From Roseiflexus sp. (lineage in GTDB: Bacteria; Chloroflexota; Chloroflexia; Chloroflexales; Roseiflexaceae): DNA of 38,267 nt. The notes under the pieces were generated by a model. The model was not told the origin of the DNA. It made no database searches and worked only from the letters and a program-made list of their open reading frames with translations. The DNA lies in the NCBI GenBank assembly GCA_017743475.1, contig JAGHYV010000044.1, positions 1-38,267 on the forward strand, written 5' to 3'. Of the stretch, positions 1 through 38,267 are shown in pieces (position 1 is the stretch's first letter; each line of letters opens with the position of its first letter). Both the position numbers and the translations under genes were made by a program.

Positions 1-102
1 TAGTGGAACTGGATTAAGGCGCGTATGGGGTTTGGAGTAGTGATTGCGTAAGTGGGGGATCTGGACTTGATTTGAACTTTCCTGCCAAGAGATGGAACAC
101 TA

Positions 103-184
103 AGAGCCTATTCGAATAACCCGGCGGAACGCAAGGCGATCACGCTACAAGCAAAGCGGTACACCAGTTTTTCGGATAGGCTCT
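103..184. repeat. MITE-like element with 14-bp imperfect inverted ends
   Basis: The ends AGAGCCTATTCGAA (103-116) and TTCGGATAGGCTCT (171-184) are inverted repeats matching at 13 of 14 positions. They bound an 82-bp non-coding element. Part of its interior (114-149) recurs, reverse-complemented, at 22830-22865 with 32 of 36 bases identical, so this is a dispersed repeat and not a one-off hairpin. The end sequence resembles IS5-family termini as I recall them, and an IS5-family remnant lies at 17.6-18.1 kb. A non-autonomous derivative is an inference. Confidence 0.6.
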
Positions 185-221
185 AATGCAAAAAGGGTAT
201 TTCTAATGCAAAAAGGGTATT
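182..221. repeat. Perfect 20-bp tandem duplication
   Basis: The 20-bp unit beginning TCTAATGCAAAAAGGG occurs twice in direct succession (182-201 and 202-221). It starts within the right inverted end of the adjoining MITE-like element. This could be an insertion-associated duplication or replication slippage. Confidence 0.85.
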
Positions 222-223
222 TC

Positions 224-533
224 ACTACAGAGATGAAGCGTTCGCAGAGGCGGCTTCCATAGTGTGTCACACACACGTATGCATCGTCGTGCCTCCATCG
301 TGATTCGTTTTTGTGACTCTCTGTGCGCTCGGCGTCTCAGTGGTGCGTTTTTGCAGCAAAGTCACAGATTGTACCGGCTGCCAATGGCGCCTGCTTCTGG
401 CTGATGTCCTGCTGGCATGTAAAGAATACCATCGCAATCCAGAATCGAGTGGGGCCTTTCTCTATCCTGGTTCAATCGCAATGCTCCTGAGTCGGCTCTA
501 TCCGAGATCAAAGTTTCTGATCACGCTCTCATG
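224..533. other. Stretch without a convincing gene
   Basis: No convincing gene was found here. Around 316-344 there is a CTCTGTG...CTCAGTGGTG pattern. It is a degraded relative of the CCACAGAG-type intergenic repeat also seen, in the opposite orientation, near 19863-19890. A 73-codon open frame at 313-534 overlaps the next gene by a few bases but has no recognisable family or ribosome binding site. Confidence 0.4.
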
Positions 534-989
534 ATGCTAACAGACGCAGAGTTTCAGGCAATTCTTAACGATCCGACAAAGCGGATAGACGGCGATATTG
601 CGTGGCGAAATGACGAAGACCACTCACCGTCTGTTGAGTTCTATGCCAATGTCATCTCGAATGCCGGTTGGCCTCTGGTTGTATGGGGCAGCTTTAATCC
701 GCTCATTCCAGCCGTATCATATGTGCTTATCTATAAAAATGTTGGAAGAGTGTATGGGATGGATATTGGCAAGGATCATCACAATCCACAATGTGATCAA
801 GTGGGTGAAAAGCACAAGCACCGCTGGACTGAGCGTTTTCGGGATAAAGAGGCGTACGTTCCGCACGATATTACTGCACCCGCCCCAGAGCTGGTCTCAG
901 TATGGCAACAGTTCTGTATCGAGGCGAGATTGAAACATAATGGCAAATTACTAGATCCTCCGCCTCACCAGAAAGAATTACCTCTATGA
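534..989 (+). CDS. Small DUF6978-like hypothetical protein
   Basis: This encodes a soluble protein of about 151 residues. It starts MLTDAEFQ, has a central H-x-NP-x-C...GEKHKHRW segment near residues 82-98, and ends with a W-QQFCIEARL helix. That layout matches my recollection of the DUF6978 family, whose members often lie directly upstream of DUF1828 genes. The family call is probable, not certain. An ATG at 531 immediately precedes the chosen ATG; 534 is preferred because MLT-(D/E)-x-E is the usual family start. The stop overlaps the start of the downstream DUF1828 gene (986) by 4 bp, which implies translational coupling. No catalytic residues or membrane segments are evident, and the function is unknown. 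Confidence 0.6.
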   Translation: MLTDAEFQAILNDPTKRIDGDIAWRNDEDHSPSVEFYANVISNAGWPLVVWGSFNPLIPAVSYVLIYKNVGRVYGMDIGKDHHNPQCDQVGEKHKHRWTERFRDKEAYVPHDITAPAPELVSVWQQFCIEARLKHNGKLLDPPPHQKELPL

Positions 990-1795
990 TTAACGGCAGT
1001 ATCTGTCAGAAACTCGCCGAACAACTTCCTCTGCTTTTCGTGTGTGAAGAACGGGGAGAATATGTTCGCATCAGAACACCGTATCTCTACCCCGATGGGG
1101 ATATCATCGATCTGTTTTGCAAAAAAGAAGGAGATGTGGTCGTTGTCTCAGACCTGGGCGAAACGAGTCGCTGGTTGCGTATGCAAAGCACATCGCCGAA
1201 ACGCACTCCAAAGCAACGGGCATTCATTGAAGATATTTGCCTGAACCATGGGGTAGAGTTCTATAGAGGCATGCTGATGGCGCGTTGCCGTCCAGATGAT
1301 GATCTGTCGAACGTCGTCACTCGGGTGGCTCATGCAGCGCTGCGCATGTCGGACCTCTAGTTCCTTTTGCGCACACAGGCAGTCGAGTCGGTAGCGGATG
1401 AAGTAGCAGAGTTTCTCATTGAGCAGGAGTTTCGTTTTGACCGTCATGTACCGCATGCGGGACGATCAGGACGCATCTGGAAGGTTGATTTTCATGTGCG
1501 AGCAGAGAAACGAAGTTCGCTCGTGTATGTGTTGAGTACTGGTAGTCGATCAGCAGCCGCCCGCGTAGTCAACACTGTCCACATAGCCTTCTATGATCTG
1601 CTGTATCTAAGCGCAGGTCCAGAGGCTTTCCAGTTCATTTCTTTGTTCGATGACCGTATTGATATCTGGAACGAACAGGACTTTCGGCTTGCAGAGCAGG
1701 TTTCAATCCTCGCACGCTGGTCGCAACCGGAGGAGTTTGCCTTCATTTTGCGGGAAGCTCCCCCGTGGAAGCCAGAACCCTTAACAATGTTCTAA
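986..1795 (+). pseudogene. DUF1828-DUF1829 protein interrupted by an in-frame TAG
   Basis: The first part (986-1360, 124 residues) is a DUF1828 domain containing YPDGD-x-IDLF and VSDLGET motifs. The second part (1367-1795) is a DUF1829 domain. The two domains are normally one polypeptide. Here both lie in the same frame, separated only by TAG at 1358-1360 (codon 125 of 270), just after SDL and before FLLRTQ. No frameshift or other stop is present, so the lesion is recent, or the two halves are made separately (TTG at 1367 is a possible weak restart), or the base call is wrong. The pair overlaps the DUF6978-like gene by 4 bp. Biochemical function is unknown; the families are common on accessory DNA. 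Confidence 0.75.
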
Positions 1796-1805
1796 CGAAC
1801 AAGCC

Positions 1806-1834
1806 TTTACGTACTGCTCATGATCGGTTACAAT
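1806..1834 (+). promoter_or_regulatory. Promoter of ssrA
   Basis: TTTACG (1806-1811) and TACAAT (1829-1834) are separated by 17 bp. They resemble a sigma-70 type promoter 12 bp before the mature 5' end of tmRNA, which leaves a short leader to be processed. Confidence 0.6.
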
Positions 1835-1845
1835 ATATCGTGCAA

Positions 1846-2213
1846 GGGGATGATTGGTCTCGACAGGGAAGGATGTCTCAGGTTGCAAGCCGAGCCGCCC
1901 AGTCTCGTTAAAGGGGCAACGGCATAACTGCCAAGACCAACAAAGTTGTCGCCTTTAAGCCGGCGATGGCTCTGGCTGCCTAAACAAACAGCAGCCCGCT
2001 CCCTTGCTCTCACCCCGATGGAGCAAGTCTGAGCGTCAGCAAGTCGGGGTGCTCCCGGCGAATGCCTGCGGCGTCGGGCTAAGGTAAGCAGGATAGCTCA
2101 AAGGTCGCTCTGTTCGTCGTGCGACCGCGAGCGACAGTAAACGACGAACTAAGCTTGTAGACGCCTGAGTCTAACTTTTCTGGACGGGGGTTCGACTCCC
2201 CCCATCTCCACCA
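1846..2213 (+). ncRNA. ssrA: Transfer-messenger RNA (tmRNA)
   Basis: tmRNA rescues stalled ribosomes by adding a degradation tag to the nascent chain. The 5' end GGGGATGATTGGTCTCGAC pairs with CATCTCC near the 3' end to form a 7-bp acceptor stem with one G-U pair. The T arm is GGGGG-TTCGACT-CCCCC, and the CCA end is encoded (2211-2213). The tag frame begins with the resume codon GCC at 1930 and runs to TAA at 1981-1983, giving AKTNKVVAFKPAMALAA, which ends in the expected LAA degron. The gene is one-piece (about 368 nt), not permuted. Its immediate upstream neighbour is an accessory module; tmRNA genes are frequent integration sites, although the att site is usually at the 3' end. Confidence 0.97.
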
Positions 2214-2220
2214 AACAGTA

Positions 2221-2248
2221 ACGCCTGGAGGTTCCTCCAGGCGTTTTG
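2221..2248 (+). terminator. Intrinsic terminator of ssrA
   Basis: An 11-bp perfect inverted repeat, ACGCCTGGAGG (2221-2231) and CCTCCAGGCGT (2234-2244), is followed by a short T run. It begins 7 bp after the tmRNA CCA. Confidence 0.85.
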
Positions 2249-2382
2249 CTTAAGATTCTTTGCTGTTCATCTTTCGACGGAAGTGCAGTCTACCGCTCCC
2301 ATCTCTTCTTTACTGGCGATTTATGCCTAAAATGTCGTCGAGAAAATCGCTGCCGTTTGATACCGGCATAGTTGGGTCGGCA

Positions 2383-3861
2383 TTACCTCATGATCACTGG
2401 CAGAAACGTACCGTTGCTAACTGTAACCCTCGCAAGCAATCGGTTATACCCGGTCGCGGGTTCCCACACCCCCTCATTTGCTAGGCGAATGCTGTATTCG
2501 GGGCGCGTGTTCAGTGTTGGCGCCGGATCGGGCAAATTGAGCAATACATCGTAATCGCCAGATGCCAGGCTCATCGGGAGTTGTGCCGTCAGCGTGAGAG
2601 TCTTTGTCTCGCCGGGTCCGGGTAGAACCAGGCGAATATCACTCTGGCCGACACGGATACGTGTGACTGCTCCACTGACGGTGTGACGCAGAACGAGTTC
2701 GAGATTGCGCGGATTGTATGGACGCGCAAAGCCCTCGTTAGTCATCCGCACAGTGACGGAGAACGGCGCACCAGACATTGCGTTGAACGGAATGATAGCA
2801 TCGATCAGATGGAAGCGATACCCCAGACGACGTGCAATCTCTGCATAGCATCCCTCGTCCGTCCAGCGCTGAAGAACGCCTGGGTGGTATCCGGAATTGA
2901 TCGTGCTCCAGCGCATCATTGCCAGTTCGTTTAGCGCATTTGTGCAGCCAATGTAGGGTTGTGCATCTTCGCCATCGCTACAGGTTTCGCCGCCTTGCGG
3001 CAGGAAGAGATTGTCTTGTTGAAGAAACCGTTTTTGTCTGGCAATGGTCTCATCATCTGAGGGCCAGTATGTGCCCCGATCATTGCGTGAGGCGAGCAGA
3101 CAATCGTTATGTGCGCCAAGACGGGCTTTTGGCGTGTTGCGATACGCCTCCTGTGCTGTGAGCGGCGTCTCGTCACCGGTCAACTGCTGTTTATAGCGTG
3201 GTGTCCGCACAGCAACTGCGCGCTCTGGAGGCAGTGCTGTGAGTAACCTGTCGACAATTGTGCGCGTATTTGCGTTAACGCCGCTCGGGCCGATCAGGTT
3301 GTTGGTCGAATTATGCCACTCGCCCCAGGCGCCAATGAAGCCAGCCTCCATAAATGCAATAACATCGACATTGCGCCGGATTACTGGCGCAAGTTGATCA
3401 ATGTGCTGCACGACCCGGTCCAGCGGCGCGTCTGGTTCGCCTATGCCGAAGTTGTAGGAGAAGCGCAGGACGATCTTGACGCCTGCCTCGCGCGCTGTAG
3501 TAAAATCGTCTTGCAAATAGTCGATGACCGACTGTGGAAGCGGTTGGTTGCGGTACGGTTCGAGCAAATAATAGGTTCGCACTATTGACATTCCTCGACT
3601 GCGCGCGCGAATAAGGTCTTCCTTCTTCAGGGGAATGCGTTCACCATTTCGCCAGATGGGGGCGCGCTGGATGTAGAAGCCGCGCTCCGGGTTAGGAAAG
3701 TTTGCTGTGCTCGTCTGGTAAGTGATGGTTCGCTGTCCCGTTGCTGCTGCACGATGCTCTGAACACGTAGATACAACGAGCAGTAGTCCGGTGACAATCA
3801 GCAACCTCATCATCCACATCCACCAAGTGGGCTGTCCGGCTTGAGCAAGGAAGTAAACCAT
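2383..3861 (-). CDS. Secreted DUF4874/DUF4832 protein
   Basis: This encodes a protein of about 492 residues. It has an N-terminal hydrophobic stretch (roughly residues 17-33) ending STCSE, which is a possible but non-ideal lipobox. A DUF4874-like glycosidase-type barrel follows, with NPERGFY near residue 57, RTYYLLEPYR, and F-x-EAGFIGAWGEWH near residue 190. The C-terminal part resembles DUF4832 (HNDCLLAS, GGETC, INSGYHPGVLQRW). Beyond about residue 370 there is a beta-rich CARDB/Ig-like tail. An alternative start is Met17-18 (MMRLLIVTG), immediately before the hydrophobic core. The family is thought to act on carbohydrates, but no substrate is known. The gene stands alone, with its 3' end facing ssrA. 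Confidence 0.8.
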   Translation of the reverse strand: MVYFLAQAGQPTWWMWMMRLLIVTGLLLVVSTCSEHRAAATGQRTITYQTSTANFPNPERGFYIQRAPIWRNGERIPLKKEDLIRARSRGMSIVRTYYLLEPYRNQPLPQSVIDYLQDDFTTAREAGVKIVLRFSYNFGIGEPDAPLDRVVQHIDQLAPVIRRNVDVIAFMEAGFIGAWGEWHNSTNNLIGPSGVNANTRTIVDRLLTALPPERAVAVRTPRYKQQLTGDETPLTAQEAYRNTPKARLGAHNDCLLASRNDRGTYWPSDDETIARQKRFLQQDNLFLPQGGETCSDGEDAQPYIGCTNALNELAMMRWSTINSGYHPGVLQRWTDEGCYAEIARRLGYRFHLIDAIIPFNAMSGAPFSVTVRMTNEGFARPYNPRNLELVLRHTVSGAVTRIRVGQSDIRLVLPGPGETKTLTLTAQLPMSLASGDYDVLLNLPDPAPTLNTRPEYSIRLANEGVWEPATGYNRLLARVTVSNGTFLPVIMR

Positions 3862-4199
3862 CGTTATTTATGAGAATATGAACCGGTACTCGCCTATAGC
3901 CATAAGGCTAATAGAGATTGCGAACTTAATTCGGTATTCACCTTTTGCCGTGGGTCTGAAGCCCTCAGCCATCCAAGGCGAAGCCCGCGTGCGCGAGCTA
4001 GAGCAGATTATTTATTCATTCATAGACCATGAGCCCCCGGCTATGCGGAGCAAAGCTCCCGCCTGTGCGGGCTAGAGCGAAATAATCAAAAACCATCAGA
4101 TTGGAAAGTAGCCAATATAGAACTTACGCTCTATCCCATCGTAGCACTATGGTGTTTACTGAGACAGGGTTACAGCACGACAATCTGCTCACAGCTCAA
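3862..4199. repeat. Gene-free stretch with a degenerate direct repeat
   Basis: No gene is supported here. Two imperfect direct copies of a 'GCCCGCGTGCGCGAGCTAGAGC...' type unit followed by ATTATT or AATAAT lie at about 3980-4014 and 4052-4087. The A/T-rich ends of both copies suggest a small decayed duplication. A 65-codon open frame across the first copy is composed of this repeat and is not credible. Confidence 0.45.
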
Positions 4200-4640
4200 C
4201 TACTGCTCACTCTTCGCTTCGCGTGGCGCTCCGCTGCTCAATGGTGCCACCTCGATCGGAATATCGGTGTCGCGAAGCAGTTGGGTGACAATGTCGCCGC
4301 TGATCCAATGCCACCAGGTGCGCGAGCGCGGTTTGCCGACGATAATGCGCTGTACGCCATGATCGTGGGCATAGCGGAGAATCGAGTCAACCACACGGTG
4401 ACTATCGATGACAGTAACGTGCGCGCCCAGGTCGCGCGCCAGACGCAGGTTGCGCTCTAGTTGCTGCGCGGCGTGCGCCGGGCGTCGGGTGGCAGCTCCC
4501 GGCGGTTCGACATGCAGCGCCAGCAATTCCGCGCCAAGTTCCACCCCTACGCGCGCTGCGTACCGGATAACCGCCTGTGATTGCACTTCTTCGCTGATAC
4601 ACACCAGAATGCGTACTGGCGTAGAACGTTGATCGGTCAC
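4200..4640 (-). CDS. KdpD-type universal stress protein domain protein
   Basis: This encodes a 146-residue single-domain UspA-fold protein. The beta-1 strand (RILVCISE, residues 10-17), the VTVIDSHRVVDSIL segment and the nucleotide-loop region VGKPRSRTWWHWISGD (101-116) match the USP domain found inside KdpD sensor kinases more than classical UspA. It begins with GTG at 4638-4640, 20 bp after the stop of the P-type ATPase homologue, so the two are almost certainly co-transcribed. A stand-alone USP of this type probably binds ATP or cyclic nucleotide and could regulate its membrane partner; this is inference. It is the last gene of the long minus-strand nuo transcription unit. Confidence 0.85.
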   Translation of the reverse strand: MTDQRSTPVRILVCISEEVQSQAVIRYAARVGVELGAELLALHVEPPGAATRRPAHAAQQLERNLRLARDLGAHVTVIDSHRVVDSILRYAHDHGVQRIIVGKPRSRTWWHWISGDIVTQLLRDTDIPIEVAPLSSGAPREAKSEQ

Positions 4641-4660
4641 AGATCACTCACCATGCTTCT

Positions 4661-7450
4661 TCAAAATGCAAACTGCACTGCCTGATTGCGGCGTTGCCAC
4701 CATTTGAAGATTTCGTCCGCAAACAGCATAATGATTGGAAAGCATGTCAGCATCACCCAGTGCTCCGGCTGTGGCGGCACGAAGTTGAACAGCGTCGCCA
4801 AAGGCTTGATATAGACCAGCGCCAGCATCAAGACAACTGAGAGCAACGTTCCAACCACCAGCGCCCGGTTCGTGAACAGACCGATCCGGAAGATTGAAGT
4901 CCGGCGCGTCCGGCTGGCGAATGCTACACCTACCTGCGCCATCACAATCGCCATGTAGGTCAGGGTCGTCGCCTGGGCATAGAGCTCGCCGCTGCTCTCC
5001 ATCGGCATGCCGGGGCGCCATCCGGCGCTCCAGTACACCGTGAAAAACGCCAGTAACGCCAGTGCGCCTTCCAGCACGCCGAGAACTGCAAATGTGCGTA
5101 GTAATGTCTCGCGATCAAGGAGCGGTGCGGTGCGTGAGCGGGGAGGTTGCTCCAGAACGCCCGGTTCGGGCGGTTCGGTGCTTAGGGCGACCGACGGCAG
5201 CAGTTCAGTGCCGACATCGATAGCCAGCACCTGGAGCACGGTTAGCGGCAGCGGGGCGCCGATAATGACGCTCACGACGATGACAGCGGCTTCGGCGACA
5301 TTATGCGCAAAAACGTAGGCAGCGAGTTTCTGGATGTTGGCGAAGATGGCGCGTCCCTCTTCGATAGCCAGCAGCAGACCGGCAGGATGTTGCGCATTGA
5401 GCACGATGTCGGCAGCAGCCAGGGCAACTGCCGTTCCCGACGCGCTGACAACCACACCGATCTCCGCCTGTCGCAGTGCGGGTGCATCATTAATGCTGTC
5501 GCCTAAAAAAGCGACAATTTCGCCACGTTGCTGCAGCGCTTCGACGATTCGGCGCTTGTGGGTTGCATCCAGTTGCGCAAAAATGACGTCCTCCAGCGGT
5601 GCAAGGATCAATCCAAGGTTGGCGCTACTCATAGCATCAAGATCCGCACCAGTGACGATCTGGACATGCGGCGCGTCGATCAGCCCGACCCGCCGCGCAA
5701 TTGCTTCGGCAGTTAGTCCATATGCGCCGGTCACGATAATGACGCGAATGCCAGCCTTGCGGCATCCCTCGATTAGTTGCACCACTTCTGGTTGTGGCGG
5801 CTCCTGAAGTGTGGCAAATCCGAGAAAGGTGAGATCACGTTCAATGTCACGTGCGCGCCACATAATCCCTTCGAGCGGCTCTTCGACGGAGCGTGTGGCA
5901 AACGCGACGACTCGCTGACCCTTGCGGGCATACTCATCGATGGCGTGCTCGATCTCCCGTCTCATCGTTTCGTCTAGGTCTCGGACGACGCCACGATACT
6001 GGATGCGGACGCAGATTGAAAGCACGGCGCGACCTGTTCCGCGCACATACGCCATTAGTTCGCGTTTCCCATCGCGCTCGATGGCAACCACCGCGCTGCC
6101 AAGTTGCCGGCGTGGTTCGTAGGGGAAACTCTGCAAACGGACGATGTGGTGACCAAGTGATGCTTCATTGATACCGCCACGCGCCGCAGTCGCCAGTAGC
6201 GCCCCTTCCAGCGGATCACCGACAACGTACCAGTCGGGGTGGCTTGCGTCGGGCGGCATCAGACGCGAGTTGCTGCACAGCACTGCAGCGCGCAGAACTG
6301 CGGTCAGATCGGGTTCGGATGCAACCCGTATCAGGGCGCGTTCGTACAGAAATGCGCCTTCTGGACGGTAATCACTGCCAGTTGTGGTATAGACGCGCCC
6401 GCCAGCCCAGATGGCGCTGACAGTGGGGATTGTGCTGGTCAACGTCTCGATGCGATTGGCGCACAGCACGGTCGCTGAACTCAAACTTTCGACACCTGCT
6501 AGTCGTCGAACCAGCACCCCATACCGCGCCAGTCGTCGGCGCGCCAGCGCCAGCGCCAGGGTAACTGTCGGCAGCAATCCTTCCGGCACAAAGGCGACGA
6601 TCATTCCAATAGCGAAGATGATGCCAGCTTGAATGGTGAATTGTTGCCCCAGAACGGTCAGCAGGAAGGCGCCAATACCGGCGATGATCGCCACGCGGGT
6701 GATGGTAGCAGCCAGCGTGTTCAATGCTTGTCCCAGCGGGCTTGGTTCTGCGCGGAGCGCCGCCGTGCTCTCTGCAATAGTGCCAAGCAAAGTTTGCATA
6801 CCGGTATGAATGGCGACCAGGCTGCCTTGCCCCTCGAACACGACAGTCCCCGCCAGCAGAATGTTTGGTCGCTCCACCAGCGCCAGCGTCGGATCGGGCA
6901 TTGCCCCCGCCACCTTGGTTACTGGCGCCGCGTTGCCAGTCAACGCTGTTTGCTTGACCCGTAACCCCTCGCTGGAGATCAGGTAGCCGTCGGCAACAAC
7001 CACCGTTCCCGGTTTCAATGGCAGAATATCACCGGGGACGACATCCGTCGTTGGGATCTGGCGTACCTGGCCGGCACGGCGCACATACGCGGTGGCAGGC
7101 AACAACTTACGGAGCGCAGCGATAGCGCGTTCAGCCAGATATTCCTGCCATGCAGTGAAAATGCCGTTGAGGAACGCGACTGCAAGGATGACCAACCCGA
7201 TCACTGGCGTGTCGCTGAGGAATGCCAGCAACCCGGCGATCAGCAGGATCAACGAGATCCAGTTGGCGAACGAGGCAGCCAGACGGCGAAACGTAGAAAT
7301 CGGCAACGTGTCGGCAATTGCATTCGGTCCGTAGCGTTCACGGCGTTTGCGCGCCTCCGCTTCATCGAGGCCATGGGGAGCGGTCTGCATCGCAGCGCAG
7401 ACTTCAAGCGGCGACATTGCCGCAAGCTGATCCAGCGAGTGGTCCGACAC
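4661..7450 (-). CDS. P2-type ATPase homologue with degenerate catalytic motifs (pseudoenzyme candidate)
   Basis: This encodes a full-length P2-family cation pump homologue of 929 residues. It has an N-terminal cation-ATPase domain, an actuator domain, a HAD-like P domain and about ten membrane segments. The hallmark motifs are altered. DKTGTLT is NRIETLT (residues 332-338), so the phosphorylated Asp is Asn (codon AAT at 6455-6457). TGES is TGNA (171-174). KGAPE is RGTGR. TGD is TGA (574-576). DPPR is EPPQ. GDGxND is GDSIND (650-655). Membrane motifs are retained: PEGL (289-292), N-x-x-E in TM5 and the EPPEP segment after TM6. The frame is intact over 2.8 kb. The GTG start at 7450 has GAGGAG four bases upstream and lies 19 bp after nuoE. 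It probably binds ions or acts as a regulator but should not cycle as a pump. Confidence 0.9.
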   Translation of the reverse strand: MSDHSLDQLAAMSPLEVCAAMQTAPHGLDEAEARKRRERYGPNAIADTLPISTFRRLAASFANWISLILLIAGLLAFLSDTPVIGLVILAVAFLNGIFTAWQEYLAERAIAALRKLLPATAYVRRAGQVRQIPTTDVVPGDILPLKPGTVVVADGYLISSEGLRVKQTALTGNAAPVTKVAGAMPDPTLALVERPNILLAGTVVFEGQGSLVAIHTGMQTLLGTIAESTAALRAEPSPLGQALNTLAATITRVAIIAGIGAFLLTVLGQQFTIQAGIIFAIGMIVAFVPEGLLPTVTLALALARRRLARYGVLVRRLAGVESLSSATVLCANRIETLTSTIPTVSAIWAGGRVYTTTGSDYRPEGAFLYERALIRVASEPDLTAVLRAAVLCSNSRLMPPDASHPDWYVVGDPLEGALLATAARGGINEASLGHHIVRLQSFPYEPRRQLGSAVVAIERDGKRELMAYVRGTGRAVLSICVRIQYRGVVRDLDETMRREIEHAIDEYARKGQRVVAFATRSVEEPLEGIMWRARDIERDLTFLGFATLQEPPQPEVVQLIEGCRKAGIRVIIVTGAYGLTAEAIARRVGLIDAPHVQIVTGADLDAMSSANLGLILAPLEDVIFAQLDATHKRRIVEALQQRGEIVAFLGDSINDAPALRQAEIGVVVSASGTAVALAAADIVLNAQHPAGLLLAIEEGRAIFANIQKLAAYVFAHNVAEAAVIVVSVIIGAPLPLTVLQVLAIDVGTELLPSVALSTEPPEPGVLEQPPRSRTAPLLDRETLLRTFAVLGVLEGALALLAFFTVYWSAGWRPGMPMESSGELYAQATTLTYMAIVMAQVGVAFASRTRRTSIFRIGLFTNRALVVGTLLSVVLMLALVYIKPLATLFNFVPPQPEHWVMLTCFPIIMLFADEIFKWWQRRNQAVQFAF

Positions 7451-7469
7451 GACGCTCCTCGCGCACAGA

Positions 7470-7994
7470 TTACCGGTCTGCGTAGCGCCCTGAAATGCTG
7501 AGTTGCTCGCCAGACTCTGTACGCTGGCGGAGCATCGCCAGCACCTCTTCAACCTTCTCTGGCGTTGTCAGGTCGTGGTAATACTCCAGATTTGCCTGTA
7601 ACACCGGCGCATGATCACAGTCTGCCAGGCACTTGACCCGTTGCAGGGTGAACATGCCATCAGGTGTCGTCTGGTCAACGCCGATGCCCAGTTTTGCCTG
7701 GAGCGTGGCGATCAGTTCCTCGGCGCCGCAGAACGCACACGGGACATCATCACACACCTGGATCACCCATTTGCCCACCGGTTGCTTGTACAGGAGCGAG
7801 TAGAACCCGGCGACCTCAAACACGTCGGTTGGTGGCATGCCAAGCAGTTCGGCCACTTCGCGCATGACCGCTTCGGTCAGGTAGCCATACTCGTCCTGTG
7901 CGATGAAGAGCAATGGGAGCACCGCACTTGGCTTGTGCGGATAGCGCGCAATGATTGCTTCAATCTCGGCGCCATGCTTTTCGATCAATGACAT
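7470..7994 (-). CDS. nuoE: NADH-quinone oxidoreductase subunit E
   Basis: This is the 24-kDa thioredoxin-like subunit of complex I, which carries the N1a 2Fe-2S cluster beside the NADH site. It has 174 residues, within the family range. Cluster ligands are C81-x4-C86 (VCDDVPC) and C122-x3-C126 (KCLADC). GFYSLL and an N-terminal helical bundle are typical. ATG at 7994 is chosen because a longer frame (to 8048) would overlap nuoD by 41 bp; from 7994 the gap is 13 bp. The usual next gene, nuoF, is absent: a P-type ATPase homologue follows after 19 bp. Confidence 0.95.
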   Translation of the reverse strand: MSLIEKHGAEIEAIIARYPHKPSAVLPLLFIAQDEYGYLTEAVMREVAELLGMPPTDVFEVAGFYSLLYKQPVGKWVIQVCDDVPCAFCGAEELIATLQAKLGIGVDQTTPDGMFTLQRVKCLADCDHAPVLQANLEYYHDLTTPEKVEEVLAMLRQRTESGEQLSISGRYADR

Positions 7995-8007
7995 ACCGAA
8001 TCTCGTT

Positions 8008-9261
8008 TTATCGATCAACTTCTCCGAGTACCGGGTCCAGAGATGCAATCAGCGCCACCAAGTCGGCGACCAGATGACCGCGCGCCATGTGTGGCAGCGA
8101 TTGCAGGTTGACGAACGAAGGCGCACGGAAGTGGACACGGTAGGGTTTGGCGCTGCCATCGCTAACAATATAGGTTGCAAGTTCTCCACGTGGTGATTCC
8201 ACTGCTGCCAGTGCGTCACCACGCGGTGGTTTAAGTCCTTCTGTCCATAGTTTGAAATGGTGGATGAGTGCCTCCATGCTCTGCGTAATTTCGCTTTTCG
8301 GCGGCGGTGCGATTTTGCGATCTGACGTCATGTAGGGTCCGGGACCCATATCGCGCAGACGTTGTAACGCCTGGCGGCAGATAGAGACACTTTCGCGCAT
8401 CTCTGCTATGCGCACCAGGTAGCGATCATAAATATCGCCGTGGGTGGCAGTCGGAATGGCAAACGAGTAGGTTTCGTAGCCGCAGTACGGCATCGTTTTA
8501 CGCAGGTCCCATGCCACTCCAGTGGCGCGCAGGCCCGGTCCGGTCAATCCAAGGGCAATCGCTGCTTCGCTGTCGATCACACCGATCCCCTGCGTGCGCT
8601 CGATCCATAGTGGATTGTCGGTCAACAGGGCTTCGTATTCATCGATCCGCCCCGGCATGATCTGCAAAAACGCCTCAACGGCTGCATCGAACCCGGTAGG
8701 CAGATCATATGCCAGCCCTCCAATCCGGAAGTAGCTGGTCATCATACGTGCACCTGAGACCAGTTCGAAAATATCAAGGATCTGTTCGCGTTCACGAAAA
8801 GTGTAAAGGAAGACGCTCATCGCTGCCAGATCAAGCGCATGGGTGCCAAGCCATACCAGATGGCTGGCGATCCGTTGCAACTCTACCAGCAGCACCCGTG
8901 CAACGGTGGCGCGTTCTGGAACTTCGCAACCGAGCAGTTTTTCGACTGCTAGCACGTAGCTCAGATTATTGGAGAGCGGTGCCAGATAATCGGTGCGATC
9001 AGTAAGCACTACCGCCTTCTGGTACGTCTTGCTCTCCATCGTTTTCTCGATGCCAGTGTGGAGGAACCCGATATCTGGTGCGACATCGACAACCGTTTCG
9101 CCATCCAGTTCAACGACCAGTCGCAGCACGCCGTGGGTGCTTGGATGGTGGGGACCCATATTCAGCACCATGGTCTCTTTCTCACCGGCAAGCGCCGGAC
9201 GAGTGATCTGACAGGGTGCAGGAATGCTTAGATTGCGTGCACGGGTTTCAGCGACGGTCAT
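8008..9261 (-). CDS. nuoD: NADH-quinone oxidoreductase subunit D
   Basis: This is the 49-kDa quinone-site subunit of complex I, related to the large subunit of NiFe hydrogenases. It has 417 residues. MGPHHPSTHGVLRL (about residues 35-48) is the family signature around the quinone headgroup. GFLHTGIEK, RTDYLAPLSNN and the C-terminal ESPRGELATYIVSDG and RAPSFVNLQ segments are all intact. It lies 6 bp downstream of nuoC and 13 bp upstream of nuoE in the same operon. Confidence 0.98.
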   Translation of the reverse strand: MTVAETRARNLSIPAPCQITRPALAGEKETMVLNMGPHHPSTHGVLRLVVELDGETVVDVAPDIGFLHTGIEKTMESKTYQKAVVLTDRTDYLAPLSNNLSYVLAVEKLLGCEVPERATVARVLLVELQRIASHLVWLGTHALDLAAMSVFLYTFREREQILDIFELVSGARMMTSYFRIGGLAYDLPTGFDAAVEAFLQIMPGRIDEYEALLTDNPLWIERTQGIGVIDSEAAIALGLTGPGLRATGVAWDLRKTMPYCGYETYSFAIPTATHGDIYDRYLVRIAEMRESVSICRQALQRLRDMGPGPYMTSDRKIAPPPKSEITQSMEALIHHFKLWTEGLKPPRGDALAAVESPRGELATYIVSDGSAKPYRVHFRAPSFVNLQSLPHMARGHLVADLVALIASLDPVLGEVDR

Positions 9262-9267
9262 AGAGGC

Positions 9268-9792
9268 TTACTCCTTCGCAAATGGTTTATGCGCATAGAT
9301 CCGGTCCTGGTTGAAGGTGAAAGCCACTTCTTCCGCACCGAGCGGTACATCTTTGCGCAGCGGATGCCCTTCCCAATCTTCCGGCATCAGGATGCGTTCC
9401 AGACAGGGATGACCGGTAAAAATGATACCAAACATATCAAACGTCTCGCGCTCATGGTAGTTGGCGCCGGGCCAGAGGCCAGTCAGGGATGGAACAGAGG
9501 GGTTATGCTCATCGACGCCAACTTTCAAGCAGATGCGGCTACGATTGGTGAATGATAACAGATGATAGACAACCTCGAAACGCGGCTCACGACCGAGATA
9601 ATCGACGCCGCACAGGTTTTCGAGGAAATTGAACTGCAATTCTGGGTCGTCGCGCAGAAAACGTGCGACATCGACGATATGTTCTGGGCGAACGTACACG
9701 CTCAGGTCGCCGCGAAACTCCGTCGATCCGAGAATTGCCTCGGGCAATGCCGCACGCAATCGCCCCAGTACGGTTGCGTTGTCGAGCGCCAT
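9268..9792 (-). CDS. nuoC: NADH-quinone oxidoreductase subunit C
   Basis: This is the 30-kDa peripheral-arm subunit of complex I (174 residues). The signature [16 protein letters not shown], followed by [16 protein letters not shown], is intact in the C-terminal half. ATG at 9792 is selected because AGGAGG lies at 9801-9806, eight bases upstream. The open frame reaches 9939 but would then overlap nuoB by about 110 bp. It is separate from nuoD, whereas enterobacteria have a nuoCD fusion. Confidence 0.97.
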
Positions 9793-9830
9793 TCTTGAAC
9801 CCTCCTGGCAAAGGTTCGGCAGTGATCCCG

Positions 9831-10334
9831 CTACGAGAGGCGAACCGGCTCGCGCAGTTCGCCATTGAGGCGCATGCGCTTTACCTTCTCGTGCAGATGA
9901 ATGATACCATCGATCAACGCTTCGGGGCGCGGCGGGCACCCGGCGACATACACATCGACCGGGACGATTTCATCGACACCCTGTACAATCGCGTAATTGT
10001 TGAACACTCCACCGCATGCGGCACAATCTCCCATGGCGATCACCCATTTCGGGTCTGCCATTTGGTCGTACAGGCGGCGAACGACTGGTGCCATTTTCCG
10101 TGAAACGCGCCCGGCAACGATCATGAGATCCGCCTGACGCGGTGATGCCCGGTTGATCTCCATCCCGAAACGCGACAGGTCGTAATTGGCGCCTTGCGCA
10201 CCCATCATTTCAATGGCGCAGCACGCTAGACCAAACAGCAGAGGCCACATCGCGCTTGATCGACTCCAGTTTACCAGCTGCTCGAGCGATGCGGTGACGA
10301 TCCCCATATCGCCCGCTTTTTGCTCTATTCCCAT
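9831..10334 (-). CDS. nuoB: NADH-quinone oxidoreductase subunit B
   Basis: This is the PSST subunit of complex I, carrying the N2 4Fe-4S cluster that passes electrons to quinone. It has 167 residues. The four ligands are the tandem Cys38-Cys39 ([10 protein letters not shown]), Cys104 (GDCAACGG) and Cys133 (AGCPPRPE). ATG at 10334 has GAGGAG seven bases upstream and overlaps the nuoA stop by 10 bp. A longer frame to 10355 is possible but lacks such a site. Confidence 0.97.
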
Positions 10335-10681
10335 CTTAGTGCTCCTCGCCGCCACTCATAGATTAGTCCAATTACCAATACCACAAAGAACACCCCCATC
10401 GCCGCCAGCCCCGGAATGCCGAGTTGTCGATAGACCAGCGCATACGGAAACAGGAAGATGATCTCAACATCGAACAGAATGAACAGCATCGCAACCAGAT
10501 TAAATTTTACCGGAAAACGACGCTGTGCGGGACCAATCGGCTCCATACCCGACTCGTAGGGCATCAATTTGCGCCGATTAGGTCGCTGTGGTCCCAGGTA
10601 GCGCGAGAGGACGATCACAAAGATCGCAATGAACATTGCGACCAGAAACAGTGTCAGGATGGGCAGGTAGTCGATCAGCAT
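10325..10681 (-). CDS. nuoA: NADH-quinone oxidoreductase subunit A
   Basis: This is the small membrane subunit at the junction of the peripheral and membrane arms of complex I (118 residues). It has three transmembrane helices (about residues 6-27, 60-82 and 92-110). The conserved loop [19 protein letters not shown] and the [12 protein letters not shown] segment are present; the loop has Glu43 but lacks the Cys common in other bacteria. It is the first gene of the operon, with a strong promoter about 90 bp upstream. Confidence 0.97.
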
Positions 10682-10772
10682 CTACAGTGCCTTTGTCTGT
10701 ATCGAATGGAGCAAACAGAGCGTATGCCTGAAGTAGCAGCGTTACCTGTGGATCAGCACCCTGATGCATGGC

Positions 10773-10800
10773 ATTATACGACCTTCCAGATTTGTGTCAA
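10773..10800 (-). promoter_or_regulatory. Promoter of the nuoABCDE-ATPase-usp operon
   Basis: On the minus strand, TTGACA (10800-10795) and TATAAT (10778-10773) are separated by 16 bp, an almost consensus sigma-70 promoter. The -35 box overlaps the stop codon of ogt (10797-10799), so nuo transcription starts directly after the upstream gene and readthrough is also possible. Confidence 0.85.
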
Positions 10801-11324
10801 GATGCACAAAGTTGAATATGTGCTGCTTCATGCTCCAGCAGCGCACGTTTTCGTTCGATCCCCCACTGGTATCCGCCCAGGTTGCCATCGGCGCGAACGA
10901 CTCGATGACATGGCACAATCAGCGCCACCGGGTTGCTGGCGCATGCGCGCGCCACAGCGCGCACTGCATACGGGTGTCCCAATCGTTGTGCTACCTCCCG
11001 ATAGGTCTGTGTTGCACCATATGGAATGGTGCGTAGCGCTTCCCAGACCAGGCGCTGAAACGGGGTCGCCGTCACGTCGAGCGGCAGGTCGAGACTTTTC
11101 TGGACGCCGTTCAGGTAGCCATGGATCATGGCAGTCCAGTTGTCGCTCACATGTCCGGTATGCCGGATGATCGCGGTTCTGAACCTGCGCTCCAGGTCGT
11201 CCTGCAACATGTCCGGGTCATCACCGAGCGCCACAGCGCAGACTCCGCGTTCCGTCGCTGCGATGAGAAAGTATCCAAACCTGCAAGGTGCAATTGTTAC
11301 TGTGATTGTGCGTGGATGATTCAT
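10797..11324 (-). CDS. ogt: Methylated-DNA--protein-cysteine methyltransferase
   Basis: This is a suicide DNA-repair protein that moves the methyl group from O6-methylguanine to its own cysteine. It has 175 residues. The active-site motif PCHRV is at 138-142 with acceptor Cys139. The helix-turn-helix TPFQRLVWEALRTIPYG-x-T-x-TY lies at about 87-108, and RAVARACASNP carries the arginine finger. There is no N-terminal AraC or Zn domain, so it is Ogt-like and not Ada. It starts 1 bp after the stop of the DUF11 gene. Confidence 0.95.
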   Translation of the reverse strand: MNHPRTITVTIAPCRFGYFLIAATERGVCAVALGDDPDMLQDDLERRFRTAIIRHTGHVSDNWTAMIHGYLNGVQKSLDLPLDVTATPFQRLVWEALRTIPYGATQTYREVAQRLGHPYAVRAVARACASNPVALIVPCHRVVRADGNLGGYQWGIERKRALLEHEAAHIQLCAS

Positions 11325-11325
11325 G

Positions 11326-12582
11326 TCAGAGTCCTGGTCTGAACCGCAGTGCCAGCGCAGCGCCTGCCAGCAACAGCGCCGCTATCACCGCCCATAGAAG
11401 ATGATCCGAACCGCCAGTGCGCGGCAATGTTGCTGGTGCCGCCACAGTCGGCGTAGCAGCGACCCCAGCTGTTTCAGGAGTTGGCGTGGCTGTGTTCTCT
11501 GCGGTTGGGGTTGGCGTTGCGGTTGGCGTCGCCGGAACAGGCGTATCGCGCGGTTGTGGTTCCTCACGTGGGACCGAGGTTGGAGTTGGAGTGGATGTTG
11601 GGGTTGCTTCCGCCGGTCCGGGGATGATGCGAATGGGAACTTCCGCCTGGCGGGGCGCCTGGACTTCGTCGTCGAACTCGTCGCGCACGCCTGACGCTTC
11701 GGCGCGGTTGATAAGCGCTGCCTCAACCGAGCGCAGCGCGGTGAAGACAGTCGTGACAGTAATGATTTCACCAGGTCGCAGTCGGGTCAGTCCAAGACCG
11801 GTCAATACATTGTCCCATTCCAGCACACCTTCTGTGATCGTCGATGTCGATGTCAATGTTGGCGTCGGTATGGCGCTTGCGAATTGCAGGTAGGTCAGGT
11901 CGAACGTATCGCGCAGCGGAATGCGGGTCAGATCGGCGGCGCCGTCGTTGCTGATCGTGATGGTGAATGTGAGCGGGAGACCGCTGGCGGCAACCGTATC
12001 GGTCACGAGTTCTTTTCTCACAATGACCTGCCCGCCGATAGCATCGCCAGTGCTGCTTCGTCCGTCGCCAGCGTATTCCTGCCCGCCAAACCCCACGGCG
12101 GCGCCGATGCGCGCCCGGTTGACCGTTACGACCCGTGGCGCAATTGCGCGAAACACGGTGATGATTTCGATCGATTGCCCCGGATTGAGCGGACCAAAGA
12201 CCGTATCGGTCGTCAGATCGCTCCAGGTGATCAATCCTTCGCCGGTTGCTGGCGTCACGATATTCGTCGACGAAAGTGGAATGGTGCGTTCGAGTTGCAG
12301 AATGCTCGACTCGTACTCATCGATCAGCGGCAGCGTGGTGATCGAGATCGTTCCGGTGTTGGTGATTCGGATGGTGAAGGTCAACTCCTGACCGACCTGA
12401 ATGACATCCGATCCCTGCAGGCGTTTCGAGATTTCCATGCTTAATGTGCCGGTCTGCGCTGGAGGGGCGGCTGCCAGATTGGAAGGTGCGGCGATGTAGC
12501 AGATCGCGACGGTTGCGACGGCAACGATCACTGCGGCAATGAACGGGCGCCATCCGGTTGATGTCGCAGGCAGTGGTGTCAT
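11326..12582 (-). CDS. Exported DUF11-repeat surface protein with LPxTG-like C-terminus
   Basis: This encodes 418 residues. The signal peptide spans about residues 1-37. Two DUF11/Ig-like repeats follow (LTFTIRITNTGTI..., about 63-170; LTFTITISNDGAA..., about 195-300). Next comes a Pro/Thr-rich stalk of TPTPT type (about 315-380). The end is LPRTGG, a hydrophobic helix and a short Arg tail, the layout of a sortase substrate. Chloroflexota lack a typical Gram-positive wall, so anchoring may be by the helix alone or by a class E/F-type sortase. AGGAGG sits seven bases before the ATG. The gene lies 1 bp upstream of ogt and probably shares its transcript. It is likely a cell-surface or sheath protein. 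Confidence 0.85.
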   Translation of the reverse strand: MTPLPATSTGWRPFIAAVIVAVATVAICYIAAPSNLAAAPPAQTGTLSMEISKRLQGSDVIQVGQELTFTIRITNTGTISITTLPLIDEYESSILQLERTIPLSSTNIVTPATGEGLITWSDLTTDTVFGPLNPGQSIEIITVFRAIAPRVVTVNRARIGAAVGFGGQEYAGDGRSSTGDAIGGQVIVRKELVTDTVAASGLPLTFTITISNDGAADLTRIPLRDTFDLTYLQFASAIPTPTLTSTSTITEGVLEWDNVLTGLGLTRLRPGEIITVTTVFTALRSVEAALINRAEASGVRDEFDDEVQAPRQAEVPIRIIPGPAEATPTSTPTPTSVPREEPQPRDTPVPATPTATPTPTAENTATPTPETAGVAATPTVAAPATLPRTGGSDHLLWAVIAALLLAGAALALRFRPGL

Positions 12583-12615
12583 GAACGCCTCCTGTGCTTA
12601 TGTGAGCCGTATGCG

Positions 12616-13386
12616 CTACTCTCGCGGTCGAACCTGCCCGCCGCGCCCCTTTTCGGCAGCCGGAGGATTGGTGATCGCCGCTCGTTCGCGTTCCTGCTGC
12701 GCTTCCCGGCGCGCCTCAGCATCCGCGATCAGAGCGACGGTTGCGCGGAATCCCCACACTGCCAGCAGCGCCGGTGCGATAAGGAGCAGTAAAAAGAATG
12801 GCGGCAGCGTTGCCAGAAACACGATGATACTCATTAGCGCCTGCGTGACAATAGTAAAGAGCGGTCTGCCGAATGCCAGCACCAGCGCGTTCCGAAACGT
12901 AAGCAGCAGGCTCTGACGTTCCTGCAACAATGCCAGCGGACCGAGATAGATCAACAGGCTGACCCATGCCATCAGGAAATACGCGAACAGCATCATTAGG
13001 TAGATGCCGGGCAGTGCGTCCATCTGCGCATAGAAGACCACATTCACCAGGATGATGAGCAGCCCCGTAAGCCAGGCGCCGTATATCCGCCATCCAAAGC
13101 GATAGTGACGTCGCGCTCCTGCAATGAAGTCGCTCAACGAAACGGTGCGCCCTTCGTGGATGCGCTGAGCGATCACCGTCAACCCGGCGCTCGCCATTCC
13201 CATTGGCAGGGTGGTCAACAGCAGCAATCCCGCAGCGCCGAGTGGTGCTCCGCCAACCGCAAAGCCAGCTGCCAGGATCGGCAATGGAAGCGTGACCAGC
13301 AACCAGACCACGCTGATCAGTGTGAGCGGCAGCAGGTCTTCGAAGGTGTCACGCGCTGATTGCCAGAAGATGCGAAAAGGATTCAT
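12616..13386 (-). CDS. YesL/DUF624-like integral membrane protein
   Basis: This encodes 256 residues with five to six hydrophobic helices (about 20-50, 52-75, 105-125, 130-155 and 178-215). The tail is charged and probably cytoplasmic (EARREAQQERERAA). The arrangement and the N-terminus (FRIFWQSARDTFEDLLPLTLISVVWLL) resemble the DUF624/YesL family, often found near sugar-uptake or glycan genes. The role is unknown. The 33-bp spacing to the DUF11 gene suggests co-transcription with it and ogt. Confidence 0.7.
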   Translation of the reverse strand: MNPFRIFWQSARDTFEDLLPLTLISVVWLLVTLPLPILAAGFAVGGAPLGAAGLLLLTTLPMGMASAGLTVIAQRIHEGRTVSLSDFIAGARRHYRFGWRIYGAWLTGLLIILVNVVFYAQMDALPGIYLMMLFAYFLMAWVSLLIYLGPLALLQERQSLLLTFRNALVLAFGRPLFTIVTQALMSIIVFLATLPPFFLLLLIAPALLAVWGFRATVALIADAEARREAQQERERAAITNPPAAEKGRGGQVRPRE

Positions 13387-13462
13387 ACGCCCGGTGATTG
13401 CGCGAATGCTCTCGATGTGGAACTATTGTATCAGGCTTTCGCACAGAACGATACTCTGATTC

Positions 13463-14455
13463 TTACTGGTCACGGAGAAGAGCGTCGAGACGGCGCACTG
13501 CTCGCAGGGTTCGCCATGGCGTTGGTGATGGTTCGAGCCATGCGGCAAACGCTTCTTCCGGTACGATGCGCCGCGCCTGGATCGCGCGGCGTTCGCGCAA
13601 GAGTTGCGCCCGGTCGCGCAGCGCCTCGATGCGCCCGGCGATCATTGCCGGCTTACGGGCAAGTGTGGCGTATGCCAGCACCATGGTGTCGTATGCCAGA
13701 ATATCCGGCAGGCAGGAACGCAGAACCCCCGAAGGAAAGCAACGAATGATCGCGCGCAACCGGTTGCGTCCCAGCAATCGCTGCTTGAGCGGCGATCCCT
13801 GACCGCCGGTGGCGGAATAGATGTGCCGCGCCCGCGCCGCAGGAACGACCAGGCATTCCCATCCACGCAGTTGCGCGCGCCACGCCAGATCGACATCTTC
13901 CAGATAGTTGAAAAAATCCGGCGCCATCAAGCCAATGTCGTCGAGCATCGTCCGCCGGTAGAGCGCCAGCCCGCCGCTTGCTCCCATCACCGGTTGCGGT
14001 GCAGCGGGTAACGATCGCACCGCACGCCCTGTCCACAGGTCGAGCGCCAGACCGTTACGGCGGGCAGTGATGCCAGCGGAAGCCACCAGATCAGGGCGAT
14101 GATCGAAGGTGAGTACCCCAGCGGCAGCGCCGAGATGCGGATTCTGCTCCATCGTTTCGACCAGCGCCGGTACGCAGCCTGGTTCAACGAACGCATCGTT
14201 GTTCAGCAGCAAAAGCAGATCACCGCGTGCGGCACGCAAGCCAGCGTTGACGCCGCCAGCGAACCCCAGATTTGCTGGCAGAGCCACGAGACGCACGGCG
14301 GACCAGGCTTGCCGCAGCCACGCGGCGGTGCCATCGATGGAACCGTTATCGACAACGATGATTTCATCTTCGGGGTGAAGTTGCGCCATGACCGCGCGCA
14401 GGCAGGCATCCAGGAATCGTTTGCCATTCCAGGTCACAATGATGACGGAGATCAT
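13463..14455 (-). CDS. Family 2 glycosyltransferase
   Basis: This encodes a GT-A fold glycosyltransferase of 330 residues, probably acting on rhamnosyl or similar surface glycans. The start MISVIIVTWNGKRFL, DNGSIDGT, NLGFAGGVNAGL and the metal-binding LLLLNNDAF (a DxD equivalent) are classical GT2 features. FFNYLEDVDLAWRAQLRGWE holds the acceptor and catalytic-base region. ATG at 14455 is preferred over a TTG at 14476. The C-terminal part is helical, without clear membrane segments. It is possibly co-regulated with the membrane protein downstream. Confidence 0.9.
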   Translation of the reverse strand: MISVIIVTWNGKRFLDACLRAVMAQLHPEDEIIVVDNGSIDGTAAWLRQAWSAVRLVALPANLGFAGGVNAGLRAARGDLLLLLNNDAFVEPGCVPALVETMEQNPHLGAAAGVLTFDHRPDLVASAGITARRNGLALDLWTGRAVRSLPAAPQPVMGASGGLALYRRTMLDDIGLMAPDFFNYLEDVDLAWRAQLRGWECLVVPAARARHIYSATGGQGSPLKQRLLGRNRLRAIIRCFPSGVLRSCLPDILAYDTMVLAYATLARKPAMIAGRIEALRDRAQLLRERRAIQARRIVPEEAFAAWLEPSPTPWRTLRAVRRLDALLRDQ

Positions 14456-14538
14456 GAGATGTTCACGATGCAACAAACCCGGTCATAAGAGCGTACAAGG
14501 TTATAGATAATGTAGCGAAGCCGTTGAAGGAGAGAACC

Positions 14539-14997
14539 ATGAACTTCGTGCTTGATAACCGACGTTCAGTCGTGGTAGGTATTGGCCTGATCCTGTTGGG
14601 TTTCGTCTGGTGGCTGAATCTGTGGTGGCTGTTGCTGCCAGGTGCGTTGATTGCCGGTGGAGTGGCGGCATATATCCAGCGGCGCGCGCTACGAACCTCT
14701 GAAGCCGTCCAAGTGGGTTTGTGGGGTGTCGGGCTTGGGTTGCTGCTGATGGTTGACTTTCTGTTCCCCGGCATCCTGTTTCTGGCTGGTGTCAGCCTCC
14801 TGATACGCGGGCGTGAAGACAGGATCGACGCACAGATCCAGCACGGCATCAGCAGCGTGCGTCGCCCACGCCAGAACGCACGTCCAACGGAGACAACCAG
14901 CGTCCCGATTACCATTCACCCTGGTGCTGCGCCGCAAGCGCCCTTCACATCGCCCGATCACGTTGCCACTGGTGAAACGACACGTTTGCGCGAGTAA
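14539..14997 (+). CDS. Small membrane protein of unknown function
   Basis: This encodes 152 residues with AAGGAGAG seven bases upstream of the ATG. Four short hydrophobic segments (about residues 14-25, 27-43, 56-70 and 72-84) form two hairpins. A polar tail rich in Pro and Thr follows. It resembles the membrane part of LiaF/DUF5668-type proteins but has no C-terminal toastrack domain. It faces a bidirectional terminator shared with the FtsB-like gene. Confidence 0.75.
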   Translation: MNFVLDNRRSVVVGIGLILLGFVWWLNLWWLLLPGALIAGGVAAYIQRRALRTSEAVQVGLWGVGLGLLLMVDFLFPGILFLAGVSLLIRGREDRIDAQIQHGISSVRRPRQNARPTETTSVPITIHPGAAPQAPFTSPDHVATGETTRLRE

Positions 14998-15023
14998 CAG
15001 CGGCATACAAGCGGTTTTACGAG

Positions 15024-15058
15024 ACGACCCTGACGTTTTTGACGTCAGGGTCGTTTCT
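15024..15058. terminator. Bidirectional intrinsic terminator
   Basis: A perfect 13-bp inverted repeat, ACGACCCTGACGT (15024-15036) and ACGTCAGGGTCGT (15042-15054), has a 5-base loop and is flanked by T-rich sequence downstream. It lies between two converging genes (ends at 14997 and 15058) and can serve both. Confidence 0.9.
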
Positions 15059-15504
15059 TACGGCGCATCTGGCGCTGCACTCAACGCCTGGATCCATGCA
15101 CGCCAGTTGAGTTGAGGTGCAGGCACTGGGATCGGTGCTGGCGTTGGCGGCACCGGGTTTGCAGGACGATCCTCAAAGGTTGGCAGAACGACCGTATCAC
15201 CCTCGGCGGCGAGTCCAAGTTGCTCCCGCGCAATTTGTTCGGCGTAGGCAGGGGACTCGGCATACTCCACCTGACTGAGCAGTGCGCGATTTGTTGCCTC
15301 AATGTGAGCGTTTTCGGCAAGCAACGCCTTACGTCGTTGCTCAAGTTGCGCGCCGGTCATGATCTGCCCAACGAAACTTGCCATCATCCACAGCGACAAC
15401 ACCACCATCGCCAGCGTGAGGGCGTGCACTCCGGCACGCCCTGGACTCAGGCGTTCGCGCAGAGTAAAGTTGCGTGAAGCAGATACATGTCGGCTACGGG
15501 GCAT
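15058..15504 (-). CDS. FtsB/DivIC-family septum formation initiator
   Basis: This encodes a bitopic division protein of 148 residues. The N-terminus is short, basic and cytoplasmic. One membrane helix lies at about residues 29-48. A coiled coil follows (LEQRRKALLAENAHIEATNRALLSQV, about 54-80), then the family signature AYAEQIAREQLGLAAEGDTVV (about 87-107). A Pro-rich tail (PVPPTPAPIPVPAPQ) ends the extracytoplasmic part. Such proteins link early and late divisome components, typically with FtsL and FtsQ. No other division gene is adjacent except the bactofilin. Confidence 0.85.
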   Translation of the reverse strand: MPRSRHVSASRNFTLRERLSPGRAGVHALTLAMVVLSLWMMASFVGQIMTGAQLEQRRKALLAENAHIEATNRALLSQVEYAESPAYAEQIAREQLGLAAEGDTVVLPTFEDRPANPVPPTPAPIPVPAPQLNWRAWIQALSAAPDAP

Positions 15505-15595
15505 CTATCTGGACTCCAAAAGACATCAAGTACCAGAGAGCACCATGTTATGTTATGAGGTGCGCTATGCCTGCGTGCACTTCGGCGATGACCTA

Positions 15596-16165
15596 TCACG
15601 CCTTGTGCTCATCGCGCCGGTCAGGACGCGGCGCTTCAAGGAGCAGAGGCTCGTCAATATTGGTCATCATTGAACTCTGACCACGGAACAGGCCGCCTGG
15701 TTCGATATGCAAGGCAGATGAAGTAATATCACCCCAGACTTTGCCCGTTGGTGAGATTTCGAGTTGTTCAATCGCGGTGATTTCCCCTTTCACCGCGCCG
15801 GACACGTGAACATTCTGCGCCTTGATCGTTGCGATCACCTGCCCTGTTTCGCCGATGATCAGATTTCCCAGAATTTCGATATCACCCTCGACTCTGCCAT
15901 CGATCCTAATGTTGCCATCGGATTTGAGGGTGCCGACAAAGCTGGTGTTGGCGCCAATGACTGTCTCGGGCTTGCCATTGAGATGCGTGGCGGGAAGAGC
16001 CTGAGACTGTTTTCTGTTGCCGAACATCGCTCCTCCTCTAACGGCGGTGTGGCTCGTTCGCTTATGCCGGGCGCGCCGGATGACGCCCCCAGTGGTCAGT
16101 GCCCCCAGAATGATCGCCAGAACGGCGACTGCGGCAATTATATAAGACGTTTGACCTTCGATCAA
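15596..16165 (-). CDS. Bactofilin with optional N-terminal membrane anchor
   Basis: This is a polymer-forming beta-helical cytoskeletal protein. The bactofilin core (about residues 66-165) shows the repeated I-x-G-x-(I/V)-x-G pattern ([48 protein letters not shown]). Two starts are plausible. TTG at 16165 overlaps the trmD stop and gives 189 residues with a membrane helix (about 8-28). ATG at 16027 has AGGAGGAG just upstream and gives a classical soluble 143-residue bactofilin. The upstream segment is clearly hydrophobic, so both forms may be made. Bactofilins organise cell shape and envelope sites; proximity to the FtsB-like gene fits this. Confidence 0.88.
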
Positions 16166-16953
16166 CTTTTTGTCGCAGCGGAGGGTTCCGCTCCCTCCCC
16201 TACGGTCGGATCGTTCCAGCCCAGCGTGCGCAGATACGCACGATCCGCCTCAGTCAACGCCGCGCGTGCCAGTAGGTCGGGTCGGCGTTCCAGGGTGCGC
16301 CGCAGCCGTTCACGCCGTCGCCATTGTGCAACCTCGCCGTGGTGACCAGAGACCAGCACTGGCGGCACTGCGCGCCCTTCCCATACCGCAGGGCGGGTGT
16401 ACTGTGGGTATTCTAGCAACCCGTCACTAAACGATTCATCGGCGATTGACTCAGCATCGATGACCCCCGGAACCAGACGCGCAACTGCATCGATAACGAC
16501 CATTGCCGCCAGTTCACCCCCTGTCAGCACGTAGTCGCCGATCGAGAGCTCGCGATCGATCAGCGCTTCGCGCACGCGCTCGTCTACTCCTTCGTAGCGC
16601 CCGCATACTAGCACTAGGCGCGGATAGGTTGCAAGTTCGGCAGCGATACGTTGCGTGAATGGCTCACCATCGGGCGTCATTAGGATGACTGGCGGCTTTG
16701 ACGGTTCTTCCATTTCAGGTGCCATCGACAGCACTGCGCGGATGCATGCAGCAAGCGGTTCGGGTTTCATCACCATGCCTGCTCCACCGCCGTATGGTGC
16801 ATCATCGGTCGTCCGGTGACGATCAGTAGCATAGGCGCGAATGTCATGCAGCACGACGTTGATGAACCCAGCTTGAATTGCCCGCTTGAGAATGCTCTCG
16901 TTGAGCGGACCAACGAACATGCCCGGGAATAATGTCAGAACATCGAAGCGCAT
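16162..16953 (-). CDS. trmD: tRNA (guanine-N1)-methyltransferase
   Basis: This SPOUT-fold enzyme methylates G37 of tRNAs with G36, preventing +1 frameshifts. It has 263 residues. [39 protein letters not shown] and the knot residues [17 protein letters not shown] are intact; [13 protein letters not shown] and [10 protein letters not shown] complete the family pattern. ATG at 16953 is chosen from alignment with the family start. The frame extends to 17031 without support. It overlaps the upstream-start form of the bactofilin at TTGA. It is separate from the usual rimM/rplS neighbours. Confidence 0.97.
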
Positions 16954-17612
16954 GACTGCATTGTAGCACAGACCAGGCATGCACGACGATATTGCCTTCC
17001 TGCACAACTCGCTGCTCATTCCGAAGGGCATCCCAATCAGTGGCGCGATCTAAATGCGCACACTGGCGGGGTGCATGCCGTTGTTCGCACCTGAGACCGG
17101 TGTTCACTGCCCAACGACCTCCCGCGGTATCACTTCGGGAGGTCGTCGCGTTGGCGAGGATGACAGGCTGCAGGATCGAAGGCGGCATGTGTGGTGTATG
17201 CAGAGGATGGTCTGCTTGGAATAAATGTTTCGGCGAACAATCTACTGGCTGCTTAACAGTCAGCGCTCATCACCGACAGGCGGCGGAACGATCTGCACTT
17301 CGCCAGCGCCGCGCTGCAGAGCAGGCGAAGTCGTCGGTTGGAAGCGCGTGCTGGACGTACACTTCGTCGGTTAGCTCGGACAATGGAATGCGCACCAACT
17401 GATAGCCCCATAACCTCATTCGCGCGAGAATGCGCCAGGGTCGAACGCATTCTAGGTGGCTGGTAGCCTGTTAAGCCAGATGTCATCCGCGCTTCAGAAT
17501 GATGGCACATCCCTTTTGTCCGACGAGTTTCTCAGTAACGTTCACGCGCAGGTCGTGTGGTGTTGCAACCACATCTCTAAGGATGTGTCGCCTTTATCGA
17601 CGCGCGTTTCTT
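16954..17612. other. Gene-free stretch
   Basis: No gene is supported here on either strand. Short open frames lack ribosome binding sites and recognisable domains. The region borders an IS5-family remnant and is probably decayed insertion or genomic debris. No clear IS end was found. Confidence 0.4.
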
Positions 17613-18117
17613 TCAGTCAAGTGATGATGATGTGCTGCCAGCAGCCATTCCGCACCTTCGGCATTCGATCGCCGAATGCATGAGTATGCGCACCAAGAAA
17701 CCGTTCGTATCAATCCAACATTGCCACTTGCGCCCGTTGACCTTTTTTCCCCCTCGAAGCCACGATCTCCGTCTGCTTCGGTCGTTTTGGCTGATTGGGA
17801 GTCCAGGATGCCGATGGATGGCTCCGGGACGCGATCTAGCGCTTGTCAAGCCAGTTGGCGCGGCATATCTTTTTGGCGAATGTTCTATAACGATTATGAG
17901 CGAACCGAGATTATCGGCGGAGCATTAGTCAGAAGCCGTCGCCATTGGCGGGCGGTGCGGTGTTTGGAGAGCAGCGCACTAATAATCGTGTGGAGATCGA
18001 TGTCGGTTGGACGTCCGCCTTTTGGTGACGTGACGGTGACGAGCAGCGCGATGGCGGACCATTACGCATTAGTCAGATCAGTCGCGTCCTGTATCGGATA
18101 GAACCGACGCTCGCGTT
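17613..18117 (-). pseudogene. IS5-family transposase remnant
   Basis: Reading the minus strand, translation recovers the N-terminal DUF4096-like domain (RRFYPIQDATDLTNA-stop-WSAIALL, KGGRPTDIDLHTIISALL, TARQWRRLL), then ILDSQSAKTTEADGDRGFEG, which holds the first catalytic Asp of the DDE domain. After a frameshift comes KKVNGRKWQCWIDTNGFLV. At least four stops and one frameshift lie in between, and the C-terminal third including the catalytic Glu region is gone or unrecognisable. It therefore cannot make transposase. The layout is that of the IS427/IS1031 branch of IS5. Confidence 0.85.
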
Positions 18118-18287
18118 TCGACACACAGTACTTCTCCACATTAGAAAGCTATGTTTAGCATCGTGATCCCACAAGTCCGGGTTTTTGATCGCGCTCTCAC
18201 AAACCCGGTCAACGCCGGACTGGTTTCCCATCGGAGAGAATAGTCGCATACATTTGTGACTGATGAACTCGAATGACTCTTATGAAC
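18118..18287. other. Intergenic stretch with nested inverted repeats
   Basis: AGTCCGGGTTT (from about 18174) is matched by AAACCCG (about 18203-18209) and CCGGACT (about 18216-18222), giving alternative hairpins. They sit downstream of the M14 peptidase stop only in the opposite orientation, so the function is unclear. They could also be the degraded end of the IS5-like element. Confidence 0.35.
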
Positions 18288-19685
18288 TCATCTCACCTGA
18301 TGCGCCGCTGTCGGCGCGAGTGACCGTTCGCGCACCAGGAATGCCCATCCCAGCGGTTCAAGTGCGATGCTGCCGTCGTCGTTTTGGGTGAATACCGCAC
18401 GCTCGAAGACCTGACGCTTAAGCTGTCGTTCACCAGCGGCGGCAAACTCGCCGCTAATCGGGAAGCCAAAAGTCTGCAATCCGCCGTTGCGTTCCCAGAA
18501 GACGGCAAATGATCCACGGATAGCGTGGGGCGTTTCTGCGAAACGACGACATCCAGGCGGAGCGCAGTCGTCAGGTGGCACTGCGCCGCTTGGCGGCGTC
18601 CAAGTACGTCCAAGCGGCGCTACCTGCACCAGGTAGGGCGTGTCTGCCTGATCGAGGTGGAGTTCCAGTACGGCACGTTCGAAGACTTGACGCGTGATCC
18701 CCTTCTCGGTAACAGCTGGCGCAAGTGGCGCGCCGAACAGGTCGTTCCCGCCATGCATCTTCCAGTAGCGCCAGAGGAGTGCCGGTACAACCACATTGTT
18801 TTCGCGCCGGTCTTCTGGAACTGGCAGGAGTTTCTCTGCGGCTGCCAGCACTGCCCGAATGCCTGCCAGATTTTCGTTGAACTCCGGTTCGGCGCCGGTG
18901 ACCAGTTCGGAGACGATCGCGGCGATCCCCAGACTCGCTGCCCAATCGTGCATGCCGCCAGTGATGATGTATGCATCCCAGAAGCGCGTGTAGCGGTAGC
19001 CTGCGCTGGCAGCATACGTCTGCGCCAGTTCTATCGATGGCGCATGTTCGCAGAAAGCGGGGAAGACGTTGCCAGCGGCGGAGTGCAGGAAAATAGCACC
19101 CCAGGCATCAAGCAGGAAACTGCGCAGCACCCGACTTTCGACCTCCGAGTCAGGGTATGGTCCGCCGGTATCGGAAATGATGCCGTATGCGCCGAAAACC
19201 CTGGTACGCCAGTCATTTTCAGGGCAGATATCGAGATTGGTATTCATGTTGCGGTTGAGATCAACACCGCGGGCGTTGAAGCGCGTGCCAAGTGCCAGTC
19301 CGTCAGGGTTGATGGTGGGAATGACGTACAGGCGCACGGACGGCGGGACTTCGTATGGGTTGGCGCGAAAATGGTCGGCGAGCATGGTGGCGAGGACATA
19401 CGTATTGGCTTCTGGGGCGCCGTGGGTATTGCCAACGATCACCAGTTTCACCGGGCCGTCGCCGATACGCAGCGCAGTGATCGAGCGACCCTGGGTGGAG
19501 AGACCAATCGTGAGATCCTGCACGATCAATTGGCGTACCGGTGCAGCATCGAGCGGCGCTGCGAAGAGCAGAAACAGGATCAGGAGGGATAGGAGTTGAA
19601 GGTTGAGAGTTATAGGTGGTTCTGCCTTCGCGCTTTTGCGCCTGCAACCTTCGTACCTGCCACCATCGCACCTTCCGCCTTTCAT
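18288..19685 (-). CDS. Secreted M14-family zinc carboxypeptidase with FGFP-type repeats
   Basis: This encodes 465 residues. The hydrophobic signal core is at about 29-47. The M14 catalytic domain has zinc ligands His88 and Glu92 (GNTHGAPEANTY), the NPDG loop, substrate Arg145 (VDLNRN), third zinc ligand His201 (FLHSAAGN) and the probable catalytic Glu260 (IVSELVTG). The C-terminal part carries two copies of a module (LWRYWKMHGGNDLFGAPL, about 306-323, and FAVFWERNGGLQTFGFPIS), each followed by QVFERAV. Such modules are common in exported Chloroflexota proteins, probably for surface attachment. The 24 residues before the signal core (MKGGRCDGGRYEGC...) are encoded by a repeat tract, and no other ATG, GTG or TTG lies closer to it. 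Confidence 0.88.
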   Translation of the reverse strand: MKGGRCDGGRYEGCRRKSAKAEPPITLNLQLLSLLILFLLFAAPLDAAPVRQLIVQDLTIGLSTQGRSITALRIGDGPVKLVIVGNTHGAPEANTYVLATMLADHFRANPYEVPPSVRLYVIPTINPDGLALGTRFNARGVDLNRNMNTNLDICPENDWRTRVFGAYGIISDTGGPYPDSEVESRVLRSFLLDAWGAIFLHSAAGNVFPAFCEHAPSIELAQTYAASAGYRYTRFWDAYIITGGMHDWAASLGIAAIVSELVTGAEPEFNENLAGIRAVLAAAEKLLPVPEDRRENNVVVPALLWRYWKMHGGNDLFGAPLAPAVTEKGITRQVFERAVLELHLDQADTPYLVQVAPLGRTWTPPSGAVPPDDCAPPGCRRFAETPHAIRGSFAVFWERNGGLQTFGFPISGEFAAAGERQLKRQVFERAVFTQNDDGSIALEPLGWAFLVRERSLAPTAAHQVR

Positions 19686-19844
19686 CTTTGCACCTTGCTG
19701 CTCTGCTCAGAAGAAGCACCCGAAATCCTGGACGCCCTGGCGCCTGCCCCCTTTTCATCTTTGCACCTTGCTGTGTACCTATGCCTGTGGCAGCGCAGGA
19801 GACCAGCGATCTGCACCTGTTACCTTTCACCCTTGCACCTTGCC
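19630..19844. repeat. Heptamer-rich repeat tract with three phased 20-bp copies
   Basis: Near-identical copies of TTCATCTTTGCACCTTGCTG start at 19681 and 19754, and a diverged copy (TTCACCCTTGCACCTTGCC) starts at 19826, so the spacing is 73 and 72 bp. Between and before them, shorter CACCTT/ACCTTC heptamer-like units recur. The tract forms the leader of the M14 peptidase gene and its extreme N-terminal codons. A CCACAGAG-type repeat follows at about 19863-19890. Confidence 0.75.
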
Positions 19845-20019
19845 ATCTTCGCATCTGCTATCCTACCACAGAGCTGCAGAGAACGCAGAGAGTGCGCAAT
19901 TGCACCTTCATGTCTGTGACGTTCCTTTCTCCAAAACCTTTTGCCGGACTAGTGGTTTGTCAAATTTGAACTTAAGTGCTATCCCTCTAGGGGAGAGCGC
20001 TTTTTCTAGAGGTGTCTGA
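19845..20019. other. Gene-free stretch with possible IS630 left end
   Basis: No gene is present. The sequence around 19952-19977 (TAGTGGTTTGTCAAATTTGA...) begins with TA and resembles the left end of IS630-family elements upstream of the transposase remnant. GGGAGAGCGCTTTTTCTAGAGG just before 20020 is typical leader sequence. The matching right end was not found. Confidence 0.45.
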
Positions 20020-21110
20020 ATGAACAAGCGCTACATTGTTCGGCTAAGCGAGAAGGAACAAGAAACGTTGCAGAAGATCATTTTCACCGGCAGGGCGCCA
20101 GCATATCAATCAAGATACGCCATGCCAACGTGCTGCTGAAAGCGGATGCTAACAGCCCAAACCGGACAGATGAAGCAGCAGCCGATGTATTCGGCTGTCA
20201 TCTTAACACCGTCGCTAATATCCGCCAGCATTTGCAGAGCGCGGTCTGGAAGCAGCGCTGGCACGCCAAAGGCGCGCGCATCAGTCTCGCCTAGTAGATG
20301 GGGAGGCAGAAGCCCGGATTATTGCTCTCCGTTGCAGTTCTCTACCGGAGAGGCGCGCAGGGTTGGACCTTACGTCTACAAATAAGCTGGCGGAGCTAGA
20401 ATCGTCCCTTCCATCTCCCGAGACTGTGCAACAGGTTCTAGAGCTCCGCCTCTATCCGAAGGAGTACTTTGTGATTCCTCCAGAAGAGAATGCCGAGTTT
20501 GTGGCTCATATGGGGGACATCCCGAACCTTTACCAGCAGCCTGCTGATCCCAAGAGGCCGCTCATTTGCATGGATGAGTTGCCGGTGCAATGCAGGGGAC
20601 CCGTTGTCCCTTGCCTGCCCAGCCAGGGACACCGGTGCAGGCAGACTATGAGTATGAACGCAACAGCGCTGCGGAGCACTTTCTGTTCACCGACCCTCTG
20701 GCTGGTTGGCTTCGGGTCTCTGTTCGGAAGCATCGGATGGCTGTGGATTGAGGAGAGGGAATCCGAAATCTTGCTGGACGTCCTCCAGGCTGAGCATATG
20801 TCGTCATCTGCGACAATTTGAATACGCATACCATTGGAGCGCTGTATAAGGCGTTTTCTCCAACCCAGGCTCGGGTTCCGGTCCAGCGGAATTCACTATA
20901 CCCCCAAACACGGAAGGTTGGTTGAACGAGGCAGAGGTTAAACTGATCCGGTAATGTTTGGATCGTCGAATACCGGATAGAGAGACCTTGCGTCAGGAAG
21001 CTCAGGCCTTGTGTCATCAGCGAAACAATGTGCAGAAGAGGGTGGATTGGCGATTCACTACGGCAAACGCCCGCATCCGTCTCAAGTGTTTATACCCACA
21101 AATAAAAATC
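20020..21110 (+). pseudogene. IS630-family transposase remnant
   Basis: From ATG at 20020 the reading begins MNKRYIVRLSEKEQETLQ, with an HTH region (DEAAADVFGCHLNTVANIRQ). It then hits two adjacent TAG codons near 20293. Pieces in other frames continue the family order: KEYFVIPPEENAEFVAHM and PLICMDELPVQC (first catalytic Asp, about 20560-20590), DNLNTHTIGALYKAFSPTQA (second Asp, about 20815), and HYTPKHG (about 20905). They end with CLDRRIPDRETLRQEA and VDWRFTTANARIRLK (to about 21090). Several frameshifts and stops make it inactive, yet it is almost full length. Its right end abuts a truncated SWIM zinc-finger gene. Confidence 0.9.
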
Positions 21111-21600
21111 AGCGCAACAATGGCGGTGGCGAGTTCTTCCTGATCACCCAGGGCTTCCAGTAGCAGGCGCCGCGGCGGAATCGCATATGGAACAGTTGTC
21201 CATCTGGTCGAAATGTATTGCGGACCGAAGACAATATATGCTGGTCGTGCAGCTAGCTTGCGTTGGGGTTGCGCTCTGACCGCCTCGCCGATCACAGTGC
21301 GCCGGATGCTAGGGGGATGAGCTATCAGGTAATCACGGAGCGCCAGAATCGCGGCGATGAGGTGACGGCAGAACATCCAGTAATGCCGCTACGGGCAAGT
21401 GCAACTGACGAAGAGTTGGCAGTTGTGCACACGGAGATCGACCTGATGCGCTACTCCCAGCGATTCGGAAACATTGATTGGCGCACTATCGACATCGACG
21501 CGCTCGACTTCCACCCGCCCCCGCTCGTAATAGTGCTGACCCTGCTGAACAACCGTTTGTGAAGTTGAGAACAGGATGTGATCAATGTTCAATTTGTCAG
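21111..21600 (-). pseudogene. Truncated SWIM zinc-finger protein gene
   Basis: On the minus strand, about 21596-21389 encodes ILFSTSQTVVQQGQHYYERGRV... followed by VSCTCP, the first half of a SWIM zinc finger. An in-frame TAG (21389-21391) follows, and the same frame resumes with WMFCRHLIAAILALRDYLIAHPP, which supplies the second half (CxH) of the zinc site. After about residue 88 of that part the sequence becomes IS630 right-end DNA near 21113. The gene is thus broken by a stop and cut by the insertion. SWIM proteins bind nucleic acid or protein, usually with associated SNF2 helicases; none is here. Confidence 0.75.
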
Positions 21601-21730
21601 CAAGAGTTTGTTCACATATGCATTTGGCGTCGATGCATGCCATTCCGCACTGGCCCGGTCTGTCGTTTTCCTGTGGCACCTGTTGCCGGGAGCGCAGGAT
21701 TTCTGCGCAAGCGGGAACATTGCGAAGATG

Positions 21731-21753
21731 ATACCATGCGCTTTTGGTATAAT
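21731..21753 (+). promoter_or_regulatory. Extended -10 promoter with overlapping inverted repeat
   Basis: TGG-TATAAT (TATAAT at 21748-21753) is an extended -10 box 43 bp before the DsbA-like start. No good -35 box is visible at the normal distance. ATACCA (21731-21736) and TGGTAT (21745-21750) form an inverted repeat that overlaps the -10 box, a possible repressor site. Confidence 0.6.
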
Positions 21754-21796
21754 GGGGGAATAGTTGAACCAGACAGTTGTCTGACAGGAGTACGTT

Positions 21797-22546
21797 ATGA
21801 GTACACGTTCGCAGCGCGGTCGAGCGGTTCAGACGAAGAAGAGTGGCTCTTCTCGCACGCTCTATCTGGTGATGGGCGCCGCCATGCTGCTGGTCATTGC
21901 AGTTGCCGCGACGATTGCGCTGCAAAACCGGCAGACCGCCACACTGGGACGCGACCCCGTGCGTCCGGCGATCACGGTTGCGAAAGGGGTTGGCACCGAC
22001 GGTTTCTTTTTCAAAGGGAATGCCGATGCACCGGTGACCGTCACCGAGTTTTCGGATTATCAGTGTCCTGGATGTGCCTACTATGCAACGATATTGGCGG
22101 CGCAGTTCGAGCAAGAGTATGTTGCGACCGGCAAGGTCCGGTTTGTCTACCATGAGTACCCCTTAAACGGGCATATCAACGGCGTTCCAGCTGCGATTGC
22201 CGCACGTTGTGCAGGTGAACAGGGGGCGGATAACTACTGGGCGATGCACGACTATCTCTTCACCAACCAACGTCAGTGGAGCAGTCAACCCAATCCGCAG
22301 GCGCAGTTCGTTACCTATGCGCGGCAGATTGGTCTCGATACTGCTGCCTTCGAGCGTTGCTACACCAGCAACCGCTTCCGTGATGCAATCGATCAGGCGA
22401 AGGCATCCGGCGACGCGCTGCGTATTCCTGGCACTCCGTCGTTTGCCGTGAATGGGCAACTGGTCGATACGACCGGTGCAAGCAGCGTAGAAGAGATCTA
22501 CGCTCGTATGCGCCAGGCGGTGGATCGAGCGCTTGCGGGGCAGTAG
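21797..22546 (+). CDS. DsbA-family exported thiol-disulfide oxidoreductase
   Basis: This encodes 249 residues. It is membrane-anchored by a helix at about 24-44. The thioredoxin-fold domain has the redox motif CPGC (EFSDYQCPGCAYY, about 88-100), the inserted helical part FVYHEYPLNGH...YWAMHDYLF, and the cis-Pro loop RIPGTPSFAVNG (about 213-224). It probably forms or reshuffles disulfides of exported proteins outside the membrane. CAGGAG lies seven bases before the ATG. It stands alone after a decayed region, with its own promoter, and is followed by secDF. Confidence 0.92.
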   Translation: MSTRSQRGRAVQTKKSGSSRTLYLVMGAAMLLVIAVAATIALQNRQTATLGRDPVRPAITVAKGVGTDGFFFKGNADAPVTVTEFSDYQCPGCAYYATILAAQFEQEYVATGKVRFVYHEYPLNGHINGVPAAIAARCAGEQGADNYWAMHDYLFTNQRQWSSQPNPQAQFVTYARQIGLDTAAFERCYTSNRFRDAIDQAKASGDALRIPGTPSFAVNGQLVDTTGASSVEEIYARMRQAVDRALAGQ

Positions 22547-23000
22547 GGTTATTACAGGGATAGGTTTTTTGAAAGCTCCTGTGCGTCATCTCCTGTTTCA
22601 GGTATCAGGATGCCCAAACTTCCCTTCTCCCACAAGGGGAGAAGAGGGTTGGGGGGATGAGGAGCAAAGGTATGCGGAAATGCAAAGAATCATTCATCTC
22701 TCCTGAGAAATCTACTCTTGAGAGGGGGAGGAAGCCGGAGAGGTTATACCCGGTGCCGTGTGGTCGTGTGCAGCCAGCGCTGGCTGAATTTGAAAACCTG
22801 AGCATTCTCGTGCCTTTCCCCGCGTCGCCTGTAGCGTGATTGCCTTGTGTGCCGCCGGGTTGTTCAGGCAAGCACTCATTGACAGCCCTTTGCTGCATGG
22901 CTATAATGCCACAGTCTGACGCGCGCGCTTGCCGCGTCGAAGCGGATATTCGTCTTGCTTATCACAGACAGATCGTCGTTGCACAAATAGAGATGGCGTC
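22547..23000. other. Intergenic region with hairpin
   Basis: No gene is supported. CTTCTCCC-ACAA-GGGGAGAAG (22624-22643) is a tight hairpin of the kind often dispersed in these genomes and may end the DsbA-like transcript. A copy of the 36-bp dispersed repeat follows at 22830-22865. A 60-codon open frame at 22657-22839 lacks any family features. Confidence 0.5.
22830..22865 (+). repeat. Second copy of the 36-bp dispersed repeat
   Basis: This matches the reverse complement of 114-149 at 32 of 36 positions. The shared core reads TGTAGCGTGAT...GCCGCCGGGTT. The flanking inverted ends seen around the first copy are not recognisable here. Confidence 0.7.
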
Positions 23001-24407
23001 GTGCGTAGTCGAGACATATACTCGTTGATCTTCATTCTGCTGGTTGCTGGCATTGCGCTGTCGATTGTGTTCGCCCCAGAAGGGCGCTGGTTGTTCAACC
23101 GCGACGTCAGTGTTCGTCTGGGGCTAGACTTGCGCGGCGGCATCCAAGTGTTGCTGCGTGCTGCCGAACCGGTTGAACGCAGCGTGATGCAAACAGCAGC
23201 TGGCGTTATCGAACGTCGTATCAACGCTTTAGGGGTCGCCGAGTCGGTGGTTCAGTTGTCGGGGAATGACCGGATCATTGTTGAGATACCTGGTATTGAT
23301 AACCCTGAACAGGCAATTGAAACCCTGCGCGGCACCGGTAAATTGGAGTTCATCGATACCAAAGGGGAGTTTCTTGCACCGGGCACGATTGTGCGCACAA
23401 CCGGTAGCCCTAATCCGATTGCACTGCGTCCTACCGCCACGGTGACCGGCACAGAAGAGATAACGTCGACTGTGTCGGAAGGCCCGATCTATGAGAGTAT
23501 TACCGACGGTAAAGATCTGGATCTGAGCTCTGTACAACCGCCACAGATTGCCAGTCAGAGCCTGACGAACCAATTTGCCGTACCGTTTGCCTTCACCGGC
23601 GAGTCGGCGCGTCGTTTGGAACAGTTCACTGCCGCCAATATTCAGCGCCCGATGTGTATCGTGCTCGACAATCAGGTCTTCAGTTGTCCGGTTATTCAGG
23701 CGGCGCTGATTGGCGGGCGTGGCGAAATCACGACGAACACGCGCCAGGATGCGGAACAGATCTACACGCAACTTAAGTATGGCGCATTGCCGGTTCCATT
23801 GCAGGTCGAGTCGAGCCGGACGGTCTCAGCGTCGCTCGGTCAAGGGTCGGTCGATGCCAGCATCATAGCAGGTCTGGTCGGGTTGCTCACAGTAGCGTTG
23901 TTCATGATCCTGTTCTATCGCCTGCCCGGTTTTCTGGCGACCGTGGCGCTTCTGCTCTATACGGTGATCAGTTTTGCGCTGTATCAGTTGATCCCGGTGA
24001 CGCTGACGCTACCGGGTATCGCTGGTTTCATTCTGTCGATTGGGGTGGCGGTTGATGCGAATGTACTCATTTTTGCACGACTGAAAGAAGAGTTGCGGCG
24101 CGGCAGATCGCTGAATGCGTCGATTGACGCCGCTTTCGTAGAGGCATGGCCTGCCATCCGCGACTCGAGTGTGGCAACGTTGATCACTTGCACCATCCTG
24201 TTCATGTTTGGCAATACCTTTGGCGTGAGCCTGATCAAGGGGTTCGCGCTGACGCTTGGACTTGGCATTTTGCTGAGCCTGTTTACAGCGATGGTCGTTA
24301 CGCGCACATTCCTGCACGTGATCAACCCCTTGCCGTTTGCGCAGAACCCCTGGTTGTACGAACTGAAGGACGCGCCAGGGATGCGTCACGCGCGCGAGAC
24401 GGCATAA
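23001..24407 (+). CDS. secD: Protein translocase subunit SecD
   Basis: This RND-fold membrane partner of SecYEG uses the ion gradient to pull exported proteins. It has 468 residues. TM1 lies at about 7-25, the D1 motif GLDLRGG at about 38-44, then the periplasmic P1 domain (ERRINALGVAE..., IIVEIPGI). TM2-TM6 follow (about 290-445), with the GVAVDANVLIFARLKEELRRG motif. GTG at 23001 is chosen because the helix starts directly after it. The frame extends to 22929 with weak coding character and no binding site. secF follows after 13 bp. Confidence 0.96.
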   Translation: MRSRDIYSLIFILLVAGIALSIVFAPEGRWLFNRDVSVRLGLDLRGGIQVLLRAAEPVERSVMQTAAGVIERRINALGVAESVVQLSGNDRIIVEIPGIDNPEQAIETLRGTGKLEFIDTKGEFLAPGTIVRTTGSPNPIALRPTATVTGTEEITSTVSEGPIYESITDGKDLDLSSVQPPQIASQSLTNQFAVPFAFTGESARRLEQFTAANIQRPMCIVLDNQVFSCPVIQAALIGGRGEITTNTRQDAEQIYTQLKYGALPVPLQVESSRTVSASLGQGSVDASIIAGLVGLLTVALFMILFYRLPGFLATVALLLYTVISFALYQLIPVTLTLPGIAGFILSIGVAVDANVLIFARLKEELRRGRSLNASIDAAFVEAWPAIRDSSVATLITCTILFMFGNTFGVSLIKGFALTLGLGILLSLFTAMVVTRTFLHVINPLPFAQNPWLYELKDAPGMRHARETA

Positions 24408-24420
24408 TCACAAGAAACGT

Positions 24421-25395
24421 ATGGATAAACTCGTTAAGCTCCGCTACTGGTGGTTTGCACTCTCGCTGGTAATTATTATTCCTGGATTGGTGTCGCTGGC
24501 GATTTTTGGGCTGCGCCTAGGCATCGATTTCAGCGGCGGTGCGTTGTGGGATATCCAGTTCGTCGAACGGACGCCGGGTCAACTCGATACCGAGCGGATT
24601 CGCGCCATCTTTGCAGCGCAGGGGTTTGAGGGCGCTCTGGTGCAGTTGACCGAGTCACAGGTTGATGGGCGTACCGTCGCCAGCGCTATAGTGCGCACCC
24701 GTTCGCTGAGCGAAACCGATCCGGAACCGCAGCGTCAGCGAGTGCTCAGCGCGCTCAGCGCAGAGTACGGTCCGGTTAATCAGCAGGCGCTGCAGTCCGT
24801 TGGCGCTACGGTGAGCGCTGAGTCGACTCGCAGTGCAGTGATTGCAGTGATTGCGGCGTGTGTGGCAATTCTGGTCTATCTGACGCTGGCCTTCCGCCGC
24901 GCGCCGCATCCGGTGCGCTACGGCATTTGCGCTATCTTGGCGATGATCCACGATGTGCTGCTGGTGCTGGGTGTTGCGTCGATCCTGGGAGTGGTGATCG
25001 GAATGGAGGTCGATGCGCTGTTCCTGACGGCGCTCCTGACGGTGATCAGTTTCTCGGTGCATGATACGATCGTGGTGTTTGACCGCATCCGCGAGAATCT
25101 GATGAACCGTCGCCCGACTGAAACCTTCGATGAGATTGTCAATCATAGTATTGTTCAAACGCTGCCGCGTTCAATCAATACCCAGCTGACGACATTCTTT
25201 ACACTGGTGGCACTGCTCCTGTTTGGCGGCGAGTCGATCCGCAATCTGGTGCTGATCCTGCTGATTGGGCTGGTGAGTGGCACCTACTCGTCGATCTTTA
25301 ACGCGGCGCAATTGCTCGTAGTGTGGGAGAACCGTGAGTGGAACCGCTGGTTCCGCCGGAGCGCCCCGCCAGGCGCCGAAGCGACAGCAGCGTAG
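24421..25395 (+). CDS. secF: Protein translocase subunit SecF
   Basis: This is the partner of SecD (324 residues). TM1 lies at about 10-30, followed by the conserved GIDFSGGALWDIQF. The P4 domain (about 50-130) is followed by TM2-TM6. SFSVHDTIVVFDRIRENL holds the conserved TM4-TM5 loop, and RSINTQLTTFFTLVALLLFGG is family-typical. Genes are separate, not fused as in some Gram-positives. It is the last gene of its operon, with a hairpin downstream. Confidence 0.97.
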   Translation: MDKLVKLRYWWFALSLVIIIPGLVSLAIFGLRLGIDFSGGALWDIQFVERTPGQLDTERIRAIFAAQGFEGALVQLTESQVDGRTVASAIVRTRSLSETDPEPQRQRVLSALSAEYGPVNQQALQSVGATVSAESTRSAVIAVIAACVAILVYLTLAFRRAPHPVRYGICAILAMIHDVLLVLGVASILGVVIGMEVDALFLTALLTVISFSVHDTIVVFDRIRENLMNRRPTETFDEIVNHSIVQTLPRSINTQLTTFFTLVALLLFGGESIRNLVLILLIGLVSGTYSSIFNAAQLLVVWENREWNRWFRRSAPPGAEATAA

Positions 25396-25427
25396 TTCCT
25401 GCCACTCCATGTCCCGCTTGTTCTTTG

Positions 25428-25458
25428 CCCTCTCGAAGCGAACGATGCCGCGAGAGGG
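25428..25458. terminator. Possible terminator hairpin after secF
   Basis: CCCTCTCG (25428-25435) and CGAGAGGG (25451-25458) pair across a 15-base loop and are followed by TATTTATAG. The stem is good but the T run is poor, so it may be a processing or bidirectional element between converging genes. Confidence 0.5.
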
Positions 25459-25486
25459 TATTTATAGTCCGCACAAGCCGGTCGTG

Positions 25487-26224
25487 CTACTTTGTTACGT
25501 AGTACGTCTGCCACTGGTGGGGGGCGGATGGTGGTGAGTCCTTCTGGATGTGCAGAATGCGCGCTCCGGAGTCCCGCACGTGCGCAACAACATACGTTTC
25601 AGGTAGGGCATGCACTTCGTGAGGATAGAGCTTGAGTCGGTAGTACAGGATCGCAGGCGGGACGCCAATGGTGCGTAGCAGCGCGTAGGCTCGACGGCGT
25701 GGCTGCAAACGGTACAACGGCTTGATCGCGTTCAGCGTGCTAAAGATTAGGAGTCCATCTGGCTTCATCACCCGGACAAATTCGGCGATGTAGCGTAGTG
25801 CTCGTGTGCGATCCCGGACATGCTGGAGCACGCCCCAGCAATAGACCATATCGCACCTGTCTGATACGATGGGCAGCGTATCACTGGCGCTAACGACAAA
25901 ATCGGCGCGTGTGAGCGTCGCGTGGATCTGGCGGGCTTTGACAATCAGGCTTTCCGAAATGTCCAGACCGACATAGTATTCGAATCGCCTGCGGAACGCT
26001 GCGGCAAGCCGACCGACGCCGCAGCCAAAGTCGAGCACCGTCGACCGGTGCGATGGTCGATTCCAGCGCTCAATCTGCTGCATGACCTGCGCAACCTGAT
26101 CCTCTCCGGTTTGGAGAAAGGCTTCAACATCCCATCTGCCGAACCGGTTTGTGCCAGTCATGCCCCAGAACGGATCCACCTGACCGAGATCTTCCCATTG
26201 ACGCTTGTTCGTTTGCAGGCTCAT
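25487..26224 (-). CDS. Class I SAM-dependent methyltransferase
   Basis: This encodes 245 residues of a UbiE/Methyltransf_11-type Rossmann enzyme. Motif I is VLDFGCGVGRLA (about 63-74). YVGLDISESLIVKAR is motif II, MVYCWGVLQHVRD is motif IV, and RVMKPDGLLIFST is the post-motif strand. The substrate cannot be predicted; similar proteins act on small molecules or glycans. The first nine codons and their ribosome binding site lie inside a perfect 40-bp tandem duplication, so a second, dead-end start precedes the gene. Confidence 0.9.
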   Translation of the reverse strand: MSLQTNKRQWEDLGQVDPFWGMTGTNRFGRWDVEAFLQTGEDQVAQVMQQIERWNRPSHRSTVLDFGCGVGRLAAAFRRRFEYYVGLDISESLIVKARQIHATLTRADFVVSASDTLPIVSDRCDMVYCWGVLQHVRDRTRALRYIAEFVRVMKPDGLLIFSTLNAIKPLYRLQPRRRAYALLRTIGVPPAILYYRLKLYPHEVHALPETYVVAHVRDSGARILHIQKDSPPSAPHQWQTYYVTK

Positions 26225-26276
26225 ATGTTGCTCTTTATTGACGCTTGTTCGTTTGCAGGCTCATATGTTGCTCTTT
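26197..26276. repeat. Perfect 40-bp tandem duplication across a start codon
   Basis: The same 40-bp unit occurs at 26197-26236 and 26237-26276. Each copy holds the ribosome binding region, ATG and first codons of the methyltransferase on the minus strand. Since 40 is not a multiple of three, the upstream copy reads MSLQTNKRQ and then TAA (26264-26235), a nine-codon upstream ORF identical to the real N-terminus. Confidence 0.95.
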
Positions 26277-26402
26277 TGAAACGGGCTGACAGCGCGACCT
26301 TTTGCAATGTACACCCGGAGATATACATCGCAAAAGCATCCCCGGAAGTATAGGAAGCACTTCCTCTGGTTATGACGGTCAGTTAGAGAGAGATGGCATA
26401 AG

Positions 26403-27518
26403 CTACCCATTCAAGGCAAGGTTCGGCTGGACATCCAGGTCCCATCCATGCTGAATGCCAGCTTCGAAGCGATAGAAGGCGGCAGCGCCGATCATTGCGG
26501 CATTGTCGGTACACAAGGCGACTGGTGGGACGCGCACCGGAACCGGAGCGCGCCGGTTGAGTTCCTCGCGCAGGCGAAGATTTGCTGCCACGCCCCCGGC
26601 TAGCAGGATCTCGGCAGCACCGAATGCACGCGCTGCTTCGACCGTCTTCGTTACCAGCACGTCGACGACAGACTCCTGGAAGGCGCGGGCGAGACGCGCT
26701 ACGATTGTTGGAGGCAGGGGAGGCGTAGCGGTTGCTTCAGGCGGCGCGCTGGAAGCGCCGACGCCGCGTTTGCCAGCGCTCTTCCCCGTGCCGGGCTGCA
26801 ACGCTGCTTCACGCGCCTGATAGTCGCGGATCTGATGGAGGACTGCCGTTTTCAGCCCGCTGAACGAAAAATCGTAACTGTCGCGCAACCAGGCGCGCGG
26901 CAGCACCACCCCGCCGGGTGCGCCTTCCGCCGCACGCTGAATGGCAGGTCCGCCGGGAAAGCCAAGCCCCAACAAACGTGCAACTTTGTCGAACGCCTCG
27001 CCGGCGGCATCATCACGCGTCTGTCCGAGCAACCGGTAGCGTCCGTGCCCTTCGAGCAGCGCCAGCAGCGTATGCCCGCCGCTGACCACCAGCGCAACGA
27101 CGGGGAATTGCGGCGCTGGCGCTTCTGGTTGTGCATCGGTCACCAACCAGTTTGCGTAGATGTGCGCCTCGATATGGTTGACTCCGACAAACGGCAATTC
27201 GCGGATCCAGGCGATTGCCTTGGCAACATTCAGACCGGTCATCAGCGCGCCTGCCAGCCCCGGTCCATACGTCGCCGCGACCGCGTGGATGTCGTTCCAT
27301 CCGCCGGGCAGCGGGCGTAGCGCCTTGCGCAGCACGGCATCAATCGTCAGGATGTGCTGGCGTGACGCGACTTCGGGAACGATGCCGCCGTAGCGCTGAT
27401 GCTCATCGATCTGTGATGCCACAACATTGGAGATAATCGTGCGCCCGCCGCGAATAACCGCCGCTGCCGTCTCGTCGCACGATGTCTCAATTGCTAGAAT
27501 GGTGACTTGCCTGTTCAT
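26403..27518 (-). CDS. tsaD: tRNA N6-adenosine threonylcarbamoyltransferase
   Basis: This makes the universal t6A37 modification with TsaB, TsaC and TsaE. It has 371 residues in the ASKHA fold. The N-terminal TILAIETSCDETAAA, the metal-binding HIEAH (His115, His119), VSGGHTLLAL, FPGGPAIQR, LAGGVAANLRLRE and CTDNAAMIGAAA are all intact. A low-complexity Gly/Ala/Pro insertion (about residues 240-268) lengthens it by some 30 residues. It is divergent from the DtxR-type regulator gene, separated by 87 bp. Confidence 0.97.
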   Translation of the reverse strand: MNRQVTILAIETSCDETAAAVIRGGRTIISNVVASQIDEHQRYGGIVPEVASRQHILTIDAVLRKALRPLPGGWNDIHAVAATYGPGLAGALMTGLNVAKAIAWIRELPFVGVNHIEAHIYANWLVTDAQPEAPAPQFPVVALVVSGGHTLLALLEGHGRYRLLGQTRDDAAGEAFDKVARLLGLGFPGGPAIQRAAEGAPGGVVLPRAWLRDSYDFSFSGLKTAVLHQIRDYQAREAALQPGTGKSAGKRGVGASSAPPEATATPPLPPTIVARLARAFQESVVDVLVTKTVEAARAFGAAEILLAGGVAANLRLREELNRRAPVPVRVPPVALCTDNAAMIGAAAFYRFEAGIQHGWDLDVQPNLALNG

Positions 27519-27539
27519 AGCGCATATTGTACCATTTCC

Positions 27540-27569
27540 TTGACGTGCTCGTTGTCGAGAGAGTATAAT
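27540..27569 (+). promoter_or_regulatory. Promoter of the DtxR-family gene
   Basis: TTGACG (27540-27545) and TATAAT (27564-27569), spaced 18 bp apart, form a strong sigma-70 type promoter pointing to the regulator at 27606. Confidence 0.85.
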
Positions 27570-27578
27570 AGTGCTGGT

Positions 27579-27594
27579 TTTAGGTCTACCTAAA
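27579..27594. promoter_or_regulatory. DtxR/IdeR-like operator
   Basis: TTTAGGT-CT-ACCTAAA is a perfect palindrome with 7-bp arms. It lies at the predicted transcription start and 12 bp before the ATG of a DtxR-family gene. The half-site TTAGGT matches known IdeR/DtxR boxes, so metal-dependent autorepression is likely. Confidence 0.8.
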
Positions 27595-27605
27595 TTATTT
27601 GAACC

Positions 27606-28313
27606 ATGCCACTTTCAGAGCACACCGAGTCCGTCCAGGACTATCTGAAAACTATCTTCGACATCCAGCGCGATCAGGGGCGGGTTTCCACCACGGCGCT
27701 TGCCGAGCGTCTGGGCAATTCGCCTGCTTCGGTCACCGGGATGCTCAAGAAACTCGCTTCTCTCAATTTGGTTGACTACGAGCCGTACCAGGGAGTAGTG
27801 CTCACACCAGCTGGCGAGAAGGTTGCGCTGGAAGTCATCCGCCACCACCGCCTGATCGAGCGTTACCTGGCGGAGGCGTTGGGTGTCCCGTGGGACCGGG
27901 TTCATGATGAAGCTGAAAAGTGGGAGCATGTACTGTCGGAAGACCTGGAGGACCGGATCGATGCAGTGCTCGGCTACCCGACGACCGATCCGCACGGGGC
28001 GCCAATTCCGACGCGCGATGGCACGCTGCCGCCACCGCATGCTACCCGCCTGAGCGATCTGCAAACTGGCCAGTCGGCAACAGTTGCCGAAGTGAGCGAC
28101 CATGACCCGGCGATGCTGCGCTATTTTGCAGAGTTGGGGTTGCGCCCCGGTGTTGATGTGACCGTCGTTGCCGTTGCACCCTTCGGTGGTCCGCTGACTG
28201 TGCGGCTAGAAGATGTTGAGCATTCACTTGGACGCGAGGTAGCCGGGTATATCGCCGTGTGTGATGTGACACCAGCTGAGGCGGGGGAGGAAGCGAACAG
28301 GGCAATTGAGTAA
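27606..28313 (+). CDS. DtxR/IdeR-family metal-dependent repressor with FeoA-like domain
   Basis: This encodes 235 residues. The winged helix (residues 8-65; TTALAERLGNSPASVTGMLKKL as recognition region) is followed by the metal-binding dimerisation domain (HHRLIERYL, WEHVLSEDLEDRID). The C-terminal SH3-like FeoA domain spans about 145-225. The DNA-binding and dimer parts match IdeR, DtxR and MntR; metal preference (iron or manganese) cannot be read safely. A matching operator in its own promoter points to autoregulation. tsaD is transcribed away on the other side, so the operator could also affect it. Confidence 0.93.
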   Translation: MPLSEHTESVQDYLKTIFDIQRDQGRVSTTALAERLGNSPASVTGMLKKLASLNLVDYEPYQGVVLTPAGEKVALEVIRHHRLIERYLAEALGVPWDRVHDEAEKWEHVLSEDLEDRIDAVLGYPTTDPHGAPIPTRDGTLPPPHATRLSDLQTGQSATVAEVSDHDPAMLRYFAELGLRPGVDVTVVAVAPFGGPLTVRLEDVEHSLGREVAGYIAVCDVTPAEAGEEANRAIE

Positions 28314-28319
28314 TGTGAC

Positions 28320-29480
28320 TTAACCTCGCGGAAACGTCGGTCTGATTGCCTCGCGCTTCAAAATATCCGGCAACTGATTCAGTTCATCGCCTGTGACCAC
28401 CACAATCTGGCGCGCCTGTGCCTGCGCACGGAAGGCCGCGAGCGCCTGTGCATCAGCTTTGTGCTGGCTGCGTGCTGTGATGAACAATGTGCCCACGAAT
28501 GAGCCACCGATCATGCTGGTAATCGCGCGCAGTTGATCGAGATGCTCGGTGCGAAACGGTCGCGCCTCTGTCTTGCATTCGGCAATCAGGAGCGAGGCGG
28601 CGTGCGTCGCTGCGAGATCGATCTGATTCATCGGCGAAAGCCCGCCCTGCGCAGGCATTTTGATGCCAGGACAGCAGTCATCGAAGCAACCGGCGCGTTG
28701 CGCTGCGTCCCAGGCGTAGATCTCCAGCCATGCGCCGTTGACGAAATCCCAGAATGCGCCATCTGCCTGAAGAATCTCGTAATGGTTCGAGTGCTGGTGT
28801 ATGGCAGAAATGAAACCGGCAGCCTGCGCCTGTTCACACCACTGAACCATTGTCGGCGTCAGGGAGAGCGCTGCAAGACGGCGCGGTTGTGTGAATCTGG
28901 CGTCAGCGTTTGCATTGCGCAGTATCTCACGGAACTCAATCGCTTCATCAGGCGCCTGCGCCATCTGTCGTGCAAGTGCTACCCACAGCGCCGGTGGAGG
29001 TGGCGCCGGTTGAGCCGAACGATTGTATATCTGGAGATAGTTCTCCACCGAAAGCCAGTATGGATCGCCGTTCGGCGGTTGACCGGCTAGCGTCACGACG
29101 CGCCTTCCAGCTGTGTCGAAATACCAGACGCTGGCGTTGCGCGCCTGTCCCTCCTCATATGCGCCAATACTCATGATTGTGGTGGCGCATGTGATATTGC
29201 ACACCCATCGGGCGCCGGGAAAGCGATCCATCACAGCAGCGCATTGCGCGCGAATATCGTTCAGATCGAACGCATCGACAGTTTGCGGGTCAAGCACTCG
29301 CGGACTGAGTTGCTCAAGGACGCGCCTGACCTTCTCCCATGCTTCGCCTGGACGCATCGCCTCACGCGAAGCAATCGGCGCAATGATGTCGGGGCGCAGG
29401 AACTGGGCGCTGAGCACATTTGGCGTCTGCCTGCCGCCGATCAAGACCAGTAAGGCAACGGGTGTTTTGACAGATGCCAT
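28320..29480 (-). CDS. CARF-nuclease of the Card1/Can2 (DUF1887) family
   Basis: This encodes 386 residues. The N-terminal CARF domain senses cyclic oligoadenylate in this family (VALLVLIGG, then NITCATTIMSIGAYE at about 95-109, where relatives have NxTGGTKxM). A linker follows, then a PD-(D/E)xK nuclease with Glu253 (GAWLE), Asp288 (MNQIDLA), Glu301 and Lys303 (IAECKT), and LDQLRAITSMIGGSFVGTLFI. These enzymes cut nucleic acid when type III CRISPR complexes make cA4. No cas gene or array is visible in this window. It lies 61 bp downstream of a protease-associated small gene and probably shares its transcript. Loss of GG and K in the CARF loop may alter ligand binding. Confidence 0.87.
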   Translation of the reverse strand: MASVKTPVALLVLIGGRQTPNVLSAQFLRPDIIAPIASREAMRPGEAWEKVRRVLEQLSPRVLDPQTVDAFDLNDIRAQCAAVMDRFPGARWVCNITCATTIMSIGAYEEGQARNASVWYFDTAGRRVVTLAGQPPNGDPYWLSVENYLQIYNRSAQPAPPPPALWVALARQMAQAPDEAIEFREILRNANADARFTQPRRLAALSLTPTMVQWCEQAQAAGFISAIHQHSNHYEILQADGAFWDFVNGAWLEIYAWDAAQRAGCFDDCCPGIKMPAQGGLSPMNQIDLAATHAASLLIAECKTEARPFRTEHLDQLRAITSMIGGSFVGTLFITARSQHKADAQALAAFRAQAQARQIVVVTGDELNQLPDILKREAIRPTFPRG

Positions 29481-29541
29481 ACTCTATCTCTCTGCCTGAA
29501 AGCTGGAGTGCACGACAATCATGCAGCATTATGTGTCTATC

Positions 29542-29907
29542 TCACTCCCCTGCTTCCGGTCGCGGCAGATCGGTGGTGATGTCGCCATCTTCGGCAACCT
29601 GGACAACGCCGGGCGCCTGGGAGAGTTCGTCGAGGGCGTGTCTGGTGGCGACAACAAAGAGGGTGTTGAATGCAGTTGGCTCGCTCACCTGGATCACTTC
29701 TTCACTGAGACCGTGCTCGTCGATCCAGTTCAGGAGCTGGGTTCGCATCTGCCCGTTGTGTTCCCGCAACCGGCGATACTTCTCTGCGCGATTGCAACGC
29801 GCCAGTATTTCGGCATTTGGGCGCTCGATGGTCACAACCGAGCGGACGAGGCGCTTTGGTCGACTCTTCAGTTCCGGCTCAGACTTCTTATTCTGTTGCT
29901 CACTCAT
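29542..29907 (-). CDS. Small I9-propeptide/inhibitor-like protein
   Basis: This encodes 121 residues without signal peptide. A Lys/Arg-rich N-terminus precedes a ferredoxin-like segment (NTLFVVATRHALDELSQAPGVVQVAEDGD, about 80-108). The pattern VxxxxxALDxLxxxPGVxxVxED is that of subtilase propeptides (inhibitor family I9), which fold and inhibit the protease. Its ATG overlaps the stop of the subtilase gene in ATGA, so the two are translationally coupled. It is therefore a candidate chaperone or inhibitor acting in trans. This function is inferred from fold pattern and context. Confidence 0.65.
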   Translation of the reverse strand: MSEQQNKKSEPELKSRPKRLVRSVVTIERPNAEILARCNRAEKYRRLREHNGQMRTQLLNWIDEHGLSEEVIQVSEPTAFNTLFVVATRHALDELSQAPGVVQVAEDGDITTDLPRPEAGE

Positions 29908-31160
29908 ACGACAAACCTCGCCAGCCCGGCGCCGACCCGTTCGGCAGGCGCCGATAACGGCAGCGCCGTTTCCAGCAGCCGCTGGCGCAGCGCTGCTCCC
30001 TGCAATCCGGGATTTGCCGAAGCAATCAGCGCTGCGATGCCCGCTACATAGGGCGCTGCCATGCTCGTGCCACTCATCCTGGCGTACAGACTACGACGTT
30101 GAAGATCTCGTTCCAGGCTTGACATAATGTTAACACCAAAACCGACAATATCCGGCTTTTGGCGTCCGTCGGGCGTCTGCCCGCTGCTGCTGCTAGGCCA
30201 GGGATTGAGATTGAAATCGACTGCGCCGACTCCTAGCGCTTCGGCATACGAGCCAGGCGCACGAATGATGCCGGGACCGTCGTTTCCAATGGCGATGACC
30301 GGCAGCACGTCGAAATCCTCTACCAGCGTGCGCAGCAACAGTTGCATCCCGTCGGTCACTGTTTTGAACGCTGGTGCGCTGATCCATTCCGGGCGGAAAC
30401 CGAGCGACATGCTGATGATCATCGGTTTGTGCTGGTTTTCCACCAGGCTGAAATGGGACAGCATCCAGTCCAGCGCAACGATAATCCGTTCCAGGCTGGT
30501 TTTAACTGTCTCGCTTTCGATCACTGCCGCTGCCAGCAGTTCGACACCCGGCGCGACACCGACATTGCGTCCGGCGATAATTCCGCATACGTGGGTTCCG
30601 TGACCATGGGTGTCGAATCCATTGACCGCGCGCATACTTTCGGGCGTTGGCATGAACGGCACATACCGGAATTCGATCCGTTTCCCGGCAAATTCGTTGT
30701 GGTCGGCGTCACAACCGGTATCGAGCACGCCAACAATGACCTGTTCGCCGGTAATCCCTTTGCGATGCGCTTCCTGAATCCCGCTCACATCAGGCCACTC
30801 CGGTGCGCGCGGACGGCGGAACCTGGTTTCGGTGCCGGTGCGCGCAACCGGTAGTGAGAGCGGCACATCGGGAACGATCAGGTAGTCGTCTGCGAGTATC
30901 TCACGCGCCTGTTCAGCCTGTCGATCGGTTGGCGCTTTGACGATATAACAACTCACGTGTCCCAGCCGCTCGAACCCATGACTGATCGGTTTCCGCTGAC
31001 CCGGCAGGTGGGGCCTTAATCCGAGACGGATCAACTCCATCGCGCGGCGCGATGTCTGTGCATCGCGCATAATCTCCGAGCGCTTTTCCGCAGTTGCAAC
31101 ATCGTGCAGCGCAAATGCTGCGGTTCGTGTTCGCTTGCGGACGGCAATAAATTTTTCCAC
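29904..31160 (-). CDS. Intracellular subtilisin-like (S8) protease
   Basis: This encodes 418 residues from GTG at 31160. The catalytic triad is Asp147 (GVLDTGCD), His187 (HGHGTHVCG) and Ser366 (SGTSMAAPYVAG). Oxyanion Asn293 lies in IGNDGPG. The N-terminal 100 residues lack any signal sequence, are basic, and carry a short alpha/beta part (VSCYIVKAPTDRQAEQAREIL...) that may be a partial propeptide domain. The start is uncertain: ATG at 31070 with GGAG is an alternative, and the frame reaches 31274 but an extended -10 box lies at 31227-31222 within it. The next gene overlaps by 4 bp and resembles an I9 propeptide. A cytoplasmic protease with a separate propeptide-like partner and a CARF-nuclease suggests a regulated response module. 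Confidence 0.88.
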   Translation of the reverse strand: MEKFIAVRKRTRTAAFALHDVATAEKRSEIMRDAQTSRRAMELIRLGLRPHLPGQRKPISHGFERLGHVSCYIVKAPTDRQAEQAREILADDYLIVPDVPLSLPVARTGTETRFRRPRAPEWPDVSGIQEAHRKGITGEQVIVGVLDTGCDADHNEFAGKRIEFRYVPFMPTPESMRAVNGFDTHGHGTHVCGIIAGRNVGVAPGVELLAAAVIESETVKTSLERIIVALDWMLSHFSLVENQHKPMIISMSLGFRPEWISAPAFKTVTDGMQLLLRTLVEDFDVLPVIAIGNDGPGIIRAPGSYAEALGVGAVDFNLNPWPSSSSGQTPDGRQKPDIVGFGVNIMSSLERDLQRRSLYARMSGTSMAAPYVAGIAALIASANPGLQGAALRQRLLETALPLSAPAERVGAGLARFVV

Positions 31161-31221
31161 AACTGACGAATGCCTGCTTCGGCGTAATACTACGTCTCGA
31201 ACGATGTTCCCAGTACTGCAC

Positions 31222-31230
31222 AGTATAGCA
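31222..31230 (-). promoter_or_regulatory. Extended -10 promoter of the subtilase operon
   Basis: On the minus strand, TGC-TATACT (TATACT at 31227-31222) is an extended -10 box about 60 bp before GTG 31160. No convincing -35 box is seen. Confidence 0.55.
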
Positions 31231-31305
31231 CAGGGTGGAGCGACGCGCAGCGCCGACACATAGCGTGACCGCACTGCCTGCTGGAGGGAGCGACGACGGC
31301 GCTTC

Positions 31306-32217
31306 CTACCCCCCTTCGTCCCATGCGCCGATTTCGATTCCTGCCAGGTTTTCCAGCGCTTTGATCAGTGCATGGTTCCCTTCGTGACCGAGACCACGCG
31401 CCTGCAATGTGCGATAGAGCTGGTAAATCAGCGCTGTTCCCGGCAGCGGCACGCCGAGTCGGTCGGCTTCCTGCAACACCAGACGGAGATCTTTCTGCTG
31501 AAGGTCGATAGTGAAGCCAGGGCGCCAGTCGCGTGCCAGGATCTGCGGTCCGCGGTTGCTCAACATCCAGCTGCCCGCCGCTCCGCCCGACACTGCTTCC
31601 AGCGCCTTTCGCAGATCAATGCCGCCAGCCTGAGCGAACAGCAGCGCCTCGCTCATCGCTAGTGCGTGCCCCACCACCAGAATCTGATTGACCAGTTTGG
31701 TCGTTTGTCCAGCACCAATCGGTCCAAGGTGCGTGATGGTTGTCCCCATTGCCTGGAAAACTGGCAGCGCCCGCTCAAACTGGGTAACATCGCCACCGAC
31801 CATAATGCTGAGGGTCCCGCGTGCCGCGCCCTCCGATCCGCCGCTCACCGGCGCATCGAGCATATGAATGTGACGTTCTGCCAGTTGCGCCGCGATCCGC
31901 TGTGTTGCCCGCGGGCTGATCGTGCTCATGTCGATCACCAGCGAACCGGGACGCGCACCGTGAATGACGCCGCCTTCACCGAGGAGCACCTGTTCGACAT
32001 CGGGAGTATCGCTGACGCAGGTAATAATGATGTCGCTGTGGAATGCCAGATCGCCGGGACTGCTGGCGGATCCTGCCCCTTCTGCCACCAGTTCGTCCAT
32101 ACGGCTGGCAGTGCGATTCCATACCCGCAATGGGAACCCTGCCTTCAAGATATTGCGCGCCATGCCGCGCCCCATGATGCCGAGACCGATGAATCCAACA
32201 CGTTCACGCTGATCCAT
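31306..32217 (-). CDS. NAD(P)-dependent beta-hydroxyacid dehydrogenase (3-hydroxyisobutyrate/tartronate semialdehyde reductase type)
   Basis: This encodes 303 residues. The Rossmann domain begins VGFIGLGIMGRGMARN (GxGxxG; R or N next suggests NADP or NAD ambiguity). The family signature DMSTISPRATQRIA, the substrate loop DAPVSGGSEGAARGTL and catalytic Lys of GAGQTTKLVNQILV are present. The C-terminal helical domain (FTIDLQQKDLRLVLQEAD) is typical of GarR/MmsB. Substrates could be 3-hydroxyisobutyrate, tartronate semialdehyde or glyoxylate-related acids; sequence alone cannot decide. ATG at 32217 is used; a GTG at 32235 is less likely. Confidence 0.92.
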   Translation of the reverse strand: MDQRERVGFIGLGIMGRGMARNILKAGFPLRVWNRTASRMDELVAEGAGSASSPGDLAFHSDIIITCVSDTPDVEQVLLGEGGVIHGARPGSLVIDMSTISPRATQRIAAQLAERHIHMLDAPVSGGSEGAARGTLSIMVGGDVTQFERALPVFQAMGTTITHLGPIGAGQTTKLVNQILVVGHALAMSEALLFAQAGGIDLRKALEAVSGGAAGSWMLSNRGPQILARDWRPGFTIDLQQKDLRLVLQEADRLGVPLPGTALIYQLYRTLQARGLGHEGNHALIKALENLAGIEIGAWDEGG

Positions 32218-32344
32218 ACACCTGTCTCTCTCCACATTTCAGTACGGAACCGTTGGCGCTCATTGTATCACGCACGTCTCAGGCATCTGCGATGTTTGCG
32301 TAACGGTTGCGTTATCTGCGGGGATTGTCCGCACACTGATGAAA

Positions 32345-32363
32345 GATTACAGTGACAGTAATC
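32345..32363. promoter_or_regulatory. Possible operator palindrome
   Basis: GATTAC-AGTGACA-GTAATC is an inverted repeat with 6-bp arms, 32 bp upstream of the glycoside hydrolase start. It may be an operator or a leader hairpin. Confidence 0.4.
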
Positions 32364-32395
32364 CTTCATTGTTTCGTGTGCGCAGGAGGAGTGGC

Positions 32396-33739
32396 ATGGG
32401 TACGCGCTTCACCGTCATTGCAATCCTGATCTCATCGCTGCTGGTGGCATGCGTCGCAACCCCAGCGTTTGTGACGGCGCCGCCGCCAGATGTTGCAATG
32501 CCAACCGCAGCTGTGCATGCGCCGACGCTCGCGTCGTTGCAGGTGACGCCTGCTGGCATGCCAGCGTTTTCGCAAGCAAATGTGACTCCATCACCAACGC
32601 TGCAACCGGTTCCCACGGCGCTCCCAACACCTATTCCGCCAACCATGCAACCGCTTGGTCCGGGTGGTATGCCGCATCCGTTGCGTGTTCGTCGGTTGCA
32701 GTTCGGCGTTCATGCCCATCTGTTCTGGACTGACCGCGCCACACCGCTGCGGCTGGCGCGGGATGCGGGGTTTGGCTGGATCCGCCAGCAGATCCACTGG
32801 AAGGACCAGGAAGGTCCTCCTGGCTTCTATGCCTGGGGCGCGGAACTTGACGCGCTGATTGCCGATGTCAATGCGTATGGGCTGAAACTGATGATCTCGA
32901 TCGTCCGGTCGCCGCACTTCTACGGGCGCAGTGGCAGCGATGGGTTGCCAGAGAATCCTGAAACGCTGGGGAATTTCGTGGCAGCGCTAACGCAGCGGTA
33001 TAAGGGGCGCATTCACGCTATTCAGATCTGGAACGAACAGAACCTGGCGTATGAGAATGGCGGATATGTCTCAACCGAAGACGCACAGCACTATGTCGAA
33101 ATCCTCAAAGTAGCATATACCCGCATCAAAGCGATCGATCCGACGATCATCGTCGTGAGCGGCGCGCCAGCATCAACGGCGGTTGACAGCCCTGGGATTG
33201 CCATTTCCGACATCCGCTACTACAGTGCAATGTTCTCCTACGAGAACGGCATCATTCGTAACTATGTCGATGCGCTTGGCGTGCATCCCGGCGGTTCCGC
33301 CAACCCGCCAGAGACATTCTGGCCCGAAGCGCCGAGTCCAGCACAGGGGTGGACTGACCATCCAACGTTCTACTTCCGCAATGTGGAACGTATTCGTCGG
33401 TTGATGGAGGAGTATGGTCTGGCGGACCTGCCAGTGTGGATCACGGAGTTTGGCTGGGCGACACGCAACAATACGCCCGGTTTCGAGTTCGGCAATCAGG
33501 TATCATATGAGCAGCAGGCGCAGTATATCGTCAGAGCGATGGAATGGACTGCCGAACGGTACCCGTGGGTCGATGCCATGTTTCTGTGGAACCTGAACTT
33601 CGCTCCACTGCGTGCGCGCAACGGCGAACCCTGGCACGAACAGGCGTCGTTTAGCATCATCAACGCCGATTACTCGCCACGTCCTGCGTATTGGGCGATT
33701 CAGCAGTACCTCTTGCGGTATCATGCCCGTCGTGAATGA
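32396..33739 (+). CDS. Lipoprotein clan GH-A glycoside hydrolase
   Basis: This encodes 447 residues. The lipoprotein signal ends LLVAC with Cys19. A Pro/Thr-rich linker runs to about residue 95. The TIM-barrel catalytic domain has the acid/base Glu214 (IWNEQN) and nucleophile Glu351 (WITEFGW), a pattern of GH5/GH39-like enzymes. Beta-strand motifs FGVHAHL, GFGWIRQQIHWKDQE and DALGVHPGG fit. AGGAGGA precedes the ATG by five bases. The exact family and substrate are not certain. The 3' end overlaps the next membrane glycosyltransferase gene by 17 bp, suggesting a common surface-glycan role. Confidence 0.9.
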   Translation: MGTRFTVIAILISSLLVACVATPAFVTAPPPDVAMPTAAVHAPTLASLQVTPAGMPAFSQANVTPSPTLQPVPTALPTPIPPTMQPLGPGGMPHPLRVRRLQFGVHAHLFWTDRATPLRLARDAGFGWIRQQIHWKDQEGPPGFYAWGAELDALIADVNAYGLKLMISIVRSPHFYGRSGSDGLPENPETLGNFVAALTQRYKGRIHAIQIWNEQNLAYENGGYVSTEDAQHYVEILKVAYTRIKAIDPTIIVVSGAPASTAVDSPGIAISDIRYYSAMFSYENGIIRNYVDALGVHPGGSANPPETFWPEAPSPAQGWTDHPTFYFRNVERIRRLMEEYGLADLPVWITEFGWATRNNTPGFEFGNQVSYEQQAQYIVRAMEWTAERYPWVDAMFLWNLNFAPLRARNGEPWHEQASFSIINADYSPRPAYWAIQQYLLRYHARRE

Positions 33740-35684
33740 GCAGGTGCAATCGAGCTTTTTGCCGGATACCTCACGGATTGCGGAGGGAGCGGTGCATCGG
33801 CGTGTGCCGCTCGCCGCCTTTTTGTTTCTGTTCGCGCTCTACCTGTTGACGGCGAGCGGTCATCTCTATTCGCCCGACGAAGAGGCGATGTACTATGTGA
33901 CGCGCGGACTGGCGACACGCGGCGACATCGCTATCGAGGGGGACGATCTCGTGCCGATGCCGTTGCGGGAAGGGCGCGATGGACGCAGGGTTTCGCCGTA
34001 TGGCATCCTTCCTTCGCTGGCGGCGTTGCCATTCTTCGCCCTCGGCGCGCTGCTTGCCAGTGGTGCATCGGTCGAGGTCTACGAGTACCTCACCCGTTTT
34101 ACGGTCAGTCTGCTGAATGCGCCGGTGACTGCCGCTACCGGCGCGGTTCTGTTCTCATTTGTGGTATCTCTGGGGTATGGCAGGCAGGCGGCATGGCTGG
34201 CAGTGGGAGCGTTCGGCGTGGCGAGCCTGGCGTGGCCCTATGCCCGCACCTTCTTCTCCGAGCCACTGGCGGGACTCCTTCTGATCCTGGCAGTCGAACG
34301 GGCGCATAGCGCGTCTGCGCGTCATGACCGACGAGCGCTGCTGATCTCCGGCGTTGCGACCGGTCTGCTGGTTGCCACGCGCATCGCTGCGCTGGTTGCT
34401 GTACCGTTTTTGATGCTGTATGTGGCAGCGATCACGGTTTCCTGCCTGGGGGCGTCGCGTAGAATAGCGGAGCGACTCCGTGTGATAGTAGCGCACCTGG
34501 GTCTATGGAGTCTGGGGTTGGTTCCCGGTGTGGCGCTGGTTATCGGCTACAATCTGGCACGCTTTGGTTTACCGCTGGCGAGTGGCTACGGCGATGAAGC
34601 GAGCGCTTTTACTACACCGCTGCTGACCGGATTGACCGGGTTGTTGCTCAGTCCTGGTAAAAGCCTGTTCCTGTACGCGCCGGTTGCGGCGTTGGCGCTG
34701 GCGGGTGCGCCGTTGCTGTGGCGGCGCTGGCGCATGGAGGTGGCACTGTTGCTGAGCCTAGTCATCGCTCATGTGATCCTGTACGCACACTGGCATGCCT
34801 GGGATGGCGGCGGGGTCTGGGGTCCACGATTGCTGCTGCCGATCGTGCCGTTGTTGGCAGTGCTGGCAGCGCCGGTATTCGAGCGTGCAGCATCGGGAGG
34901 ACGGGCGTTGCGGCTGGTTGTCGGGATCGTTCTGGCGTTTGGAACGATCAATGCGCTGGCAGGCGTTCTCGTCGACCCGGCGATCTACCTCAATATGGGG
35001 ATTCCGCACCGTCGGATCTATTTTGAGGCGGCCCACTCGCCATTGCTGGCGCACTGGCGCATTGCCGCGGAACGCTGGCAGGCGCGGTATGGCGGCGGGC
35101 AGTGCGTGATCGGCGACGGATTTTACTTTCCGGACGGGCGTGGTGCGTTGCTGCCGCGCATGACTGGCGCATATGGAACGCTATCCTGCCGGAGCGACAG
35201 ACCGACACTGCTCACACTCCGCATCAACGACGACCGTCCGACCGGCGCGCCGCCGGGCAACCCGACGCTCGACATCGCCGGGCGTCGGGTTGCATTGCGT
35301 AGTGGTCAGGGAAGCCTGATATATGTGCTTGCGCCGCCGGGCGCACCGCTAGTGCTGCGGGCGCAGCCGTTTGTGCAGACGATACCAGGAACGGAGCGGC
35401 AGCGAATGGTGGGATTGCGGATCGATGCGATCATCGCCATTGATGACTATGGCATTCAACTGCCGCTCTCTGATGCAGCGATCGAACCGCCGCCGGCAAG
35501 CCCGCGCTACCGTTGGGGGTGGTATTTCGTTCCAACTGTTCGCCACACGACCGACCTGTGGCTCGGGTATCTACTGCGCAGCGAGATCGGTTTCGTTCGT
35601 GCACTGGCTGTCGCCGGGTTGCTGGTCGGCACGGCGCTGGCGGCAGGTGTGGCGGGGAGGAGGAGGTTGGGCGTTGAACATTGA
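33723..35684 (+). CDS. ArnT/PMT-like integral membrane glycosyltransferase
   Basis: This encodes 653 residues. About ten hydrophobic segments lie between residues 28 and 440, followed by an extracytoplasmic beta-rich C-terminus and one final helix at about 623-645. LYSPDEEAMYYVTRGLATRGD near residues 47-67 matches the first-loop acidic motif of GT-C enzymes that take sugars from polyprenyl phosphates. ATG at 33723 overlaps the hydrolase gene by 17 bp. The acceptor is unknown. It presumably glycosylates lipid or protein on the outer face of the membrane. Confidence 0.8.
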   Translation: MPVVNEQVQSSFLPDTSRIAEGAVHRRVPLAAFLFLFALYLLTASGHLYSPDEEAMYYVTRGLATRGDIAIEGDDLVPMPLREGRDGRRVSPYGILPSLAALPFFALGALLASGASVEVYEYLTRFTVSLLNAPVTAATGAVLFSFVVSLGYGRQAAWLAVGAFGVASLAWPYARTFFSEPLAGLLLILAVERAHSASARHDRRALLISGVATGLLVATRIAALVAVPFLMLYVAAITVSCLGASRRIAERLRVIVAHLGLWSLGLVPGVALVIGYNLARFGLPLASGYGDEASAFTTPLLTGLTGLLLSPGKSLFLYAPVAALALAGAPLLWRRWRMEVALLLSLVIAHVILYAHWHAWDGGGVWGPRLLLPIVPLLAVLAAPVFERAASGGRALRLVVGIVLAFGTINALAGVLVDPAIYLNMGIPHRRIYFEAAHSPLLAHWRIAAERWQARYGGGQCVIGDGFYFPDGRGALLPRMTGAYGTLSCRSDRPTLLTLRINDDRPTGAPPGNPTLDIAGRRVALRSGQGSLIYVLAPPGAPLVLRAQPFVQTIPGTERQRMVGLRIDAIIAIDDYGIQLPLSDAAIEPPPASPRYRWGWYFVPTVRHTTDLWLGYLLRSEIGFVRALAVAGLLVGTALAAGVAGRRRLGVEH

Positions 35685-35704
35685 ATGTTCAACGTTCAAC
35701 GTTG
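35673..35704. promoter_or_regulatory. Near-perfect palindrome at the glycosyltransferase stop
   Basis: GTTGAACATT-G-AATGTTCAAC (35673-35693) is a 21-bp palindrome around a single central base, spanning the stop codon. TTCAACG units then repeat to about 35704. It could be a terminator stem or operator for the metallopeptidase 45 bp downstream. Confidence 0.5.
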
Positions 35705-35748
35705 TGACGGTGAGAGAGCTGGCACGCCATACGTAAGGAGTGAATGCC

Positions 35749-37800
35749 ATGCATCATCGTACTATATTGGCGCTGGTCCTGTTGCTGCTGCCCATATTCA
35801 TGGCGACGCGCGACTATTCGGCAGCACGCGCCAATCTGTCGTCTCCTTCGTCGGACAGGCGAGTTTATCTGCCGCTGGTTACACGCCCTGCGACGATCGA
35901 TCTCGTTCTTAACCAGGTCGAGATCACGCAATCGGTGCAGAATGGCAGCAACACTGTGCCGATGGTTGCGGGTCGTCCAACAGTAGCGCGCGTGTACGTA
36001 ACCGTATCCGGCGTTACGGAAGCGTCCAACGTGATTGTTGAGGCTTCAGCATCGCGCAATGGCGTTCCCCTGCCCGGCTCGCCGCGCCGCTCGGATCCAC
36101 GCACGGTGACAACCAGTGTGTCGCGTGGAAACTATGCCAGCAGTTTCAACCTGGCTTTGCCAGCTGAATGGTTGTCGGGCAATGTGCGACTCAGCATTGT
36201 CGTTGATCCCGACAATCGGATCACCGAAGTGAACGAGACCAACAATAGTCTGACGCAGACGCTGGAGTTTCTCGCCGTACCGCGCCTCGATCTCACGATC
36301 GTGCCGGTTCAGTACACCCACACTCCCAACGGGCGCACCTACCCGGCGCCGACACGCGACACTGTAAGCGACTGGGTAATGCGCGCCTATCCCATCCCTG
36401 GCATCAACGTTCGACTGCGTGCGCCAGTTGCCTTCACCGGTGATTTGCGGAGCGGCAATGAATGGGAACGTCTGCTCGATCTGATAACGGATGTCAAATT
36501 GAGCGACGGCGCACCGTCTTCGCGGGTCTACTACGGCTTGATACCGATCGCCAATGGGGGCGATCGCTGGTTCAGCAGCGGGATTGCCGGGATCGGGTGG
36601 ATCGGGTTGCGTGCATCGGCAGGGTTGGATCTGACGGGTTCCACCGATGCTGCTGGTCGCCTTGCCGCCCATGAGATCGGGCACAATCTGGGTCGCTTCC
36701 ATGCGCCATGCGGTGTTAGTGGCGATCCACGTCAACCTTTTCCATACGCGAATGCTTCAATCGGTCCGGATGTCTATGGTCTCGACATCAGCCGGGCACG
36801 TGTCTGGAGTCCGTTTGCACCGGACAATACGAAGGACCTGATGAGTTACTGTCAACCGCAGTGGGTTTCGGATTTTACGTATCAGGGATTGCTGAATAAT
36901 CAGCGTATCTATGGCGCCAGCGTGATGCAGAGCGGCGCCGGGTATCTGGTGCGTGTTGCGCTGACAGACGACGGCGCCACACTGGAACCGGTGTATGCGC
37001 TTGATGGGGTGACGCCGGATGCTCTGCAGCGCGGCGAATACACGGTCGAACTACGGGACGCCGCTGGCGTATTGCTCGCTTCCCATACGGTCGCTGCTGT
37101 CGAGGCGGAAGGATCGTACCACTATGGCGAAGAGTCTGTCGGACGCGACCACGATCATGGGCATATCTATCGTCGTATTACCACAGTTGTGCCGATACCT
37201 GCCAGACCGGTTGCCAGTTTCCGTCTGATCCACAATGGAGTGGTCATCGCGGAACGGGCAACCGATGCTTTGCCGCCAGCGGTCGCATCCTCCGCAACCA
37301 TCGCCCGTAACAATACGACCTGGACACTCTCCTGGTCGAACGTATCCGTTCCGGCGCTGGTGCGTTACACCCACGATGGCAGACGCTAGACGACGCTGGG
37401 AGTCGATCTGGTCGGCGGACGCCTGTCGCTCGATCCGCAGATGCTTCCTGGCGGCGGGCATGGCAGGTTCGAGATCGTTCTGGCTGACGGTAGCGGCGTC
37501 ATCGTTGTTGACGGAACACCGGCGGTCACTGCCGATGATGCCCAACCACAGGCGTGGATCGATGGTCCCGTGACGCTGCCGGTTGGTGCGCCGTTGCTGC
37601 TCTATGGAAGGGCGTCGGATCGCGATGATGGCGCGATCGACGATCTTGCCTGGCAGGTCAATGGTGTATCGGTATGGACGGGACAGACAGTATTTCTCGA
37701 CAATCTCGCTCAGGGCGAGTACCATATTCGCCTGACGGCGCGCGATAGCGCAGGGAACGTGGGGTACGCCGATCATCTGGTTCGAGTCGAACAGCGTTGA
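35749..37800 (+). pseudogene. Secreted metzincin-like peptidase with CARDB domain, split by in-frame TAG
   Basis: The frame covers 683 codons. Signal peptide at about 1-27. A CARDB-type Ig domain at about 52-178 (LSIVVDPDNRITEVNETNN). The zinc site HEIGHNLGRFH is at 308-318, with a Met-turn DLMSYC near Met365, the metzincin arrangement. A beta-rich C-terminal half ends in a PKD/Ig-like part (VTLPVGAPLLLYGRASD...). TAG at 37387-37389 (codon 547, after DGRR and before TTLGVDL) interrupts it. The frame continues undisturbed to TGA at 37798-37800, and family context suggests TGG was the original codon. The truncated 546-residue form keeps the catalytic domain and may be active. AAGGAG precedes the ATG by nine bases. 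Confidence 0.82.
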
Positions 37801-37832
37801 GGATGATGGCGTAACCAGCAAAGGTCTTTCCA

Positions 37833-38267
37833 ATGTCTGCAATCTCCTTCGAGCGAGCGCTGGAACAGTACGGTGATGACCTGTACCGTCTGGCGGTGTT
37901 GTTGTCCCCCGATCAAGCGGCAGCGAATGCACTGCTGGTGCGTACTGCCCGGCAGTTTCGCAATCACGTCGCCGCAGATGTGCGTTCGATTGCGATTGCA
38001 CTTTGTGAGCAATTGCCAGCGGAACGTGGGCTGTTCAGGAGAGGAGGAGCGCCTGCCTGGGTGACGGCAGGAACGGTGCGAACCGAAGATACGCCGCTGG
38101 TTACAGCGATCGCACGCCTGCCGCGCGCGCAGCGGTTGGCGTTAGGGCTGGCAGCGCTGCACGCTTTCACGACCGACAATCTGGCGTCGATGGAACAGGA
38201 GTGGCGTGTTCGGGTGCGAGACGCGATCAGGGCGCTGTTGCCAGTTCTCGATCCCGACCTTGATCCG
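37833..38267 (+). CDS. ECF-sigma-like protein, 5' part
   Basis: This open frame starts with ATG 37833 (AAAGG upstream) and runs off the window with 145 codons and no stop. FERALEQYGDDLYRLAVLLSPDQAAANALL (about 6-34) resembles sigma region 2.1-2.2. IARLPRAQRLALGLAALHAF (about 97-116) resembles region 4.1, although the DNA-recognition helix is poorly conserved. Such degenerate ECF-like proteins may act as regulators. The identification is tentative since the 3' end is missing. Confidence 0.55.
   Translation, partial: MSAISFERALEQYGDDLYRLAVLLSPDQAAANALLVRTARQFRNHVAADVRSIAIALCEQLPAERGLFRRGGAPAWVTAGTVRTEDTPLVTAIARLPRAQRLALGLAALHAFTTDNLASMEQEWRVRVRDAIRALLPVLDPDLDP

Follow-up and report, generated by a model that had tools for sequence, protein, structure and literature searches.

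The three genes that the original prediction had joined into one stress or antiviral response probably belong to two units lying side by side, a PopC/PopD-like pair of a subtilase and its detached partner, and an orphan effector of the Can2/Card1 type. They are found in the window analyzed here, a stretch of 38,267 nucleotides from a Roseiflexus genome. Compared across relatives, the subtilase and the 121-aa gene behind it form a stable two-gene unit in Roseiflexaceae, and Card1, judged by the same set of loci, is a neighbor and not a fixed part of that pair. The locus contains the following features:

31213-31230, minus strand: promoter-like element, an extended -10 TGCTATACT within the palindromic TACTGTGCAGTA, recognized by its presence in relatives.
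29904-31160, minus strand: PopC-like, signal-less S8 subtilase of 418 aa, identified by Pfam Peptidase_S8 (8.7e-45) and by the catalytic triad in the alignment.
29542-29907, minus strand: PopD-like, propeptide-like partner of 121 aa, suggested by a sub-threshold match to NF048005, a fold model and a match to the N-terminus of a subtilase in cis.
28320-29480, minus strand: Can2/Card1-type CARF-PD-(D/E)xK nuclease of 386 aa, identified by PF09002, PADLOC and Can2/Card1 profile matches.
27606-28313, plus strand: convergent dtxR/FeoA-type regulator (Pfam Fe_dep_repr_C 3.7e-32, FeoA 2.8e-21), a neighbor kept in relatives.

All three minus-strand ORFs lie where the original prediction had placed them. 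The 121-aa gene starts within the stop codon of the protease gene through a 4-bp ATGA overlap, and the ORF of the CARF nuclease follows 61 bp past the small gene on the same strand; both arrangements had been described beforehand and were borne out by the ORF coordinates. A scan of the 29480-29542 gap for promoter-like or terminator-like sites found none, in agreement with the original prediction, and since these 61 bp showed no separate promoter for Card1, transcription of the pair may continue into it. Relative to the sister genome G166, identity is 95% for the protease and 93% each for the small gene and the CARF nuclease, with dN/dS of about 0.10, 0.17 and 0.20, respectively. Because all three ORFs are kept in G166, they are genes and not chance ORFs. 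The convergent dtxR/FeoA-type regulator is the boundary of a variable gap and lies outside the protease-partner unit.

The protease and the small gene have orthologs in one and the same set of eight genomes: six from Roseiflexus, counting the window's own, and one from each of two sister genera. The overlap between the two genes is 4 bp in all eight loci, with both genes under purifying selection, and in Roseiflexus the conserved neighbors of the pair are dtxR, tsaD and a 3-hydroxyisobutyrate dehydrogenase-like gene. When public genome contigs were scanned with a profile of the small-protein alignment, six loci were returned, all among those already found.

For the subtilase, GTG at 31160 is the best start, since the alignment with relatives begins there and G304 carries an ATG at the same place. 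Numbered from this GTG, the catalytic residues are D147, H187 and S366, exactly as had been read from the translation, and they are invariant in an alignment of seven sequences. The protease had also been taken to lack an export signal, and a crude hydropathy test upheld this by finding no hydrophobic N-terminus (top 15-residue Kyte-Doolittle mean of 0.43 in the first 70 residues); its best PDB profile matches include intracellular subtilisins. The S8 domain is preceded by an N-terminal stretch of about 115 residues, for which profile comparison found no similarity to the small protein. A structure model of the protease, with a mean pLDDT of 37.5, was too poor for use.

The extended -10 element TGCTATACT lies ~55-70 bp upstream of the protease start and coincides with position 31230, the upper limit of the region singled out in the original prediction. 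Six of 7 relatives carry it ahead of the protease, and it is a putative promoter. The 18-mer palindrome TACTGTGCAGTA is present as a single copy in the window's genome and as a single copy in G166, so a role as the operator of a wider regulon was unsupported.

The sole meaningful curated-family match of the small protein was to NF048005, the PopC secretion inhibitor PopD. All eight small proteins match this family below threshold (3.5e-6 for the window, 1.5e-6 at best), with the PopD match far under the family cut-off at 27 versus 200 bits. Across 400 Chloroflexota genomes, the window and three sister loci ranked at the top for NF048005, all below the cut-off. Elsewhere in Chloroflexota the PopD profile gave weaker matches at E 0.0006-0.01, which were treated as noise, and the small protein had no credible relative in sequence searches of the PDB.

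The partner had further been described as I9-like, a label that survives in part. The Pfam I9 model did not match the small protein at E up to 0.5 and a Pfam I9 assignment was rejected, whereas the predicted fold and a match to a subtilase N-terminus both point toward a propeptide. The fold is predicted to be beta-alpha-beta-beta-alpha-beta (ferredoxin-like) with a confident core (pLDDT about 90), which would be compatible with a subtilase propeptide, though not specific: a fold search with the model returned ferredoxin-like matches only, and subtilisin propeptides did not rank above NusG domains. Among 26 genomes of the family, the small-protein profile matched a single place outside its orthologs, the N-terminus of another subtilase ORF, in G306 (E 0.0014), and hhalign aligned the two with a probability of 85% over 51 columns, in this one case only, through the second half of the small protein. 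Such a match to a subtilase N-terminus in cis would be expected of a detached propeptide, hence the description as a propeptide in trans. With the PopD profile match alongside it, the idea of a protease plus a propeptide-like partner in trans was upheld, and the small protein is well supported as the predicted partner of the protease.

Coupling over the ATGA together with a propeptide-like partner supports a logic of the PopC/PopD type, and by this analogy the Roseiflexus pair most likely works like PopC/PopD. We infer that translational coupling across the overlap would co-produce the subtilase and its detached partner, and that the partner would bind in the active-site cleft and silence the protease in the cytoplasm. 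Removal of the partner, probably via its degradation under stress or starvation, would then free the protease.

A serious rival, which we nevertheless consider unlikely, takes the small protein for a folding chaperone, that is, an intramolecular-chaperone propeptide moved to its own gene, and not for a regulatory inhibitor. Subtilase propeptides assist folding, and the profile link of the small protein to a propeptide segment in cis and the strict coupling of both genes would each suit this role. The protease retains its own ~115 N-terminal residues before the S8 domain, however, and intracellular subtilisins need no I9 propeptide to fold. PopD, the closest family, likewise restrains its protease and does not mature it.

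The third gene had been called a Card1/Can2-type CARF-nuclease, and by its domain and profile matches it is a genuine CARF-PD-(D/E)xK nuclease of this type. The C-terminal PD-(D/E)xK domain matches PF09002 above cut-off (4.8e-12), the N-terminal CARF domain matches PADLOC CARF_PDDEXK / CARF4 (2.1e-34), and profile matches include Can2 (7bdv, 5.6e-28, with the alignment spanning the CARF domain) and Card1 (6wxw, 5e-9); the Pfam CARF_Card1 model scores just under its cut-off. Active-site residues D288, E301 and K303 are invariant in seven homologs. The CARF loop reads NITCATT in the window versus NVTGGTK in Can2, which makes the ligand uncertain and cA4 an assumption, and the ligand of this nuclease may differ from cA4. 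The form N(I/V)TCATT is kept in the clade that holds the window nuclease and the homologs in L067 and L068.

No cas genes were found in the neighborhood examined around the window nuclease. Cas10 and RAMP genes are present on other contigs of the same genome (G000), so that cyclic oligoadenylate could plausibly be supplied in trans. Card1 homologs in a genus of the same order (g5; 57-60% identity) sit beside Cas10/RAMP genes with the pair absent; the relatives in L067 and L068 are within Cas10/RAMP loci. The window's Card1 is most likely an orphan ancillary effector of type III CRISPR, and it would be switched on in trans by cyclic oligoadenylate from Cas10 of the genome's type III CRISPR systems. 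A 125-aa gene lies directly behind Card1 in three Chloroflexota genomes of more remote kinship (L070:8178-8555, L071:8677-9054, L072:8534-8911); the L070 copy had no Pfam match, and the gene is perhaps an accessory or ring-nuclease partner.

The gap from the small gene to the convergent dtxR was readable in seven loci, the contig of G309 ending too soon. Card1 is intact in two of these (the window and G166), reduced to a C-terminal remnant with only the nuclease domain in two (G312 and G311), and absent from another two (the small gene abuts dtxR in G305, and none is nearby in G304). In G310 its position is occupied by a broken CARF7-RelE gene that keeps both ends but has lost its middle and its reading frame. 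The remnants in G312 and G311 are joined to scraps weakly matching DUF433 and DUF5615. Several of the relatives are metagenome bins, so that individual breaks could in part stem from misassembly, although the broken state differs in each of three bins.

The Card1 remnants (L060:5085-5510 and L065:1470-1922) have an open reading frame and retain NQID...ECK. They are fused in frame to a DUF433-matching piece in L060 and to a DUF5615-matching piece in L065, and look as if a DUF433-DUF5615 gene pair came and went. The CARF7-RelE gene (L062:7044-7573) covers profile positions 2-136 and then 297-359 in another frame, and a search of 12 genomes with the CARF7-RelE model found no match besides the G310 locus.

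This comparison bears directly on the proposal of a single three-gene antiviral or stress module, in which cyclic oligoadenylate would activate Card1, a linked step would free the protease and the two would act jointly. The genes share a strand and a 61-bp gap free of promoter or terminator, two species keep Card1 intact under purifying selection, and the recurrence of CARF effectors in Roseiflexus described below also speaks for a link. Yet the pair is regularly found without an intact nuclease, an outcome that the original prediction had itself named as speaking against the trio, the CARF gene being broken or absent beside a complete pair in 5 of 7 readable loci, and Card1 relatives occur elsewhere in type III operons without the pair. 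A single joint system is therefore unsupported, and the trio was rejected as a conserved unit on these loci. Among the papers searched, none tied CARF proteins to subtilases, and we regard the module as improbable.

In each of the five readable Roseiflexus loci the gap contains a CARF effector, whole or as remains, and two unrelated kinds of effector are represented. This occupancy is high for an unrelated neighbor and counts against the reading as two separate units. It may reflect a small CRISPR-effector hot spot or a loose functional link to the pair, and five related genomes are too few to separate the two. The same occupancy leads to a further idea, to which we give little credence, that the Roseiflexus pair cooperates with whichever CARF effector follows, so that cyclic oligoadenylate signaling and protease release make up one response in which the effector can be exchanged, Card1 serving in some species and CARF-RelE in another. 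We likewise hold out small prospects for a toxin-antitoxin-like or abortive-infection unit with the protease as toxin, the small protein as antitoxin and the CARF effectors as added cargo, for which one could cite the coupling of the protease to a small partner, the recurrence of CARF genes and of DUF433/DUF5615 scraps in the gap, and a match to the PADLOC 'subtilase' model (2.3e-28, from a possibly unspecific model that may catch subtilases generally), but the pair is vertically stable between conserved Roseiflexus neighbors, unlike mobile defense genes, and the small gene had no match in a plasmid collection. With two neighboring units as the preferred reading, the gap between the pair and dtxR would be a spot of CARF effector turnover. 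Card1 here illustrates the turnover of orphan CRISPR effectors at a single chromosomal site, and the locus cautions against reading adjoining genes in a single genome as one system.

The nuclease resembles Can2/Card1, whose function has been described (PMC9704534), in domain order, catalytic Asp and ExK, profile similarity and the presence of relatives in type III operons; it differs in being an orphan away from cas genes and in its CARF loop. CARF7-RelE effectors are represented by the broken member in the Card1 position of G310, but carry an unrelated effector domain and are absent from the window. The small protein shares with I9 propeptides and with free inhibitors that resemble them, for example the Plasmodium SUB1 propeptide-like inhibitor (PMC6993865), a predicted fold and the link to one subtilase N-terminus in cis, whereas it differs in lacking a Pfam I9 match, and the similarity of fold is unspecific.

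The pair itself is not new in kind, as PopC/PopD has the same layout. In Myxococcus, the subtilase PopC has no signal peptide and forms a complex with PopD, by which its secretion is restrained; upon starvation PopD is degraded and PopC is released (PMC6434023). This precedent is also described in PMC4320627. Like PopC of Myxococcus xanthus, the Roseiflexus protease is a signal-less subtilase with an N-terminal part that has no known domains, and as in the popCD operon the gene for the putative inhibitory partner lies directly behind that for the protease, in the same gene order. The PopD profile is matched by all eight partners, though below threshold; the likeness is drawn from this profile and the layout. 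The ppGpp/FtsHD release step and the C-signal substrate are Myxococcus features, not evidenced for the Roseiflexus pair. PopC/PopD is known from a myxobacterial developmental pathway. The existence of a conserved relative with translational coupling in Chloroflexota would point to a wider regulatory use of intracellular subtilases held by a propeptide-like partner that can be detached.
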